From positions 1,550,001 to 1,614,000 of the forward strand of contig NZ_AP012334.1 of the NCBI RefSeq assembly GCF_001042695.1: a stretch of DNA of 64,000 nucleotides, given 5' to 3'. The notes under the pieces are model-generated. The model had not been told where the DNA came from. It searched no databases and saw only the letters and a list, made by a program, of their open reading frames with translations. A program made the position numbers and the translations under genes. Positions 1 through 64,000 of this stretch are shown piece after piece. Every line of letters starts with the position of its first letter. Position 1 is the first letter of the stretch. Origin of the DNA: Scardovia inopinata JCM 12537 (lineage in GTDB: Bacteria; Actinomycetota; Actinomycetes; Actinomycetales; Bifidobacteriaceae).

Positions 1-250
1 CTCTAAATCTTCAAAAACTTTAATCATGGTTTTTAAGGTGCGTCCATGGTCATGTGTAGTTAATCCCTTAACATTTTCAACTAAAAATATTTTAGGATTA
101 ACTTGCTCCAATATCTTAGCATAATGATTAAATAGCGTTCCTCTTGTATCAGCTAAGCCCATTTTTTCTCTGCATAAGAAAAAGTTTGACATGGGTATCC
201 ACCACTTAACAAATCAATTTCACAATCTCGTGGGATATAGCCGAAAACTC
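1..250 (-). pseudogene. DNA (cytosine-5) methyltransferase fragment, frameshifted
   Basis: Read on the minus strand, the segment encodes the catalytic region of a C5-cytosine methylase: a PCQTFSYA stretch (motif IV, Pro-Cys nucleophile), then GLADTRGTLF and, further on, FLVENVKG (motif VI, ENV). Codons run in one frame through PCQTFSYA, then a single missing base near position 175 moves the rest into another frame. The N-terminal part is absent beyond about position 250 and the C-terminal part runs off the window. It is therefore a remnant of a restriction-modification methylase, probably non-functional. The A+T-rich codons match the neighbouring Lactobacillales-like genes, not the rest of the window. 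Confidence 0.75.
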
Positions 251-254
251 TGGA

Positions 255-335
255 ATGAAAGAAAGTATTGATAAATTATTAAAAGAAGTTGAAAGTGGGA
301 TTAACCAAAATAAAGACTTTTATGTCCTGCTATAA
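255..335 (+). pseudogene. unrecognised 26-codon ORF tail
   Basis: An open frame from an ATG to a TAA encodes a short Lys/Glu-rich helical peptide ending in DFYVLL. It continues an upstream open stretch, so it may be the C-terminal scrap of a larger gene cut at the junction with the methylase remnant. I do not recognise a family. The rest of 336-414 shows no gene. Confidence 0.2.
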
Positions 336-414
336 GTTTATAGTTATTAATGGAATTAATAAGATCACAACATTTTCCAAATTTCTCCTCAAAACAAGGA
401 ACTAAAAGAGATTC

Positions 415-467
415 AAAAAAGTCCCTGTAAAATCAGTCTATGAGTTACTGACTTTACAGGGACTTTT
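415..467. terminator. bidirectional intrinsic terminator
   Basis: A 17-bp stem (421-437 with 447-463, one mismatch) around a 9-base loop is flanked by six A on the left and four T on the right. On the minus strand the stem is followed by six T, so it ends the MFS exporter gene just upstream. Confidence 0.8.
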
Positions 468-494
468 AACAGCAAACGTTTGTACCCTGAGGTT

Positions 495-1865
495 CTAACA
501 ATAATTAGTAGCGGCCACACTTCTTTTAAAGATTATGCTCAATAGAAGTGTGACAACAACCATGGCTAATGTTATGCCCCAATTAATTTGAATACTGGTT
601 GCTAATCGTCCTGAGAACAGATTTAGGACGGTTGAACCAATGGCGGTTCCACTCGCAATGGCGATATTTTGAACCATTCTTTGTAGCGAGCCTAAACTAC
701 CTTGGCTTGCTTGATCCCCCACCTGCATAATCGCAGCAATATTTGCCGGTTGAAAGAAGCCACCCCCAACACCGTAGATGAATAACAATAAGGTAATTGC
801 GAGCGCTGGCCAGTATTGACTAGCTATACATAAACCAGCTAAAGCAAAGGCGATAATGCTTAGACCTAGTAAGCTGAAGCGTGTGTTCTGATGACCGTCA
901 TTATATTTTCCAGATACTTTAGAAAATATGACTAAACCTACCGGTGCGCCCAAGACGAGTAATCCGGTTACACCAACATTTAAGTTTAGCAACTTCTCAA
1001 AGATAAAGGGTGGCAACAAAAAGATCATCGCTGAAGCAAAGCCAAACACAACGGTTTGCAGTAAATAAAGCCAGCTTTTAGGCGTAGCATTAAGACCTTT
1101 AAAGTCAATTAAAGCGAAATTGCGCTTAGTTTCCATAATATATAGCATTAAGGCAAACAGGAGACTTATACCAATTAAAACTACTCCCGGAATTAAATTT
1201 CGGCGGTTACTTAATAAAGAAAAGCCTGACAGCAATGACATTACTGATAGCGCATTGATGACACTCCCCCATAAATCGAATGGGGCTACCTTTTGCTGTT
1301 CTGAAACGTTTTTAATCAAAAAGTAGTTGCAGATCAACCCTAAAGCAGCAAAGGGAACGTTAATCCAAAAAATAAGTCGCCAAAGGTGAAGTGCTAAAAA
1401 TAGACCGCCGATAGACGGGCCGAGTACGGGTCCAAGACCAATCATAATTCCTAAAATACCTAGAGCACTAGGGACATGCTTGGGTTCTATTAAAGTTGTA
1501 ATTAAAGCGGCTGAAGTTGCCTGTAAGCCGGCTGCACCAATACCCTGCAAAATTCTAAAACTAATTAGAGCAATCATATTATTGGCAAGTCCACATAAAA
1601 CCGAACCAATTCCAAAGAGAAGCAAACCAATTAAAGATAACTTTAATTTGCCATAACGATCACTTAGGTAGCCAAAAGGTAAAATAAAAATCGCCAAACT
1701 CATGGTATAATCTGTCACGCTTAAAGCAGCCACGCTGGTTGAGGTATGAAATTGATTTTCAAGAAAGGGAAGTGCGACATTTATAATCCCAGTATCCAGT
1801 GTTGATAACAACATACCCATACCAGCGATAGTAATAATTAGTTTGTTTTTTACTTTATCGTTCAA
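495..1865 (-). CDS. MFS multidrug exporter, DHA2 (EmrB/QacA) family
   Basis: This 456-residue polytopic membrane protein probably exports drugs or toxic organics by proton antiport. The family is shown by LDTGIINVALP in TM1 (residues 23-33), the motif A loop GYLSDRYGKLKL (65-76) and the antiporter motif C GPVLGPSIGG (145-154). The length fits a 14-segment DHA2 carrier, slightly short. The ATG overlaps the stop of the small upstream ORF by 4 bp, so the two are translationally coupled. A divergently transcribed ArsR-type regulator next door is the likely controller. Codon choice is Lactobacillales-like, unlike the actinobacterial genes after 6 kb. The substrate is unknown. Confidence 0.88.
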   Translation of the reverse strand: MNDKVKNKLIITIAGMGMLLSTLDTGIINVALPFLENQFHTSTSVAALSVTDYTMSLAIFILPFGYLSDRYGKLKLSLIGLLLFGIGSVLCGLANNMIALISFRILQGIGAAGLQATSAALITTLIEPKHVPSALGILGIMIGLGPVLGPSIGGLFLALHLWRLIFWINVPFAALGLICNYFLIKNVSEQQKVAPFDLWGSVINALSVMSLLSGFSLLSNRRNLIPGVVLIGISLLFALMLYIMETKRNFALIDFKGLNATPKSWLYLLQTVVFGFASAMIFLLPPFIFEKLLNLNVGVTGLLVLGAPVGLVIFSKVSGKYNDGHQNTRFSLLGLSIIAFALAGLCIASQYWPALAITLLLFIYGVGGGFFQPANIAAIMQVGDQASQGSLGSLQRMVQNIAIASGTAIGSTVLNLFSGRLATSIQINWGITLAMVVVTLLLSIIFKRSVAATNYC

Positions 1866-2071
1866 TTTTTAACTTCCTTAGCTAGAAATGACAAATTACC
1901 GTTCTTTAGATGGACATAAATTGAGTGTGGGCGTTTAGTGTAGCCAACAAATCGTTGATGCTGCTCCGTTTTAGTATTACCTAACCATCCTAAACTGCAA
2001 TCAACCCGTTCCCAGTACATATTGTTATTCGGCTGTGCCGTAAACTTAAGATGCTCCTGATCATGAATCAT
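1862..2071 (-). CDS. small protein co-transcribed with MFS exporter
   Basis: A 69-residue soluble-looking protein of unknown function. The upstream ATG at 2077 lies one base from the AGAGG ribosome binding site, so the second ATG (2071), seven bases from it, is the better start. The stop overlaps the start of the exporter. It is rich in aromatic and basic residues (MYWERVDCSLGWLGN) with no signal peptide or membrane segment. Its position between promoter and exporter suggests an accessory role, but no function can be assigned. Confidence 0.6.
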   Translation of the reverse strand: MIHDQEHLKFTAQPNNNMYWERVDCSLGWLGNTKTEQHQRFVGYTKRPHSIYVHLKNGNLSFLAKEVKN

Positions 2072-2102
2072 GTGCATACCTCTTTTCTTTTTGACTACGA
2101 TA

Positions 2103-2131
2103 ATGATAGAATAGGGTTGTTAATTATTCAA
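2103..2131 (-). promoter_or_regulatory. sigma-A-type promoter for the exporter operon
   Basis: On the minus strand TTGAAT (2126-2131) and TATCAT (2103-2108) are separated by 17 bases, upstream of the small ORF and exporter. It lies in the divergent gap shared with the regulator gene starting at 2167. Confidence 0.5.
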
Positions 2132-2166
2132 ACGATTTCTAAATTCTCAAATCATAGGAGATAGTT

Positions 2167-3291
2167 ATGGCAATCAAGATTAGCTTGAGTATGTATTCCC
2201 TACAAAATAATGAAACGCTTACCCAACGCATCCAGTTTATTTACTCGCCCTTAAACGAGTTATTTCGTAGTTTGCATGTGTTATTAAATCCGCGTCACCA
2301 CGGTATGAACATTGATTGGGCTTTGACGGCACAGCAACAGCTCTCAAACGATTTTTTTAACGATCTCCACTATTTTTCTTTAATTTATGAGCTAGGGGTG
2401 CCACCGATTCTCCTTAATAATTTCGAAAGCCTGGCGCCAGATTTGGACACCGAAATTGATCAACTGAAAACATTTCTGGATAAAACCGACCCACAAGTTA
2501 TTTTAGCTAGCCTAAAAAAGGTGACTTCAGATCGGGAAAATCAATTCATTCCAACCCTGGCCAAGAGTTTGGAATGGCAAGGATTTGCAGTTAACCATTC
2601 TCAGAATTTATTAATTGATTTAGCGGACAATCCTACCGCTGTTTATCAACGCTTACTGACTTTTATCACCAAATATCGCGCGGCGGTTTTTGATAGAACC
2701 TGGGAAATAAAGTCGCTAGATCGCTTTTTGTTAAATGAGATCAAACAACAATCGCTTTATTTGCGGCAATATGGTTTTACCAGCCTGGTGAATCATTTAC
2801 AAATCGACCGGATGTTTTGGCAGCAAAAACAACTGGTCATTGTTAAACCATTTGACGAAACCATTCATCTGACTGATCAAGATACGATTTTATTATTACC
2901 CAGTTATTTTATATGGCCGCACTTATTTGTGGACCATTTTTCGCACGGGATTGTTCTATGCTATGACGCTCTGAACAAATTAACAGCCAAAATTAGCCCA
3001 AAGCATCTTGCCGGTGTATTTAACGCCCTTAGTGATATTATTAGACTTAAAATTATGAAGTATTTAGCTGATCAACCGGCCACAACTCAAGCATTGGGCC
3101 AAATTCTTATGATGAGTGATTCCACCATTTCTCATCATCTCAAACTCTTAAAAGATGCTGGGTTGGTAACTACTACCAAAAAGGGGAAATTTGTTTTATA
3201 TGCCCCAACGGAAATTGTGAATGACCTAATGCCAGGGTTTTACACATATTTGGAAAGTAACGAAGGTCAAATAATTAAGGAGATGGGGTAA
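2167..3291 (+). CDS. ArsR-type winged-helix regulator with long N-terminal domain (DUF5937-like)
   Basis: A 374-residue protein. Residues about 280-350 form an ArsR/SmtB winged helix: FNALSDIIRLKIMKYLA is the usual ArsR opening, and the recognition helix is MSDSTISHHLKLLKDAGLV. The first 270 residues are a helical domain of the kind found in long ArsR proteins (DUF5937); no metal-binding cysteine cluster is seen. A GGAG site precedes the ATG. It is divergent from the exporter pair, which suggests it represses or activates that operon in response to a ligand bound by the N-terminal domain (inference). The next two genes follow without a gap. Confidence 0.8.
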   Translation: MAIKISLSMYSLQNNETLTQRIQFIYSPLNELFRSLHVLLNPRHHGMNIDWALTAQQQLSNDFFNDLHYFSLIYELGVPPILLNNFESLAPDLDTEIDQLKTFLDKTDPQVILASLKKVTSDRENQFIPTLAKSLEWQGFAVNHSQNLLIDLADNPTAVYQRLLTFITKYRAAVFDRTWEIKSLDRFLLNEIKQQSLYLRQYGFTSLVNHLQIDRMFWQQKQLVIVKPFDETIHLTDQDTILLLPSYFIWPHLFVDHFSHGIVLCYDALNKLTAKISPKHLAGVFNALSDIIRLKIMKYLADQPATTQALGQILMMSDSTISHHLKLLKDAGLVTTTKKGKFVLYAPTEIVNDLMPGFYTYLESNEGQIIKEMG

Positions 3292-3885
3292 ATGATCACA
3301 TCGGCTAATATTTTGTCGCTTTTAAGTTGCCATCGTTTTTTAACGGTTAATGAACTGGCTAAGTTAGCCCGAGTAAGTCCAATCGACTGTCAAAAAAGCT
3401 TGACTGACTTAGAGCACCACCATTTGATTTATAGGCGGCGATTTGCGGGAAGAGACTATTTTATCAATGGGTCCGCCACGAGCATTACTGACCTTGGTAA
3501 AGAGGCCGAGAGCTATTTAAGCCGGCGAAAACAGGCAATTCAACTCGGAAAGGCGCGTACCTGTTATCAACATCTGGCTGGTAAGGCCGGCGTAACCCTT
3601 TTTCAGCAGTTGTTAACAGCCAATTGGATAGCCCCAGCAGAGACAAATGGTTATGCATTTACTCAACTCGGTAAAGCTAAGTTCGCAGAATCAATACACC
3701 AGCCGATTCAGCAAACTAAGGTTAAAACCTGTATTGATTTTTCTGAAAGGCAGCCACATTTGGCGGGTATCTTGGGAACACGGTTATTCAAAAAATTAAC
3801 AACAGAAAAAGTTGTTTCAAGCGCCAACCAACGAACAGTCATTCTTCATAAACCAATTAGTGAGCTATTTAAGGAGTTGATTTAA
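3292..3885 (+). CDS. winged-helix DNA-binding protein with C-terminal CxDxSERxxHLAG motif
   Basis: A 197-residue protein. Residues about 1-70 look like an HTH/winged helix (FLTVNELAKLARVSPIDCQKSLTDLE), and the C-terminal part has CIDFSERQPHLAGILG. That motif is typical of ArsR-family regulators whose C-terminal domain is thought to bind ligand through the cysteine. The ATG follows the preceding TAA directly, with AAGGAG as ribosome binding site, so it is translated from the same transcript as the regulator before it and tag after it. The target is unknown. Confidence 0.7.
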   Translation: MITSANILSLLSCHRFLTVNELAKLARVSPIDCQKSLTDLEHHHLIYRRRFAGRDYFINGSATSITDLGKEAESYLSRRKQAIQLGKARTCYQHLAGKAGVTLFQQLLTANWIAPAETNGYAFTQLGKAKFAESIHQPIQQTKVKTCIDFSERQPHLAGILGTRLFKKLTTEKVVSSANQRTVILHKPISELFKELI

Positions 3886-4461
3886 ATGCCAAAACGTTGT
3901 ACCTGGGCAGCCGGTGGGAATGAGTTGCTTAAACACTATCACGATCGTGAATGGGGAACGCCTTGCCATAGTGATCAGAAGTTGTTTGAATTATTATCAT
4001 TGGAAATCTTTCAGGCGGGATTAAGTTGGCAAACTGTTCTCAATAAGCGCCAGGCCCTTGACGATGCCTTAGCGAATTTTGATTTTCAAATATTATCGTC
4101 TTTTGAGGGTCAATTACCGAAGTTATTAACTAATCAAGCAATCATTCGTAATCAAAGGAAACTGCTAGCGATTATCCATAATGCACGAATTGTTTCTGAT
4201 ATGGTTATGCGGGGACAATCTTTTGACGCCTATTTGTGGCAATTTGTTCATTATCAACCGATTCAACATCACTATCAAAGTCATCTACAAATCCCGAAAA
4301 CCAATCAGTTAGCTATACAAATAAGTCAGACAATGAAGTCTGCTGGATTTCGATTTACCGGACCGGTCGTTAGCTATTCGTTTTTACAGGCAGCCGGAAT
4401 TATTAATGACCATGAAACCACCTGTTTTCGCTATAGTAAATTAAGCCAGCCAAAAAAGTAA
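3886..4461 (+). CDS. tag: DNA-3-methyladenine glycosylase I
   Basis: A 191-residue base-excision-repair enzyme that removes 3-methyladenine from alkylated DNA. It has the full-length Tag fold and the zinc-snap ligands: Cys5 (RCTWA), His19 (YHDREWG), His176 and Cys180 (HETTCF). The LSLEIFQAGLSW stretch corresponds to the base-binding region with its conserved Glu. The ATG follows the previous stop directly, with AAGGAG upstream, as third gene of a three-gene operon. Pairing with an exporter and a ligand-binding regulator suggests a stress-response island, but that is inference. Confidence 0.92.
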   Translation: MPKRCTWAAGGNELLKHYHDREWGTPCHSDQKLFELLSLEIFQAGLSWQTVLNKRQALDDALANFDFQILSSFEGQLPKLLTNQAIIRNQRKLLAIIHNARIVSDMVMRGQSFDAYLWQFVHYQPIQHHYQSHLQIPKTNQLAIQISQTMKSAGFRFTGPVVSYSFLQAAGIINDHETTCFRYSKLSQPKK

Positions 4462-4723
4462 AAAAGTCGCTTTCCATTTAGTTATTCGAAGCGGTCGTGT
4501 ATATGGTTACATAAAATATTGGCGCTGATACCGGTATATCAAGGCTTGCAACAACAAATTAAGCAAACGACTGACCCAACAAAAATCAGAACTAAAAAAC
4601 CAGTTAAATGATGTGCACCAGGAAATAAGTAATCGTACCCAAAAACAGTTACAGGATTTCGTAAGACAAAATCCCAAGATCAAACAACCTGATCCCGAAT
4701 CTAATCAAATTCTGAAACGTTAG
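4462..4723 (+). pseudogene. frameshifted remnant of a coiled-coil protein
   Basis: No intact gene lies between tag and the toxin locus. Positions 4553-4723 keep an open frame ending in TAG that encodes a charged helical tail (LTQQKSELKNQLNDVHQEI). In another frame just before it, codons read ILALIPVYQGLQQQI, so one protein appears to have been broken by a frameshift near 4550. It may be the end of a plasmid mobilisation or membrane protein, but I cannot name the family. Confidence 0.35.
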
Positions 4724-4743
4724 CCAGTTTTGTTAAGTCATGC

Positions 4744-4872
4744 TATAATGTTGGTAAGAAAAAGGAAGCCCCGCGTGAACAGGACTTCCCGTGTAGAGCC
4801 GCTTAAGACGGTGACAAATTTATACAGTTTAAATAACCGCTAGCTTGCCAGAGCTAAGGCGGTTATTTTTTT
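4744..4872 (+). ncRNA. predicted antisense RNA antitoxin of the holin-like toxin
   Basis: An extended -10 promoter (TG-n-TATAAT, 4741-4749) drives transcription to the right into the 3' end of the toxin gene. The predicted RNA of roughly 115 bases begins near 4756. It contains a GGAAG...CTTCC hairpin and ends in the hairpin at 4832-4867 followed by eight T. Its 3' part is complementary to the toxin mRNA. This is the layout of type I systems of the TxpA/BsrG and Fst groups; the boundaries are inferred. Confidence 0.6.
4832..4870. terminator. terminator shared by convergent toxin and antitoxin RNAs
   Basis: A hairpin with arms AATAACCGC/GCGGTTATT plus inner TAGCT/AGCTA (AG bulge) and an eight-T tail ends the antitoxin RNA. 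Read on the other strand, the same stem lies at the end of the toxin mRNA and includes the toxin's stop codon. Confidence 0.7.
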
Positions 4873-4967
4873 TGCTGACTTTTGATCAGCTCAACAATCA
4901 ATGCGATTAAGGCTACGATAAAGGTACCGAAAGCCAGCATTAATTGTAAAGCGTCCGACACGGACAC
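4863..4967 (-). CDS. holin-like toxin (Hol_Tox / TxpA-BsrG family), type I toxin-antitoxin
   Basis: A 34-residue membrane peptide starting at GTG, with AGGAG eight bases upstream. The sequence (SVSDALQLMLAFGTFIVALI, then a charged SQQKK tail) is one transmembrane helix with a basic end, as in the putative holin-like toxins of Lactobacillales and in B. subtilis BsrG/TxpA. Over-production of such peptides damages the membrane. A convergent RNA covers its 3' end and is the probable antitoxin. Such modules commonly stabilise plasmids or prophages, consistent with a mobile origin for this segment. Confidence 0.75.
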   Translation of the reverse strand: MSVSDALQLMLAFGTFIVALIALIVELIKSQQKK

Positions 4968-5000
4968 TTAGGCTACTCCTTTCGTTAGGATTTATGGGCT

Positions 5001-5018
5001 TTAAAGGTTTAACACCAT
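5001..5018 (-). other. five-codon leader ORF in the toxin mRNA
   Basis: ATG-GTG-TTA-AAC-CTT-TAA is preceded, five bases away, by a very strong ribosome binding site GGAGGTGG (5024-5031). It lies in the toxin mRNA leader 34 bases before the toxin GTG. It could recruit ribosomes for coupled translation or act as a regulatory decoy; this is inference from spacing. Confidence 0.4.
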
Positions 5019-5072
5019 AAGCACCACCTCCGATCGGAAATAGCCACCGCCTTAACTTCTCTACAGGCTTTA

Positions 5073-5101
5073 ATTATACCGAGAATTTACTATATAACCA
5101 A
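5073..5101 (-). promoter_or_regulatory. toxin mRNA promoter
   Basis: On the minus strand TTGGTT (5096-5101) and a perfect TATAAT (5073-5078) are spaced by 17 bases, about 105 bp upstream of the toxin start codon. The implied leader contains the five-codon ORF. Confidence 0.65.
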
Positions 5102-5125
5102 GCACTCAAAAAGCTATTTTCAAAA

Positions 5126-5437
5126 TTAATGGTGCCAATTATCAATAATACTTTTTAAAAGATTTGGAAATCTGTGATCTAGTTCTGCTTGTCGTAACGT
5201 AAGATAACTATGAATACCAGAACGCCTAACGGAGATTAAGCCATTTAAACGTAAGTTTCGGTAATGTTGAGATAGATTGCTCTTTTTCCCTAGATCATTA
5301 AAAATAGCACATGAACATTCCTTGCTTTCTTTAGACAACTTAGTGACAATTTCTAAACGAATAGGGTCACTTAAGGATTTTAGTATTTGTGTAAGAGTAA
5401 CTTTATTGAGATCAATACTAGGTAAGTTTTCTTTCAT
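5126..5437 (-). CDS. ArsR-family repressor
   Basis: A 103-residue ArsR/SmtB repressor. It contains LKSLSDPIRLEIVTKLS (helix 1 and 2), an ECSC cysteine pair (residues about 40-43) in the region where ArsR proteins bind metalloids, and a recognition helix KSNLSQHYRNLRLNGLI. It is divergent from the SnoaL-like gene and faces a long palindrome (5462-5493), the likely operator for both. The inducer cannot be read from sequence; a thiophilic ion or reactive species binding the Cys pair is possible. Confidence 0.85.
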   Translation of the reverse strand: MKENLPSIDLNKVTLTQILKSLSDPIRLEIVTKLSKESKECSCAIFNDLGKKSNLSQHYRNLRLNGLISVRRSGIHSYLTLRQAELDHRFPNLLKSIIDNWHH

Positions 5438-5461
5438 ACATAGCCGCTCCTTTGTTTACTT

Positions 5462-5493
5462 TTCAATTGTTTAGTATATACTAAACAGTTGAA
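5462..5493. promoter_or_regulatory. 32-bp near-perfect palindrome, probable ArsR operator
   Basis: The core GTTTAGTATATACTAAAC (5469-5486) is an 18-bp perfect palindrome. It extends to 32 bp (TTCAA...TTGAA ends) with one mismatched pair. It lies between divergent arsR-like and SnoaL-like genes, and ends 13 bases before the ATG of the latter. Confidence 0.7.
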
Positions 5494-5506
5494 AGAAGGT
5501 AAGTAT

Positions 5507-5869
5507 ATGGATTCAAAATCACAAATAATTGAACAATACTTTAAGTTATCTGACTTAGCTTCTAATGATGAACAAGTATTACATGAAATAATTCAACTTT
5601 TTTCAAAAAGGGCTGTAATCAAGGGCGCTAATGGTTTTATTGCTGATAATCCAACTAAAGTTGAAGAATTTTTTGAAAACTTTTTTAAAGATAATCGAGA
5701 ATTAAGGCATCTTTTCCGTGTAGCCGTCAATGATGATAAATATCAAGCCGAGTGGGCCGTTGCTGGACGTAAACGTAGTGGGAAAATATTTGCATTTCAT
5801 GGTTTTGACACATACGAATTTGACCAACAAAACAAAATAAGTTTCTTGAAAGTTAAACTTGAAAAATAG
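5507..5869 (+). CDS. SnoaL/NTF2-like small protein
   Basis: A 120-residue protein. The ATG at 5507 is preferred to the TTG at 5489 because AGAAGG lies a normal distance before it and the TTG overlaps the operator. The pattern of an N-terminal helical pair (QIIEQYFKLSDLASNDEQVLHEII), ANGFIADNPTKVEEFF and four late beta-strands (LFRVAVNDDKYQAEWAVAGRK) fits the cone-shaped NTF2/SnoaL fold, members of which are isomerases, hydrolases or ligand-binding proteins. It is controlled with the divergent ArsR repressor. The function is unknown. It is the last gene of the AT-rich segment. Confidence 0.65.
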   Translation: MDSKSQIIEQYFKLSDLASNDEQVLHEIIQLFSKRAVIKGANGFIADNPTKVEEFFENFFKDNRELRHLFRVAVNDDKYQAEWAVAGRKRSGKIFAFHGFDTYEFDQQNKISFLKVKLEK

Positions 5870-6119
5870 AAATCAGTAACGTCCATTAGGGTATAGTCAA
5901 AAGTTAGAAGGCATGTGACAGAATAGTGCAAAAGAGACCAGAGCTGATTCTCTATACTGCTCGTACACCTCTCAGAATGACACGACGTTCGAGCCATCGC
6001 CGCTTGATATCCAGAAGATAAATGGTCTTCGTAGTAAAAATGCGCTATACCTGATTATGCAGCACATTTTTATAAATGACTATGTACAGGAAATCCGATT
6101 GCTATGAAAGAGGTATGGT
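5870..6119. other. boundary between AT-rich island and actinobacterial chromosome
   Basis: No gene is seen in these 250 bases. Base composition and codon style change across it: genes to the left are Lactobacillales-like, those to the right bifidobacterial. No tRNA, integrase or repeated attachment sequence is visible here. Confidence 0.4.
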
Positions 6120-6653
6120 TTGGCAGCTGATTTTAAGCTCCTGCACGATGCTCATATTCTTGTTGTAGAAGATGATGCAGATATTAATTCCGTTGTATGC
6201 GAATATCTTTCTAACCACGGTGCCTGCTGCATTAGCGCATATTCGGGGACCGAAGCTCAGCTAGTTTTAAAGAACGAAAAATTTGACTTGATTATCAGCG
6301 ATCTTATGCTGCCGGGCACAGCGGGAGAATCTATTGTTTCTCAGCAGCGGCACAGTGGAGATAATACTCCTGTGATTGTAATTTCGGCACGCAATACTGC
6401 GGATGACATGATTGATTTGCTAAGCATGGGTGCTGATGACTACGTTGCCAAGCCATTTGATTTAGGTGTTCTCGCAGCCCGGGCAGAGGCCCAGCTTCGC
6501 AAGAAAGCGTTGATTTCATCGGCATCTGCGGCAGATAAAAATGACCTCTCACAATCGCACAACTTCTCTCATGCTGCAACGTTTGGCAAATGGATTATTG
6601 ATTCTGATGCTATGACTCTCAGCGTTATCGATTACGAAAATAATCATGCCTGA
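6120..6653 (+). pseudogene. response regulator, C-terminal DNA-binding domain lost to IS30 insertion
   Basis: The TTG start is preceded by AGAGG. The receiver domain (residues about 10-125) is intact: acidic pair EDD (17-19), phospho-acceptor Asp61 (DLIISDLMLPG), Ser89 (VISA) and Lys111 (VAKPF). This would make an OmpR/PhoB-type regulator of a two-component system. After residue about 150 the output domain has barely begun when the left end of the IS30 element (6649) supplies the stop codon. The normal length would be about 225-240 residues, and no partner kinase gene remains nearby. Probably inactive as a transcription factor. Confidence 0.8.
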
Positions 6654-7704
6654 TTTGCCAATTTAATCGTTATAACTTGGTGCGGTAGAAGTCATAAATT
6701 TCCTGCCGTGTTTTACAGTGTAGACTCTTGCGGGGAATATTATTTCGTTTAGAAGCAACGTGGTAGATATACGAGTCGTCTACTTGATTGAAATCCATGA
6801 CTTTAGGAAGCCCACCACGACGTAGTAACCCGTTCGAGTTCTCGTTTAATCCACGCTGACCAGGGCTTCCGGGGTCAGCAAAGAACACACTCTCGTGCCA
6901 GTACCCTGGATGGCTTGTTTCCACCGGGCAAATTCAAGACCACGATCAAATGTAATAGATTTTACCGAGTTTATAGGCTGGTTTACTAGCCATGTATGGA
7001 GTGAGGTTTCTATATCGTCGGCTTTTCGACCTTTGGTAGGCAATGTGATAATACGTTTACTCAGTCTCTCAACTAGGGTAATGATGCAGCTTTGTCTGCC
7101 TTTGCCTACGATGGTGTCGCCTTCCCAATGCCCAAAAGTAGACGCGTAGTGAGGAAAGATTTGTTGTCTTTCGTGGATAGAGACCGCGCCGGTTAAACGA
7201 CCGCGCTTCTCACTGTGATGGTTGCTTCTGCGTTTTCCTTTCCACGGCAGTAACGTGATAGACAACGTTCCTCGCTGAGCGAGCCGGTAAAGACTGCGCG
7301 TGGAGCATCCAATATTTTGGGTGTGAGCGATAACGTCAGGGCTATACCCATAGGACAAAAACTGTTTAATACGGAGAACACAGTCCTCGGATAGGTGGAT
7401 AGAGTGTCTACCTCTGTGGTGTCTCATATCATGACAGTGCTGCGCCCAGTCTGAAATACTCTTACCCACATCTATCCAGTGTTTGACCCGGTAGATAGTT
7501 GGACGAGACCTGCCCGTGAGGTGACTAATCTTGGTGATGGGGATACCAGAAAGTAAGTATCCGTGTATGAGTGCTGCCTCAGATGTGGTAAGTTGTGTAT
7601 GGGTCATTGAATATTTTCTTTCCTGTTGTTTGTGGTAATTCACAGGATATCAATGACCCTTTTTCTTTAGCTAGTGAGTGTAACGATTAAAATGGCAAAT
7701 CAGG
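6649..7704 (-). mobile_element. IS30-family insertion sequence, 1056 bp
   Basis: Terminal inverted repeats CCTGATTTGCCAATTTAATC... (6649-6672) and its mirror (7681-7704) agree at 23 of 24 positions. Between them is a single IS30-type transposase reading frame on the minus strand, now frameshifted. I see no short direct repeat of target DNA at the two ends. The right side lies directly beside the terminator of the sugar-transport operon, so a deletion or rearrangement next to the element is likely. Confidence 0.88.
6670..7607 (-). pseudogene. IS30-family transposase, frameshifted
   Basis: The N-terminal HTH region (AALIHGYLLSGIPITKISHLTGRSRPTIYR) and the first catalytic carboxylates (GHWEGDTIVG, ITFDRGLEF) are in one frame. 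The last part (FFADPGSPGQRGLNENSNGLLRR, with the DDE glutamate in NEN) lies in another. The shift is at about 6880-6888 and is equivalent to one missing base. There is no A-rich slippery run at that point, so a loss-of-function mutation is more likely than programmed frameshifting. The ATG at 7607 with AGGAAAG upstream is the likely original start. Confidence 0.8.
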
Positions 7705-7710
7705 ATAAAA

Positions 7711-7746
7711 ATGAAAATGGCGTCAGCAACTTTTGCTGACGCCATT
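7711..7746 (-). terminator. terminator of the sugar ABC operon
   Basis: A perfect 13-bp stem (7716-7728 with 7734-7746, five-base loop) is followed on the minus strand by TTTTCATTTTT, 37 bp after the permease stop. Confidence 0.85.
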
Positions 7747-7782
7747 AAGTAGAAGAACTATCAGTAGTTCACTAGTAGTCCA

Positions 7783-8646
7783 TTAGCCTTTCACCGCTCC
7801 AGAGGTCACCCCCTCAACAATGAATCGCTGCAAGAACAGATAGAGGATCAAGATAGGCAGCATTGCCAGAAGCAGGGCTGCCATAACAAGCCCTGTATCT
7901 GTTGAGTATGTTCCATAGAACATCTGAGTTGCAATTGGAATGGTATACAAGTCAGTCCGGCCCAAGACCAGCGAGGGCAGAAGATAATCATTCCAAAAAG
8001 CCATAGCATCAATCACAGTAACTGTTGCAATCATTGGCTTCATTAAAGGAAGGACAATTGTCCAGAAAGTACGCCACTTATTGCAGCCATCAATTTCAGC
8101 AGCCTCTTCCAACTCAGCAGGAATTGTAGTGCGGATAGCACCATGGAACATGAATGTCGCTAGAGCAACTGAGAATCCAACATGCATGAGGATCAGCGTA
8201 ATACGGTGATTAAGTACCCCAAAAATACCACCAAAAACCGATACTAAAGGAACCATCAACACCTGGAAGGGAATCACCATAGACGCGACTAACAAAGCAA
8301 ACAGCACCCGATTAGCAAGCCATGTTGGATTCCGCGCCATTACATAGGCAGCCATAGCAGAGAAGAGAACAGTGAGAACTGTGGCAGACACTGTGATTAT
8401 GACAGAATTGCCAAATACCTGCCAAAAATTCATTGCCTGCATGGCATTGGTAAAGTTGTCAAAAGTGAATCCATGCTTGCCAACTAGCGACAAAGGGCTG
8501 GCTGTAATATCAGACATGTTCTTGAACACATTGATAACTACCAGGAGGAAGGGAGCTACAAATATAAAGAGCAGTATTAACAGAACGATCCACAGCAGAA
8601 CATGAAGTATGCGGGAACGAACTTGCGCCTTTCGATTCGGTGTCAT
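7783..8646 (-). CDS. carbohydrate ABC importer permease, MalG type (system 1)
   Basis: A 287-residue inner-membrane permease with six predicted segments. It carries the ATPase-docking EAA loop as EEAAEIDGCNKWRTF followed by IVLPL, the hallmark of MalG/CUT1 permeases. Its ATG overlaps the stop of the MalF-type permease by one base (TAATG), with GGTGG as ribosome binding site. It is the last gene of the operon SBP-MalF-MalG and is followed by a strong terminator. No ATPase gene is present, so a shared MsmK-like ATPase encoded elsewhere is expected. The sugar is unknown. Confidence 0.92.
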   Translation of the reverse strand: MTPNRKAQVRSRILHVLLWIVLLILLFIFVAPFLLVVINVFKNMSDITASPLSLVGKHGFTFDNFTNAMQAMNFWQVFGNSVIITVSATVLTVLFSAMAAYVMARNPTWLANRVLFALLVASMVIPFQVLMVPLVSVFGGIFGVLNHRITLILMHVGFSVALATFMFHGAIRTTIPAELEEAAEIDGCNKWRTFWTIVLPLMKPMIATVTVIDAMAFWNDYLLPSLVLGRTDLYTIPIATQMFYGTYSTDTGLVMAALLLAMLPILILYLFLQRFIVEGVTSGAVKG

Positions 8647-9524
8647 TATGCTTCCACCTCACCCTTCTTGCCAAAATAAACCTGAAGCAGACCAATTACT
8701 GCACATACGATGAAAAGCACCAATGCTTCTGCCTGGCCAACTCCATAATTCTTATAAACGAATGCCTTGTTATACACATGCATTGCTGCCAAGACTGACG
8801 AATTGAACGGCTCACCTTTAGTCAGCGAAAGGTTCAGATCATAAACCATAAAGCATCGAGTAGTGCTCAGGAAGATACATTGCACAAATGATGCTCGCAT
8901 CAATGGAATAGTGACATTCCACATTGCCTGTGAAGATGAGCAGCCATCAATCATAGCAGCCTCTTTTAGGCTCCGGTCGACACTCATGAAGCCAGCAACA
9001 TAAATTAGCATCATATACCCTGCATATTGCCAGACTGACACGAGGATTAAGGCGAAAAGAGCCCCATTTGCCGAAGAAAGAAGCGATGCAGTAGTATGCC
9101 CAGTAATGAAGTTGCCTATGGTCACAAATGCATGATTAAAAACAAACTTCCACACATAGCCTAAAACAATACCGCCAATAAGGTTAGGAATGAAGAAACC
9201 TGCCCGGAAGAAATTCTGCCCCTTGATCCCACTCGTTACCAAATAAGCAAGAAGGAAGGCAACCATGTTGACTAGGATTACAGAGATGACAGAGTAGATA
9301 GCGGTTTTACCTAGAGAAGACCAATAGGCTGTATCTGCAAAAGCCTCTTTATAATTATTGAAGCCAACAAAAGGTTTATTGCGAGAGACACCATCCCAGC
9401 TTGTAAAAGTCAGATAAAGACCATAAATAAAAGGAATGATGACAACCGCGAAGAAAAGAATAGCTGCCGGACCTGCAAAAATAAAGAACTGCCCAGCTTT
9501 ATAAGAGAATTTGTTGCATTTCAT
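8646..9524 (-). CDS. carbohydrate ABC importer permease, MalF type (system 1)
   Basis: A 292-residue membrane permease (ATG at 9524; the in-frame TTG at 9530 is less likely). Predicted segments begin with FFIFAGPAAILFFAVVIIPF. The docking loop is KEAAMIDGCSSSQAMW followed by NVTIPL, as in CUT1 permeases of the MalF type. It is coupled to the downstream MalG gene by a one-base overlap, and separated from the upstream binding-protein gene by 87 bp containing a hairpin. Pairs with the MalG-type subunit to form the translocation channel. Confidence 0.9.
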   Translation of the reverse strand: MKCNKFSYKAGQFFIFAGPAAILFFAVVIIPFIYGLYLTFTSWDGVSRNKPFVGFNNYKEAFADTAYWSSLGKTAIYSVISVILVNMVAFLLAYLVTSGIKGQNFFRAGFFIPNLIGGIVLGYVWKFVFNHAFVTIGNFITGHTTASLLSSANGALFALILVSVWQYAGYMMLIYVAGFMSVDRSLKEAAMIDGCSSSQAMWNVTIPLMRASFVQCIFLSTTRCFMVYDLNLSLTKGEPFNSSVLAAMHVYNKAFVYKNYGVGQAEALVLFIVCAVIGLLQVYFGKKGEVEA

Positions 9525-9545
9525 GATCAATCCATTTGTTACAAA

Positions 9546-9594
9546 CTGCGGCTAAAGCAGTTGCTCATACTACACTTTAAAACCTTAGCCGCAG
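9546..9594 (-). promoter_or_regulatory. intercistronic stem-loop between binding protein and permeases
   Basis: Perfect arms CTGCGGCTAA (9546-9555) and TTAGCCGCAG (9585-9594) flank a 29-base loop, with no T tract. Such structures often shield the abundant binding-protein mRNA or lessen read-through into permease genes; the role here is inferred. Confidence 0.55.
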
Positions 9595-9611
9595 CCTGGC
9601 GAACAGTCAGT

Positions 9612-10904
9612 TTACTTGCTACCCGACAGTTTTGCCGTCTTCCAGTAAGTAGTGATTTCGTTAGCAAGACTTGCGCGGTCTTCCTGACCAGCAAGATATT
9701 TCTGGAAATCAGCACCGAGAATGGAATAATGATCATCAGGCAGATAGTTGTAATTAGGAATCAAGGATCCGGAATCAGCAAACTTCTTGACAGATTTGCC
9801 CAGAGGATCTTTAACTTCAAGATTATTGTTCGAGAAAGGAGATACCAGAGCACAATCATCTACTATGAACTTCTGCCCATCCTTATTATCCACAAGCCAC
9901 TTGAGGAAATCTTTTGCCTCTTTGCGCTGTTTAGCAGTGGTATTGGAGGAACTGTCAATGAAGAAGTACTTGGAACCGCCACCGACTAGTTTAGTATTGG
10001 TCCCATCGTCTGTGTTCTGCGGAACAGGCATCATGCCCATATTCTTGGAATAATCATACTTATTGATAACAGACCAATCCCAGTTGCCACCAAACATGAA
10101 AGCAATCTGTCCGGTTGCCAGCTTTTGCTCCGTTGTTTCCCTCTCCGCAGAAATTGCAGAAGACTTAGCATAATTGTTCTCTTTAAGAACATCAAAAGTA
10201 TCCATTAAAGAAGTCCACTTGGCATTCTTGTTAAGATCTACCGTCCCCTTTTGAAGCTTGGAAATAAAACTATTTACATTTTTCTGTTCCTCATAGACCT
10301 GAGGAAGATAATGCGCCGCCAGAGACCAATCTTCCTTCATCACACCGGTGGGACTGCTCATGCCGCCAGCCTTCAGCTGCTTGATTAGAGCCTTGAAGGA
10401 ATCAAGGGTCTTGTATTGGGAAGGATCAAAAGTTTTTCCTGTTACCTTTTTAATAGCATCAGCATTGTAAATAAGACCACGAGCTTCGATCGAAACAGGG
10501 AAACCGTATGTTTTGCCGCCAATGGCAATAGCGTACTTGGTCTTCTTAACCCAGGACTGATCACTGAGATCAACCGCATGTTCCTTGGCTAAACTATAAA
10601 CATCTTTGGCATCAACCATAGAAATAGTGTACGGATCATTGGAAGCGTACTTGGTAGCAAGATGAGATGCCACGGTATCGCTTGAATAATAGACCTCAAC
10701 TTTAACGCCTGTCTTCTTGGTATATTGCTTGGCCATCGCTTTCATCTGAGATTGAATCTCAGACTTTGAATTAAAAATTGTAATAGTTTTGCCATCGGAA
10801 TTGGATCCTGAAGACCCCGATGCGCCGCAGGCGCCAAGTAAACTTACAGCTAACACGGATGTTACAGCAACAGAGAGAATTTTCTTTAACTTTAACCTCA
10901 TCAT
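9612..10904 (-). CDS. sugar-binding lipoprotein of ABC importer (system 1)
   Basis: A 430-residue extracellular solute-binding protein (family 1). AAAGGA lies five bases before the ATG at 10904, better than the further-upstream in-frame start. The N-terminus is a lipoprotein signal, with a hydrophobic stretch ending in SLLGAC where the Cys is lipidated. The mature part shows the family-1 pattern (early KTITIFNS, later GQIAFMFGGNWDW and DFLKWLVDN). It captures a carbohydrate outside the membrane for the MalFG pair downstream. Ligand not predictable. Confidence 0.9.
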   Translation of the reverse strand: MMRLKLKKILSVAVTSVLAVSLLGACGASGSSGSNSDGKTITIFNSKSEIQSQMKAMAKQYTKKTGVKVEVYYSSDTVASHLATKYASNDPYTISMVDAKDVYSLAKEHAVDLSDQSWVKKTKYAIAIGGKTYGFPVSIEARGLIYNADAIKKVTGKTFDPSQYKTLDSFKALIKQLKAGGMSSPTGVMKEDWSLAAHYLPQVYEEQKNVNSFISKLQKGTVDLNKNAKWTSLMDTFDVLKENNYAKSSAISAERETTEQKLATGQIAFMFGGNWDWSVINKYDYSKNMGMMPVPQNTDDGTNTKLVGGGSKYFFIDSSSNTTAKQRKEAKDFLKWLVDNKDGQKFIVDDCALVSPFSNNNLEVKDPLGKSVKKFADSGSLIPNYNYLPDDHYSILGADFQKYLAGQEDRASLANEITTYWKTAKLSGSK

Positions 10905-11020
10905 TAAGGTCCTTTCTGCATTCACCGTATCTGAGAAAACTTTTCTGGTGCTGAGCACACTGTGAAAAGAACCAGATAACAGCTATTTCTGCTTCTGATT
11001 GCTAACCAGCAACCTACTCC

Positions 11021-11049
11021 ATCGTATAGTACATCTTGAGTTTTGTCAA
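11021..11049 (-). promoter_or_regulatory. promoter of sugar ABC operon 1
   Basis: On the minus strand a consensus TTGACA (11044-11049) is 17 bases from TACGAT (11021-11026), between the YesL-like gene and the binding-protein gene. It would give system 1 its own transcript. Confidence 0.6.
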
Positions 11050-11075
11050 AAAAGAACCACCATTTTTCGTTGCAA

Positions 11076-11702
11076 TTACGCTGAATTCAGACTCTCAATC
11101 CGTTTAAAGATAGGCACATAAAGCCATGCGCACCCATACATGGGAAGAGAAAGGCCGAGCAGAAAAAAGTAAGGGATTAGATACTTATAAAAGCTCGCAT
11201 AAACGATACTACAAAGAATGACAATAGCCAGCATACCCATAGTCCGAGGGAAAAAACCTACAGCAAGTTTTATAGAATTTTTAACATGATGTGAGGTTTT
11301 ATCCTCGTATCGGGATAGCAATATATAAAAATAATGAAAAATAATATAAGAAAAAACAGATACTATAGCAATGACAGGAGTAAACAAATGGCGGCTGCCA
11401 GCATCCATTGACTTTACTATGGTAAAATCTGCCACAATAAAAATAGTTATAGCTGCAAATACTAGCCAGGACAGCGTTGCTTGTTTGAAATCCTTCCTAA
11501 AAGCATCGAAAAACTGCCGAAAAATATAGGTTTCTTTTCCTTTAACCATATGCCACAGAACGCTATGCATGGCAGTCAAAGAAGCGCCGATAGTAAATAA
11601 AGGTAGGCAGCAAAGCACGGTAAGAAGATTAAGCTCGATCAAATCAAAGACGACACCCATAATGCGAAAAAACAGATTGTTCTGGTCAAAAAATCTGGAC
11701 AT
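11076..11702 (-). CDS. YesL-family (DUF624) membrane protein
   Basis: A 208-residue protein with about five transmembrane segments, including the N-terminal LIELNLLTVLCCLPLFTIGASLTAM typical of YesL/DUF624. Members sit next to sugar ABC importers (B. subtilis yesL is in the rhamnogalacturonan cluster) but have no established biochemical role. Here it stands between the two importer operons on the same strand. A CCxP-type motif at residues 30-33 is seen. The start is supported only weakly by upstream sequence. Confidence 0.8.
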   Translation of the reverse strand: MSRFFDQNNLFFRIMGVVFDLIELNLLTVLCCLPLFTIGASLTAMHSVLWHMVKGKETYIFRQFFDAFRKDFKQATLSWLVFAAITIFIVADFTIVKSMDAGSRHLFTPVIAIVSVFSYIIFHYFYILLSRYEDKTSHHVKNSIKLAVGFFPRTMGMLAIVILCSIVYASFYKYLIPYFFLLGLSLPMYGCAWLYVPIFKRIESLNSA

Positions 11703-11977
11703 TACGCATCACCTTCCGCTGATTAGCAGAGATTACAGATAAGCACTGGAATTAGCTGCTTGTCTGTGATTGTAATCGAAGACAAGGAAAAATCCTCAGG
11801 TTTTTTCTCTCTGTCGGTAACTCGTCCATCGAGTATTTTCATACGCAATGGGCGGTGTCTCCATGCGGAGGCAGCGCCCATCTCAGTTTTGCTTTGCAGC
11901 TGCCTGAGCAGCTACCCATTTATTAAGTATTAGGATAACTTATTACTCACTGGCAGCGATCACCTAAATACTGGGCA
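11703..11977. other. intergenic region with stem-loop 3' of binding protein 2
   Basis: A hairpin ATGGGCG...CTCC/GGAG...CGCCCAT spans 11848-11881 and lies downstream of the second binding-protein gene (minus strand). It has no T tract and may act as an mRNA 3' stabiliser or a weak terminator. No gene is seen in the gap. Confidence 0.4.
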
Positions 11978-13333
11978 TTACTCCCCCATGGTAAAACCCT
12001 GCTGCTTGCCGTACTCAATCAGCTTGGCCTGCCAGTTGGCAATACCCTTGCTGAGGGTAATGGATTTATCGGTGTAAGCGCCACCAGCTGAATCAGCAAA
12101 GATCTTACGGGCATAGACCTCGAAGGGAAGGTTCTCATAACCGGTCAGAACCCGCGAGGCAGCCTTAGCAAGTTCCCTGTTATACTCCTGACCGCCGAAG
12201 TACTCAATATCCTTGCCGGCAGAATTCTTAACAGTCTTCACGCTCAGGAAGGAGTCACTCTTGAGTGTGTTGTTGTCAGCAGGGAAAGCACCGCCGTCCA
12301 CACGAGTCTTGATACCTTCTGCATCATGATTGGCATACTCAATGAACTTATAGGCAGCAGTTGCTTTATCAGAAGAGCTCAGCACAGACAAAGTGGACCC
12401 GCCGTTTTCAGCATTGGCAGTATTCCCATCTTTGGTTGGCATCTGAGCTACGCGCCACTTGCCTGTTGCCTGCGGAGCACTCCCCACCAGGGTAGCCGGC
12501 ATCCACGCTCCGGTCATCAGAGAAGCAATGGAGCCGTCGCCCAAACCACGATTCCAGTCATCGGTCCAACCCTTCACCTTAGTGTTGATCAGACCCTCAT
12601 CAATCATCTTCTGCCACCACTTGACAAACTCCTTAGTTCCAGCGTTCTTTGTCAAGCTTATAGAAACTGTCTTCCCGTCAGTGGATGTCTTATAGGGATG
12701 CCCTCCAGCAGACCAGACCATGGAGTCAAAGAAACCCGCATCACCGGAATCTGATGTAATGTAAGAACCAACTGCCCTAATCTTCTTCGCAGCCTGATAA
12801 TACTCTTCCCAGGTGGTAGGGACCTTGGTTACACCAGCCTTGTCAAAAACTGCCTTGTTGTAGAAGAGCGCCATAGGGCCAGAATCCATAGGCAGACCAT
12901 ACAACTTATTCTGCCAATGAACCGATGCCCAGGTACCTGGGGTGTAGAAGCCCTTATATTTTGCAGCTCCCATGGAGCTCAGATCTTTCAAAGTTCCATT
13001 AATCGCATACTGAGGCAAGGCATAATATTCAATCTGAGCTACATCTGGTGCGCCTTTGCCTGCATCAACCGCATTATTCAGAGCAGTATAAGCGTCAAGG
13101 TTGGTACCTACATTGTTCAGTTTAACTTTAATATTAGGGTATTTCTTCTCAAACTTAGTTACCACATTTTTCAGTGTTGGTTCCCAGGCCCACACCGAAA
13201 TTGTTACCTTAGCGTTGGCATCAGCAGACACATCTTTGGGGCCGGACTCAGAGGAACCACATGCTGCAAAAGCGCCGAGCATAGCAATAGACCCTGCCAG
13301 TGCTACTAATTTTTTTCCAATGGAAAACTTCAT
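11978..13333 (-). CDS. sugar-binding lipoprotein of ABC importer (system 2)
   Basis: A 451-residue family-1 solute-binding protein. The signal peptide ends with AAC in MLGAFAACG, the lipidation site. Family features include VTISVWAWEP early, LYGLPMDSGPMALFYNK, and TAAYKFIEYANH late. It is the third gene of an operon in the order MalF, MalG, binding protein, about 180 bp behind the permease gene, with a long hairpin in that gap. It delivers a carbohydrate to the MalFG pair of system 2. LacI-type control is suggested by the regulator gene divergent from the operon. Confidence 0.9.
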   Translation of the reverse strand: MKFSIGKKLVALAGSIAMLGAFAACGSSESGPKDVSADANAKVTISVWAWEPTLKNVVTKFEKKYPNIKVKLNNVGTNLDAYTALNNAVDAGKGAPDVAQIEYYALPQYAINGTLKDLSSMGAAKYKGFYTPGTWASVHWQNKLYGLPMDSGPMALFYNKAVFDKAGVTKVPTTWEEYYQAAKKIRAVGSYITSDSGDAGFFDSMVWSAGGHPYKTSTDGKTVSISLTKNAGTKEFVKWWQKMIDEGLINTKVKGWTDDWNRGLGDGSIASLMTGAWMPATLVGSAPQATGKWRVAQMPTKDGNTANAENGGSTLSVLSSSDKATAAYKFIEYANHDAEGIKTRVDGGAFPADNNTLKSDSFLSVKTVKNSAGKDIEYFGGQEYNRELAKAASRVLTGYENLPFEVYARKIFADSAGGAYTDKSITLSKGIANWQAKLIEYGKQQGFTMGE

Positions 13334-13398
13334 CGTTAATCCCTTTCTTTTGAGCTCTCCCCTTCTTTTTACAGGGAAGAGCTGATTATATATAGCAT

Positions 13399-13448
13399 CT
13401 CTGTTCCTGTCTGCTGTTTTCCCGCCAAGAGAACAGCAGAAAACAGAG
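13399..13448 (-). promoter_or_regulatory. long stem-loop between permease and binding-protein genes (system 2)
   Basis: Two nested complementary arms (CTCTGTT/AACAGAG and CTGCTGTT/AACAGCAG) form a hairpin. It has no downstream T tract in the minus direction. It sits at the 5' side of the binding-protein cistron and may protect that segment after mRNA cleavage. Confidence 0.5.
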
Positions 13449-13512
13449 CTGCTGATTATTCGTAATGAAAATGCTGAATATTATTCCAGCCTTCTTATCT
13501 ACCTTGCCTCCT

Positions 13513-14514
13513 TTATTCCTTGACAGCCCCAGCTGCCAATCCGGATTGCCAGTATTTCTGTAAGAGAAGAAAAGCAATAATCAGAGGAATAATTGTCAGT
13601 AACGACCCAGTCAAAACTAAATTTTGGATCGGCTGGGCACCAGCGGTATTGGCTTGCTTATTCCACTGATTCAGGCCAATTGTCAAAGGATACCAGGTGG
13701 AATCCTTCAGCATAATTAAAGGCAAGAAGTAATTATTCCAGGTTGCCACAATAGTGAAGAGGGCAGTTGTTACGATTCCCGGAGCCAGCAACGGAAGGGC
13801 AACAGTGAAGAATGTCCTCATCTCCCCTGCTCCATCGACTCGGGCAGCTTCCAGAAGTTCAGTAGGAACAGCCTGCTCGCTGAAGATCCACATTAAATAC
13901 AAGCCAAAAGGACTGATAAGGCTGGGGATAATCATAGCCCAAGGAGTATCAGTAATACCAATCTTGGCAAATAGGAGGAACTGAGGTACAGCAAGAGCAA
14001 TGCCAGGAACACTAATAGAACCAATGATAATAGCGAAAACAGCTTTACGACCCGGGAAACGGAACTTAGCCAGAGCATAACCGCCCATAATAGCTAGGAG
14101 AGTCGCCCCGCCAGCGCCAACCACTACATAAAGCAGAGTATTAAGAAACCAACGAGTAAAGATACCACCCTGGTAGGTGAACGTGGCAACGATATTATCC
14201 CAGAGGGCGAAGGTATGGCCGAAACCCAAACCAAAGGTAGACACAAAATCAGATTGGATCTTTGTTGCGTTGATCATCAGCCAGACCAAAGGGAAAAGAC
14301 AGTATATGGCAAAAATTCCGGTGAGAATAGTTAGAGTTGTACTCCGACGAGGATTAGATGGATTCGAAAATCCTATCTTGGCAGCTCTTTTGCGTTCCGC
14401 TGCTTCATCTTTGGCAACCCGCTTCTGCCGCTGACGTTCTGCTTTTTTTGCAGCTTTCTCCTGCTCTTTTAAGCTGCGTTTGTCACTAATAGTCTCAGTT
14501 GTTGCTTCAATCAC
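13513..14514 (-). CDS. carbohydrate ABC importer permease, MalG type (system 2)
   Basis: A 333-residue permease with a charged N-terminal cytoplasmic extension of about 55 residues (KQEKAAKKAERQRQKRVAKDEAAE-like, Lys/Arg/Glu rich) ahead of six predicted segments. The extension is longer than in most MalG proteins. The docking loop is LEAARVDGAGEMRTF followed by VALPLL. Its start overlaps the end of the MalF-type gene by four bases (ATGA). Works with the 15431 permease and the 13333 binding protein. Confidence 0.9.
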   Translation of the reverse strand: MIEATTETISDKRSLKEQEKAAKKAERQRQKRVAKDEAAERKRAAKIGFSNPSNPRRSTTLTILTGIFAIYCLFPLVWLMINATKIQSDFVSTFGLGFGHTFALWDNIVATFTYQGGIFTRWFLNTLLYVVVGAGGATLLAIMGGYALAKFRFPGRKAVFAIIIGSISVPGIALAVPQFLLFAKIGITDTPWAMIIPSLISPFGLYLMWIFSEQAVPTELLEAARVDGAGEMRTFFTVALPLLAPGIVTTALFTIVATWNNYFLPLIMLKDSTWYPLTIGLNQWNKQANTAGAQPIQNLVLTGSLLTIIPLIIAFLLLQKYWQSGLAAGAVKE

Positions 14515-15431
14515 TTCATCTGCTCCTTCATACTGTTTAACTGAACAGCGTAAGCAATAACCATGGTGATAACAGCCATCACGATTGCCAGCGCAGCGGC
14601 ATAATTGGATTGCCCTCCCAGGAAACTCAGGTTATAGGCATACATATTGGGCGTGTAATAGGTGGTTATTCCGTTGCCCGGAACCATGGAAGAAAGAACT
14701 GATGGTTCGTTGAAGAGCTGGAAGGAACCAATAATGGAGAAAATAACGGTAATAGCTAAAGATCCCTTTAACTCAGGAAGCTTAATCTTCCTGACGATAT
14801 CCCATTCGGTAGCTCCATCGATAGAAGCTGCTTCATACAGAGAGTGAGGAATAGTAGACAGGGATGAATAAAAAATCAGCATATTATAACCTGTAAATTC
14901 CCAGGTGTTAATATTCCCGATGGATACCAGTAGAACTTTAGGAGACAAAACATCCCAATCTGTTCCCAACCAGTTGTTCAGAGAGCCGACCAAACCATAC
15001 TTTGCTCCGTAGATGAAACCCCACATCAAAGCAGATACCACAGCAGGAACAGCATAGGGCAGGAAGGTTGAAATTCGGAAGAATTTTGTTCCGTGCAGTT
15101 TCATGGAATCAATAGCCAGGGCCAGCAGTGCTGCCAGAATTAGCATAATAGGCACCTGTACTACGGTGAACAGGGCTACCCGCCTCACTGAACTCCAGAA
15201 ATCAGGATCGTGAAAGAGCCTGATATAGTTACTAAAACCGGCAAACTGCTCCCCTCCAATCAATCTCTTCTGAAAGAAACTGATATAAATAGCATAAAAA
15301 ATAGGGACGATGAAAACAAAGACGAAAACTACTGCGAACGGCCACATAAATTTCCAGCCGCGCCAATCAGCCTTATGCCTGTTTTTCGTTATCATCTCCG
15401 CTTCAGTAGTCGCATCCCGAGTACCTGACAT
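14511..15431 (-). CDS. carbohydrate ABC importer permease, MalF type (system 2)
   Basis: A 306-residue permease. The ATG at 15431 is chosen because GGAGGG lies six bases upstream; the open frame reaches to 15485 without a ribosome binding site. Segments start with FMWPFAVVFVFVFIVPIFYAI; the docking loop is YEAASIDGATEWDIV followed by KLPEL. First gene of the system 2 operon, starting 226 bp from the divergent LacI-type regulator. Confidence 0.9.
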   Translation of the reverse strand: MSGTRDATTEAEMITKNRHKADWRGWKFMWPFAVVFVFVFIVPIFYAIYISFFQKRLIGGEQFAGFSNYIRLFHDPDFWSSVRRVALFTVVQVPIMLILAALLALAIDSMKLHGTKFFRISTFLPYAVPAVVSALMWGFIYGAKYGLVGSLNNWLGTDWDVLSPKVLLVSIGNINTWEFTGYNMLIFYSSLSTIPHSLYEAASIDGATEWDIVRKIKLPELKGSLAITVIFSIIGSFQLFNEPSVLSSMVPGNGITTYYTPNMYAYNLSFLGGQSNYAAALAIVMAVITMVIAYAVQLNSMKEQMK

Positions 15432-15657
15432 CGGCAGCCCTCCTCTGTGAGAACGCACAAGTCCTTGCTGAAAGACCGTATGCAATCATTATCCTCGACA
15501 GATTAAAATGTTTGCGTTAACGTTGTACCATGAACCAGGATACAAGATTTTTGCGTCATCGAAAAAATTAAATGATTCGCCCATTTTATCGATTATCGAT
15601 GTTTGCGTTAGCATAGTTGTAGGGATAAAGATTATCGCAACGATAACGAGGTAACTT
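15432..15657. promoter_or_regulatory. divergent control region with LacI-type operators
   Basis: Two copies of TGTTTGCGTTA(A/G)C (15509-15521 and 15600-15612) lie in the gap between the sugar operon and the lacI-like gene. The first contains the palindrome CGTTAACG. A further inverted repeat TTATCG-CAA-CGATAA (15632-15646) sits just before the regulator's ATG, suggesting autoregulation. TTGCGT and TAAAGA 17 bases apart could be the regulator's promoter. Confidence 0.5.
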
Positions 15658-16683
15658 ATGTCACGTCTTCACCATATTCACCCTGTTTCTTTAATCGACG
15701 TGGCCCAGGCAGCCGGAGTGTCCACTCAAACTGTTTCCCGCGTTGCCAACGGAAGCCCAGCCGTTAAAGAGAATACCAGAGTCAAAGTGCAGCATGTTAT
15801 GGATGCTCTGGGCTACCACCCTAATTCGGCAGCCCGCATGCTTAAAAGAGGAAGTTTCAGGACAATAGGAGTAATCCTCTTTAACTTTGATTCAGTTGGT
15901 AACATCAATCTGCTCAAAGGAATTTCTGCCGCTGCAAAAAAATCCGGGTACGCCATAACTCTGCTCATTGCGGATGACAAGAACGATAAATCTCTTGAAT
16001 TGGCAATTAACCATATACAAAATCTAGCAATTGATGGGGTTATCGTAGTGGCTGGAACTCACCTTCAGAACATTAACAGCTATGTTCCTCCTCAAAATCT
16101 ACCTCTGGTTCTGATCACAGAAGGACCGGTTACATACTGCCATACCATTGATAATGACCAGTACGGATGCGCGGCAGAAGCCACAGAATATCTGCTTTCC
16201 CTGGGCCACAAAACGGTATATCATGTTTGCGGCCCCATCAACTCCATCACAGCAGACGGACGAGAACGCGGCTGGCGCGAGACCCTGCTGAAACATAAGA
16301 TACAACCTCCTCAGGTATTAGTTGGTGATTGGACTGCAGACAGTGGTTACGCGAACGGATGTGCCTTAGCCTCCTATCCCACCTGCACTGCTGTGTTTGC
16401 AGCCAATGATCAAACTGCAAACGGTATCATAGCTGGTTTAGAATCCTGCAACAAAAAAGTTCCTAAGGACGTGAGTGTTGTGGGTGTTGACGATTCTTTG
16501 AAAGGAATCATCCCCCATCTTGATATTACTACTATGCGCATTGACTTCGACGAACTGGGCAGGCAGTCTTTTACTTTGATTCTGGATATCTTAGCAGGCA
16601 ATGGGCCTGATGTGAATACGAAAATAGTTCTTCCCGCCAAACTCATTAAACGAAAAACGGCAGACAGGCCGCAAACTGCTTAG
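15658..16683 (+). CDS. LacI-family transcriptional regulator
   Basis: A 341-residue repressor. Residues 11-56 are the LacI headpiece: SLIDVAQAAGVSTQTVSRVANG, with a hinge helix GYHPNSAARML. Then a periplasmic-binding-protein-like effector domain (IGVILFNFD..., DGVIVVAGT, AVFAANDQTANGI). It is divergent from the system 2 importer and most likely controls it in response to the imported sugar or a breakdown product. Operator-like sites lie in the shared upstream gap. GAGG precedes the ATG. Confidence 0.93.
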   Translation: MSRLHHIHPVSLIDVAQAAGVSTQTVSRVANGSPAVKENTRVKVQHVMDALGYHPNSAARMLKRGSFRTIGVILFNFDSVGNINLLKGISAAAKKSGYAITLLIADDKNDKSLELAINHIQNLAIDGVIVVAGTHLQNINSYVPPQNLPLVLITEGPVTYCHTIDNDQYGCAAEATEYLLSLGHKTVYHVCGPINSITADGRERGWRETLLKHKIQPPQVLVGDWTADSGYANGCALASYPTCTAVFAANDQTANGIIAGLESCNKKVPKDVSVVGVDDSLKGIIPHLDITTMRIDFDELGRQSFTLILDILAGNGPDVNTKIVLPAKLIKRKTADRPQTA

Positions 16684-16696
16684 CGAAGGGACTCAT

Positions 16697-17365
16697 ATGA
16701 CGCCTACGATGTCAACCAATGCCAGCAAGAGAATTTTCGCTACCCTGCTTGAGCTGGAAGGTAAGCAAGGATGGTGGCCTGCGGCAACTGATTTTGAAAT
16801 GATGATTGGCGCTATCCTGGTTCAACACACCGCCTGGGCGAACGTAGAATACTCTCTCAATCATCTGCGGGATGCCGGTATTTTGTCTGCACAAAAAATC
16901 TTTGAAGCCCAACCTCAGAATCTGGAGGCTCTGATACGGCCGACCGGGTTCATGAAAGCAAAAGCGCGTACCTGTCATGCCCTGTCAAACTGGCTGCTCG
17001 ACCATGAATGCGAATCTGATAACATTCCGGAAGATACTTCAATCCCCCGTTTGAGAGAGAGCCTGCTGTCTGTCAAGGGAATCGGTCAGGAAACCGCTGA
17101 TGTTATTCGGCTCTACGCCTTCAAAGAAAAGTGCTTTATCTGGGACGTCTATGCCCGCAGAATGCTTGCTGCCCTGGGCTATCCCTCCTATTCCACTTAT
17201 GAGGCAGCTTTGAAAAATCAGGATGTTTTCATTAGCCTTGATGATTATTCTCTAGACCAACTTGGCGAATACCATGGCCTGATTGTTGAAGCAGGCAAGA
17301 GAGCTGGGAAAGAAAAAAGCTGGGAGTTTTTGACAAGTCAAATAATTTCACAACCAGACAGATGA
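16697..17365 (+). CDS. HhH-GPD DNA glycosylase, MagIII/Nth-related
   Basis: A 222-residue member of the endonuclease III superfamily. The helix-hairpin-helix is VKGIGQETADVIRLY and the catalytic Asp is in FIWDVYARRM. The lysine of Nth (GVGRKTANV) is replaced by Glu, and the four-cysteine iron-sulfur motif at the C-terminus is absent. That combination fits a monofunctional glycosylase similar to H. pylori MagIII (3-methyladenine) rather than Nth; the window has a true nth at 26641. AAGGGA precedes the ATG. It starts 13 bp after the lacI-like gene. Confidence 0.78.
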   Translation: MTPTMSTNASKRIFATLLELEGKQGWWPAATDFEMMIGAILVQHTAWANVEYSLNHLRDAGILSAQKIFEAQPQNLEALIRPTGFMKAKARTCHALSNWLLDHECESDNIPEDTSIPRLRESLLSVKGIGQETADVIRLYAFKEKCFIWDVYARRMLAALGYPSYSTYEAALKNQDVFISLDDYSLDQLGEYHGLIVEAGKRAGKEKSWEFLTSQIISQPDR

Positions 17366-17531
17366 CTAGATGATTTCTTAACCAGGACACTTGTCCTGCG
17401 CAGTGGTAGAGTTTGAAGTACGGAAATATACTTTATTTAGGATTTCAGGAAGATGAGAGTCTCCGCAGAGTCTCCACACAAAGGATGGAGATTCTGGAAG
17501 ACCAATAGAGGTTATCCGGAAGGGGTTTGGT

Positions 17532-19700
17532 ATGCGGGTAGATTTTCAGCAGGTTCTTTCCCGACTGCGGGAAGAAAACCGGATTGCGAAAGAGAAATTT
17601 TCTCAATGCCAAACCTTCATCACCCGCATCTCAACATTTTCACTATCCTCCTACCAACTAGAAGGAGCAGCTTACAGAGCCTGGGAAAAAACGCTCCACA
17701 GTCGAATAATTTTTCTCAAAGCCCAATGGAACACATGGAACGCGCTCAGCCAAGACAACCAGCATCACATCACCCTCATCACCAGTCTCATGGGCAAAGG
17801 ACTACCCTCGGTTATCGATACTGACCAGATCACCGGACGCATAACAGAATGCAACCGCAGAATCACCATTATCAATGAACAGAAAAACCAACTTGGAATC
17901 CCGCGCAACAATCAACTTAACGACCCCACTACTTCTCCCAACCCTCTGACCTACCCCGACCCACAAATCAATCTTCTCAGCAGCAACATCAACCTGCTGA
18001 CTGCTCTGCGCACCAGCCTGCAGCATCAGCTCGACCTGTTCAACGATTACCAGTGCAAAGCCCGTTCTATTTATGCTCAATCCACCAGCCAAGCACACCT
18101 ATTAAACCAGGCGAACACTGCCATGCAAGCCATCGCCAGCGGGCAGACCCCCACCATGACCTGGACCACCACAGTAGACACCACCTATGATTCCAACAAC
18201 CTTAAAGGTATTAAAGCCGCCCTCAGCCCGGCACAATATAAAGCACTCATGGATGCCCTGATAATAACCAAAGGGCGGCCAGAGCTAGGCAGTCTGGACC
18301 CAAAGAAGCTATACTCTGATGGGAAAATTAACACAAACCTGTGGCAGGCCCTCTTCCACCTGCCCGCCCAATACATCACCGAGAACATGAGCACCGCAGC
18401 CGTCAAAGCTCTCGAAAACATGGCATCAGGGCAAAACAACACAAATAAGCCAGACATAACAAACCTCAATAAAGTAATTCGCTGGGCATTTATTCGAGAT
18501 GGGCAGAAAACAAACGTTACAGTTTTTGATCGCGCACCTACAGATCCAGCAAACTATGTACATAATATCACCTTACAAGCCTACGGCTATAAGCTCAGTC
18601 CTTTCTCTCTGCGCATGCTTTCCAGCTCCAAGGCTCTCGTGAACCAACAATCATCAACAAAAAATTCAGCAGAAAAATATCAATGGTCCAACAGGGCAAT
18701 GATAAACCAGATGCTGCAGATGCTTGCCTCCGTCCGCACAAAAAAATTAAATGACAAAAACTCTATCTGGGATTGGTCCAAAACGGGGCTAACAATAAAA
18801 GCTGGCTTAGGAACACCCAAAAAAGATCCTAATGCTGCACGCATGATTGTCCTGTCTATCCAACCCACTTATACTCTGCCATTCAGCGGCAACAGACTCC
18901 CCACACCTGATTTAAGCCAATATTCAGTAGGGTTCAGTGGGACTGCTAATAAAGTAGCCACCCTCTTACACACTCTCCAGAATAATCCAGAAGACAACGA
19001 TGATTACAACTTCTGGTGGGATCTGGCAAAACTATCTTTCAAAGAAGCCGCCAGTGAATGCGTTGGATTAATACCAGGAGTAGGCACTGGAATTTCTATA
19101 ATTCAAGGAATTCTTGATGTTATACTAACCAGCAATGACGATAAGAATCAAGCTGAAGCAAAACGCTTACAGGCGAAACGACTTAACAAGCTTGCAGGAC
19201 TGATAGACCGGATATCAGGCAACCCAATTTTCAACAGATCCGATACCAACTTATTCGGTCTAGGTGTCACTTTCATAAACAACCCAGGAATAACTGGCGA
19301 AGGGAACTACACCGATCCATCCCACCTCAACATACTCGTTGACAATCACAAGCGAGCGGAGCTCCTCAACCTTCTCAGTGCGTATGACAAGGCAACAGGG
19401 AAATATTATTCATATAACGATTTCATTAACGCAATTAGCCATCACTTTATCGATATTTTTTCGACAAAAAAAGCAACTGGTGATACTGCAAAATTCCTGG
19501 AATGGTGCGGACAAGATGCTGATTTAGTCTACAAGCATGATCTTATTGATAAATACGGTACGCTGCACAAGGCAGGATCCCCGGTAATATTAACCTCCAC
19601 ACAACCATCAAACTACCAGTACTACACAGATACAGACGGACAATACGATAACTATCAGCTTCGTTCCCAATATTTAGCGGAGCAGAAAGCAGGACACTAA
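17532..19700 (+). CDS. LXG-domain-like protein, candidate type VII secreted effector
   Basis: A 722-residue protein with no signal peptide. Residues 1-220 are long alpha-helices opening with MRVDFQQVLSRL and containing LEGAAYRAW at 43-51, the L-x-G-x-AY pattern of LXG domains (type VIIb secretion targeting). The middle is of unknown fold. A glycine-zipper-like hydrophobic stretch, GLIPGVGTGISIIQGILDVIL (about 510-530), is like those of membrane-depolarising LXG toxins. Residues 658-722 form a tail shared with the next two genes. GGAAGGGG precedes the ATG. Neighbours are membrane proteins and Lap-like helical proteins. Secretion by a T7SS and toxicity are inferred. Confidence 0.6.
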   Translation: MRVDFQQVLSRLREENRIAKEKFSQCQTFITRISTFSLSSYQLEGAAYRAWEKTLHSRIIFLKAQWNTWNALSQDNQHHITLITSLMGKGLPSVIDTDQITGRITECNRRITIINEQKNQLGIPRNNQLNDPTTSPNPLTYPDPQINLLSSNINLLTALRTSLQHQLDLFNDYQCKARSIYAQSTSQAHLLNQANTAMQAIASGQTPTMTWTTTVDTTYDSNNLKGIKAALSPAQYKALMDALIITKGRPELGSLDPKKLYSDGKINTNLWQALFHLPAQYITENMSTAAVKALENMASGQNNTNKPDITNLNKVIRWAFIRDGQKTNVTVFDRAPTDPANYVHNITLQAYGYKLSPFSLRMLSSSKALVNQQSSTKNSAEKYQWSNRAMINQMLQMLASVRTKKLNDKNSIWDWSKTGLTIKAGLGTPKKDPNAARMIVLSIQPTYTLPFSGNRLPTPDLSQYSVGFSGTANKVATLLHTLQNNPEDNDDYNFWWDLAKLSFKEAASECVGLIPGVGTGISIIQGILDVILTSNDDKNQAEAKRLQAKRLNKLAGLIDRISGNPIFNRSDTNLFGLGVTFINNPGITGEGNYTDPSHLNILVDNHKRAELLNLLSAYDKATGKYYSYNDFINAISHHFIDIFSTKKATGDTAKFLEWCGQDADLVYKHDLIDKYGTLHKAGSPVILTSTQPSNYQYYTDTDGQYDNYQLRSQYLAEQKAGH

Positions 19701-20886
19701 CCATGACTCAAGACCATGAGAACCAAACCAGTAGAAACTCCGCCAACCCCCGCGACTGGCTGTGGATTATCCTCATTCTTCTGATTATCCTCTCACCCTT
19801 ACTCTACCTTCTCAGTAAAACAGGAATACTCGCCATCCAAAACAAGATAGAAGAACCACAACGAGAACAAGCAACACAAGTAGCTAACATGGAATTCTAC
19901 TACACCGCCACCCTACGCCAAGCCGACCCCACCATGATCGGCACCATCTTCAAACCAATACCCAAAAACTTCACCAAAAACAACAACCCCAACACCTGGA
20001 TGACAGACCCCATCAAACCCAGCGGAAAAAAACTATTAGCAAAACTCATCACCGCATACAATCAAGACAACCCCACACAGAAAACCAACATCACCCAAAT
20101 ACAAGACTACTACGGCAAAAACTGGAAAACCAACTGCACCAACAACACCAACAACCCAGTACAACAATTCACCCTCTGGTGCGGACAAGATGCTGATTTA
20201 GTCTACAAGCATGATCTTATTGATAAATACGGTACGCTGCACAAGGCAGGATCCCCGGTAATATTAACCTCCACACAACCATCAAACTACCAGTACTACA
20301 CAGATACAGACGGACAATACGATAACTATCAGCTTCGTTCCCAATATTTAGCGGAGCAGAAAGCAGGACACTAACCATGACTCAAGACCATGAGAACCAA
20401 ACCAGTAGAAACTCCGCCAACCCCCGCGACTGGCTGTGGATTATCCTCATTCTTCTGATTATCCTCTCACCCTTACTCTACCTTCTCAGTAAAACAGGAA
20501 TACTCGCCATCCAAAACAAGATAGAAGAACCACAACGAGAACAAGCAACACAAGTAGCTAACATGGAATTCTACTACACCGCCACCCTACGCCAAGCCGA
20601 CCCCACCATGATCGGCACCATCTTCAAACCAATACCCAAAAACTTCACCAAAAACAACAACCCCAACACCTGGATGACAGACCCCATCAAACCCAGCGGA
20701 AAAAAACTATTAGCAAAACTCATCACCGCATACAATCAAGACAACCCCACACAGAAAACCAACATCACCCAAATACAAGACTACTACGGCAAAAACTGGA
20801 AAACCAACTGCACCAACAACACCAACAACCCAGTACAACAATTCACCCTCTGGTGCGGACAAGATGCTGATTTAGTCTACAAGCAT
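19503..20886. repeat. tandem duplication, 674-bp unit, two copies plus 36 bp
   Basis: Unit 1 is 19503-20176, unit 2 is 20177-20850, and the first 36 bases recur at 20851-20886. I saw no difference between units. Each unit holds the last 198 bases of the effector gene and the first 474 of the membrane-protein gene. The 36 bases common to both original genes are the probable recombination point. Confidence 0.92.
19703..20374 (+). CDS. single-pass membrane protein carrying the effector tail (chimeric copy 1)
   Basis: A 223-residue protein starting two bases after the effector stop. A short Asn-rich cytoplasmic start, one transmembrane segment at 19-38 (LWIILILLIILSPLLYLL), then an external region rich in Asn, Thr and Lys. 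Residues 1-158 are identical to the following gene. Residues 159-223 (from WCGQDADLVYKH) are identical to the last 65 residues of the effector. It appears to be the product of the tandem duplication: membrane-protein body with the effector's tail. An immunity or anchoring role is a guess from position. Confidence 0.7.
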   Translation: MTQDHENQTSRNSANPRDWLWIILILLIILSPLLYLLSKTGILAIQNKIEEPQREQATQVANMEFYYTATLRQADPTMIGTIFKPIPKNFTKNNNPNTWMTDPIKPSGKKLLAKLITAYNQDNPTQKTNITQIQDYYGKNWKTNCTNNTNNPVQQFTLWCGQDADLVYKHDLIDKYGTLHKAGSPVILTSTQPSNYQYYTDTDGQYDNYQLRSQYLAEQKAGH

Positions 20887-21045
20887 AATGTCACCGACCC
20901 AGACGGAACCGTCCACCACAAAGGAGAACCTGCAAACCGGGATGATCCCCCAACAAACTACCGATACACAAAAGCAATGAACAATGATTACAAAGACTTC
21001 ATCCCACGTTCCCAATATTTAGCGGAGCAGAAAGCAGGACAGTAA
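20377..21045 (+). CDS. single-pass membrane protein (copy 2, original tail)
   Basis: A 222-residue protein identical to the preceding one up to WCGQDADLVYKH (residue 170). It then has its own variable stretch (NVTDPDGTVHHKGEPANRDD) before ending in the same RSQYLAEQKAG. It has one transmembrane segment near the N-terminus. This is probably the ancestral form. The tail is homologous to that of the effector, with identical ends and a divergent middle. Two bases separate it from the gene before and after. No known family recognised. Confidence 0.72.
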   Translation: MTQDHENQTSRNSANPRDWLWIILILLIILSPLLYLLSKTGILAIQNKIEEPQREQATQVANMEFYYTATLRQADPTMIGTIFKPIPKNFTKNNNPNTWMTDPIKPSGKKLLAKLITAYNQDNPTQKTNITQIQDYYGKNWKTNCTNNTNNPVQQFTLWCGQDADLVYKHNVTDPDGTVHHKGEPANRDDPPTNYRYTKAMNNDYKDFIPRSQYLAEQKAGQ

Positions 21046-21047
21046 CC

Positions 21048-21461
21048 ATGCTAGAAAACACCAGTACTTCCCAGTACCTGCAAGATGCATATTGGCAAGC
21101 CGATCAGACAATGAATCGCCATCAAAAAGAGTTAGAAGAACAGGATAAAAACATTACTCATACCTATCATTACGCTCAAAGTCAGATGGAGGGGGCTAAC
21201 CAGCAGACTATCACCACCATTCGCTTCGTTAACGAATACCTTGCAGCCCTGACAGATATAGGGCAAGAAGGCAGACAGCTCCTTGCAGATGTCAACAATC
21301 TGGAGAGTTTACGCATCATGGCTTTGAGCAAACTGGACGATTTAGCCCAGGAACAGGCAAAAGCCAGGCAGCGACTCGACGACCTCTACAACCAGTATGA
21401 GCAGGAACATCAGACTGCTATCAGACAGCTCGACCGTCAACGAGAATTGAACAACCGCTAA
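21048..21461 (+). CDS. coiled-coil protein, Lap2/DUF3958-like
   Basis: A 137-residue, wholly alpha-helical, Gln/Glu-rich protein without signal or membrane segment. Length and pattern (an early KELEEQDKNITHTYHYAQ helix, late LDDLYNQYEQEHQTAIRQLDRQR) resemble the DUF3958 proteins that in Firmicutes bind LXG domains as targeting partners (Lap2). It begins two bases after the membrane-protein gene and belongs to the same operon. The assignment rests on size, helix pattern and neighbourhood rather than a decisive motif. Confidence 0.5.
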   Translation: MLENTSTSQYLQDAYWQADQTMNRHQKELEEQDKNITHTYHYAQSQMEGANQQTITTIRFVNEYLAALTDIGQEGRQLLADVNNLESLRIMALSKLDDLAQEQAKARQRLDDLYNQYEQEHQTAIRQLDRQRELNNR

Positions 21462-21490
21462 ACCCTCAGATAAATTATGAAGGCGAAACT

Positions 21491-21778
21491 ATGACAACCT
21501 CAGCCACCAGTACTACCATCCACTCATCAGCCTCAACACAGGTCGCCCAAACAGACCTGACCAAAGGTTTGGCCTCCTATACTGCCATTAGGCTCCAGTC
21601 TCTAGCCTCTATCGATCCCGTGGCAGGTATCAGCAGCCATGACAGCCCTATCATAAGCAGCTTAATCAAAGCCGGACACTCTTGGAAAAGTCTCCTTACC
21701 AAAGACAGTACCGCACTCATCAGAATCAATGACCAGCTTACTCAGGCAGACAAAACCGCAGCAAAAAACTTCCAATAA
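21491..21778 (+). CDS. small WXG100-like protein, Lap1-like
   Basis: A 95-residue helical, Ser/Thr-rich protein. Its second half (IISSLIKAGHSWKSLLTKDS, then INDQLTQADKTAAKNF) has the two-helix layout and final D-x-x-AA-x-x-F of the small LXG partners of the DUF3130/SACOL2603 type. There is a lone Trp in SWKS instead of a W-x-G turn. GAAGGCGAAAC precedes the ATG, 29 bp after the coiled-coil gene. It would be the second targeting partner of the effector; this is an inference. Confidence 0.45.
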   Translation: MTTSATSTTIHSSASTQVAQTDLTKGLASYTAIRLQSLASIDPVAGISSHDSPIISSLIKAGHSWKSLLTKDSTALIRINDQLTQADKTAAKNFQ

Positions 21779-21945
21779 ACAGAGGATCTGAAGAAACCGC
21801 TACGCCTCCTCATCTCACAATATGCCAATCTTTTTGATTGTGCCCACTAACCACCTGCCTCAGGTATCTTCTTCCTCAGGAAAGGTTTTACAGAGCGCAC
21901 ATTGCCAAAGCTGTGCGATATGATGGCAGAAAATCGGAGGCACAT

Positions 21946-23160
21946 ATGCAGGAATTCAGGAAGTCATCGAAGCTGGGCAACGTTCTCTACGACGTGCGTG
22001 GTCCCGTGGTGCAGGAAGCTGCCCGCATGGAAGAAGACGGTAAAAAGATACTCAAACTCAACATAGGCAACCCCGCTACTTTCGATTTCACTGCCCCCGA
22101 CGAGGTCATCCATGACATGATGAGCAACCTGACAGACAGCGAAGGTTATTCTGATTCCCGGGGCCTTTTTGCTGCCCGCAAAGCCATCATGCAGTACTAC
22201 CAGCTCAGGAAAATTCCTAACCTTGACATCAAAGATATCTATACCGGCAACGGAGTGAGCGAGCTCATCAACCTGGCTATGCAGGCCCTCTTAGATGATG
22301 GCGACGAGATTCTCATCCCTGCCCCTGACTACCCTCTCTGGACTGCCTGCGCCACTCTAGCCGGAGGCAAGGCCGTCCATTACCTGTGCGATGAGCAGTC
22401 TGATTGGAATCCCGATCTGGCAGATATGGAAAAGAAAATCACCGATAAAACCAAGGCCATTGTTGTTATTAACCCCAACAATCCTACAGGGGCGGTCTAT
22501 CCTCAAGAAGTTCTGGAAGGAATTGTCAATCTGGCTCGCCGCCACCATCTGATGATTTTCTGCGATGAAATCTATGACCGTTTAATTATGGACGGATTCC
22601 AGCACACATCCATCGCTGCCCTGGCTCCTGATCTTTTCTGCGTCACTTTTTCCGGCCTGTCCAAATCCCACATGGTAGCTGGCTTCCGGGTGGGCTGGAT
22701 GGTTATCAGCGGAAACAAAAACCTGGGCCGTGACTACATGGAGGGCATCAATATGCTGTCCAATATGCGTCTGTGCTCCAACGTTCCAGCCCAGTCTATT
22801 GTGCAGACGGCTCTGGGCGGCTACCAGAGTGTGCAGGAGTACCTGGTTCCGGGAGGCCGCATTTATGAGCAGAGAGAATGCATCTACAAACTCCTGTCCG
22901 ATATTCCTGGAATCAGTGTAGTTAAGCCCAAGGCTGCTTTCTACATTTTCCCCAAAATAGATGTGAAAAAATTTAATATTACCAGCGATATGCAGTTTGC
23001 TTATGATTTTCTCCATACCAAGCAGGTCCTGGTTGTTCAGGGAACAGGTTTTAATTGGCCTCGGCCTGATCACTTCCGCATAGTCTACCTGCCTCACAGG
23101 CGAACGCTTAAGACGGCCAGCCAAAAACTGGAGGATTTCCTCTCTTCCTACCAGCAGTAA
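21946..23160 (+). CDS. alaA: alanine/valine aminotransferase, AlaA type
   Basis: A 404-residue PLP enzyme of fold type I, class I/II aminotransferases. It would interconvert pyruvate and alanine using glutamate. The ATG at 21946 has GGAGG five bases upstream. It opens with EFRKSSKLGNVLYDVRGPV as in E. coli AlaA (YfbQ). The PLP site is SGLSKSHMVAGFRVGW (Lys near 240), with NPNNPTGAVY and CDEIYDRL binding the cofactor, and FRIVYLP near the end binding the substrate carboxylate. Flanked by the LXG locus and an unrelated minus-strand gene. Confidence 0.9.
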   Translation: MQEFRKSSKLGNVLYDVRGPVVQEAARMEEDGKKILKLNIGNPATFDFTAPDEVIHDMMSNLTDSEGYSDSRGLFAARKAIMQYYQLRKIPNLDIKDIYTGNGVSELINLAMQALLDDGDEILIPAPDYPLWTACATLAGGKAVHYLCDEQSDWNPDLADMEKKITDKTKAIVVINPNNPTGAVYPQEVLEGIVNLARRHHLMIFCDEIYDRLIMDGFQHTSIAALAPDLFCVTFSGLSKSHMVAGFRVGWMVISGNKNLGRDYMEGINMLSNMRLCSNVPAQSIVQTALGGYQSVQEYLVPGGRIYEQRECIYKLLSDIPGISVVKPKAAFYIFPKIDVKKFNITSDMQFAYDFLHTKQVLVVQGTGFNWPRPDHFRIVYLPHRRTLKTASQKLEDFLSSYQQ

Positions 23161-23298
23161 TATCAACAATAATATCAACAATAACTTGCGGCAAGTTTAT
23201 GGGGCCCCACTATCAGGTGAGACCCCATAAAACCCAGAGGTTTCGTTATCTCTATAAGGAAGCCTTACAGGGATCAGCAGAAAAGGACTGGTCACTAT

Positions 23299-23335
23299 AT
23301 GTAAGCTATGTAGATATTGTAGCTTACATTTTTGC
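23299..23335 (+). terminator. intrinsic terminator downstream of alaA
   Basis: A perfect 10-bp stem ATGTAAGCTA (23299-23308) / TAGCTTACAT (23320-23329) is followed by TTTTT. A second weaker palindrome (TATGGGG...CCCCATA) lies at about 23198-23230. Confidence 0.75.
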
Positions 23336-23338
23336 CTA

Positions 23339-23836
23339 TCAGTAGTTATTAGCGCCAGGACCTTCAAAATGGACAGTAAAACCACGCTCATAATGAAGGA
23401 ACATATTTGCCCCATACCGATCCACATCACGGTGGGTAAAGAGCATACGAATGGCAAACGCTGTTTGCACATTGTAGGGCAGATCCCGGAAAGCCTTGTG
23501 GGCGTCCCAGTTAGGAGGAGCAATGGCCTGGTCAGGGACATAAGCATAGCCGTAACCATCTTCGTTGACATAGCCCATGAAAGGCAAGTCCCATGCATTA
23601 TGATCGGTTAAAGCTTTCTTGTAATCCTCAACTTGAGCAAGCTCTTCATCGGTAATGCCAAAACGCTTGGCAACTTCATTGGCGGCTGCAGTCTTAGCCG
23701 CAGCATCATCCTTGAACAAAGCCGTATTAACAATGATAGTCTTATCGTTTTCCACAAACACTCCTTCCGCTTTGTAAGATGTTTCGTGGATGCGCATCCA
23801 CCGCTGATGATCATCATCATCCTCGATGAAACGCAT
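23339..23836 (-). CDS. hypothetical protein
   Basis: A 165-residue soluble protein that I do not recognise. The N-terminus is acidic and His-rich (FIEDDDDHQRWMRIHE). The middle has an Ala-rich helix (KDDAAAKTAAANEVAKRFGI) and an ITDEELAQVEDYKKAL helix, and the end is aromatic (GANMFLHYERGFTVHFEG). It has no signal peptide or membrane segment. No clear ribosome binding site is seen before the ATG. It is convergent with alaA, whose terminator reaches its 3' end. A single-gene transcript is likely. Confidence 0.6.
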   Translation of the reverse strand: MRFIEDDDDHQRWMRIHETSYKAEGVFVENDKTIIVNTALFKDDAAAKTAAANEVAKRFGITDEELAQVEDYKKALTDHNAWDLPFMGYVNEDGYGYAYVPDQAIAPPNWDAHKAFRDLPYNVQTAFAIRMLFTHRDVDRYGANMFLHYERGFTVHFEGPGANNY

Positions 23837-23928
23837 ACTGTAAGATTAGCATATTTTGGACTGGGGGTAAAAACGTTTCATTTTTTTGCCTTCAGGCAGA
23901 CTAGCTTTCAGACAGACTGAGAGAAGAA

Positions 23929-24666
23929 TTACTGAGCGGTGTATCCTCCATCGCAGACGAACTCGCTGCCTGTAGAGAAGGAAGATTCATCAGAAGCCAG
24001 GAAAACAGCCATATTAGCTACTTCCACTGCCTCACCCAGCCGCTTAACCGGGTGGAGTGAAACCAAATGATCCAACATCTCAGGATGAGAATCAATCATA
24101 GGGGTATGAATATATCCAGGATGAATAGTATTGATGCGAATATTGTACCCTTTGCGGGCGCAATCTAGGGCAGCGGACTTGCTCATAATGCGCACAGCTC
24201 CCTTGGAAGCATTATACGCAAACAGATCCGGGTCTCCAATCAAGCCTTCAATAGAGCTGAGACTAATGATGGAACCACCATGATCTTTCATATTCTCAAT
24301 GCCGTATTTCATCCCCAGCATCATACCGTCCAGATTGATAGACAGGAGATGATGCCACGATTCCATAGTGGTCTGCTCAATATCCTCGAAGGTAGCTATT
24401 CCGGCGTTGTTCATAACCACATCTACCCTGCCGAACTTCTTCCTGGTCTGAGCAAAAACATGCAGCCATTCATCTTCCTTGGCAACATCATGATGAATAT
24501 AGAAAGCGCTGTCACCCAACTTTTCAGCTTCGGCCTGACCATTGGCGTCGTCAATATCGGTCATGACAACCTTTGCGCCTTCTTCAATAAATCGCTGAGC
24601 GCTTGCCAATCCAATGCCTTTTGCTGCACCGGTGATAATTGCTACTTTGTCATCTAAGCGTCCCAT
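23929..24666 (-). CDS. short-chain dehydrogenase/reductase
   Basis: A 245-residue classical SDR. The ATG at 24666 has AAAGGAG five bases upstream; an open extension to 24711 lacks one. Nucleotide-binding TGAAKGIG near the start with Asp at the end of beta-2 (VVMTDID) suggests NAD(H). NNAG, the Ser of SLSSIEG and the active YNASK follow, and the C-terminus is GSEFVCDGGYTAQ. The substrate is not predictable; sequences of this kind are often annotated as 3-beta or 20-beta-hydroxysteroid or cyclohexanol dehydrogenases. Monocistronic, divergent from the Hsp20 gene. Confidence 0.88.
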   Translation of the reverse strand: MGRLDDKVAIITGAAKGIGLASAQRFIEEGAKVVMTDIDDANGQAEAEKLGDSAFYIHHDVAKEDEWLHVFAQTRKKFGRVDVVMNNAGIATFEDIEQTTMESWHHLLSINLDGMMLGMKYGIENMKDHGGSIISLSSIEGLIGDPDLFAYNASKGAVRIMSKSAALDCARKGYNIRINTIHPGYIHTPMIDSHPEMLDHLVSLHPVKRLGEAVEVANMAVFLASDESSFSTGSEFVCDGGYTAQ

Positions 24667-24952
24667 AAATACTCCTTTGTCTGGGAAACTTGCGATCCGT
24701 AATTTTTTCATCTTTGCTGGTTATACGAAATCTTTGCTAGCTTTGCCAGTCGCAGATTTAACCCAGCTGACTACAACGGACTTTTCTATTGTATCTCAAA
24801 AAACTCAATTTTTCTCTTACAGGTAAAAAGAGGAAGTCTGCGCAAGGGACAGAGTTAAGAATATCAGATGGGCACATCAGAGCTGATGCCTTAATTGACT
24901 TCGCTCTCTGGGCTCATACCAATCTATAACCGCGATGTTAGGAGTATAAATT

Positions 24953-25543
24953 ATGGCTATGTTACCGGCATTGTTTGATGATCCTCTCTTCGAGGATACC
25001 TTTGATGACTGGTTTGATGATCCTTTCTTTGCCCGTATGCGTAGGGCAGCTCTGGGCCTGAACCCTGGCGACAAAAATGCTGATGACAAGGATAACAACC
25101 GTCATCACGGCCACGGCTTTGGCCTGGTCCCGGCGAATTTCGCTTCGTCTAACCTGATGCGCACTGATGTCCGCGAGAACAAGGACAGTTATGATGTTAG
25201 CATTGATATGCCAGGCTTTAAGAAAGATGACATATCTATTGAATTGAATGACGGATATCTGACCGTATCGGCTCACAAAGACGAAACTCACCAGGAAGAA
25301 TCCAAGGATGGCAACAACGCTGACAGCACTGACAAAGACAGCAACGACAAGGCTCAGGATGGCAAATGGATCCGCCGCGAACGTTACGTTGGCACCTGCT
25401 CCCGCAGCTTTTATGTGGGAGATAAAGTCACAGATTCTGATATCCATGCCCAGTACACAGACGGTACGTTGAATCTGCAGATAGCCAAGGTTGAGCCCGA
25501 ACCACAGGTAGAGCAAAAGCATACTATTGCCATTGAAGGATGA
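24953..25543 (+). CDS. Hsp20-family small heat-shock protein
   Basis: A 196-residue alpha-crystallin-domain holdase that binds unfolding proteins under stress. The domain runs from RTDVRENKDSYDVSIDMPGFKKDDI (about 70-95) to GTLNLQIAKVEP (about 175). The usual short loop between beta-strands is replaced by a very acidic insert (residues about 118-140, KDGNNADSTDKDSNDKAQ). The N-terminal arm is rich in Asp and Phe and holds a His-rich patch. AGGAG lies seven bases before the ATG. TTGACT (24895-24900) may be the -35; no CIRCE or HAIR repeat was found by eye. Confidence 0.92.
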   Translation: MAMLPALFDDPLFEDTFDDWFDDPFFARMRRAALGLNPGDKNADDKDNNRHHGHGFGLVPANFASSNLMRTDVRENKDSYDVSIDMPGFKKDDISIELNDGYLTVSAHKDETHQEESKDGNNADSTDKDSNDKAQDGKWIRRERYVGTCSRSFYVGDKVTDSDIHAQYTDGTLNLQIAKVEPEPQVEQKHTIAIEG

Positions 25544-25633
25544 GGCTAAGAAGCTGACAAGGAAGGCCGCCATCAACAGACCAAAGGAAAAATATAGGGT
25601 CTGGAAAAGGTAAAATCTTAAAGACCATAAATA

Positions 25634-25702
25634 AATAAGGTCCCTGAATAGTCCAGCTCACGTTCTGCTGGAACCGTTCGGGGGCCTTATTTTATTTTAT
25701 TT
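25634..25702 (+). terminator. terminator after hsp20
   Basis: ATAAGG-TCCC pairs with GGGGGCCTTAT around an inner CCAGC/GCTGG hairpin, followed by TTTTATTTTATTTTT. The T-rich tail also lies upstream of the convergent membrane-protein gene's stop. Confidence 0.75.
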
Positions 25703-25723
25703 TTATTGCGCTGGTTTTGGCCG

Positions 25724-26518
25724 TTAAAGCAGACTTTGAGCAGCAGCGAGAAAGAGGGGAATAAGGCCGCAGATCATCACAGGAATCATTGCAAGGCCTA
25801 CCCAGGCATAAGGCTCAGCTCGGCGGGAAGTGCGAGCAGACGGTTGGGCCTGAGCAGGAGCAGACCGATCGGTAGAACGCTGAGTCCGGTCATGAAGCTG
25901 ATGATTTTCATCTTTCACCCAAAGGGCGCTGACTCCCATAACCGCAATAAGCAGCACCGCTGCCAGCAGGGTCGCGCAGAAAGAGAAAAGCGGATGTACA
26001 GACCAGAAGGATCCCAATCCTCTGGGCGAAGGAAAAACACCCCAGCCCGATGCAAGGAATCCCATGGCCCCACTCATCAACGTAGTCGACAGAGAAGCAA
26101 TTAAATGTCTGCGTTCCTTGCGCAGAAGCTCAACCAAAAAAGCCGCAATTACCATGATGGCAGCAGCAATTCCCATGATGCGCAGCCAAACCGGTGGAGT
26201 AAGCGCGACCATGGAAGAGACCAGGCCAGCCAAGACCATAAAGACAGCGGACAGGCGCGGAGGCAAAGCCGTTTGTGCAGTCCGTCCAAAAGGATAAAAA
26301 TATACAAAAACCAAGGTAACCATGCAGGCGGCAACAGCAGTAAAAATGCTGAAAGGCCCGCGGCCAACAGTCAGGTAGCGCAAAATCACCATGCAGATCA
26401 TGATGACAAAGGCCAAGCCATGAGTGGAGCCAACGCTCATATTTTTATGGTTGTTCTGGTCATTTCCGCGGCCTGATGGTAATGCTGATAATACCGCAGC
26501 ATCGTCTGTTGTCGTCAA
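25724..26518 (-). CDS. hypothetical multi-pass membrane protein
   Basis: About 264 residues if translation begins at the TTG at 26518, which has GGAGG four bases upstream; the open frame extends to a TTG at 26587, so the start is uncertain. Seven or so hydrophobic segments (GLAFVIMICMVILRYL, FSIFTAVAACMVTLVFVYF and others). A hydrophilic linker of about 35 residues (Ser/Ala/Gln/Arg rich) precedes the last segment. I do not recognise a functional family; proteins of this kind sit next to nth in relatives. Convergent with hsp20, divergent from nth. Confidence 0.6.
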   Translation of the reverse strand: MTTTDDAAVLSALPSGRGNDQNNHKNMSVGSTHGLAFVIMICMVILRYLTVGRGPFSIFTAVAACMVTLVFVYFYPFGRTAQTALPPRLSAVFMVLAGLVSSMVALTPPVWLRIMGIAAAIMVIAAFLVELLRKERRHLIASLSTTLMSGAMGFLASGWGVFPSPRGLGSFWSVHPLFSFCATLLAAVLLIAVMGVSALWVKDENHQLHDRTQRSTDRSAPAQAQPSARTSRRAEPYAWVGLAMIPVMICGLIPLFLAAAQSLL

Positions 26519-26640
26519 GAAACCTCCCGGAGGGTAGATAGTTACCAGTTTAATGCATTGTCTGGTCTCATGAACACCGTCGGCCAAGCCGAAGGACTCT
26601 TCCCTTATTTCTTCCTTATTTCCCGCGTATACTAAAAATT

Positions 26641-27417
26641 ATGATTAGGAAGTCGGCATCGAAACCAAAAAATGCGGAAAAAAATACAGGACAACAGCCA
26701 GGAAAGCAAGTAAAAAAATCCGTTCAAAAACGCGCAGAAAAATCAGAGCGCCGGCTAGAGAGCCGGAAAGCCTTGCGCCAGCGGATGCACAGGGAGTACG
26801 ACATCCTGCGCCAGGTTTATCCTCATCCCCAGTCTGCTCTTAACTTCCGCAATGCCTTTGAACTTCTTATTGCCACTATGATGAGTGCCCAAACCACCGA
26901 CGTTCAGGTCAACAAAGTTACTCCCGAGCTCTTTAACCGCTACCCCACTCCCCAGGCATTGGCTCAGGCTCATGTGCAGGATGTGGAACAAATTATCAGA
27001 ACTATTGGCTTTTTCCATACTAAAGCTCAGCGGGCAATCATGATTGCCCACGAACTGCTTACCCGCTTTGACGGCCAGGTTCCTGCCACCATGGAGGAAC
27101 TGACATCTCTGCCAGGAGTGGGAAGGAAGACTGCCAATGTAGTTTTGGGCAACGCCTTTGATCTGCCAGGATTCCCGGTTGATACCCATGTAATTCGGGT
27201 AACAGGCCGACTCCACTGGAGAAGTGATTGGAGGACAGCCAAGGGCGATCCGGAAAAAATCGAGACAGAAATCACAGCTGCTTTCCCTCCCTCAGAATGG
27301 AAAGACCTAAGCCACAGGCTCATCAACCTGGGCCGGGATACCTGCCATGCCCGCAAACCCGAATGCCTAGTCTGCCCTGTGCGGGAAAGCTGTCCCAGTT
27401 TTGGGCTCTTTATATGA
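26641..27417 (+). CDS. nth: endonuclease III
   Basis: A 258-residue bifunctional DNA glycosylase/AP lyase for oxidised pyrimidines. The helix-hairpin-helix LPGVGRKTANVVL contains the catalytic Lys, and FPVDTHVIRV the catalytic Asp. The [4Fe-4S] cluster ligands are C-x6-C-x2-C-x5-C in CHARKPECLVCPVRESC. A basic extension of about 45 residues precedes the domain, as is common in actinobacterial Nth. It is divergent from a membrane-protein gene, and the next gene follows after 109 bp. Confidence 0.94.
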   Translation: MIRKSASKPKNAEKNTGQQPGKQVKKSVQKRAEKSERRLESRKALRQRMHREYDILRQVYPHPQSALNFRNAFELLIATMMSAQTTDVQVNKVTPELFNRYPTPQALAQAHVQDVEQIIRTIGFFHTKAQRAIMIAHELLTRFDGQVPATMEELTSLPGVGRKTANVVLGNAFDLPGFPVDTHVIRVTGRLHWRSDWRTAKGDPEKIETEITAAFPPSEWKDLSHRLINLGRDTCHARKPECLVCPVRESCPSFGLFI

Positions 27418-27526
27418 GTCCTATCAGCACTATCAAAATACAATGCAAGGATACATGCAAGTCCATCCGCGGATTCTGCTGCCACTTTTCCTGCCATAGG
27501 GCAAAAGACAGGCTACACTGGGTATC

Positions 27527-29242
27527 ATGACATCTTCCTCACCGCGCAACCCGAACGAGTCTTCAAAGCAACCGATGGACTCCGAAACCAGGCAGGGCAC
27601 TGGTAATACCAGGTTTTCCCCGGGGAAAAAACATTACGGGCATAAAGAGTGGCATAAAGAGTATAGAGGGCATAATCCGCTGCTTGAAAAGAAAACAACC
27701 CCTGGTCAATGGGCACTATTCTTAGTTATTGTTCTGGTCACAAGCCTGGTCGCCTCTCTTGTCTATAGCTATACGGTCACGGGGAGCATCAGCCCATCAT
27801 CTACTTTTTCCGCTCTGCTGGGCAAAAATAGAAAAGCCGGGAATACTCCTGTCGCTGTCGGAGTCAGCTCTGTGCCTGAAAATCTCAATTTGGCCTCCAG
27901 CAGCGATGATGCTGTCAGCCAGGCTTTGCTGGGCAACGTCTATCAACCCTTGCTCCAGCGGAAAAAAACGACCAACTCAGTAGAAGCCTCTTCTGATCTG
28001 GTCAGCTCCTGGACTGTAGACAAAGCCGGTCTCATATATACTTTTGAGATCAAAAAAAGAGTCTACTTTTCTAACGGCCAGGAAATGACAGTCAATGACA
28101 TTATCCGCTGCCTGCAAACCGGAGTTAAGAATAATTATCCAGGTTACAGCAGCTTAAAAAATGCTCGTTCTGTTACTTCCTCTGCTGGTGCAGCCTCCAC
28201 TAAACTCATTATTACCCTTTCCAGCCCTCAGCCGGATTTACCTTGGCTCCTGGCAGGTCGGATGGGAATTGTTTACGGGCAGGAAACTTCCCAGGCATCA
28301 GGGACGGGGCCTTTTACCATTGGAAATTTCAAGAAAGGCTCCAGCCTGGACCTGGAAGCAAGAAGGGATCATCAGTACCAGAGATCGAACCTGAGCAAGG
28401 TAACTTTACGGGCTTACCCCTCTCAAGACAAAGGATTTCAGGCTGTTCATACAGGGGATATAGACGCCTATGTGCCTTCAGGCCCGGTCAGTATCGCCAC
28501 CATTGCAGAAGCTAAGAAAAATGGAACTGCTGTGGACATAGCCGACACCGGGACTCGGGTTGCCCTGGCCTTCAATGAATCAGCTGATTCTATCTTCTCC
28601 GAACAGCATGCCCGGGAGGCCTATCGGGATATCATCAATAGGAATGCCCTGATATCGGCTTTAGGCTACCAGGCTTCTGCTCTGGCTGGGCCTATCCCCT
28701 CAGTCGATCCAGGATACCAGGATTTGAATAAATTTTATCCACAAAATATACCCAGCGCAAAAAATAAACTCTGGTATTTTGGTTTCACGTCAAGCACCCT
28801 GGTTTATCCTCAAAGCATGGGCCCCCGCATTGGGGAAATCCTCAAAAAGCAATGTGCTCTGGCAGGACAATCAGTTACAGTTCTCATGCTCAACGACAAG
28901 GACTACCACCAAAGGGTAGAAAAAGACAAAAACTTTGATATGGCCCTGGTCAGATACACCGGTAGCCACGACCTGGGAACCCTGGTTGATCCTGACTATT
29001 TTATTTCATACACCGATTCAATCACCGATGAAAACTGGGCAGCCACCTCCAGCGCATCCTCAGACGCCGCCTATATCAAGGGTTTAACCAAGACTGCCGC
29101 CAGACTTGCTCAGAAGGCTGCCTTTGCCTGGCTGTATCAGGAAAAATCAGCTATCGCCCGCAAGCCTTCTTTAAGCGCAATTAGTACCACATCTCCCCAG
29201 TCCTATCTGCCCCTCTGGTCTGGTCTTCAGACGATAGATTAG
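27527..29242 (+). CDS. membrane-anchored family 5 solute-binding protein
   Basis: A 571-residue protein with a cytoplasmic N-terminus, one transmembrane segment (about 62-84, WALFLVIVLVTSLVASLVYSYTV) and an extracellular domain resembling oligopeptide/nickel-binding proteins: a DDAVSQALLGNVYQPLL opening, WTVDKAGLIYTFEIKKRVYFSNG, and a DPDYF late motif. It lacks a lipobox and no permease or ATPase genes are adjacent, so transport partners, if any, lie elsewhere. The gene sits between nth and valS. Confidence 0.78.
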   Translation: MTSSSPRNPNESSKQPMDSETRQGTGNTRFSPGKKHYGHKEWHKEYRGHNPLLEKKTTPGQWALFLVIVLVTSLVASLVYSYTVTGSISPSSTFSALLGKNRKAGNTPVAVGVSSVPENLNLASSSDDAVSQALLGNVYQPLLQRKKTTNSVEASSDLVSSWTVDKAGLIYTFEIKKRVYFSNGQEMTVNDIIRCLQTGVKNNYPGYSSLKNARSVTSSAGAASTKLIITLSSPQPDLPWLLAGRMGIVYGQETSQASGTGPFTIGNFKKGSSLDLEARRDHQYQRSNLSKVTLRAYPSQDKGFQAVHTGDIDAYVPSGPVSIATIAEAKKNGTAVDIADTGTRVALAFNESADSIFSEQHAREAYRDIINRNALISALGYQASALAGPIPSVDPGYQDLNKFYPQNIPSAKNKLWYFGFTSSTLVYPQSMGPRIGEILKKQCALAGQSVTVLMLNDKDYHQRVEKDKNFDMALVRYTGSHDLGTLVDPDYFISYTDSITDENWAATSSASSDAAYIKGLTKTAARLAQKAAFAWLYQEKSAIARKPSLSAISTTSPQSYLPLWSGLQTID

Positions 29243-29301
29243 AGGCTCTTCAGACGACCTAGTTTTAGGGCATGTCAGCACAAAAACGTAGAATTCACAT
29301 T

Positions 29302-32277
29302 ATGACTGACACGAGCAAAAGCATTGAAAATATTGATGAGACAACCCATGCGTCAAGCCCTGAAACCGAATCAGTGAAAGCCGACCTGGCTCCTCTGCCC
29401 GACAGGGCCGGAGTCGAGGGCCTAGAGGAAAAATGGACCCGTCGCTGGGAAGAAGAAGGAACCTACAAATTCCGCAATACCAGTGATCGCAAGGCTGTCT
29501 ATTCTATTGATACCCCTCCTCCTACCGTGTCTGGTTCTCTCCATGTCGGTCATGTTTTTTCATACACTCATACTGATATTATCGCCCGGTTTAAGCGAAT
29601 GCAGGGTTTTGATGTCTTCTATCCCATGGGGTGGGATGATAATGGGCTCCCTACTGAGAGACGGGTACAGAATTATTACGGAGTTCGGGTTGACACATCC
29701 CTCAAGTATGACCCTGATTTCAAGCCACCTTTCGAAGGGACAGAGGGGAAGAAGATCCAGGCGAAGGATCAGGTGCCCGTCTCCAGACAGAACTTCATTG
29801 AACTGTGTGAAAAGCTGACCGCCAAAGATGAAAAACTCTTCGAAGATCTATGGAGAACTTTGGGATTGTCAGTAGACTGGTCTCAGACCTATCACACCAT
29901 TGGCGACCATCCCAGACGGGTGGCCCAGAAGGCCTTTCTGCGTAATCTTGCCCGGGGAGAAGCCTATCAGCAGGATGCTCCCGGACTGTGGGACGTAACT
30001 TTTCAGACTGCTGTGGCTCAGGCTGAGCTGGAAAGCCGCGAGTACGACGGATTCTATCATAAAATCGCCTTCCATTGTGAAGACGGAACCCCCCTTTATA
30101 TTGAAACTACGCGACCCGAGCTCCTGCCTGCCTGCGTTGCACTGATCGCCCACCCCGATGATGCGCGATACCAGAAGTATTTTGGCCACCATGTTTATTC
30201 TCCCCTCTTTAAGGTAAAAGTCCCTGTAGTAGCACATCCTGCAGCTGAAATGGACAAGGGTGCCGGTATTGCCATGTGCTGTACTTTTGGTGACGTGACA
30301 GATGTTCAGTGGTGGCGCGATTTAAAGCTCCCCACCCGGTCAATTCTTCAGCGGAACGGCCGGCTGATTATGGAGACTCCTGACTGGATTGAGGATTCAG
30401 AAGGACGAAGCAATTTTGCTCATCTGGCTGGAAAGACCACTTTCTCTGCCCGTAAAGAAATCGTTGATCTTCTGCACGAATCTGGCGATATGGATGGAGA
30501 ACCCAGGCCAACCAAACGTATGACCAATTTTTACGAAAAAGGCGATAAACCCTTGGAAATCGTGACCTCCCGCCAGTGGTATCTGAAAAATGGAGGAACA
30601 GATGCAAAGATTCGGAAGGATTTAATTGACCTGGGCAGGCAACTCGATTTTCATCCGGATTTTATGCGGGTGCGTTATGAAAATTGGGTAAATGGGCTCA
30701 ACGGTGACTGGCTAGTCTCCCGGCAGCGATTCTTTGGAGTTCCCTTCCCTCTTTGGTATCCTATTTCGCAATCTGGAGCTGTGGATTACGCTCATCCCCT
30801 GACTCCGACTGAAGATCAACTCCCAATTGATCCCACGACCGACGTTCCTGAAGGATATAAGGAAGATCAGCGGGATCAGGCTGGTGGCTTTACTGCTGAA
30901 AAAGATATTATGGACACCTGGGCAACCAGCTCCCTTACCCCTCAGATTGTTACCCGCTGGGAAGAAGCGGGGCAAGAAAACCAGGCAATCTTTAACGCTA
31001 CCTTCCCTATGGATCTGAGGCCTCAGGGACAGGATATTATTCGTACCTGGCTCTTCAGCTCTATGGACCGGGCGTATTTGGAAAATCACCAATTGCCTTG
31101 GACTCACACTACTCTGTCTGGCTGGATTCTGGATCCTGACCACAAGAAAATGAGTAAATCCAAGGGAAATGTGGTCGTCCCCTCAGAACCGATTGAAAAA
31201 TTTGGAGCTGACGCAGTGCGCTACTGGGCCGCTTCTGCCCGACTGGGGACTGACGCTGCATACGAAATTAGCCAAATGAAAATTGGCCGCAGGCTGGCTA
31301 TTAAACTCCTGAACGCCACAAAATTCGCCCTGTCCATAGGCCGGGAAGACGCCAATCATCACGTCGGACAATCTGCCCGGACAACCTGGAAATTCTCTGA
31401 TGTAACTGTCGCCTTGGATCGGTCGGTAATGGCTGCCCTAGCTTCTGTCATCGATACAGCCACCGAAGCTCTGAATGCCTATGATCATGCCAAAGCCCTG
31501 GAAATCATTGAAACCTTTTTCTGGCAGTTCTGCGATGACTATATTGAACTTGCAAAGAACCGAGCTTACGGCACGGCCAAAGCCACAGGGAAAGTACCGA
31601 CGAAGGAAGAAGTTTTGTCCGCTCGCACCACTCTAGGTCTGGTTTTGGATGCATTTGCTCGCCTTCTGGCTCCCTACCTTCCTTATGCCAGTGAGGAAAC
31701 ATACAGTTGGATGCATGAAAACGGCGGTTCAGTTCACAGGGCTGCTTGGCCGGTTTCGACCCCCTACAGGATTGCAGCTGCGGGTGCCGATCCGGCTATG
31801 CTTCAGTGGTGTGGTGATGCTCTGGCTGCCCTGCGTAAAATTAAGTCCGAGAATAAGGTCTCCATGAAGACACCGATCCTCAGGGCAACTTTGTCGATAA
31901 ACGGTTCGGCTCAGAGCACATCAGCCCAGGGAACATCGACCCAAGGAGCATCAGCCCAGGGAACATCATCAGCCCAGAGCACAAATGAAGCGAATGAGGG
32001 CCAACAGGAGAACAGCAACCATTCAGTCCCTGCCTCTCCCGCCGATTTTGTTCGCTCTGCCCTGGTTGACATAGCCGAAGCAGGTCATGTCACCGGACCG
32101 ATTACTATCGTTTCTGCCCAGCCAGCGGCCGATGCTGTTCCTGAAGATGTCAATAGTGTTGCTAAGGCCGACACTGCTGGTGGCGCAAGCGGTTCTGAGT
32201 CTGAAAAGCAAAATCCTGTTCTCGTTATCAGCAGCGAATTAGGTGAAGCTCCCAAGAAAGAACCTCGAAAGAAGTAA
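29302..32277 (+). CDS. valS: valyl-tRNA synthetase
   Basis: A class I synthetase that charges tRNA-Val; about 991 residues from the ATG at 29302 (an alternative ATG at 29272 has no better ribosome binding site). The HIGH signature is SGSLHVGHVFSY, and the KMSKS loop KKMSKSKGN. The editing domain and DLRPQGQDIIRTWLF are as in actinobacterial enzymes. It is longer than the usual 870-910 residues because of a low-complexity Ala/Gln/Ser/Thr/Gly insert (about 876-905) with repeats of SAQGTS, and a further acidic tail. No T-box was found upstream. Confidence 0.95.
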   Translation: MTDTSKSIENIDETTHASSPETESVKADLAPLPDRAGVEGLEEKWTRRWEEEGTYKFRNTSDRKAVYSIDTPPPTVSGSLHVGHVFSYTHTDIIARFKRMQGFDVFYPMGWDDNGLPTERRVQNYYGVRVDTSLKYDPDFKPPFEGTEGKKIQAKDQVPVSRQNFIELCEKLTAKDEKLFEDLWRTLGLSVDWSQTYHTIGDHPRRVAQKAFLRNLARGEAYQQDAPGLWDVTFQTAVAQAELESREYDGFYHKIAFHCEDGTPLYIETTRPELLPACVALIAHPDDARYQKYFGHHVYSPLFKVKVPVVAHPAAEMDKGAGIAMCCTFGDVTDVQWWRDLKLPTRSILQRNGRLIMETPDWIEDSEGRSNFAHLAGKTTFSARKEIVDLLHESGDMDGEPRPTKRMTNFYEKGDKPLEIVTSRQWYLKNGGTDAKIRKDLIDLGRQLDFHPDFMRVRYENWVNGLNGDWLVSRQRFFGVPFPLWYPISQSGAVDYAHPLTPTEDQLPIDPTTDVPEGYKEDQRDQAGGFTAEKDIMDTWATSSLTPQIVTRWEEAGQENQAIFNATFPMDLRPQGQDIIRTWLFSSMDRAYLENHQLPWTHTTLSGWILDPDHKKMSKSKGNVVVPSEPIEKFGADAVRYWAASARLGTDAAYEISQMKIGRRLAIKLLNATKFALSIGREDANHHVGQSARTTWKFSDVTVALDRSVMAALASVIDTATEALNAYDHAKALEIIETFFWQFCDDYIELAKNRAYGTAKATGKVPTKEEVLSARTTLGLVLDAFARLLAPYLPYASEETYSWMHENGGSVHRAAWPVSTPYRIAAAGADPAMLQWCGDALAALRKIKSENKVSMKTPILRATLSINGSAQSTSAQGTSTQGASAQGTSSAQSTNEANEGQQENSNHSVPASPADFVRSALVDIAEAGHVTGPITIVSAQPAADAVPEDVNSVAKADTAGGASGSESEKQNPVLVISSELGEAPKKEPRKK

Positions 32278-32333
32278 ATCTTCCTTAATTCTCTTCATCT
32301 TCGGCTCTTCTGGTGCACTAAAATCTCATGTGC

Positions 32334-32391
32334 GGTATGTGTGGGGTTTCTGTGTGGGATCTCGTTCAATCCTCGAGACTCCACACATACC
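32334..32391. terminator. inverted repeat between convergent valS and aroQ-like genes
   Basis: Perfect 11-bp arms GGTATGTGTGG (32334-32344) and CCACACATACC (32381-32391) with a second inner pairing (TCTCG/CGAGA). It lies where two convergent genes end, so it probably serves both as terminator or 3' protection, although neither side has a strong T run. Confidence 0.5.
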
Positions 32392-32413
32392 AAAAAGTAC
32401 CATTTATCGTATC

Positions 32414-32728
32414 TTATCGTGCTCCCTCAGAACGCTCTTGTTCTTTTGCCTTTTCCCTGACCATCTTCACATAGGCAAGAGCAATCGAAGGATTCAACCC
32501 ATATTCTTCAGCTACATGTAGCATGTCTTCTTCCTGTGCTCTTTCACGATCAGGATCAAAAGCATCGAGATGATGTTCTGCTTTCAATTCGCCTACCAAC
32601 TTAGTCACGGCAAAACGCTGGGCTAGCAACGCTATGACCTGATGGTCAATATCGTCAATGCGGCAGCGACAAGTATTCAATTGGAAATTCACTTGGGAAG
32701 CATATGAATTTTCAGCTTTTTCCATCAT
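32414..32728 (-). CDS. chorismate mutase, AroQ type
   Basis: A 104-residue all-helical enzyme turning chorismate into prephenate for phenylalanine and tyrosine synthesis. Helix 1 contains CRCRIDDIDHQVIALLAQR (the Arg-x-x-Ile-Asp pattern), then the conserved Lys of VGELKAEH and the Arg-Glu of DPDRERAQEED; helix 3 is IALAYVKMVREKA. It is a free-standing domain, not fused to prephenate dehydratase or dehydrogenase. It is downstream of rho on the same strand but separated by 820 bp holding a hairpin element, so it is probably transcribed alone. Confidence 0.85.
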   Translation of the reverse strand: MMEKAENSYASQVNFQLNTCRCRIDDIDHQVIALLAQRFAVTKLVGELKAEHHLDAFDPDRERAQEEDMLHVAEEYGLNPSIALAYVKMVREKAKEQERSEGAR

Positions 32729-32816
32729 ATTTACGAATGTACACCGTAGTCAGAATGGATTTTATCCATACCCTCTTCCTGCACGACCAGACCGATACGA
32801 GTTATAGCGAACCACC

Positions 32817-32896
32817 CCTCACCCAACTGCACTATACGAAAAATAAAATGGCAAAAAATAGCCAAAATAAAATTCTACCGATACAGTTGGGTGAGG
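32817..32896. repeat. 80-bp hairpin element, copy 1
   Basis: Begins CCTCACCCAACTGCAC and ends CAGTTGGGTGAGG. Together with six flanking bases on each side (ACCACC / GGTGGT) the arms make a 19-bp perfect stem (32811-32829 with 32884-32902). The interior is AT-rich. The same ends, at the same 80-bp spacing, occur at 39848-39927. It is not coding. A miniature transposable element or a structured RNA is possible. Confidence 0.7.
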
Positions 32897-33109
32897 GGTG
32901 GTGGGGAAATAACCATGATTTTATCAATCAAAGTCCCGCACTCCAAAATTATAAAATTTTACGTAGTGCATTTTTATAATTTTAATACCTTATTTGACAA
33001 CAAAACTCGCTGGAACAGCATTACTCATAAAATTAAAATTATTGCGAAAGGGGACATTCACATGAAAAAGTATATTGAGACCATAAAAATCATTTGATAA
33101 ATTTTGTAA

Positions 33110-33193
33110 GAAAGCAAAACACGCAAGCAAGCACTTCCACTCATTGACGAGTGGCTGAAAACAGTGTCTAAACAGTATCTAAATACGCCCTAA
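33110..33193 (+). pseudogene. possible transposase remnant (IS66-like)
   Basis: An open stretch ending in TAA encodes ESKTRKQALPLIDEWLKTVS and a few more residues. The pattern R-x-x-x-x-x-P-x-(I/L)-D-x-W-L resembles the C-terminal region of IS66-type transposases. No start codon, ends or inverted repeats remain. Confidence 0.3.
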
Positions 33194-33479
33194 ATGTCAT
33201 CAAGGCAGCCTAAGACGCAACGACGAGATCCAAGTGGAAGGACACAAAAGGGAAAGATTTGGAAAAAGGAAATAAGGGGGAATAATAAGAAGGCGATAAT
33301 ACGGCGACAATAAGGTAATAATAGGGGGAAAGCCGATCCCCACGAAACACGGGGCCCCGGCTCACCGGCTCTTACTTTTCACACTCACCAGACTCGTCAA
33401 ACTCGTAAGACGGAATCGCCATCAGAATAGGCCTCATAGCAGAACATGGTGCGCCATTCTTCCTAAGAAATTCTTCCTA

Positions 33480-33532
33480 AGGAGTTACCTCTGAGAGATT
33501 CCTGGAAGAGGACTCTCTCAGAGGTAACTCCT
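33480..33532 (-). terminator. perfect 19-bp palindrome downstream of rho
   Basis: Arms AGGAGTTACCTCTGAGAGA (33480-33498) and their exact complement (33514-33532) flank a 15-base loop, 19 bp after the rho stop. No T run follows on the minus strand; a tandem repeat of ATTCTTCCTAAG-like sequence does. Confidence 0.6.
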
Positions 33533-33550
33533 ATCTTGTCTCGGCTTAAT

Positions 33551-35686
33551 TTAATTTGAGGTAGACCCCTGAGCCATCAAGGCCAAGAAGTCTCGATTAG
33601 ACTTGGTCTGCTTGAGGCGGGTGACAATCTGCTGGTAAGCCGCCTCGGGCTCAAGCCCGCCCAAAGCACGGCGAAGTCGGTAAATAATAGCCAGTTCTTG
33701 AGGAGCGGTGATGAGATCTTCACGGCGAGTGCCTGAAGCATTGAGATCTATAGCCGGGAACATACGCTTTTCAGCAAGATCACGCGATAGGCGAAGCTCC
33801 ATGTTGCCGGTTCCCTTAAACTCTTCGAAAATAACCTCATCCATCTTGGACCCGGTTTCCACCAGAGCCGATGAGATGATAGTCAGTGAACCTCCATTTT
33901 CAATGTTGCGGGCAGCGCCAAAGAACTTCTTAGGCGGGTACAGAGCTTGAGCATCTACACCACCAGAAAGAATACGCCCTGATGCAGGTTGAGCAATGTT
34001 GTATGCGCGAGCCAAACGAGTCATAGAATCCAGAAGAACTACAACGTCCTGCCCAAGCTCAACCAGGCGCTTTGCCCGTTCGATAGCCAGCTCAGCAACT
34101 GTGGTATGATCTGTCGCAGGTCGGTCAAAGGTGGAAGAAATTACTTCGCCCTGAACAGTTCGCTGCATATCGGTCACCTCTTCAGGACGTTCATCCACCA
34201 GAACGACCATAAGATGAACCTCAGGATTATTGGCTGAAATTGCGTTGGCAATTTCCTGCAGGGTGATGGTCTTGCCGGCCTTAGGAGGAGAAACAATAAG
34301 GCCACGTTGCCCCTTACCGATAGGGGCAAAGAGATCAATGACCCGACCAGTGAGTTTATTTTGCACAGTCTCCATTTTCATCCGCTCATTAGGGTAGAGC
34401 GGAGTGAGCTTGGCAAACTGCGGCCGGGCAGCTGCGTCCTCAATACTCATTCCATTGATGGATTCCAAGGTCTGCAAGGGAACAAACTTCTGCCTCTTAT
34501 TGGGTTTTTCTCCTTCGCGTTGGGGACGAATATAGCCCCTAACTGCATCGCCTTTGCGCAGACCATATTTTTTGACCTGGCCCATAGACACATAAACATC
34601 ACTGGGGCCGGGGAGATATCCACTGGTGCGCACAAAAGCATAGGACTCGAGAATATCGACTATACCAGCTACAGGAACCAGTGTTTCCTGCTGTGGCTCC
34701 TGCTCTTCGTGAGTATTAACCCGATTCTGGCGGGCAGAACGATCTCTGTCATTTTCCCGATCGAGGCGTTCAGCCCGATCCGTCCGGTCAGTCCGATCCG
34801 TCCGGTCAAAACGATCCTGACGATCCTGACGATCAGTGCGACTGGTTCGATCCTGATTATCATAGCCATTCCCAGCACGACTCTTACGGTTCCGACGATC
34901 CTGTTGTTCGGAGCGGAAACGCGCAGGAGTTTCCTCATGAGTTTGGCGTGCTGACCGATCGTCACGGTAGTCACCAGAATCTTTTCCTCCTGATGTCCTG
35001 CGATTGTCTCCTGCTAGCTTGGATCTATCAGGAATTGCTGCCAGAAGATTATCCAAATCTGCATTCAGCTGGGCCAGGCGCTCATTTTCCGGGAGATCCT
35101 GATTTGTTGACTTATTCTGAGAATCCCCACTTTCTGCTGCCCGCCTGCGACGGCCATCACTGCTACCAGCACTGCTCTTGCTACCGGCATTGCTGCCAGC
35201 AGATTCGTGATTGGAATCAGCAGAAGCGGTTGTATTGGTGCTGCTGAGAACATCAGGAAGCTGCAAATCCAGACCACTGAGGGCAGAAGATTCCTGCTCT
35301 TCCTGAGGATGAGAAACACGCACCCGGGGACCGGTACCATACCGGCTGTCAGAATAGGTATTCCGCTTGCGTCCCCGCGGCTTATCTCCACGGCGGAAAG
35401 ATTGATCTCTGGAAAAAGTTTTGTCTTCTTCCAGCTGCTGTCCCCTACCCTCTTCCAAAAAAGTCTGAGAGGCCTGAGTAGACTGAGCGGATTGAGGAGT
35501 CTGCGTAGACTGGGCCGACATAGCCTGTTTTGCTTCGATAGATGACACCGCCTCGCTGCGTGCATTCTCAATTGCGGCAATCAGCTGCGCTTTGCGCAGT
35601 GCAGTAATACTTTTTAACCCGGCTTTTTTCGCAATCTCGCGCAGCTCAGGTAATTTCATGCGAGAAAGATCCTGGCTCTGTGGCAC
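33551..35686 (-). CDS. rho: transcription termination factor Rho
   Basis: A 711-residue hexameric RNA helicase. Order: Rho N-terminal domain (1-43, [20 protein letters not shown]), Gln/Ser/Thr linker, a long disordered segment (about 60-335) with Arg/Asp repeats such as [20 protein letters not shown], the cold-shock RNA-binding domain (about 340-415), and the RecA-type motor with Walker A SPPKAGKT (about 465-472) and Walker [11 protein letters not shown]. The insert is characteristic of actinobacterial Rho and may bind RNA or phase-separate. Its mRNA is monocistronic by position. Confidence 0.96.
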
Positions 35687-36207
35687 TTGATCAACCTTTC
35701 ATTGTTCGAATATTCGCACCCACATAGTGAAGCTTTAAAGACTTCAGACTTTATGCGGTATGGATGACTTATCAACAGAGATATCTGCCTTAAGATTATC
35801 TTCATTAAATCAGATATTCGCCGATAAATCTGCCAAAATCGTTGGCTTGAATAGTTTTACTATAAAGCAAACTCCCGACTATGAGGCACGGAGGGTCATC
35901 CGACGGAAGAAAAGGAAGAGACTGAAGAAACGAAAGAAACGAAAGAGACTGAAGCAGGAGAATGGATGCAAAGAGGGAGGAACAAAAGTGGAGGGGAGGA
36001 GGAAAGCACTCTGCGGAGGTATTCTGCGGAAACATTCTGCGAAAAGGAGATAAGATAAAGCCTCCTGCTGCCTAATTAATTTCAGATTCGAATTAATTCC
36101 AGATAAAAATCGAACCAGCACAGACAGCAGGAGGTACAGTGCGCCATAACATAATCCACAGGAGGAGAGAGAAAGCAAAGGCTGTCTGTCAGTCCTCCTG
36201 CTGAATT
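35687..36207. other. intergenic region upstream of rho
   Basis: It contains the rho promoter region (unresolved), a purine-rich AAGAAA/GAGACTGAAG repeat tract (35900-36000) and the pgi hairpin at 36061-36134. An open frame on the plus strand (35760-36053) encodes an implausible Lys/Arg run and lacks a ribosome binding site, so it is not called. Confidence 0.4.
36061..36134 (-). terminator. hairpin downstream of pgi
   Basis: CCTCCTGCTG (36061-36070) pairs with CAGCAGGAGG (36125-36134), enclosing a second AATTAAT/ATTAATT stem. On the minus strand it is followed by CTTTATCTTATCTCCTTTT. Probable terminator of pgi. Confidence 0.55.
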
Positions 36208-37902
36208 CTAACGGCGATGGGCGCGATAGAACTGAATCAGCGCCTGGGTAGAAGCATCCTGAGCGGCCAGAGCATTATCGTCTTTGGAAATAGCAGGAGT
36301 GATCTGCTTAGCCAGGACTTTGCCCAGCTCAACACCCCACTGATCGTAGGAGTCAAGTCCCCAGACAGTGCCTTCAACCAGGGTAATGTGCTCATAAAGG
36401 GCAATCAACTCGCCTAAAGCGAAGGGAGTCAACGCATCGCCAAGGATAGAAGTAGTCGGACGGTTACCGGAAAAAACGCGGGCAGGAACAATAGCCTCAG
36501 CTGTACCTTCTGCCCGGACTTCATCAGCAGTCTTGCCGAAGGCCAGAGCACGGGTCTGAGCCAAATAATTGGCCAGGAAAAGCTCATGCACATCCTGGTC
36601 CCCGTCCTTGGTGGGATTAGGGGTATTAGCAAAAGCAATAAAATCAGCAGGAATCAAACGGGTTCCCTGGTGAATCAACTGATAGAAAGCGTGTTGACCG
36701 TTGGTGCCAGGCTCTCCCCAGAAAATCTCACCAGTCTGATAGGTAACCGGAGTCCCATCCCAACGAACAGACTTACCGTTGGACTCCATAGTCAGCTGCT
36801 GCAGATAGGCAGGGAATCGGCTCAGATACTGGTCATAGGGCAAAACAGCGTGAGAGTGAGCACCGAAGAAGTTGACATACCATACATTGACCAGGCCCAT
36901 CAGAGCAACCACATTCTGCTCCAGAGGAGTGTTGGCAAAATACTCATCAATAGCATGGAAACCTTGAAGGAACTTATCGAAGTTCTCAGGACCCAAAACT
37001 ACGGCCAGGGAGGTGCCTACGGCAGAATCCACAGAATAACGGCCGCCAACCCAATTCCAGAAACCAAAAGCATTAGCAGGATCAATGCCGAAGGCCTCAA
37101 CCTTATCAAGAGCGGTAGAAACAGCCACAAAATGCTTGCGGATGGCATCGGCATTCTGCTGGGCAGAACCATCGACAGCACCCTTGTTCTTGAGAGAATT
37201 TAGGAGCCAGGAGCGAGCGCAGCGGGCATTAGTCAGGGTTTCCAGGGTAGTAAAGGTCTTGGAAACAATGATGAAAAGGGTTGTTTCAGGATCCAGATCC
37301 TTGGTCTTTTCAGCCAGATCGTTAGGATCAATGTTCGATACATAGCGGGCAGAAATACCTGCATCAGCATAAACCTTCAAAGCCTCATAAGCCATATTGG
37401 GGCCAAGATCAGAACCGCCAATGCCAATATTGACAACAGTTTCAATTCTCTTGCCAGTTATACCGACCCACTCACCTGAACGGACCTTATTGGCGAAAGC
37501 ATAAATTTTGTCCAGAACCTCGTGAACATCCTTCACTGTGTCCTGGCCATCAACAACATATTTGCCCTCATCTTCCCTGGGGCGACGCAAAGCAGTGTGG
37601 AGCACAGCCCGGTCTTCCGTATTGTTGATATGAACACCGGTATACTGGTCACGGATTCGCTGTTCAAGACCCACCTCGCGGGCGAGATTAACCAGTAGCC
37701 GCACTGTTTCATCGGTAATCAGGTTCTTGGACAGATCAAAATGCAGATCACCTGCTTCAAAACTCAGCTTCTGCACACGCTGAGGATCCTGAGCGAACCA
37801 CTGACGCAAGTTAATGCCCTGGCCCTGCAGGTTGGTAAAATGCTGCTGCAACTGAGCCCAAGCCTGGGTCTTTGTAGCATCTACTGGAGGATTAATGGCC
37901 AT
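36208..37902 (-). CDS. pgi: glucose-6-phosphate isomerase
   Basis: A 564-residue cytosolic enzyme of full length interconverting glucose-6-phosphate and fructose-6-phosphate; in bifidobacteria it feeds the F6P phosphoketolase shunt. The phosphate-binding [12 protein letters not shown] and [12 protein letters not shown], the signature FSFxxWVGGRYS-like [18 protein letters not shown], and QWGVELGK near the end are all present. AAAGGGAAAG precedes the start. It is flanked by its own terminator, so monocistronic. Confidence 0.96.
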
Positions 37903-38055
37903 TATGGCTTTCCCTTTCCTATTGCTATTGTTATTGCGCAGCCCACAGCGGCTGCCCTACGCAGCCGGCTCAGCCATCATCATGAGCCATCATGAGCTGC
38001 CCGGTTACTTTTACTATTTTATAAGGTTTAAAGGACACTCGCCTTGACAGAAAAA

Positions 38056-39339
38056 TCACTTTTTTGGTGGATTTTTAAGGATTTCGGATATTTTTTTGAC
38101 ATCCTGAGCCGCAGATTTAGGCATGATTAAAAGAGCCTCCGGCGTTTCCACCACAACCATATCTTCCATGCCTATTAAGGCTATGGTTTTTTCCTGGCCG
38201 TTTTTCTCTTTGTCGGTTTCCCCCTTGTCGGGTTTTCCTGCAGCAGAGGAGCAGCTGCCCCGTAGGCTGCTGTCTTCCTGGACAACTATCAGATTGTGGG
38301 TTGAACCAAGGCTGATGATCCTGGGGCGGCAGCCGGAATCTGACATGGCCAGCAGCCGGTTATCATCCCCATCAACCGGAGGCACATAAGCAGACAGGGA
38401 GGCAAAATCACCAATATCGTTCCAGCCAAAATCCCCTGGAACCATAGCCACCCCAGACTCTCGCGAAATTGGCTCAGCGATGGCGTAATCAAAAGCGATC
38501 TTTTCAACCTGGGGCCATATTCGGGTTAATGCTTCTTCTTTCTGATCCTGGGGGCCATCCCACATGCGGGCAATTGCACTCACCTGATCGTACATGCGGG
38601 GCAAAAGCCGGTGCAGATCATCCAGCAAAGTTTTTGCCCGCATAATAAACATGCCGGCATTCCAGGCATACTCCCCGGTTCTGCAGTATTTCTGTGCCCG
38701 GGTAGCATCCGGCTTTTCCACAAATTCCTGTACTGCAAAAGCGTCTGGCGCACCAGCAACAGACCCCAGCGCCTGACCCTGGTGAATGTAGCCGAAAGCG
38801 GTGGAAGGATTCGTTGGCCTGATGCCTATGGTCGCTATATAACCGGCCTCTGCCAGGGCTGCTGCCTGAGCAAGTACCCGGGCAAATTCTGCCGGATCCG
38901 CAACCACGTGATCTGCCGCAAAGGAGCCAACAATAATCCTGTCACCATGCCTCCTGGCCAAAATTGCCGTAGCTAAAGCAATGGCAGCCATGGAGTCACG
39001 ACCGGAAGGCTCTGCAACAATATTGGCTGGCCGAAGCTCTGGCAGCTGGGCACACACTGCTGGTACATGCCGGGAACCAGTGGATACTAAGATATTTTCC
39101 TGTGGGGTTACCATGCTCAGACGAGCAAAAGTGCTCCGCAGCATAGTCTTGCCGCTGGCAGTCAGGTCATACAGAAACTTAGGCCTGTCCGGCTGACTGA
39201 GCGGCCACAGGCGGGACCCTACTCCCCCAGCTGGAATGAGTGCATAAAAATTGGGGATATAGTGATTATTCTGTACAGCATATTCGCGATTAGCCGCAGG
39301 AACATTCTCGAAATTACCAGTGAAAACGTTGTCTACCAT
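38056..39339 (-). CDS. manC: mannose-1-phosphate guanylyltransferase
   Basis: A 427-residue nucleotidyltransferase making GDP-mannose from GTP and mannose-1-phosphate. The ATG at 39339 has AGGTGG eight bases upstream; the open frame reaches 39360 without one. The pyrophosphorylase signature is ALIPAGGVGSRLWPLS near residue 35, then RPKFLYDL, the FVEKPD sugar-phosphate loop and WNAGMFIMR. It lacks the C-terminal phosphomannose-isomerase domain of bifunctional enzymes. A Lys/Asp/Glu-rich insert (GKPDKGETDKEKNGQEKT) interrupts the late beta-helix. No cell-wall or capsule genes adjacent. Confidence 0.9.
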   Translation of the reverse strand: MVDNVFTGNFENVPAANREYAVQNNHYIPNFYALIPAGGVGSRLWPLSQPDRPKFLYDLTASGKTMLRSTFARLSMVTPQENILVSTGSRHVPAVCAQLPELRPANIVAEPSGRDSMAAIALATAILARRHGDRIIVGSFAADHVVADPAEFARVLAQAAALAEAGYIATIGIRPTNPSTAFGYIHQGQALGSVAGAPDAFAVQEFVEKPDATRAQKYCRTGEYAWNAGMFIMRAKTLLDDLHRLLPRMYDQVSAIARMWDGPQDQKEEALTRIWPQVEKIAFDYAIAEPISRESGVAMVPGDFGWNDIGDFASLSAYVPPVDGDDNRLLAMSDSGCRPRIISLGSTHNLIVVQEDSSLRGSCSSAAGKPDKGETDKEKNGQEKTIALIGMEDMVVVETPEALLIMPKSAAQDVKKISEILKNPPKK

Positions 39340-39360
39340 GCTTCTTACCACCTCAGCCAT

Positions 39361-40163
39361 CGGGTATATCGAATAGATTTATTTTTCGTGAACCGTTTAA
39401 GGGGTTCTAACTTCCTTGGACTTATTCAGCACAACGAGTATGAAAATGCATTCATTAGAGCATACTCATAAAAACACATGTGCAGAAATCATACGCAGAA
39501 ATCATACGGGTTTAACGCCCATCATAACAACAAGCATAGCAGCAAAATGTTCTATCCACCGCGCAGGAAAATATACACCACACAACCGCTTTATCTTTCC
39601 CCACCTTTGGCTCCTGCATTCGCATTCAGCGTTGCACTCTACTCCTTTCCTTACCTACAACCCTATCGACCTCATCTTCGACCTCGACTTTTTAAACTTC
39701 TCCATTCAACCCTGCACTCTCTGGGAAACGAACACTATTAAATTCCAAAAATGGCTACTTTACTGGAGTCCTTCGCATAAAAATGGGGAAAGTTGATAAT
39801 ACATTATCTTTCGATTCCCCTCCTAAAGAGGTTGATAGGGAAACAGGCCTCACCCAACTGCACAGTAAAAAAATTGAAACCTTGGAATTACGCCGATTCT
39901 TATTTTAATCTATGCAGTTGGGTGAGGCCTGTTTTCCTATCACAACAATTTTTGCCGAATTCAGGATCGGAGCACTGAGAAGCCAGTAATAGTTAACATA
40001 GTTAACAACCGACTGCTGAGGACTACTCAATGCACGCCTTTTCCTCAGTCGGTCTTTTAGTTCTTTTAGTATAAGTAGTCTAATCATGTCCATCTACAAT
40101 TATAGTATTATTATTCATATTTGTTATCTTTATATTGGTTATATAGCATAGGAAGGGCTCAAT
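39361..40163. other. long intergenic region with second hairpin element
   Basis: No gene. It includes a 13-bp tandem repeat CAGAAATCATACG (about 39483-39508), C-rich stretches, and the hairpin element at 39833-39942. Open frames here have no ribosome binding sites and unlikely compositions. Confidence 0.5.
39848..39927. repeat. 80-bp hairpin element, copy 2
   Basis: Begins CCTCACCCAACTGCAC and ends TGCAGTTGGGTGAGG, exactly 80 bp apart as in copy 1. With flanks, the arms form a 30-bp stem (39833-39862 with 39913-39942) with a single G-T pair. The flanking parts of the stem differ in sequence from those of copy 1. The interior is AT-rich and unlike that of copy 1. Confidence 0.72.
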
Positions 40164-40457
40164 ATGCGAGATTATGAAGGCCAATTGTCAGGAGAAAATC
40201 AAGGGAATGCCGGGCAATCCTGGGGTCAGCAGACATCATCTTTAAATCACTCTTTTAGTTTTGAAGATCACTACAGAGTTATAAAAGTGCAAATAAATCC
40301 CAAAAATAAACTTTTTTCCGTTGAACCTTCCCCTCTACGGTTAACCGCAGTGGAAGACGTGATTAATGACCAGGCTGCTCAAGGATATAGGGTACACTCT
40401 TTTCATACTGAGCATGGCTGCACTTTAGCCGTAATCTTGTTTGAAAAAGTTCAGTGA
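40164..40457 (+). CDS. DUF4177-like small protein
   Basis: A 97-residue protein. AGGAAGG lies a normal distance before the ATG. After a Gln/Ser/Asn-rich start (1-30), residues 35-97 have the beta-alpha-beta pattern YRVIKVQI ... VEDVINDQAAQGYRVHSF ... CTLAVILFEK, typical of DUF4177 (a short domain with an invariant Gly-Tyr after the helix). The function of that family is unknown. It lies alone between the hairpin element and conjugation remnants. Confidence 0.6.
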   Translation: MRDYEGQLSGENQGNAGQSWGQQTSSLNHSFSFEDHYRVIKVQINPKNKLFSVEPSPLRLTAVEDVINDQAAQGYRVHSFHTEHGCTLAVILFEKVQ

Positions 40458-40666
40458 CTTTTCACAGATTCCCGGCCTTCTTAAACGAGCAGGACAAAAT
40501 TTAAACAATATAAAAATATAAAGCGACATAAGGAAGGAAAGCGACTTAGCCCCGGCAATATCCATAATCCATAGCAGGATTCATACATAATCGGTAAACA
40601 CGAGAAACATCCATTGTTTTAGCTAGGAAGTCATAAAGAAAAACAGTCCTCTACATCATCAGCACC
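40458..40666. other. intergenic, no gene seen
   Basis: An AT-rich gap of about 200 bases upstream of the coupling-protein remnant; no promoter, repeat or ORF can be supported. Confidence 0.4.
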
Positions 40667-40801
40667 ATGCGCAACCGAAACATCAGCGTATCTGTCATAC
40701 TCCAAACCATCAGCCAAATAAAAGCACTATACAAAGACGACTGGGAAACCCTCACAGTCAACTGTGACAGCACACCCTTCCTCAGCCAGAAACTCACCTA
40801 A
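40667..40801 (+). pseudogene. conjugative coupling protein (TraG/VirD4-like) fragment
   Basis: An open stretch encodes RNRNISVSVILQTISQIKAL followed by YKDDWETLTVNCDS. It matches the conserved TraG/VirD4 region (…RNISV-ILQ-LSQ-KALYKDDWE-I-GNCDS) just before the Walker-distal motif. The expected following GG-N motif is missing and the frame ends early, so only a 44-codon scrap remains. It indicates that a conjugative plasmid or integrative element once lay here. Confidence 0.65.
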
Positions 40802-40873
40802 TCACCATTGAGAAATAGCCCGCTAGAAGTCGCCAAATACGTGGCCTGACGACTTTTAATAACTGTTGGTGGT

Positions 40874-41176
40874 TTATTTGTCCAGAATTTCATGGGAACC
40901 AGTTGCTACGAGCAGCAAAACTAATTCATCAAGGTCTAAACGATAAACAACCACCCAACCATCATAGGAATGCCCATAATTGCCATACCGAGAAGGATGA
41001 AACTCTCGATACCCTTTCCACCTACCCTGCAACGCATGATCCTTAATCCGCCGTAAAACCACTTCATCATGATCAACAATACCCCGCACACAAGGCTTTA
41101 AAACTTTAACCGGGAAATGCTTTTTAGCTAGCTTCTTCACCTGACGATTAAACAACCGGGTTGTTTTAATCTGCAT
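40874..41176 (-). CDS. RelE/YafQ-like mRNA-interferase toxin
   Basis: A 100-residue toxin (ATG at 41176 inside the antitoxin's last codons; the open frame upstream is not translated). MQIKTTRLFNRQVKKLAKKHF and the RRIKDHALQGRWKGYREFH segment are the pattern of YafQ/RelE toxins, with the final HEILDK similar to the family's HsdLF end. It would cut ribosome-bound mRNA when freed from the antitoxin. It overlaps the antitoxin by 11 bp, as is usual for such pairs. Confidence 0.82.
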   Translation of the reverse strand: MQIKTTRLFNRQVKKLAKKHFPVKVLKPCVRGIVDHDEVVLRRIKDHALQGRWKGYREFHPSRYGNYGHSYDGWVVVYRLDLDELVLLLVATGSHEILDK

Positions 41177-41444
41177 CAATCCGGTCAATCCACTCATTGA
41201 AATCATCTAAAGTTCCCACAGTCTCTACCTGACCATTCTCAGCCTCCTTTTTCGCAGCCAATGCCTCGGGCGAATCCAAAAAACTCACAAGCTTAACCTC
41301 ATTATTAGCAGCCTTAACTAACGATAAACGCACATATTCCGAAACAGTAAGCCCCTGTTTAGCCAAATTAGCCTTCGCTCGTTCGCTCACATCAGAAGTA
41401 ACCCGAGTAGAAATAGTTTTATTTTTAATAACAGTAGTACTCAT
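41166..41444 (-). CDS. RelB/DinJ-family antitoxin
   Basis: A 92-residue antitoxin. The ATG at 41444 is preceded by GGAG nine bases away, better than the ATG at 41459. The N-terminal ribbon-helix-helix is NKTISTRVTSDVSERAKANLAKQGLTVSEYVRLSL. The C-terminal part is acidic (TVGTLDDFNEWIDRIDAD) and would wrap the toxin. The TCGTACGA palindrome at 41475-41482 is a candidate autoregulatory site. Confidence 0.82.
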   Translation of the reverse strand: MSTTVIKNKTISTRVTSDVSERAKANLAKQGLTVSEYVRLSLVKAANNEVKLVSFLDSPEALAAKKEAENGQVETVGTLDDFNEWIDRIDAD

Positions 41445-41613
41445 TATCATATGCTCCATTCAGTATGCTTACAATCGTACGACAATCCGTATACTCAACA
41501 ACACGCCATAACTCACGCCAATGAAGAGTGGCATTGCATTCTTTTCAAGAAAGAAATATAGTAGCTCACTGTGTTATCCCATAGGTGCAACAACCAGACT
41601 GGTTAACCAGGTG

Positions 41614-42079
41614 TTATCTAAGGTGTATCGCATAATTATGAATTTTGTGAAGAAAACGTTGCCTCGATTTAAGAGTACTCCCCCTCAAATACGACATTTG
41701 GTGATGCTTCACTGTTTTAATCCCGCACATAATGCCGAGGATTTGATGGTGAAGTACTTTCCCGTAATCTGGTTCAAAGAAGCGGGCATACCAGACCACC
41801 AAATAGGGTAAACAAAGATTAAAATATCCGATCGAGTGATAACATCGCTATATTTCTTCGTTTCTGGATCATTCATTAAATCTCTTCTTCTATGCGTCTC
41901 ATCGAAAAAAGCACCGGGTTGAAATGGTCACGATATAGGTCAATTACAGAAATTTCGTCAACATTTGCATTAGCATGCAGGCCTCTATTAACTGCATCAT
42001 AGACAGCATGATTATATCCCTTGTCGTTCGGATATGCATAGATAAGAGCAACTTTCACATGTGTTATTCTAAAGCTCAT
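41614..42079 (-). pseudogene. NAD(P)H:quinone oxidoreductase (flavodoxin-like), degraded
   Basis: The N-terminal part (VALIYAYPNDKGYNHAVYDA to HFNPVLF) is the flavodoxin-fold start of the KefF/MdaB-like family and stops at 41876. In another frame the code continues with SDILIFVYPIWWSGMPASLN, the family's FMN-binding core. In a third it runs to a C-terminal helix (MCGIKTVKHHQ ... RQRFLHKI). At least two frameshifts and a deletion of the middle are implied. Not expressible as one protein. Confidence 0.72.
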
Positions 42080-42429
42080 GCATAATGATGTATATAAGTT
42101 CTGTTTCTAGCGGAAAACTCGCTCGTTTATGGTAGTAGGGTCAAGGGAGAGAACAATGGATAGCATCGACTGGTTTATTATCGCTCTCCCCTCCTCGAGG
42201 CAGGTATAACAGGCTGTCCTTACTGCTTATTGCCAGTGGTAATCATTCCCTACGGCAAGGAAAGATAAGTGGCCACCCGCAGTTATCTTGCCTCGTGGAC
42301 TCTTCACGAACCTGACCAAAAGATGAATGCACAGTAACCTGGCACACTACAAAGCCGCAAGCTTTTTTAATATAAAGCCGATGACACTTCCCAGCGACAC
42401 TTCTTGATGATTCTTTGATTTCTCAGTTG
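42080..42429. other. intergenic, 350 bp
   Basis: No convincing gene. A 17-codon ORF (about 42156-42209) with AGGGAGAG upstream starts MDSIDWFIIALPS; it may be a scrap. The stretch leads up to tRNA-Lys, whose 3' end faces this side. Confidence 0.35.
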
Positions 42430-42501
42430 TGCCCCCTGTCGGATTCGAACCGACAACCCACGACTTAAAAGGACGCTGCTCTACCGTTGAGCTAAAGGGG
42501 C
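42430..42501 (-). tRNA. tRNA-Lys (anticodon UUU)
   Basis: A 72-base cloverleaf: acceptor GCCCCTT/AGGGGGC, D arm GCTC/GAGC, anticodon loop CTTTTAA, T arm GTCGG-TTCGAAT-CCGAC, discriminator A, CCA not encoded. The anticodon stem GCGTC/GTCGT contains one T-T mismatch (positions 30-40), where a C-G pair would be expected. The rest is regular. Confidence 0.9.
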
Positions 42502-42635
42502 AACGAAACTATATTGTACAAGGGTAAGCAGAAATTCGCCACTCGGCGGGTCTTGCCTTTTGTCTCGCTATCCGTCTTGCCATATATTTTGTCATCTGTC
42601 TCGCCATCTAACTGACCTACCGATGGACAAAAGAA

Positions 42636-44699
42636 TCACTGCTTATAGGTGGACCGCAGGACCAGAGTATCAAGCGGACCCACCTCGCACTGATCATCAA
42701 CTGCCAGACGGTATGTCTTGGGCAGGGAAGAGTAGGGCCAAACATGCCCATCGCTGACTACAATCTGCCAGACCCCCGAATCAATATCACCCACCTGCTG
42801 AGACTGGTCTGTGGCATTGAAAATCATGACGTAAGATTCATTTTTCTTAGTGGTGTCAAAATATTCAAAAGCGACCAGCCCCGCGTCCTGCCTAAGTATG
42901 CGAACATGATGAGAAATCTGCTGATAGTCGGTCATTGACAGATAAGGACAAGTACGGCGGAAAGCAATCAGATCCTTGACATACTGAACACTACTGCGGA
43001 AATCCTCGCTGCGGGACCAGTCTATAGAATTGATTGTGTCAGGTGATTTGTAGCTGTTCTCAATCTTGTTTTTTGTCCTTAAGAACTCCTGACCCAACTG
43101 AATTTCAGGAATCCCTAAAGAGAGAAGGATCATGGACGTAGCCAAATTACAGCGTCTTTGCAGACGAGGCAGGCTTTCTCCAGGCAGGCTGATCGACAGC
43201 TTGTCAAAAAGGGTAAAATTATCATGAACCTCAACATACTGCACTCTTTGAGAAGCATCAAGGAAATAGTGAGGCTGATAATACCCGCCCAGCATTTCAC
43301 TGGCGATAATTTTCTCCTGGCCCTGGCTGCCGGCCGCAAAGCCCGGCTTCTTAGCCTCAAAAGTGTCTCCTTTAATGGCATCACGCAAAGTATCGTTAAA
43401 GAAACTAATCCTGGGCAGGCGATGGGCATTGGTTTGAGAGGCGTGTAAAGTTAAGGGGAGAGCAGTGTTCAGATCCCAGCCCTCTCCCAGAATGGTCAAG
43501 GTGGGGTCAATCGCGTCTAAAGCCCTGCGGACAGCATTCATAGTGTCAATATCCAGATTACCCATGAGATCAAAACGAAAACCGTCAACATGGTAGGCAG
43601 TGGCCCAGTAGACTACAGAATCGACTATATATTTACGAGCCATGGTTCTTTCAGAAGCAAGGTCATTGCCGCAGCCGGTTCCGTTAGACATACTCCCATC
43701 CCTGTTTCTACGGAAGAAGTAGCCAGGAACGGTCAGCTGGAAAGGATGGGTTTCGGCATCGTATACATGGTTGTAAACCACATCCATGATGACCCGAATG
43801 CCCACCTTTTGGAAACTGTCTACCATCTGCTTCATTTCCAGAATACGGGAAGAAGGATTGGCAGGATCCGTCGAATAGGATCCTTCGGGGACATTGTAAT
43901 TTACCGGATCATAACCCCAATTGTACTGGGTGCCAAAATCGCGGTGGATCTGAAGCTCATCTACCGTACCGTAATCATACATAGGCAGGATTTGAACATA
44001 GCGGATCCCCTGCGACAGGAGATAATCCAAACCAGTCGGGCTGCCTAAGGGGGTATGAGTTCCCCGCTGAACAGCCCCCAGAAAAGTACCCCTTAAAGGC
44101 CGCTCCACTCCGCTGGAATCAGAAATAGTGAAATCCCTGATATGCATTTCTACGATAGGATCGTGAGCCGCACCGGCATGATCAATGGTTCTGGATGCCC
44201 ACAGGGAGCGCTCCCTGGGATGGACAGGAAAGCCATTCGGCCGCATGGACTGATCCGACAGAATAACAGATCGATAACCATTAGCAATGCAAGCCCGAGC
44301 ATAAGGGTCAGGTGAAACAGTCCGGGCACCGTCCAGAAATTCAAGGGTGAAGTCATAGGCTTTGCCCTGGAGGTCTTCAGTTACCGTAGTCTGCCAAACC
44401 CCTCGGCTCTTCCTGGACATGGATACGGTCCTGTCAGCCAAAGCCATCTGATCGTACGACTCATAAATATTCAACTTTACTGAATAGGCGGTTGGCGCCC
44501 AGAGGGTAAAGCTTGTGCTGTCGGGCTGATAAAAATACCCCAGCTGACCAAAGTAAGAAAAGTTTTTATCGAAAGCCTTCCCGAAGACCCCATCCAAAGC
44601 TTTGGATAACAGCTGTCCCTGACAGCGCGTCTGAGCCACCTGGCTGATTCGTTTTTTCACCTCGTCGCGAGTGAGACTGGTTTCGCTCGAGTTACTCAT
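42636..44699 (-). CDS. pulA: type I pullulanase / alpha-1,6-glucan debranching enzyme
   Basis: A 687-residue GH13 enzyme cleaving alpha-1,6 links in pullulan, glycogen or starch dextrins. The ATG at 44699 has GGGGGG nine bases upstream. An N-terminal beta-sandwich (CBM48-like, YFGQLGYFYQPDSTSFTLWAP) is followed by the pullulanase signature YNWGYDP, region I DVVYNH, region II DGFRFDLMG (nucleophile Asp), region III GEGWD (acid/base Glu) and region IV EVHDN. No signal peptide, so intracellular. Next to tRNA-Lys; convergent with nothing. Confidence 0.93.
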   Translation of the reverse strand: MSNSSETSLTRDEVKKRISQVAQTRCQGQLLSKALDGVFGKAFDKNFSYFGQLGYFYQPDSTSFTLWAPTAYSVKLNIYESYDQMALADRTVSMSRKSRGVWQTTVTEDLQGKAYDFTLEFLDGARTVSPDPYARACIANGYRSVILSDQSMRPNGFPVHPRERSLWASRTIDHAGAAHDPIVEMHIRDFTISDSSGVERPLRGTFLGAVQRGTHTPLGSPTGLDYLLSQGIRYVQILPMYDYGTVDELQIHRDFGTQYNWGYDPVNYNVPEGSYSTDPANPSSRILEMKQMVDSFQKVGIRVIMDVVYNHVYDAETHPFQLTVPGYFFRRNRDGSMSNGTGCGNDLASERTMARKYIVDSVVYWATAYHVDGFRFDLMGNLDIDTMNAVRRALDAIDPTLTILGEGWDLNTALPLTLHASQTNAHRLPRISFFNDTLRDAIKGDTFEAKKPGFAAGSQGQEKIIASEMLGGYYQPHYFLDASQRVQYVEVHDNFTLFDKLSISLPGESLPRLQRRCNLATSMILLSLGIPEIQLGQEFLRTKNKIENSYKSPDTINSIDWSRSEDFRSSVQYVKDLIAFRRTCPYLSMTDYQQISHHVRILRQDAGLVAFEYFDTTKKNESYVMIFNATDQSQQVGDIDSGVWQIVVSDGHVWPYSSLPKTYRLAVDDQCEVGPLDTLVLRSTYKQ

Positions 44700-44863
44700 G
44701 CTCTTATACCCCCCATTATTGACCTGTACAAGTTTAATACCCATCAAGTTTAATACCCGTATTTGAAGATAGTTTGGGCATGTATGAATTTTCGCTGTGA
44801 GTATGACCTCATAAAAGTACAACCTCATAAAACTTCATAAAACCCCATAAGAGTCCGACTACC

Positions 44864-45805
44864 CTACCCCAGGAGCAGGGAAATAATAGCAATAATGATG
44901 GGAGAGGCTGCAGTAGTGACAAGAATCCCATCGCGAGCGAAGGCAATTCCTGCGTTATATTGAGAGGCATAATTATAAATATTCTGCCCTGTGGGCAGAG
45001 CAGCCAAAACCACACATCCATACAGAACAGTTCCTCTAAAGCCCATGAACCAGGCAAGGAGGAAAGCAATAGTGGGCATAACCAGCAGTTTCAGCACCGA
45101 CACAGTCACGGTGGCAGCTCTATTGGATTCTTTCCTCATAGGCCGGCTGCCGTGCAAAGACACGCCGAAAGCCATAAGAATCATAGGGACGGCACACTGA
45201 CCAATCATGGAAATGGGCTGGATGATGAAGGTTGGAATGATGTAGTGTCCGGCAGACTCGCTGATAGCTGATATGGCAATACCTCCCAGAGACCCGATCA
45301 AAAGCGGCTGGCGCAGGGGCTGTGTAGCAACCCGCTTGACTGAGATCTTCCCATGGGTGGTAGCATCCAGGACAGTCAGGGCAATAGGGGTAAAGAGAGC
45401 CTGCTGCATGACTAAAATGGGGGCCACCAAGGTGGGTCTGCCCAAAATATACGTTGCGACCGGCAGACCAATATTGTTGGAATTCAGATAGAGGGAGTTA
45501 AGCACGCCGATAGTAGCATCCGGAGGCCCCATCTTAAAAACTAGGGCATTGATAATCAGAAAGATCAGACCAACAGCCAGGGCAGATCCAAAGGCAACAA
45601 TAATAGTCCTGTCAAAAAGCGTATCAAGCTTTTCTTTTGACAGAATAGTAAACATGAGGCAAGGATTGGCTACGAAGAAGGAGAACTTGTGAAAAACCAT
45701 CTCGATGGTAGAGCCACCAATGCGTAAACGGGCAACTATATATCCAACAGCAATAACAACACCAATGATGAAGAAACCCTGGAGGGAGCTGACGAAGGAA
45801 GTCAT
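44864..45805 (-). CDS. AEC (auxin efflux carrier) family transporter
   Basis: A 313-residue membrane protein with ten predicted segments in two halves, the layout of the AEC/MleP family of malate or other organic-acid carriers. FFIIGVVIAVGYIVAR opens TM1, and LNSLYLNSNNIGLPVATYIL is the family's conserved N-N-x-G-x-P region. It overlaps the stop of the Maf-Nudix gene by one base (TAATG), so it is coupled to it. The substrate is unknown. Confidence 0.82.
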   Translation of the reverse strand: MTSFVSSLQGFFIIGVVIAVGYIVARLRIGGSTIEMVFHKFSFFVANPCLMFTILSKEKLDTLFDRTIIVAFGSALAVGLIFLIINALVFKMGPPDATIGVLNSLYLNSNNIGLPVATYILGRPTLVAPILVMQQALFTPIALTVLDATTHGKISVKRVATQPLRQPLLIGSLGGIAISAISESAGHYIIPTFIIQPISMIGQCAVPMILMAFGVSLHGSRPMRKESNRAATVTVSVLKLLVMPTIAFLLAWFMGFRGTVLYGCVVLAALPTGQNIYNYASQYNAGIAFARDGILVTTAASPIIIAIISLLLG

Positions 45806-47352
45806 TATGCAGCCGCCTGTCCAGATGCGGACTGCCTGTTTACAGCGTGTCCGGCTGCTGCTCGTTTGTCTGCCATTTTCCTAATTAGCTCACGGAAATG
45901 AGGCCAATCACTGCGAAAAGCAGAGAGCAAATTGAGCTTGTTTACATCATCCAGAGGAACCCAAGTAATCTCAATGCTTTCATCATCACCCACATAAGGC
46001 TGCACCTGATGCCCCTCTTTTTCTACCGCAAATACTGTTGTGTAATTCCATGGCCCATGGTCTTCATCATAAGCTCCCACAATGGAAATATCATTAGCTG
46101 CAATGCCTGCCTCTTCCCAAGCCTCCCGCAGGGCCCCTTCGACAGAATTTTCCCCCTCAGACACAGCCCCGCCCGGAATTGCCCAGGTTCCACCTTCAGC
46201 ACTCCACGCTGCCCTATGCTGCATAACAATATGAGTAGCCTGACCAGTCACCGGGTCGGTCCTGATCAACAAAACTCCAGCTGCTCCGTTGGTTCCCCAG
46301 TGCTTGTGTCCGCACACGCAGGGAATCCAGCCATCACCGGGCTGAGTGATGTTGTCTGAGGGAACGTCAACAGCAGCCCGCCTGTCCTGACCGCTCAGAT
46401 AGTCACGGCTAAGGTTCTTACCTTTGCTCTGGCTATGGTCTTCTTCAGAACTCCCGGCAGGACGGCTTACAGCCATATTCCACAGATCTGTCCAGGAGAC
46501 TCCCAACTGCGAGGCTAAAGATCTGACTAAGGGAAGGCTGAGTCCTATGACTCCGCTGGGGCTGCCGTGGATGGAATCGATAAACGCTGCCCCTATCCCC
46601 TCCAGAGTAAAGCATCCTGCCACCTCCAGGGGTTCGCCTGTTGCAATATAAGCATCAATTTCTTTATTGGAATAATCAGCAAAATGGACTTCTGCCCTGC
46701 TGACTGCTTCTGCTTTTCTGCCCGAATAGGGATCGATCAAGCAGTGACCAGTCCATAAAATACCAGTAGATCCCCGCATGGCTTGCAGGCGGTCACGGGC
46801 AATTTGGGCAGTATGAGGCTTGCCATATATGGTACCGCCTATTTCGAACAGGGAATCAGAACCAATGACCAAAGGGCCAGCCCCATAAACCTCTGGGTAT
46901 GCAGATAAACCAGGGTGAATGCGCAGAAAATCTTGGAGAGGTTGAAAAGAGCGGAAGTCCTTCTGAGAGGTGGAGCCTGTCTGAGAGTGAGAGCTCCTCT
47001 GAGAGGTGGGATCTATGCCATAAGGGCGATAGACCTCCCTATTCCCTTCCGTGGAAAGAACAGCCTTATGAATATCTGAATACCGGCTGGCTACCGCTTG
47101 AGCCTTAGCCCGAGCAAGAACCTGAACCCGATCCCGGGCTGGAAGATCGACCGGATCTATCATGCGGTCTGCGGCAGTTTGGGCTACAACCGCATTCTCG
47201 TCAACATGAGAGACGCTGATAGTGGGCCGAATCCCTGCTGTAAGCAAAAGCTTGCGGCGGGAAGGGGATTGGGAAGCCAAGATAAGGGGGAGGGGGCCAG
47301 GGTTTTTCCCCTGAAATTGAACCTTATCAGGCAGCATGGTATCAGGCAGCAT
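45805..47352 (-). CDS. Maf nucleotide pyrophosphatase fused to Nudix hydrolase
   Basis: About 515 residues. The N-terminal half is Maf/YhdE-like: LILASQSPSRRKLL, the DENAV loop, VIGSDSLFEIGGTIYGKP, and a late SIHGSPSGVIGLSLPLV. It hydrolyses non-canonical or pyrimidine NTPs. The C-terminal half is a Nudix domain with GGAVSEGENSVEGALREAWEEAGI (the G-x5-E-x7-REUxEExGU box) after a PCVCGHKHWG stretch. The Maf half has a Ser/Gln-rich insert of about 45 residues. The ATG at 47352 with AAGGGG upstream overlaps thrB's end by 11 bp. Both halves are house-cleaning pyrophosphatases. Confidence 0.88.
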   Translation of the reverse strand: MLPDTMLPDKVQFQGKNPGPLPLILASQSPSRRKLLLTAGIRPTISVSHVDENAVVAQTAADRMIDPVDLPARDRVQVLARAKAQAVASRYSDIHKAVLSTEGNREVYRPYGIDPTSQRSSHSQTGSTSQKDFRSFQPLQDFLRIHPGLSAYPEVYGAGPLVIGSDSLFEIGGTIYGKPHTAQIARDRLQAMRGSTGILWTGHCLIDPYSGRKAEAVSRAEVHFADYSNKEIDAYIATGEPLEVAGCFTLEGIGAAFIDSIHGSPSGVIGLSLPLVRSLASQLGVSWTDLWNMAVSRPAGSSEEDHSQSKGKNLSRDYLSGQDRRAAVDVPSDNITQPGDGWIPCVCGHKHWGTNGAAGVLLIRTDPVTGQATHIVMQHRAAWSAEGGTWAIPGGAVSEGENSVEGALREAWEEAGIAANDISIVGAYDEDHGPWNYTTVFAVEKEGHQVQPYVGDDESIEITWVPLDDVNKLNLLSAFRSDWPHFRELIRKMADKRAAAGHAVNRQSASGQAAA

Positions 47353-48277
47353 GGGCCACAACCCCTTGAGTATCAATCTGAGCTTGCAAAAAAGACCAGT
47401 GGTCCGCCGAAGCTGAGCTGGCAGCAGTCTGTTTCAGAAACTGAATCGTTTCAGGTGAATCCAGGTCGGCAGATAGCACAGCTACAGAAGGGCCGGCTCC
47501 AGAAATAAAAGCAGGAAAACCCTGAGCTCTTAAGGATTTTACCAGTTCGAACGATTCAGGCATCAAAGCCCCCCTATACTGTTGATGGAGCAGATCATCA
47601 GTGGCGTCAAAAAGCTCATCCTGCTGACCTGAAGCCAGGGCATGAGGAAGAAGAGCAGAACGGTTAAGATTGAATACAGCATCAGAATAGGGAACAGACA
47701 GGGGCAGAGCCTGACGGGCCTCATCGGTAGAAAGCTCAAAATCAGGAATAAACAGGCAGATTGTTACCTGACTGCTGACCGGATACGAAACCGTATGAAA
47801 ACCGTCTCGATTCCAGGAAAAGGTCAGACCCCCGTAAATGCAGGGAGCAGCATTATCGGGATGACCCTCAATCTCAGACGCCAGCTCAAAAATAGCTGCC
47901 CTCACGTCAGTCTGAGTTAAATCATAATCTCCAAAAGCAGCCACAGCAGCTACCCCGCAGACAATGGCAGAAGCTGAAGAGCCCAGACCCCGGCTGAGAG
48001 GAAGACGATTAGTCATCTCTATTCTTAAACCCATGGGAGAAACATTGAAAACATCGCAGGCGCGGTAAAAAGAAGAAACTACCAAGTTGGTTCTGTCTTT
48101 AGGAAGACTGGAAGCACCCTGTCCGTGGACAGTAATATCAACATCTGTGGAAGGAAGAAGCTCGAAAGTGGCTTCATTGCGCAAATCCACAGCCAGGCCG
48201 GCAGCATCAAAAGCAGACCCCAAATTGGCACTAGTTGCCGGAACGCTCACAGATACAACATCAGATGAAATAGCCAC
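47342..48277 (-). CDS. thrB: homoserine kinase
   Basis: A 311-residue GHMP kinase phosphorylating homoserine in threonine synthesis. VSVPATSANLGSAFDAAGLAVDL at the N-terminus, the ATP loop PLSRGLGSSASAIVCG, and a late SGAGPSVAVL are the three GHMP motifs. It starts three bases after the hom stop codon and overlaps the Maf-Nudix gene at its end, giving the operon order hom-thrB-maf/nudix-AEC. Confidence 0.94.
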   Translation of the reverse strand: MAISSDVVSVSVPATSANLGSAFDAAGLAVDLRNEATFELLPSTDVDITVHGQGASSLPKDRTNLVVSSFYRACDVFNVSPMGLRIEMTNRLPLSRGLGSSASAIVCGVAAVAAFGDYDLTQTDVRAAIFELASEIEGHPDNAAPCIYGGLTFSWNRDGFHTVSYPVSSQVTICLFIPDFELSTDEARQALPLSVPYSDAVFNLNRSALLPHALASGQQDELFDATDDLLHQQYRGALMPESFELVKSLRAQGFPAFISGAGPSVAVLSADLDSPETIQFLKQTAASSASADHWSFLQAQIDTQGVVAHAA

Positions 48278-48280
48278 AGC

Positions 48281-49417
48281 TTACACCCCCTGACCGTAAT
48301 TTTTAGCAGATATTTCTGCACTGCAGTCTGAACCGGATAAGGAAGTAAGAGGTATAGGCGGGGAAACGACCCCGGAAACCTTATTACCGGCAACGGTAAT
48401 AAGATCACTCACCACCGCAGATGCCGTAGGTTCTCCTCCCGCTCCCAGCCCAGTTAGCATGAGGTCACCGGCGTAACGGGCTTTAATGGCGACTGCATTA
48501 TAGCTCCCGTGGATGCCTGCCAGTTCATGATCTTTGGGCAAGGTTACCGGTTTCACAGAAACATGCAGAGGGAAAGATGATCCAGGAGTGTAGCAGTCAG
48601 AGCCATTCTTGCTGCCAGGCTTATCTCTGCTGATTGAAGCCAGAAGGCGAATAACTTCTCCTCTGGCAGCAGCAGCAGCCACATCTGCCTGGCTGACAGA
48701 CCGAATCCCCTCAACATCTACATCGTCAAGCTTTATCTCCTGTCCAAATGCCAGGCAGGCCATGATTGCTGCTTTCGCCGCTGAATCATACCCATCGATA
48801 TCGGCACTGGGGTCAGCCTCAGCGTACCCCTGCTCCTGAGCCTGGGCAAGAGCCTGATCAAAACTTATTCCCTTCAAGGCCATCTGGTCCAGAATATAAT
48901 TGGTAGTTCCGTTAACAATTCCGGAAATGCTGATAATCTGATCGGCGGCCAGAGATTCCCTCAAAACCCGGACCACTGGAATTGTTCCTGCAACAGCTGC
49001 CTCATAATAGAGGTCTGCATGATGATCATAAGCCGCCTGCTGCAAGGATTTTAGGTCGCGCGACAGAAGAGCCTTGTTGGCAGTGACCACCGAAGCTCCG
49101 TTTTCAAAGGCTGACATCATCAGGCTGCGGGCCGGTTCCAACCCACCCATAACTTCAATAACAACATCAGCCTGGGGGCAAAGACTGGCCGGATCATCGG
49201 TGAGCAGACTCTTGTCAATCCACTGATCGCTCACATCGGCAGGACGGCGGCAGGCAATGCCGATCAGCCTCAAGCGAGCGCCAATCAAACGGGACAAACG
49301 GTTGCCGTGAACTGCCAGTATACGGGCAACCTGGGAGCCGACAGTACCTACCCCCAAAAGAGCAACTCTTACCTCGGACCTGGGCATAAAAGACCGCTTA
49401 TTTGGTGTTTCTGACAT
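48281..49417 (-). CDS. hom: homoserine dehydrogenase without ACT domain
   Basis: A 378-residue enzyme reducing aspartate semialdehyde to homoserine. It has a Rossmann start VALLGVGTVGSQVARIL, ANKALLS, and the signature GIVNGTTNYIL with EQGYAEADPSADIDGYDSAAKAAIM containing the catalytic Asp and Lys. It ends about 20 residues after the catalytic domain, so the C-terminal ACT domain that gives threonine feedback inhibition in enzymes of about 430-440 residues is missing. It starts one base after the upstream FAH gene's stop. Confidence 0.93.
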   Translation of the reverse strand: MSETPNKRSFMPRSEVRVALLGVGTVGSQVARILAVHGNRLSRLIGARLRLIGIACRRPADVSDQWIDKSLLTDDPASLCPQADVVIEVMGGLEPARSLMMSAFENGASVVTANKALLSRDLKSLQQAAYDHHADLYYEAAVAGTIPVVRVLRESLAADQIISISGIVNGTTNYILDQMALKGISFDQALAQAQEQGYAEADPSADIDGYDSAAKAAIMACLAFGQEIKLDDVDVEGIRSVSQADVAAAAARGEVIRLLASISRDKPGSKNGSDCYTPGSSFPLHVSVKPVTLPKDHELAGIHGSYNAVAIKARYAGDLMLTGLGAGGEPTASAVVSDLITVAGNKVSGVVSPPIPLTSLSGSDCSAEISAKNYGQGV

Positions 49418-50236
49418 TTATTTACCACCCTGAACAATAACGTTGCGCAGACTTCCTATTCCCTCCACGGTAACAATAGCCTCATCGCCTGGCTTCAGGG
49501 TTCCGGCAGGATAAGGAGTTCCTGTCATAATAACGTCGCCGGGCAAGAGGGTGGAAAAATGAGAAATAGTGGAAATCTGCTCAGGAATGGAATGGATCAG
49601 ATAAGCAGTCGTACCCTGGGCCTGGGGAACATCCTGACCATTAAGGGTAAAGGAAATATGCGCATTGGCATAGTCCAGATCAGTCTCAATCCAAGGCCCC
49701 AGAGGACAGGAAGTATCAAAACCCTTGGCTCGGGTCCAGGTAGGATCTTCAGCTGAAACATCCAGCAAGGTTACATCATTGACGCAGGTATAGCCCAGAA
49801 CATGTGACATAGCGTCACTTTCAGACACATTTTTGGTAATTCGGCCAATAATGACAGCCAGTTCAGGCTCAAAATTCATTTTCCTGGAAAAGGGAGGGAT
49901 AACGATAGGATCATCTGGGCCAATTACCGAGGTAGAGGGTTTGGTGAAGATGACTGCCGGCTCCTGCGCTGCCTGCCGGGCCAGGAGGGCATCATCAGGA
50001 GCATCGGTGGGAATCCTGTAATTCTTAGCCAGACCATAAACTTTGGAAGGAATAAGGGGAGCCAGAAGGCGAACCCCATCCGCGTCCACAGGGAAGCGTT
50101 TGCCTGTGGGCTCCACGGTATCAGCCCCAAAGGGGTAGCCGGATAACTCAACCAGGTAGTCCCTGCCATCGGAATCATCCTTCTGAACAAAGGCATAAGA
50201 AACAAGGTCATCATGACTAAAACGCGCGATCCTCAT
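49418..50236 (-). CDS. fumarylacetoacetate hydrolase family protein
   Basis: A 272-residue FAH-fold enzyme. A metal-binding Glu pair in KMNFEPELAVIIGR with a following Asp (YTCVNDVTLLD), KGFDTSCPLGPW and the LLPGDVIMTGTP motif define the family. Members hydrolyse C-C bonds or decarboxylate acylpyruvates and oxaloacetate. It begins a minus-strand run leading into hom and thrB; its substrate cannot be fixed. Confidence 0.88.
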   Translation of the reverse strand: MRIARFSHDDLVSYAFVQKDDSDGRDYLVELSGYPFGADTVEPTGKRFPVDADGVRLLAPLIPSKVYGLAKNYRIPTDAPDDALLARQAAQEPAVIFTKPSTSVIGPDDPIVIPPFSRKMNFEPELAVIIGRITKNVSESDAMSHVLGYTCVNDVTLLDVSAEDPTWTRAKGFDTSCPLGPWIETDLDYANAHISFTLNGQDVPQAQGTTAYLIHSIPEQISTISHFSTLLPGDVIMTGTPYPAGTLKPGDEAIVTVEGIGSLRNVIVQGGK

Positions 50237-50380
50237 ATTCTAAGAATAACCTGAGCACACGAACGGCTCCGATCAGTAAAAGCGCAAACGCGGTAAGAAG
50301 TATGGGAAATAACCTTAAGGATACCCTTCGGAATACTTGAGGGATACCTTTGGGAATACTTGAGGTCGGCAAAGGTACTC

Positions 50381-51148
50381 TTAAACAAAGGCACGGGGAC
50401 CAAAGATGGCGGTTCCCAGGCGAACAATGGTCGCTCCCTCAGCCACGGCCAGGGGGTAATCCTGGGACATACCCATCGACAGATCGGTACAGGAAGCCCA
50501 GGCAGGGTCGTTTTGTTCCAGCAGGCCATCCCGCAGTTGGCGCAAGTCAGAATATGCATGACGGATGGCGGATTCATCGGTCACATGAGGGCCCACAGTC
50601 ATCAACCCAGCCAAGGTAAGAGCAGGGAGAGAAGCTATCTGGTCAGCCAGTTGTCCCACCTGCTGGGGCTGACAGCCAGATTTTGATTCCTCTCCGGAAA
50701 CGTTGACCTCCAGGAAAATTCGTGCAGTCTTCCCCGCAGCTAGGGCTCGGTCGGAAATTTTCCTCGCCAGGGAAGCTGAGTCCACAGACTCAATCGTATC
50801 GACATAAGGCAGAATTTTGTTGATTTTGTTGCTTTGTAACTGGCCAATCAGATGAAAGCCCAAGGGAGAAGTGGATTCAGCCCTGATTGCTCCCCCTTTA
50901 AGAACCACTTCCTGGGGACGATTCTCCCCTATCAGGGTAATTCCAGCTGTGACTGCTGCCATAATCTCGCCTACGTCTCTGGTTTTAGTTGCAGCCAAAA
51001 GCTGAACATCAGATGGTCTGCGGCCTGCCTGATCAGCCGCCTGGGCAAGAGAATCCAGACAGCGATGAACATTCTCTGCAATCTGGTCTGCTCTCTTACT
51101 ACTAATATCCCTTCTAGTCAGATCCTTGTGTTCCAAATAAGCCGTCAT
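50381..51148 (-). CDS. PLP homeostasis protein, YggS/PROSC family
   Basis: About 255 residues (ATG at 51148 or 51160, both without a strong ribosome binding site). A TIM-barrel PLP-binding protein without known catalysis: the PLP Lys is in VQLLAATKTRDVG, then GENRPQEVVLKG, FHLIGQLQSNKINKIL and the late LSMGMSQDYPLAVAEGATIVRLG. It regulates free PLP and indirectly amino-acid pools. Separated by 144 bp from the FAH gene. Confidence 0.93.
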   Translation of the reverse strand: MTAYLEHKDLTRRDISSKRADQIAENVHRCLDSLAQAADQAGRRPSDVQLLAATKTRDVGEIMAAVTAGITLIGENRPQEVVLKGGAIRAESTSPLGFHLIGQLQSNKINKILPYVDTIESVDSASLARKISDRALAAGKTARIFLEVNVSGEESKSGCQPQQVGQLADQIASLPALTLAGLMTVGPHVTDESAIRHAYSDLRQLRDGLLEQNDPAWASCTDLSMGMSQDYPLAVAEGATIVRLGTAIFGPRAFV

Positions 51149-51278
51149 GGTCCCAACCATACCCCGGGGGCCTTACTCGGCCAGAATGAGCCCTGCACTG
51201 ACTCATCAGGTTTCATCCCTCAGACCTGAATCAGCCTATATTCTAGATTCAAGCTAGATTCTAGAACTTAACTAGATT

Positions 51279-52490
51279 CTAGAACTTAGTGTTAATAAAC
51301 ATAAAAGGCAGTACGTTGTACAGGACAGTGGCAAAAGCATCAACTGTATGCCCCTGGCCATCAGCTTTGCCAAACTCCAGATTCCTTGTGCTAAAAGCCT
51401 TCCCCTGTTTCCTCATAGCGGTGATTTGTTTCTCCATAGTGATTGAGGCAACATCATCGCTTCCTGCACCGCCAGCTATAAGAAAATCATTAGAATTCCC
51501 AGCAGTATCAGCCAAAATCCGAGCAGTTCCAGAGGGATCGGTCAGACCCCCATGAGGATACAAAGCCCAACTGCTCTGAGCGACTGGCAGAAAGTAAGAA
51601 ATAGTGCTCAGATTGTATTGAAAGGAGTACCAGGTTGCGGCTCCTCCCATGGAGAATCCGCCGAAAGCCCGATGAGTCCGGGAAGCTTTCTGCCCGGCGG
51701 AATCGAGCAGCCTGCTGTACGTCTGATAATGGCTTTCTACAGCAGGCACCAGATCATGGTTGAATTCATGCTGAGCGAAAGCTTTCACTAAGGGACCGTC
51801 GGTCAGATAAGTTTCTGTGCGAAAACTGGGATCTGGGTAATAAGTAGGGAAAACTACAATAGCCGGATTCATACGGCCATCTGCCATCACATGGTCCAGG
51901 AGGGACTGAATCTTACTGGGACGGGCAGCAGCACTTAATCCGGATGAAGAACCGGCATTCTTCCCTCCCCCGTCATGCGGCCAGAACAGGTAAGAGGTAA
52001 TGCTTCCCCCAAAACCATGCAAAAGATAGATGACGTTATAGCGCATCCATTTCTTTTCTCCATAGCCATGAGGCAAGTAGACCAGAGCCTGTTTGTGATA
52101 CCTTTTGCCCTGATAGGTAGTTGAGTACGATATCTTCTCAACTTTTCCCCTTTTCCCTGCCGTTAAAACAGACCCATACGATGATGGCAGGCGGGCAAAA
52201 GACAAGGTTCCCGTCAGTTTACTCCGGTTGCGTTTATTCAAAGCAGCAGCCCGACGGGCAAAGGCCTGGTGCTCTCTTTCATCAGGGGACATAATTGATT
52301 GATGATACCCCTTCCCATCAGCCTCCTCCCCCTTATCTTTCACCGTTGGAAGGGAACAGGCAGACAGGAGAAAAAGCGGAACGAGGAGAAGAGAAAACAG
52401 AGCAAGCGGCACCTGGGTCATCAGTGCCCGGAAACGACTGGACCTTTTCCCCATAGTGTCATTAGGATATGCATCATTAAGTGATACCAT
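51279..52490 (-). CDS. lipoprotein alpha/beta-hydrolase, esterase (EstA/D family)
   Basis: A 403-residue protein with GGGAGC five bases before the ATG. A signal peptide ends at the lipobox LLSAC, so it is anchored outside the membrane. The esterase domain has YLLHGFGGS (oxyanion turn), the nucleophile Ser in FGGFSMGGAATW, and a His in GQGHTVDAF; the acid is probably the Asp of GGAGSDDVAS. It resembles feruloyl or acyl esterases of family CE1. The sequence shows no carbohydrate-binding module. Single gene. Confidence 0.82.
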   Translation of the reverse strand: MVSLNDAYPNDTMGKRSSRFRALMTQVPLALFSLLLVPLFLLSACSLPTVKDKGEEADGKGYHQSIMSPDEREHQAFARRAAALNKRNRSKLTGTLSFARLPSSYGSVLTAGKRGKVEKISYSTTYQGKRYHKQALVYLPHGYGEKKWMRYNVIYLLHGFGGSITSYLFWPHDGGGKNAGSSSGLSAAARPSKIQSLLDHVMADGRMNPAIVVFPTYYPDPSFRTETYLTDGPLVKAFAQHEFNHDLVPAVESHYQTYSRLLDSAGQKASRTHRAFGGFSMGGAATWYSFQYNLSTISYFLPVAQSSWALYPHGGLTDPSGTARILADTAGNSNDFLIAGGAGSDDVASITMEKQITAMRKQGKAFSTRNLEFGKADGQGHTVDAFATVLYNVLPFMFINTKF

Positions 52491-52605
52491 CTGAAGCTCC
52501 CGTCTTTTCCAGGCAAAGTGTCATCAGTATATCAGATTGAGGAAAAAGCAAACCACAAAAGAAACAGAAAGCAAAAAACAAAAACCGAACGGAATAAAAA
52601 AGGAA

Positions 52606-52637
52606 CAAAAAAGAGGGAGCCAGCTTGGCTGGCCCCC
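52606..52637 (-). terminator. terminator of the aquaglyceroporin gene
   Basis: GGGAGCCAGC (52615-52624) pairs with GCTGGCCCCC (52628-52637) with one mismatch and a three-base loop. On the minus strand it is followed by CTTTTTTG. Confidence 0.8.
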
Positions 52638-52691
52638 CAAGATTACTCACCAGCCCAATGGTGGACTGGCACTTATCATAATCCAGAAAAT

Positions 52692-53417
52692 TTAGATGAA
52701 AAGAGTATAAATTCCATAGCCCAGAATAGCACCCACGATAGGAGCTACAACTGGAATCCAGGCCTGAGCCCAGTGGGATTCACCCTTGTGAGAAATAGGC
52801 AGGATCTGGTGAAGCAAACGAGGCATTAGATCGCGGGCGGGGTTCATACCAGCGCCGGTAGGACCGCCCATGGAAGCAATCAGGGCAGCGACCAGGGCAA
52901 CGATCATGATGAAACCAGCAGCCTTGGAAGTCTTGCCTGCCAGGTTCAGGGATCCAAAAATGCCCAAGACCAGAAGCATGGTTGCCACGCACTCACTGAT
53001 AAAGTAGTTCAGAGCAGAATTGTTGGCATCGGTGGTGGCAAAAGCGCCAAAGATGGTGTCAGCATCCTCTTCCTGCTCGAAGTAGGGCTGATACATGGCG
53101 AAAACAATCAGTTGGCCCACAGCAGCACCAACCAACTGACCCAGGATATAAGGAACAACCTCAGCCCAGGAGAACTGTCCAAAAATAGCCACAGCCAGGG
53201 TAATAGCAGGATTAAGGTGAGCGCCGGAAATGCCTCCAAAAAGCATAACCGGCAGGCCAATTGCCACGCCAAATCCCAAAGCAACATTCAACCAGCCGGC
53301 ACCGCGGGCCTTGGACCCCTTGAGGGTAGATGCGGCAATAGCACCATTGCCAAAGAGTACCAGAATAGCTGTGCCGACGCATTCAGCCAATACACGGGTC
53401 CATAACGGATCTGTCAT
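52692..53417 (-). CDS. glpF: aquaglyceroporin, glycerol uptake facilitator
   Basis: A 241-residue MIP channel; the ATG at 53417 has GGAAGG upstream. Six segments with the two pore motifs, HLNPAITLAV and GMNPARDLMPRL (Asp after the second NPAR, as in glyceroporins). It moves glycerol and small polyols or water by diffusion. The insert FEQEEDADTIFGAFATTDANN lies in an outer loop. No glycerol kinase gene is next to it. Confidence 0.9.
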   Translation of the reverse strand: MTDPLWTRVLAECVGTAILVLFGNGAIAASTLKGSKARGAGWLNVALGFGVAIGLPVMLFGGISGAHLNPAITLAVAIFGQFSWAEVVPYILGQLVGAAVGQLIVFAMYQPYFEQEEDADTIFGAFATTDANNSALNYFISECVATMLLVLGIFGSLNLAGKTSKAAGFIMIVALVAALIASMGGPTGAGMNPARDLMPRLLHQILPISHKGESHWAQAWIPVVAPIVGAILGYGIYTLFI

Positions 53418-53548
53418 TTTTCCTTCCCATCCCATGATGCGCGTTGCACCATGATACATAGTAAATAATTGAAACGTCAAAAACTATATTAGTGTGAACA
53501 CGCAGACAAAGAAAGATGAGCTTGAGCTGGTACCGTGGCACAAAAAAG

Positions 53549-53622
53549 TGCCCCCTGAGGGACTCGAACCCTCGACACGCGGATTAAGAGTCCGCTGCTC
53601 TAGCCAGCTGAGCTAAAGGGGC
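53549..53622 (-). tRNA. tRNA-Lys (anticodon CUU)
   Basis: A 74-base cloverleaf: acceptor GCCCCTT/AGGGGGC, D arm with GCTGGCTAG, anticodon stem GCGGA/TCCGC with loop CTCTTAA, T arm GAGGG-TTCGAGT-CCCTC, discriminator A. All stems are regular. It reads AAG codons. Confidence 0.95.
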
Positions 53623-53802
53623 ATATCAGTCTTGGCTTCATACCTAATTTTTATACAGCCAAGTAACCGAGTTCTTACTATACTCACAATTTGGACTATT
53701 GCAAACTCCGTGTGTTGCACTCAGGGCGCAACAGAGGAGACAGAGCAGCTGCTCAGCCTGCTTTGCAGATAAGAGCGCAGTGAGAGTAAAAACAGGCCCT
53801 AT

Positions 53803-55458
53803 CTAGACAATCTTGGGCATGGGGGTGGTCAGAGAGGTTGTCAGATTAACTCCCACAATACCGGAACCGGCATTGATAGAAACTTTCTTCAGGGTTACCG
53901 TGCGCTGACCCTCAGGCAAGGCATCATTATCAGTCATAGTTGCCGGAGACTTAATAGCACAGACAGCCAAATCATCAAGGTTGAGACCTGCCTGAGCAGC
54001 AAGATCCCGAGCCTCATGCAGGGATTGGTCAAAACCATCTTTACTTTTAATGCGTTCAGCCGGAACCCCATAAGCCTCAGAAATAATCTGGGACAGATTA
54101 TCCATGATAGGTCTGCCTTTGCGGCTGGAAGAATCCTGGCTGATGGAAATACTTGACTGGTGCTGGGCAGAAATAGCAGAAAGAAAATCATCCAGCTGAT
54201 TAGCAATACCCTCTCCCCCATCGCGGAAGAGATTACCCATCATCGGCTGACGGAAGCCCAGAGACTGAGCAGTCTGGCGGAGGGCAGGAATGTGGCTGTC
54301 TTCGCCTTCCCAGAGGTTAATCAGGGGGAAAGTGGGAATGCCTAATCCCTCAAGCCGACGGACATGGAAAGGATAACGCCACCGCAGGGCTGGGTCATCC
54401 TGCCAGGTGCTGGCCCTGGTGACCACCACAGCGGCAGCCGGCCACTGAGCCCCATATTCACGGGCTGCAACATCAATCCACTTCTGAGCACCGGCATCTG
54501 CTCCATAGCCGGCCTCTACCACCACCAGATCATGCAAGGCACAGGCCAGGTCAATAGCTGCCAGGCCCGGGATTCCCAGGGACACATTGGCAAAGGGGCC
54601 ACAGTGAATATACACCGGGCTGCCCTGGACAGTCTCCATATAAGCAGGCTGCAGAGCGTTGCCCAGAACATTAACAATCCTGTCAACATCAACAAAATCA
54701 GCGACCATAACTGGCTTGCCGGCTTTGGTACCGGCGATCATTCCCCTCACCCTCCGGCTGACCTCTTCCTGGCTGCGGGATAAAACCACAATCTGCATCA
54801 TCTCGCTGGCAGGAGTGATGACGGTTTTCTCTTCGAGCTTGCCTGCGTCAACTGCAATCCGCCGCAAAGATCGGGAGGGAGTCTCAGACACCCGGGGAAT
54901 CAAAATCCGGTCCAGAATGCCATCGTCAACAGCTTTCTCGCAGAAGGCGACCAGGAGGTTCTGAGCATCCGCTATTCTGCTCATCTCCCCGGTCAGACCC
55001 CAATCAGCCAGCTGAGCATGTGCCAGACTGGCCTTGCCGCCGCCGGATGCCCCGCCTTTCGACCCAGCAGCTGTAATACCCATGCTGGGCTGGCGCAGAA
55101 CTGCAGCAGCATCCACTCCGCGGGCACGAAGAGCATCAATCAGGGCAATGGTAGTTGTAGTCTTCCCTTCACCCCGGGAAGCTTTCAAAGGGGTATCAGC
55201 AGTCACCAGAACAACAGCGCCCCTTTTCTTTTCCCCCTGCTCAGCGAGCTGAGCCTTCTCCGCTGACTGAGTTTTCTCCGCTGACTGAGTTTTCTCCGCC
55301 AGCTGAGCCTTCCTGGCAGCTTGTTGCAAATAGCCAAAAGCATCAACCTTATACAGATCTCCATAAGGAGCAACAAAGGCAGCAAAATCAGGATGGGACC
55401 GGAAAATCGCCTCTAGAGCAGGACTGGCTTGATGGCCAGGAATAGTGTGCTGGGTCAT
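53803..55458 (-). CDS. fhs: formate-tetrahydrofolate ligase
   Basis: A 551-residue enzyme making 10-formyl-THF from formate, ATP and THF. The P-loop segment is LKASRGEGKTTTTIAL, followed by LRQPSMGITAAGSKGGASGGG, and the late GVNLTTSLTTPMPKIV close matches family ends. A low-complexity repeat (AEKTQSAEKTQSAEKAQLAE, residues about 52-75) precedes the P-loop. The folate-binding RPIMDNLSQ region is intact. It is convergent or monocistronic; no fol genes adjacent. Confidence 0.93.
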   Translation of the reverse strand: MTQHTIPGHQASPALEAIFRSHPDFAAFVAPYGDLYKVDAFGYLQQAARKAQLAEKTQSAEKTQSAEKAQLAEQGEKKRGAVVLVTADTPLKASRGEGKTTTTIALIDALRARGVDAAAVLRQPSMGITAAGSKGGASGGGKASLAHAQLADWGLTGEMSRIADAQNLLVAFCEKAVDDGILDRILIPRVSETPSRSLRRIAVDAGKLEEKTVITPASEMMQIVVLSRSQEEVSRRVRGMIAGTKAGKPVMVADFVDVDRIVNVLGNALQPAYMETVQGSPVYIHCGPFANVSLGIPGLAAIDLACALHDLVVVEAGYGADAGAQKWIDVAAREYGAQWPAAAVVVTRASTWQDDPALRWRYPFHVRRLEGLGIPTFPLINLWEGEDSHIPALRQTAQSLGFRQPMMGNLFRDGGEGIANQLDDFLSAISAQHQSSISISQDSSSRKGRPIMDNLSQIISEAYGVPAERIKSKDGFDQSLHEARDLAAQAGLNLDDLAVCAIKSPATMTDNDALPEGQRTVTLKKVSINAGSGIVGVNLTTSLTTPMPKIV

Positions 55459-55506
55459 TGTGGATTGTGATCCTTTCTGATTTTCAGTACTGGACCGGTG
55501 GTGATT

Positions 55507-57045
55507 TTAATTATCGGACATGTGGTAGCCGTTAGTCATCCCCATACTGGTGGTATACAAAACCTGAGAGAGGAGCTTATTGGTTTCCTTCTGGACCTTC
55601 TGGGCAAAGGTCTGATTAGCCTCAGTCAAAATCTGGCGAACAGCAGGATTATCCATTTCATCAGCTGCCGCCTTGCCGGATCCAACCAAGTCGTTCACTG
55701 CCGCATCGGTAGCAGCAATCATGGCGTAGCCCAGACCGCCTACCTTTTCTACATACCGGTCAACAAAAGCGGCGTTGTCGTGAAAACGAGCATCAGCCAA
55801 AGCAGCAATAATGCGGTTAGCCCAGTAGAAGTTATCTGTGCTGGGATCTTCTCCCTCGCCTCGATAATAGGCAGGCATTTCAGCAACATTGGCATAAACC
55901 GGAATCAAAGCGTTGAAAACATTGGAAGAAAAAGCAGTCCACTGAATAGCCCGGGAAACTTCAGGAGCATAGGGGCGCAGCTGGATGACGCAAAGGTGGT
56001 TGGTTCGGTTAATGCCAATGGGACGCAGAAGGGTGCGGGTTGCAGGAGTACCCAATTTCCCGTAGGGATCGTAAGGAGTTCCCTGGTAATGAGCGCTGAG
56101 AATATACTTGACGTCTTCAATAGTGATCTTGTGATCAGGCTGACGGCACCAGGGCAAATCATCACTGACAGGAGTAAAATCAGCATCTTCTCCATCCCAG
56201 GAAGCATCCAGAGGATTGAAATAGCGCTGCATATACCAGGCTCGGGGGGTGTTGTAGACATGATCAGAATCGGAATGAGAGCCAAAAGCCCAGCGGGGGT
56301 TGAAAGGACTGGTGCTCTCCAGGGCCAGATTCAGGTGATTATCCTCGACAAATTCCGGCAGATCCTCTGAGCACATAAACTCTTCTTGTTCTCCCAGAGC
56401 ATCATCAAAATCAAACTCATCTATTCCAAACTGATTAGGCATGGTTACATAACTGTCATCAGGAACCCGGCGGGCAATCCAGTGATGGCCTCCCACAGTT
56501 TCCACCCACCAGATTTCATTGACGTCAGAAATGGCAATCCCATTCATCTCGTAGGTGCCATAATCATGCAAAATCTGCCCATACCGTTTAACTCCCTGGC
56601 GGGCAGTAGAAACGTAAGGCAAAACCAGGGTTAGAATATCTTCCTCCCCAATTCCGCCAGGAACTTCAGGCTGATAATCAGGGTCACCTTCCTTGCCTTG
56701 TGCCGGCTGAAGCTCAACCAGGGGGTCAGCCCCCAAAACCCGCTCATTGCTGGTAATTGTTTCGGTGCAGCTTAGAGCTACATTGCTGGCATTAACCCCG
56801 TGAGATCCCCAAATTCCCTGAGTCCGCAGGGCATCAGGAACGGCAGTATAACGCTGAGGATTATCAGGAAGCTCAATTGTTACATGGCTGATGACCGACT
56901 TATAGACCCTGGGCTGATCCTGAGGATTCACCACAAGAAGCTCTTTAGGCGTAAATTCCCCGTTGGGAGAATCCTCATTGCGGGCAATAATGGTCGATCC
57001 GTCATAGCTGGCGTTTTTCCCCACGAGAATGGTGGTGCATGCCAT
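55507..57045 (-). CDS. pepD: dipeptidase, family C69 (Ntn hydrolase)
   Basis: A 512-residue peptidase. The N-terminal MACTTILVGKNASYDGSTIIARNEDS carries the catalytic Cys3, which becomes residue 1 of the active enzyme after removal of Met-Ala. NEDS, GNEI-like and WWVETVGGHHWIARRV regions match PepD of lactobacilli and bifidobacteria. It cleaves dipeptides with broad specificity in the cytoplasm. GGAG precedes the ATG. Isolated in its own transcription unit. Confidence 0.92.
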   Translation of the reverse strand: MACTTILVGKNASYDGSTIIARNEDSPNGEFTPKELLVVNPQDQPRVYKSVISHVTIELPDNPQRYTAVPDALRTQGIWGSHGVNASNVALSCTETITSNERVLGADPLVELQPAQGKEGDPDYQPEVPGGIGEEDILTLVLPYVSTARQGVKRYGQILHDYGTYEMNGIAISDVNEIWWVETVGGHHWIARRVPDDSYVTMPNQFGIDEFDFDDALGEQEEFMCSEDLPEFVEDNHLNLALESTSPFNPRWAFGSHSDSDHVYNTPRAWYMQRYFNPLDASWDGEDADFTPVSDDLPWCRQPDHKITIEDVKYILSAHYQGTPYDPYGKLGTPATRTLLRPIGINRTNHLCVIQLRPYAPEVSRAIQWTAFSSNVFNALIPVYANVAEMPAYYRGEGEDPSTDNFYWANRIIAALADARFHDNAAFVDRYVEKVGGLGYAMIAATDAAVNDLVGSGKAAADEMDNPAVRQILTEANQTFAQKVQKETNKLLSQVLYTTSMGMTNGYHMSDN

Positions 57046-57163
57046 ATTTTTTTCTCCTTTATTCTAGCTAATGACTACGTTGTACTGGTTATTGACGATT
57101 TTGCTTTTTTGTTGTTCTGCTGACTAATCTGTTCTGCTGCCCGACTGTCTTGCCACCTGCTGA

Positions 57164-57724
57164 TCAGTTTTCCCCTGTCAGCCACATGGCATCGGAATCC
57201 ACCACAGACCTGCTGGCCCTAAGCCCATCGCGAAGCTCACTCAACCAGAATCCTTCCCTCAGATTAAGCAGAGGATCAATGGTAGCATAAACGGTCAGCA
57301 TATAATCATGCGGCCGATCCGGAGGTTGGGGGCCGTTGTAACGCTGAAATACAGATGGATTGACAGACCCCACAAAGCGAGAAGCCTGTGAGTTGCGGCC
57401 CTGGACCGCCTCCGGAATCATAGCCGGAAGCTGGCGGGAGAAATCTTCAGGAATCTGCAAAGCTTGAGAATCGTTGAAATCATACATCAGGGCATCCAGG
57501 GGAAGATTAGCTACTGACCAATGAATCCACTGAAAACCACAGACAGGAATGGAATCATCATCTACAAACTCCCAGTGCAGGTAGTGGGCCTGAGGATTAA
57601 TCCCATTGATATAGAAGGGAAAAGATACGACCGGAATTCCGTCTGTTTTCTTGCTATCGTCTGCCTGTTTGCCATAATCCTCAGGGATTACGGTGAAATC
57701 TGTCGAAAGTCTCATTATTACCAT
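57164..57724 (-). CDS. YbhB/YbcL-type PEBP-family protein
   Basis: A 186-residue protein from the ATG at 57724, which has AAGG and a normal spacing; the frame is open to a TTG at 57853, which may be a longer start. The family is shown by GFQWIHWSVANLP (PEBP ligand pocket) and DRPHDYMLTVYAT. Bacterial PEBP proteins may bind phosphate-like ligands or act as protease inhibitors; the physiological role is unknown. It follows holB. Confidence 0.78.
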   Translation of the reverse strand: MVIMRLSTDFTVIPEDYGKQADDSKKTDGIPVVSFPFYINGINPQAHYLHWEFVDDDSIPVCGFQWIHWSVANLPLDALMYDFNDSQALQIPEDFSRQLPAMIPEAVQGRNSQASRFVGSVNPSVFQRYNGPQPPDRPHDYMLTVYATIDPLLNLREGFWLSELRDGLRASRSVVDSDAMWLTGEN

Positions 57725-57862
57725 TACCGCCTTGTTTGCTTTCTGGAAAGACCATCTAAAAATACTTGTGGAAGTACCGTCTGGAAATGGCCCAGGCTCT
57801 TCTATCTTACCGTAGTCATACCCCCGGTACCGGATTTCTTTCAGGCCTGTCAAGAAATTTTC

Positions 57863-59050
57863 TCAATAGACAATCAAAGATGACAGCAGGGCTTCCAGAA
57901 CCAGCTGAGGTGAACCGTTGTGCATCAGCCGGCGGCGGGCGGTATCTATGGAAGCGAGGTTGGCAATGGCCTGCTGACGGGAGATGGCGGCAGATAAGTC
58001 AGTTATGGCAGCCCGATTCTCCAGATTGATCAGGCCCGATACCTCCTCTGCCCCATTGTGGATAAGGGTCAGATCACGATAGATGCTAGTAATGGTGGTC
58101 AAGAATCGGTCAAGGATATCCCGGGACAAGCGGGTAGTCCGGCGGCGAACATCGTCTTTTTTGCCAATAGCGTGGTAAGCGCTTCTTAAAGCAGGAGAGA
58201 TTTTCTCCCCCTCGGCTAGGCCATTCAGGGCTCTGAATTCAGCCTGCTCACGCATTACGGCCTGATCAACCTCAGCCTTAGCCTGACGGTTGGCATTATC
58301 CACCATGGACGCAGCTAAAACAACAGCGTCTGAGGTCCTGTGCAGATTGAGAACACCAACAACAATCTCATCCCTGTCTGCCAGAGCCTGATCATCCCGG
58401 GCATACAGACGGGCAATGCCAATGTGACCCTGGGCCAGCCTGGCACAGCGGGCAGCGGTTGCCTGATCAACCTCCAGGGAAGACACTAAGAAAGAAGCAA
58501 TATCACGGGTTTGAGGAACAGCAAGGTTGACTATTCTGGTCCGGGAAAGGATGGTCGGCAGGACATCCTGAGAACTGGGAGCGCATAAAAGCCAGATAGT
58601 CTTAGGGGCCGGCTCCTCTATTTCTTTGAGCAGAACATTGGTTGTTCTTTCCAGCATCCGATCCACATCTTCGATAATGATAATACGCCAGGGAGCAGTC
58701 ACTGGCATTTGTTCAGAATCGGCAATCAGACTCCGAACCTGATCAATAGAAATCGTTATTTTATTTGTTGCCAGCACGGTTACGTCAGGGTGCTCATCTT
58801 TCATAATCTGTCTGCAGACAGGGCAAGTTCCGCAACCTCCCCGAGGACATTCCAGAGCGGCAGCAAAAGCCCGGGCTACCTGTGAGCGACCGGATCCCGG
58901 AGGGCCGCAAATCAGCCAGGATTGAGCAATGGCTGGGGAATCAGGCACATCAGAGCCAGTCAGGTCAGCTCCGGAACGTCCAGAACGGACTGTAGCCCTG
59001 AGCAGATCTACTACCGGCTTCTGCCCCACAATTGAATCCCACACAGTCAT
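57863..59050 (-). CDS. holB: DNA polymerase III delta-prime subunit
   Basis: A 395-residue clamp-loader subunit. The AAA+ N-domain has [11 protein letters not shown] (modified Walker A, Arg-Ser instead of Lys-Thr), a zinc module [14 protein letters not shown] and IIIEDVDRM (Walker B). The [33 protein letters not shown] stretch carries the SRC-like motif. It overlaps the tmk stop by 4 bp (ATGA). Together with tau and delta it loads the sliding clamp. Confidence 0.93.
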
Positions 59051-59697
59051 GAGTCTCTCCGGGCAAGCAAAGAATCTATGTCGGCTTTAACAGCATCCCA
59101 CACCTGGTCAACTGACAGGGAAGCATTAAGAATCACAAATCGGTCAGGTTCCTGGCCGGCTAAATCCAAAAAAGCCTGCCGGGTACGGTTAAAGAAGTCT
59201 GCTCCGGATGATTCCAGCCGGTCTTTGGGCCCGCTGAGCCTGGCCTGAGCCTGCTCAAAATCCATATCTAAGAGGTAGGTCCGCTGGGGCCAGAGACCGT
59301 TGGTTGCCCACTCATTCAGCTGCCGAATCTGCTCCATGGTCAGTTCCCTGCCCCCTGCCTGGTAGGCCAGGGAACTGTCAATATAACGATCACTAATCAC
59401 GACTTTCCCCATATTCAGGGCGGGGCGAATTTCCTGAAAAACCAGCTGTGCCCGAGAAGCGGCATACAACAGGGCTTCGGTTCGGGGAGCTTCATCATCT
59501 CCATGCAGGAGGAGCTGACGAATCTGCTCACCTAAGTGGGTGCCGCCCGGCTCCCGGGTTATGAGAACCTGCCTGCCTTGGTGAATCAGGTAATTCTTCA
59601 GTCGGGTTGCCTGAGTGGTTTTCCCTACTCCATCAACGCCTTCAAAGGTCACAAAGAGACCTGGGAAGGGGTATTTCCTGCTGTTCTTGGCTGCCAT
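59047..59697 (-). CDS. tmk: thymidylate kinase
   Basis: A 216-residue kinase turning dTMP into dTDP. The P-loop is [16 protein letters not shown], the DR(Y/H) motif is [13 protein letters not shown], and the LID region is [25 protein letters not shown]. It begins at the base where topA's stop overlaps (TAATG). This order topA-tmk-holB is usual for bifidobacteria. Confidence 0.95.
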
Positions 59698-62573
59698 TAT
59701 ATGCCTTCTACTGAGGTCTTCCTGATAGATGTCCTTCTGGCAGTTGTTTTCCTTGCCGTTTTAACAGTTTTGCCTATTTTAGGTGCTTTAGTTGTCGATT
59801 TGCTGCTTCCTGTCTTTTTCGCGGCTGAGCGTCGGCTGCGGCGCTTAACAGGCCCGGCAGCCCGCTTTTCTGCCAGCAGACGGAAGGCTTCAGCTGGTTC
59901 AATCGATTCGACTGTATACTGTTTGGGCAGAGTCCGGTTAGTTTGACCGTCAGTAATGTATGTGCCGTAGAAGCCATCTTTAATGGTTACCGGCTTACCG
60001 GTTTCTGGATCCGGACCCAGATCCCTCAGCGGAGGTTTGGCAGCTGCCCTGGTTCGGCGGCCATACTTGGGCTGAGCAAAAAGTTCCTGGGCCTTGGCCA
60101 GGTCGACAGTGAAAATCTCATCTTCGCTGGACAGAGACCGGGTGTCCTGCTTTCCATCAGCGCCAATCTTTGACAGGTAGGGACCATAACGGCCGTTATT
60201 GGCCAGAACCTCAACATCTTTCGTCTGACCAGAGTCTCCATCAGCCTCCTGAAGTGTTCCTACCAGCCGGGGCAAGCGCAGGAGTTTCAGGGCATCATCC
60301 AGGGTGATGGATTCTACATCCATGGTCTTAAAGAGAGATGCCATTTTAGGCTTATCTTCTCCCTCGATGACCAGGGCAACATAGGGGCCAAAACGGCCAG
60401 TTCTCACCTCAACAGTTCCGCCTGTCTGCGGATCGGTACCCAGCTGACGGGGGCCGGCAGAAGTGTTGTTGATCAGCTCGTGGCCAGCCTGCACTGTCAG
60501 CTCGTCTGGAGCCATGGTATCAGGCAGAGAGGCCCTCCTGGGCTTGCCTTCGGCATCGAGATTGACCGTATCTTCCAGATAGGGGCCATACCGGCCGACC
60601 CTCACCTGAAGCCCATCTCCAATCTCGATAGTGTTGATGGCACGAGCATCAATATCCCCCAGCTGAGCCACCTGATCGTGCAGACCTTCGTGAGCTTCAC
60701 GGGCATTGTGAGCAGAATCCGCCCCAGATCCAAAGTAAAAATCCGCCAGCCAGCTCTTGCCTGTCTCCTTGCCTTGGGCAATCATGTCCAGGCCATTCTC
60801 CATTTTTGCTGTGAACTGATAATCCACATACTGGGGGAAGTTCTGCTCCAACAGCTTAATAACAGCAAAAGCCAGCCACGAGGGGATCAGGGCCCGCCCG
60901 CGCTCATATACATATCCGCGATCAATAATGGTGGTGATAATGCTGGCGTAGGTTGAAGGACGGCCAATTTCCTTGGCCTCCAAGGTCTTGACCAGAGAAG
61001 CCTCCGTATAGCGAGCCGGGGGCTGGGTTTCATGCCCGGCGGGTTCAATCTCACGAACGTAGAGGGTGTCTCCTCTATTAAGAGCTGGCAAGGCTTCATT
61101 ATCTGTTGCAGCTGAAGAAGCAGCTGCTGAGGAGGCTGCCTCCTGAGAGCCTCTATGAGGAGTCCCATCACCATAAGCCCTCAGAAATCCAAGAAAATCA
61201 ATGACTGTTCCCGAGGCCTGGAAGATTGCCTGCCCAAATTGACCGGCGGGGGCTGACAGGCGTACCGTTGCTGTGGAACCAGCCGCATCAGCCATCTGAG
61301 AAGCCAGGGTTCTCTGCCAAATCAAGCGGTAAAGACGCAGCTGGTCAGAGGGGACTTTCCCTTCCAGGGATTCTGGAGTCCTGAAGTGTGCTCCGGCCGG
61401 ACGAATAGCCTCATGCGCTTCCTGAGCTCCGGCAGAGGTAGTGGCATACTGTTTCGGCTTGTCGGATAAATACTGATGTCCCCACTTGTCTTCCACCTGC
61501 TCGCGGGCTGCGGAAATAGCCTCTCCCGATAGGGTAACGGAATCGGTACGCATATAGGTGATATAGCCGTTCTCATATAATCCCTGGGCTGCCCTCATCG
61601 TCATCCGGGACGACATGCCCAACCTGTTTCCAGCTGCCTGTTGAAGGGTTGAGGTAGTAAAGGGAGGAAGAGGTCGGCGATGATAAGGCTTAGTCTCCAC
61701 AGAATCAACAGTGAAATCCTGATCGGCAAGAGCCTCGGCCACAGCTGTGGCAGTCTGCTGGTCCAGGGCCCAGGCATTATCTTTGGTCATAGCTGCCGTA
61801 GGCTGGCCCACACTGTCGAAATCCTTGGAGCCGGCAATCCTGCGGCCACCCAGAGAAACCAGACGGGAGCGGAAAGAGGTGTCCTCGGCCTTATCACCTG
61901 TTACCGTCTGTCCCTGCGAATCGCGGCCGACCGCAGCTGAAGCGGATACCCGGGCCACCAAATCCCAGTAAGAAGTCCTTACAAAAGCCATCCGTTCCCG
62001 TTCCCGTTCCACAATCAGGCGGGTAGCAACAGACTGAACACGGCCAGCCGACAGGCCGGGTCCAACCTTACGCCAGAGGACGGGGGAAAGCTCATAGCCA
62101 TAAAGCCTATCCAAAACACGACGAGTCTCCTGTGCATCCACCATGTTCAGGTCCACATCCCGGGTTTGGTCCAGAGAATTTTCAATGGCATTTTTGGTAA
62201 TTTCATGGAAAACCATGCGCTTGACAGGAACCTTGGGTTTCAGGGTCTGAACCAGGTGCCAGGCAATGGCTTCACCTTCCCGATCCTCATCAGTTGCCAG
62301 ATAAAGCTCATCAGCGGTCTTCAGGGCTTTGCGCAGGTCAGATACGGTTTTCTTTTTGTCATTGCCAACAATGTAATAAGGGAGGAATCCGTCGTCCACA
62401 TCCACCCCGAACTTGCCATATTTTTCTTTGTCAGCAGCAGGTATTTGTGAGGGCTGAGCCAGATCGCGGATATGACCAACCGAGGCCATGACCGTGTACC
62501 CTTTACCCAGGTAACCGCCGATCTTTCGCGCCTTCGTTGGCGACTCCACAATCACAAGTTTGTTCCCTGTCAT
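59697..62573 (-). CDS. topA: DNA topoisomerase I
   Basis: A 958-residue type IA topoisomerase that relaxes negative supercoils. The toprim domain opens with [11 protein letters not shown] and has the DxDREGEA signature; the catalytic Tyr is in [12 protein letters not shown]-terminal non-zinc repeats of the [14 protein letters not shown] type (four or so from about 660) and a Lys/Arg-rich tail replace the zinc fingers of E. coli, as in other Actinobacteria. First gene of topA-tmk-holB. Confidence 0.96.
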
Positions 62574-62687
62574 CTAGGCCCCTTTCTTGGCACCTTCTGG
62601 TGTGGTCTTCCGAAAGGTACTATAACACACGCACCTACAAGCGTAAAAATTCCTCTGCAGTCTGCGGCTTCAGTCAGCATCCAGTCA

Positions 62688-63659
62688 TTAGTTTTCCCAC
62701 TGCTTGGGAGGAGCCGGAGGAGCGCCAACCATGCCAGATCTGGACAGGGGCGCGGCCGTCGCCTGCCGAAAAGCTGCCAAGACACCAAAAGATATAAAAC
62801 TGCAGCCCAGGACCGCAAAAATAATAGTAATGTTTACCTGGCGGGCAAAAGCTATCGGCTGGTTAAGAATATAATCCCACAGTTGCCAGACCATATAACC
62901 TACATAAACTTCCATCATGATGCCGGCGGTGATTAAAATAGAGGAACAAACCTGCACACCAACAGAAGAGAACCTCTTGCCAGGTTGATCCATCCCGCTT
63001 CCATGACTGAAAGCAAGAACAATCAGGCCCAGGCCAGCAACCAGCAAAATAGACATGAGCACATCGGTGGGGCGGTGCCATTTCTCCGCCATCACGCTGA
63101 AGGCAACCAGATCAACGAAAGCCGTTCCCGCCAGAGCACAGAGGGCTCTCAGGGCTCTGGGAACACACATGACGAGGATCACCGCTGCCGCCATCGCCAG
63201 AGCAGTATGTCCAGAGGGAGCGGAATTAGCTGGATTGCTGATTGTCCTGTCAATAACCGGCCTGATAAGAACCCGTTTGAGACTCCAGGCTGTAATGAAA
63301 GACATGGCCCCAAAAACTGCCACCTGCAGGAGGAGCTGCCAGCGCCGACGTATCAGGACAGTCACAAGAGAAACAGCAATAATAGCAATGGAGACCCCAA
63401 TAACCAGGTGAGAATTAGCAAAAACCGAGTTCAAAATATTGGCCTTGGAATAGGTTTCATAGAAGCGCTGCCAGACCCAGTCATCAAATTTCTGTCCCCG
63501 GTAAGTGGTTACTCCGGCGACCCAGACCGCTGCCGCTGCTGCAAGAAAAAACAGACCCAGCAGGGCAGATCCAACAATTACTGCCGGTCGGGGCCGTACC
63601 AGGAGTCGGTCTTCCCGCCTTGACAGACTATCTTCCTCTGTCGCTTCTGATCGAGCCAT
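62688..63659 (-). CDS. PAP2-family membrane phosphatase
   Basis: A 323-residue protein with the ATG at 63659 (AAGGTGG upstream). Six or more segments with the three PAP2 motifs: KRVLIRP, NSAPSGHTA, and AEKWHRPTDVL (catalytic His). It likely dephosphorylates undecaprenyl pyrophosphate or phosphatidic acid at the outer face of the membrane. The C-terminal third adds further segments beyond the core and has no known domain. It lies upstream of topA, separated by 114 bp. Confidence 0.85.
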   Translation of the reverse strand: MARSEATEEDSLSRREDRLLVRPRPAVIVGSALLGLFFLAAAAAVWVAGVTTYRGQKFDDWVWQRFYETYSKANILNSVFANSHLVIGVSIAIIAVSLVTVLIRRRWQLLLQVAVFGAMSFITAWSLKRVLIRPVIDRTISNPANSAPSGHTALAMAAAVILVMCVPRALRALCALAGTAFVDLVAFSVMAEKWHRPTDVLMSILLVAGLGLIVLAFSHGSGMDQPGKRFSSVGVQVCSSILITAGIMMEVYVGYMVWQLWDYILNQPIAFARQVNITIIFAVLGCSFISFGVLAAFRQATAAPLSRSGMVGAPPAPPKQWEN

Positions 63660-64000
63660 TTCAACCACCTTACTGTTGTGACTGCCTGTCGTATAATCTA
63701 TCTTCCCATAGTCCCACAAGCCCTGCACTGAGGAAAATATTCATCTCCCCATTCGGGTGTATATAAAAAGCAGATAGAAAATTTTCCCATATACATATAT
63801 AACAACTAATTAAATGAAACATCTGAATAAATTATTAATTTATACTTGCAAAAGAAGAAAGAAGATTGATTAGATAAATATGTATAAGCTTTGCAAGCGT
63901 TTCGCTTAAAGACACACAGTGACTACTAAAGGCAATGTAACCATATTGTACTGTGGAAACGTATAGTCTAAGGAAAGAATTGATTCAATTAAGTAAATAT
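63660..64000. other. AT-rich upstream region with LacI-type operator
   Basis: No gene. An inverted repeat AAGCG-TTT-CGCTT lies at 63895-63907, a plausible LacI/CcpA-type operator, with nearby TATAAG (63883-63888). This suggests a regulated promoter for a gene beyond the window's right edge. Confidence 0.35.

Follow-up and report, generated by a model that had tools for sequence, protein, structure and literature searches.

Two hairpins in the window

The window is a stretch of 64,000 bp from the genome of Scardovia inopinata JCM 12537. It contains an inverted repeat (39833-39872 with 39903-39942) whose predicted fold is far more stable than expected by chance: z-scores range from -9.7 to -11.1, and none of 200 shuffled sequences is equally stable. 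The hairpin consists of an 80-bp core, in which two 15-bp arms (CCTCACCCAACTGCA and TGCAGTTGGGTGAGG) enclose an interior, and of a basal stem specific to the locus. It is referred to here as copy 2, and a related hairpin in the same window as copy 1 (Table 1). A search of Rfam returned no match at either of them.

An earlier note on this DNA described the two copies as having the same ends and length, different interiors, and different but well-paired basal stems. Both cores are indeed 80 bp long and their left arms are identical, although the right arm of copy 1 carries one change (TACAG for TGCAG). The basal stems are as described: copy 2 has 15 paired bp in its stem, and the stem of copy 1, which differs in sequence, pairs continuously over 6 bp. 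The interiors are identical at 23 of 50 positions.

Table 1. Hairpin features in the window. Matches to the covariance model (CM) are given in genome coordinates; the model was built from family copies that include these two.
Feature	Position	Strand	Basis or remarks
Copy 2, core element, 80 bp	39848..39927	. (interior orientation +)	Sequence, family alignment and CM match (C1:1589828-1589947, E=3.6e-29)
Copy 2, arms	39848-39862 and 39913-39927		50-bp interior at 39863-39912
Copy 2, basal stem, left half, locus-specific	39833..39847	.	15 consecutive pairs with 39928-39942, one of them G-T
Copy 2, basal stem, right half, locus-specific	39928..39942	.	Pairs with 39833-39847
Copy 1, core element, 80 bp	32817..32896	.	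Sequence, family alignment and CM match (C1:1582797-1582916)
Copy 1, arms	32817-32831 and 32882-32896
Copy 1, basal flank, left, short, paired	32811..32816	.	6 bp with 32897-32902
Copy 1, basal flank, right, short, paired	32897..32902	.	Hairpin 32811-32902

Several other features lie in the window. A fragment at 40656-40783 shares about 80% identity with three places in another Scardovia genome (G001), where the translation of its context resembles, by eye, a TraG/VirD4-type coupling protein. The fragment is therefore probably what is left of a conjugative element; a YafQ/RelB-type toxin-antitoxin pair adjoins it at 40874-41459. Adjoining Rfam matches to RatA (+) and rli28 (-) at 4746-5088 form a pair like those of type I toxin-antitoxin RNAs. 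Finally, a tandem array with a period of 674 bp occupies 19503-21050, and 300 bp are identical between two of its copies.

A dispersed family in Scardovia inopinata

The genome of the window is designated G000 and its contig C1; G001 and G002 are genomes of the same genus. Pattern and covariance searches of G000 find 12 copies with these arms and one divergent copy of 79 bp, so that the two copies seen by the earlier reader belong to a dispersed family of 13. Eleven of the 12 are exactly 80 bp long. The remaining one (C1:21685-21776) measures 92 bp, and its surplus length sits in the interior.

The arms are near-invariant across the family in this genome, which bears out the conservation of the apical ends that had been proposed from two copies. 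The interiors are about half identical and clearly homologous (alignment score 1422, against 832 +/- 20 for shuffles), and they can be aligned free of indels in 11 copies. Because the family shares this homology, the "different" interior of the earlier note is better described as a common interior that has diverged.

All copies are intergenic, except for overlaps with short or start-extended reading frames. Their neighbours are unrelated to one another and include rho with chorismate mutase, manC, glutamine synthetase, a thiolase and CorA, among others. Divergent gene pairs flank about five copies, tandem pairs five and convergent pairs two. A consistent position downstream of genes, as intrinsic terminators would have, is thus not found, and the suggestion that the element targets terminators is not supported.

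Paired changes in the basal stem, also anticipated from the two copies, are present. The covariation score is 0.400, compared with 0.189 +/- 0.040 in shuffles (0/500 as high) and 0.222 in the best slid control. In the basal stem (14 bp), paired cells make up 74% of the total (61.2 +/- 2.8% in shuffles) and 24 cells are changed on both sides (11.3 +/- 2.5 in shuffles, with slid controls well below); past about 14 bp, pairing falls sharply. Compensatory evolution, insertion into palindromic targets or quasi-palindrome correction could each produce this pattern, and the basal stem in this species may be either a palindromic target or a portion of the element.

Pairing within the interior does not exceed that of shuffles and no covariation is found there, and a covarying RNA in the interior was rejected on this ground. 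A preference for one strand, judged from G-U against A-C pairs, was set aside: the outer stem leans 14 to 5 toward G-U in the chosen orientation, and the arms have no such lean.

The outer flanks often end in TATA. A TA duplication of the IS630 type was looked for, and no clean empty site was found. The search for empty sites covered the manC region, which is too diverged in G001 and G002, and two Bifidobacterium sites, which gave no clean empty allele; no target duplication was seen. Exact arm patterns have no match in other genome contigs or in viral contigs, a result that shows only that the dialect is local. The element itself, used as a query, has no match in plasmid and phage DNA.

Arm dialects

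The G000 arms are wholly absent from both of the other Scardovia genomes. A covariance model built from the G000 copies nevertheless finds full-length relatives in each. In G001 the elements are 82 bp long with arms AAGTGGCACTNAACGCAAGTA; in G002 (Scardovia wiggsiae F0424) there are at least 18 copies of 83-84 bp with arms CTGGTGGTAAAACACGCAGATA. The elements of the three species have a single architecture of 80-84 bp, with arms that are completely different from species to species.

The 26 copies from the three species align without gaps over 84 columns. A central A-tract, a GGAAA..GCC motif and a T-tract are preserved, and changes in one arm are mirrored in the other. Both bases are altered in 21 of 22 stem pairs, and the covariation score is 0.732 (0.220 +/- 0.020 for the control); since the selection of elements already presupposes paired arms, it is the change of dialect that counts here.

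The flanks of the G001 and G002 elements pair for only 0-3 bp beyond the element, and neither a TA-ended flank nor a visible duplication is found. For this reason palindromic targets, the other explanation offered in the earlier note, are not a general rule. On account of these unpaired flanks and the positions between divergent genes, terminators or palindromic targets were rejected as a general reading.

A search of 189 Bifidobacteriaceae genomes with a model built from the 26-copy alignment (R2), which is geared to a single arm class, gives relatives in 29 of them. These elements come from three genera and are mostly 80-86 bp long. Their arms are again genome-specific, and more than one arm type occurs in some genomes. 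A copy in G000 (C1:1455803, excluded from the 13) bears the G002 dialect, as expected from transfer between species. In two further genomes (G145 and G151, loci L234 and L246), hairpins of different dialects lie at what is apparently one orthologous intergenic site, downstream of one gene. This shared site could reflect vertical descent rather than mobility.

A nuclease gene bordered by hairpins

In all three Scardovia species, a gene encoding a DUF559-type nuclease of about 300-400 amino acids has one copy of the element 65-80 bp upstream. In G000, for instance, the copy at C1:435545 stands 79 bp upstream of such a reading frame (C1:435707-436852). Homologues of the nuclease adjoin elements in G001, G142 and G145, on both sides in each, and in G002, and a truncated homologue does so in G073. 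In G142 and G145 the final codons of the nuclease fall inside an element arm.

Relatives of the nuclease are found by a profile search in 110 of the 189 Bifidobacteriaceae genomes, as against the 29 with elements recognisable to R2 and its one arm class. A genome scan with a narrower alignment gives three loci only.

At the 30 loci with the highest nuclease scores, hairpins end 65-111 bp 5' of the start codon, straddle or closely follow the stop codon, or do both. Counting to about 250 bp from either end of the gene gives 18 hairpins, compared with 0.54 expected from a Bifidobacterium background of 13 hairpins in 360 kb. This is a density about 30 times that of the background, and the enrichment is partly circular because nuclease score set the ranking of the loci and the seeds were taken from loci adjacent to elements. 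Shuffled flanks of the nuclease genes contain no hairpins. Loci such as L202, L204, L205, L207, L215, L221, L229 and L230 were not seeds, and similar arms stand on both sides of the gene in L202, L215, L221, L229 and L230 as well. Several nuclease loci have no detected hairpin.

Two loci add detail from Scardovia. At L229, in G001, a nuclease gene has same-arm hairpins of a second dialect at 1392-1462 and 2800-2878. At L225 (G000 C1:1396300-1401300), the end of the second DUF559-type gene of that genome lies about 290 bp from a different hairpin, whose arms are CTCACCTAACACGAAATTG.

The arrangement extends beyond the Bifidobacteriaceae. A tblastn search of plasmid records gives seven nuclease relatives outside the family, three of which have same-arm hairpins at both ends (L254 in Arthrobacter, L255 and L256 in Tsukamurella); a fourth has one hairpin. 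The L255 hairpins recur at 20 places and those of L254 at nine in the same strains, where each site was probably counted on both strands. At nuclease genes there and in Bifidobacteriaceae other than Scardovia, the two bordering hairpins often have identical arms.

Dispersed hairpins also resemble the nuclease-linked hairpin of their own genome. Their arms match it best in 28 of 29 cases in Scardovia and in 39 of 56 overall. The other 17 best match the hairpin of another genome, and such genomes often have several nuclease genes, not all of which are covered. Because dispersed and nuclease-bordering hairpins have a species-specific arm in common, these results suggest that the nuclease may spread or maintain the hairpins.

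The partner protein

DUF559-type proteins are widespread, common among actinobacteria and poorly characterised, and to our knowledge their role is unclear. Of 18 members, 13 match the Pfam DUF559 model (PF04480) with E-values of at most 0.1 and a best value of 1.1e-5; matches lie only at or below the curated cut-off, several of them under it. REase_MTES_1575 matches 11 of 18. Among known structures, the nuclease profile reaches 3hrl, which is endonuclease-like, at E 3e-4; its match to the mobile intron protein 3r3p is weak (E 0.04).

Positions occupied by E, D, H and D are conserved in the nuclease alignment and are the putative catalytic residues. One closely related pair of nucleases has a dN/dS of 0.10 at a dS of about 1, a sequence signature of purifying selection on that pair. 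An AF2 model made from three sequences reached a pLDDT of 45, too low to support a fold. A distant relative has a marginal match to AbiEi_1 (E 0.03).

Comparison with known systems

REP transposases are thought to spread or maintain REP palindromes. In REPtrons (TnpA-REP, RAYT), as at the loci described above, a gene is bordered by palindromes and many more are dispersed elsewhere. REPINs consist of two short conserved arms, inverted around a variable spacer of set length, and compensatory changes have been reported in their spacers (PMC3116915, PMC8266576). The Scardovia elements resemble them in their inverted conserved short repeats, variable spacer and intergenic dispersal. However, the bordering gene encodes a DUF559-type nuclease rather than a Y1_Tnp/RAYT protein. 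Copies number about 10-25 and not hundreds, and there is no REP headed by a 5' GTAG; CTAC/GGTAG occurs at the reverse end, in one species only. The Y1 HUH transposase (PF01797) is found in none of the three Scardovia genomes, by a search that was positive in five control genomes. The hairpin-nuclease system is therefore not a REPtron.

In IS200/IS605 elements, a gene lies between end hairpins and the right hairpin is at the end of the reading frame. The nuclease gene has the same layout, which is also like that of PATEs. Unlike these, it is not accompanied by a Y1 transposase, and the elements are near-complete palindromes of 60-110 bp.

MITEs such as RUP and Correia elements are likewise short, intergenic, inverted-repeat and multicopy. 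The present elements differ in their tie to a nuclease gene and in the lack of an IS630-type parent: transposase DDE_3 is found neither in G000 nor in G001, and once in G002. In G000 the subterminal arms are also more conserved than the ends. RAYT and IS630 partners were accordingly dropped as candidates.

Vsr-like/EDxHD homing endonucleases share with the nuclease the conserved E, D, H and D and a C-terminal domain, which is weakly similar to 3r3p and better to 3hrl. The nuclease described here differs in lying outside any intron or intein, flanked by hairpins, and in having a separate N-terminal region; its hairpins are also dispersed without the gene.

Evolutionary model and alternatives

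The hairpins of the window are probably non-autonomous members of a dispersed palindrome family, whose cognate enzyme would be the DUF559-type (Vsr/EDxHD-like) nuclease encoded elsewhere in the genome. The full unit would comprise a hairpin, about 65-110 bp, the nuclease gene and, at its stop codon, another hairpin. The enzyme is predicted to bind DNA, most likely recognising the 15-22 bp arms, whether these form duplex inverted repeats or a hairpin that is extruded or single-stranded, and to cut at the arms or at targets. A reaction based on repair or strand transfer would then copy hairpins to further intergenic sites. If arm and nuclease co-evolve, a dialect would be peculiar to a species or, inside one species, to a nuclease lineage, whereas the length would stay fixed at about 80 bp and the central A-tract, GGAAA..GCC and T-tract motif would be retained.

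A broader proposal, judged slightly less likely than not, is that hairpin-bordered DUF559 nucleases constitute a new class of mobile or dispersal system. Such a system would spread palindromes in trans, with co-evolving arm dialects, across Actinomycetota (Bifidobacteriaceae, Arthrobacter, Tsukamurella).

The same hairpins might serve as operators. The DUF559-type protein would then be an AbiEi-like DNA-binding regulator or nuclease, and the dispersed copies its regulon. Placement 65-111 bp 5' of the start codon, invariant arms at fixed spacing and the marginal AbiEi_1 match all fit, but an operator would hardly be repeated, with the same arms, across the stop codon. Nor would it be expected beside unrelated genes in convergent and tandem regions, or to conserve the central motif between its arms. 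This makes the regulatory explanation unlikely. Selection by the host on RNA or DNA hairpins (terminators, mRNA stabilisers or nucleoid sites), with the nuclease genes as passengers, appears quite improbable. It would account for the basal-stem covariation in G000, for copies between convergent genes and for the hairpins of differing arms that G145 and G151 have at one orthologous position. The roughly five copies between divergent genes argue against it, as do the density of hairpins at nuclease genes and the match of each species-specific dialect to a nuclease-linked hairpin.

Very little probability is given to an orphan MITE that is independent of the nuclease and derives from a conventional transposon, such as an IS630-like one with TA duplication. 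Terminal inverted repeats, fixed length and the TATA-ended flanks of G000 point that way, but G001 and G002 elements are without such flanks or a visible duplication. The transposase searches covered DDE_3, with no match in G000 or G001, and Y1, with none in the genus. An orphan MITE would also leave unexplained the hairpins at nuclease genes in several families.

Implications

A literature search of incomplete coverage found no paper joining DUF559 with inverted repeats or with an actinobacterial endonuclease. The pair of bordering hairpins and the dispersed hairpins with the same arms provide a concrete candidate substrate for DUF559-type proteins. If a dispersal system is the correct reading, it would give a role to this protein family. 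If the nuclease does move the hairpins, the system would be an analogue of REPtrons that arose with an unrelated enzyme, and it would bear on the origin and maintenance of REP-like palindromes.
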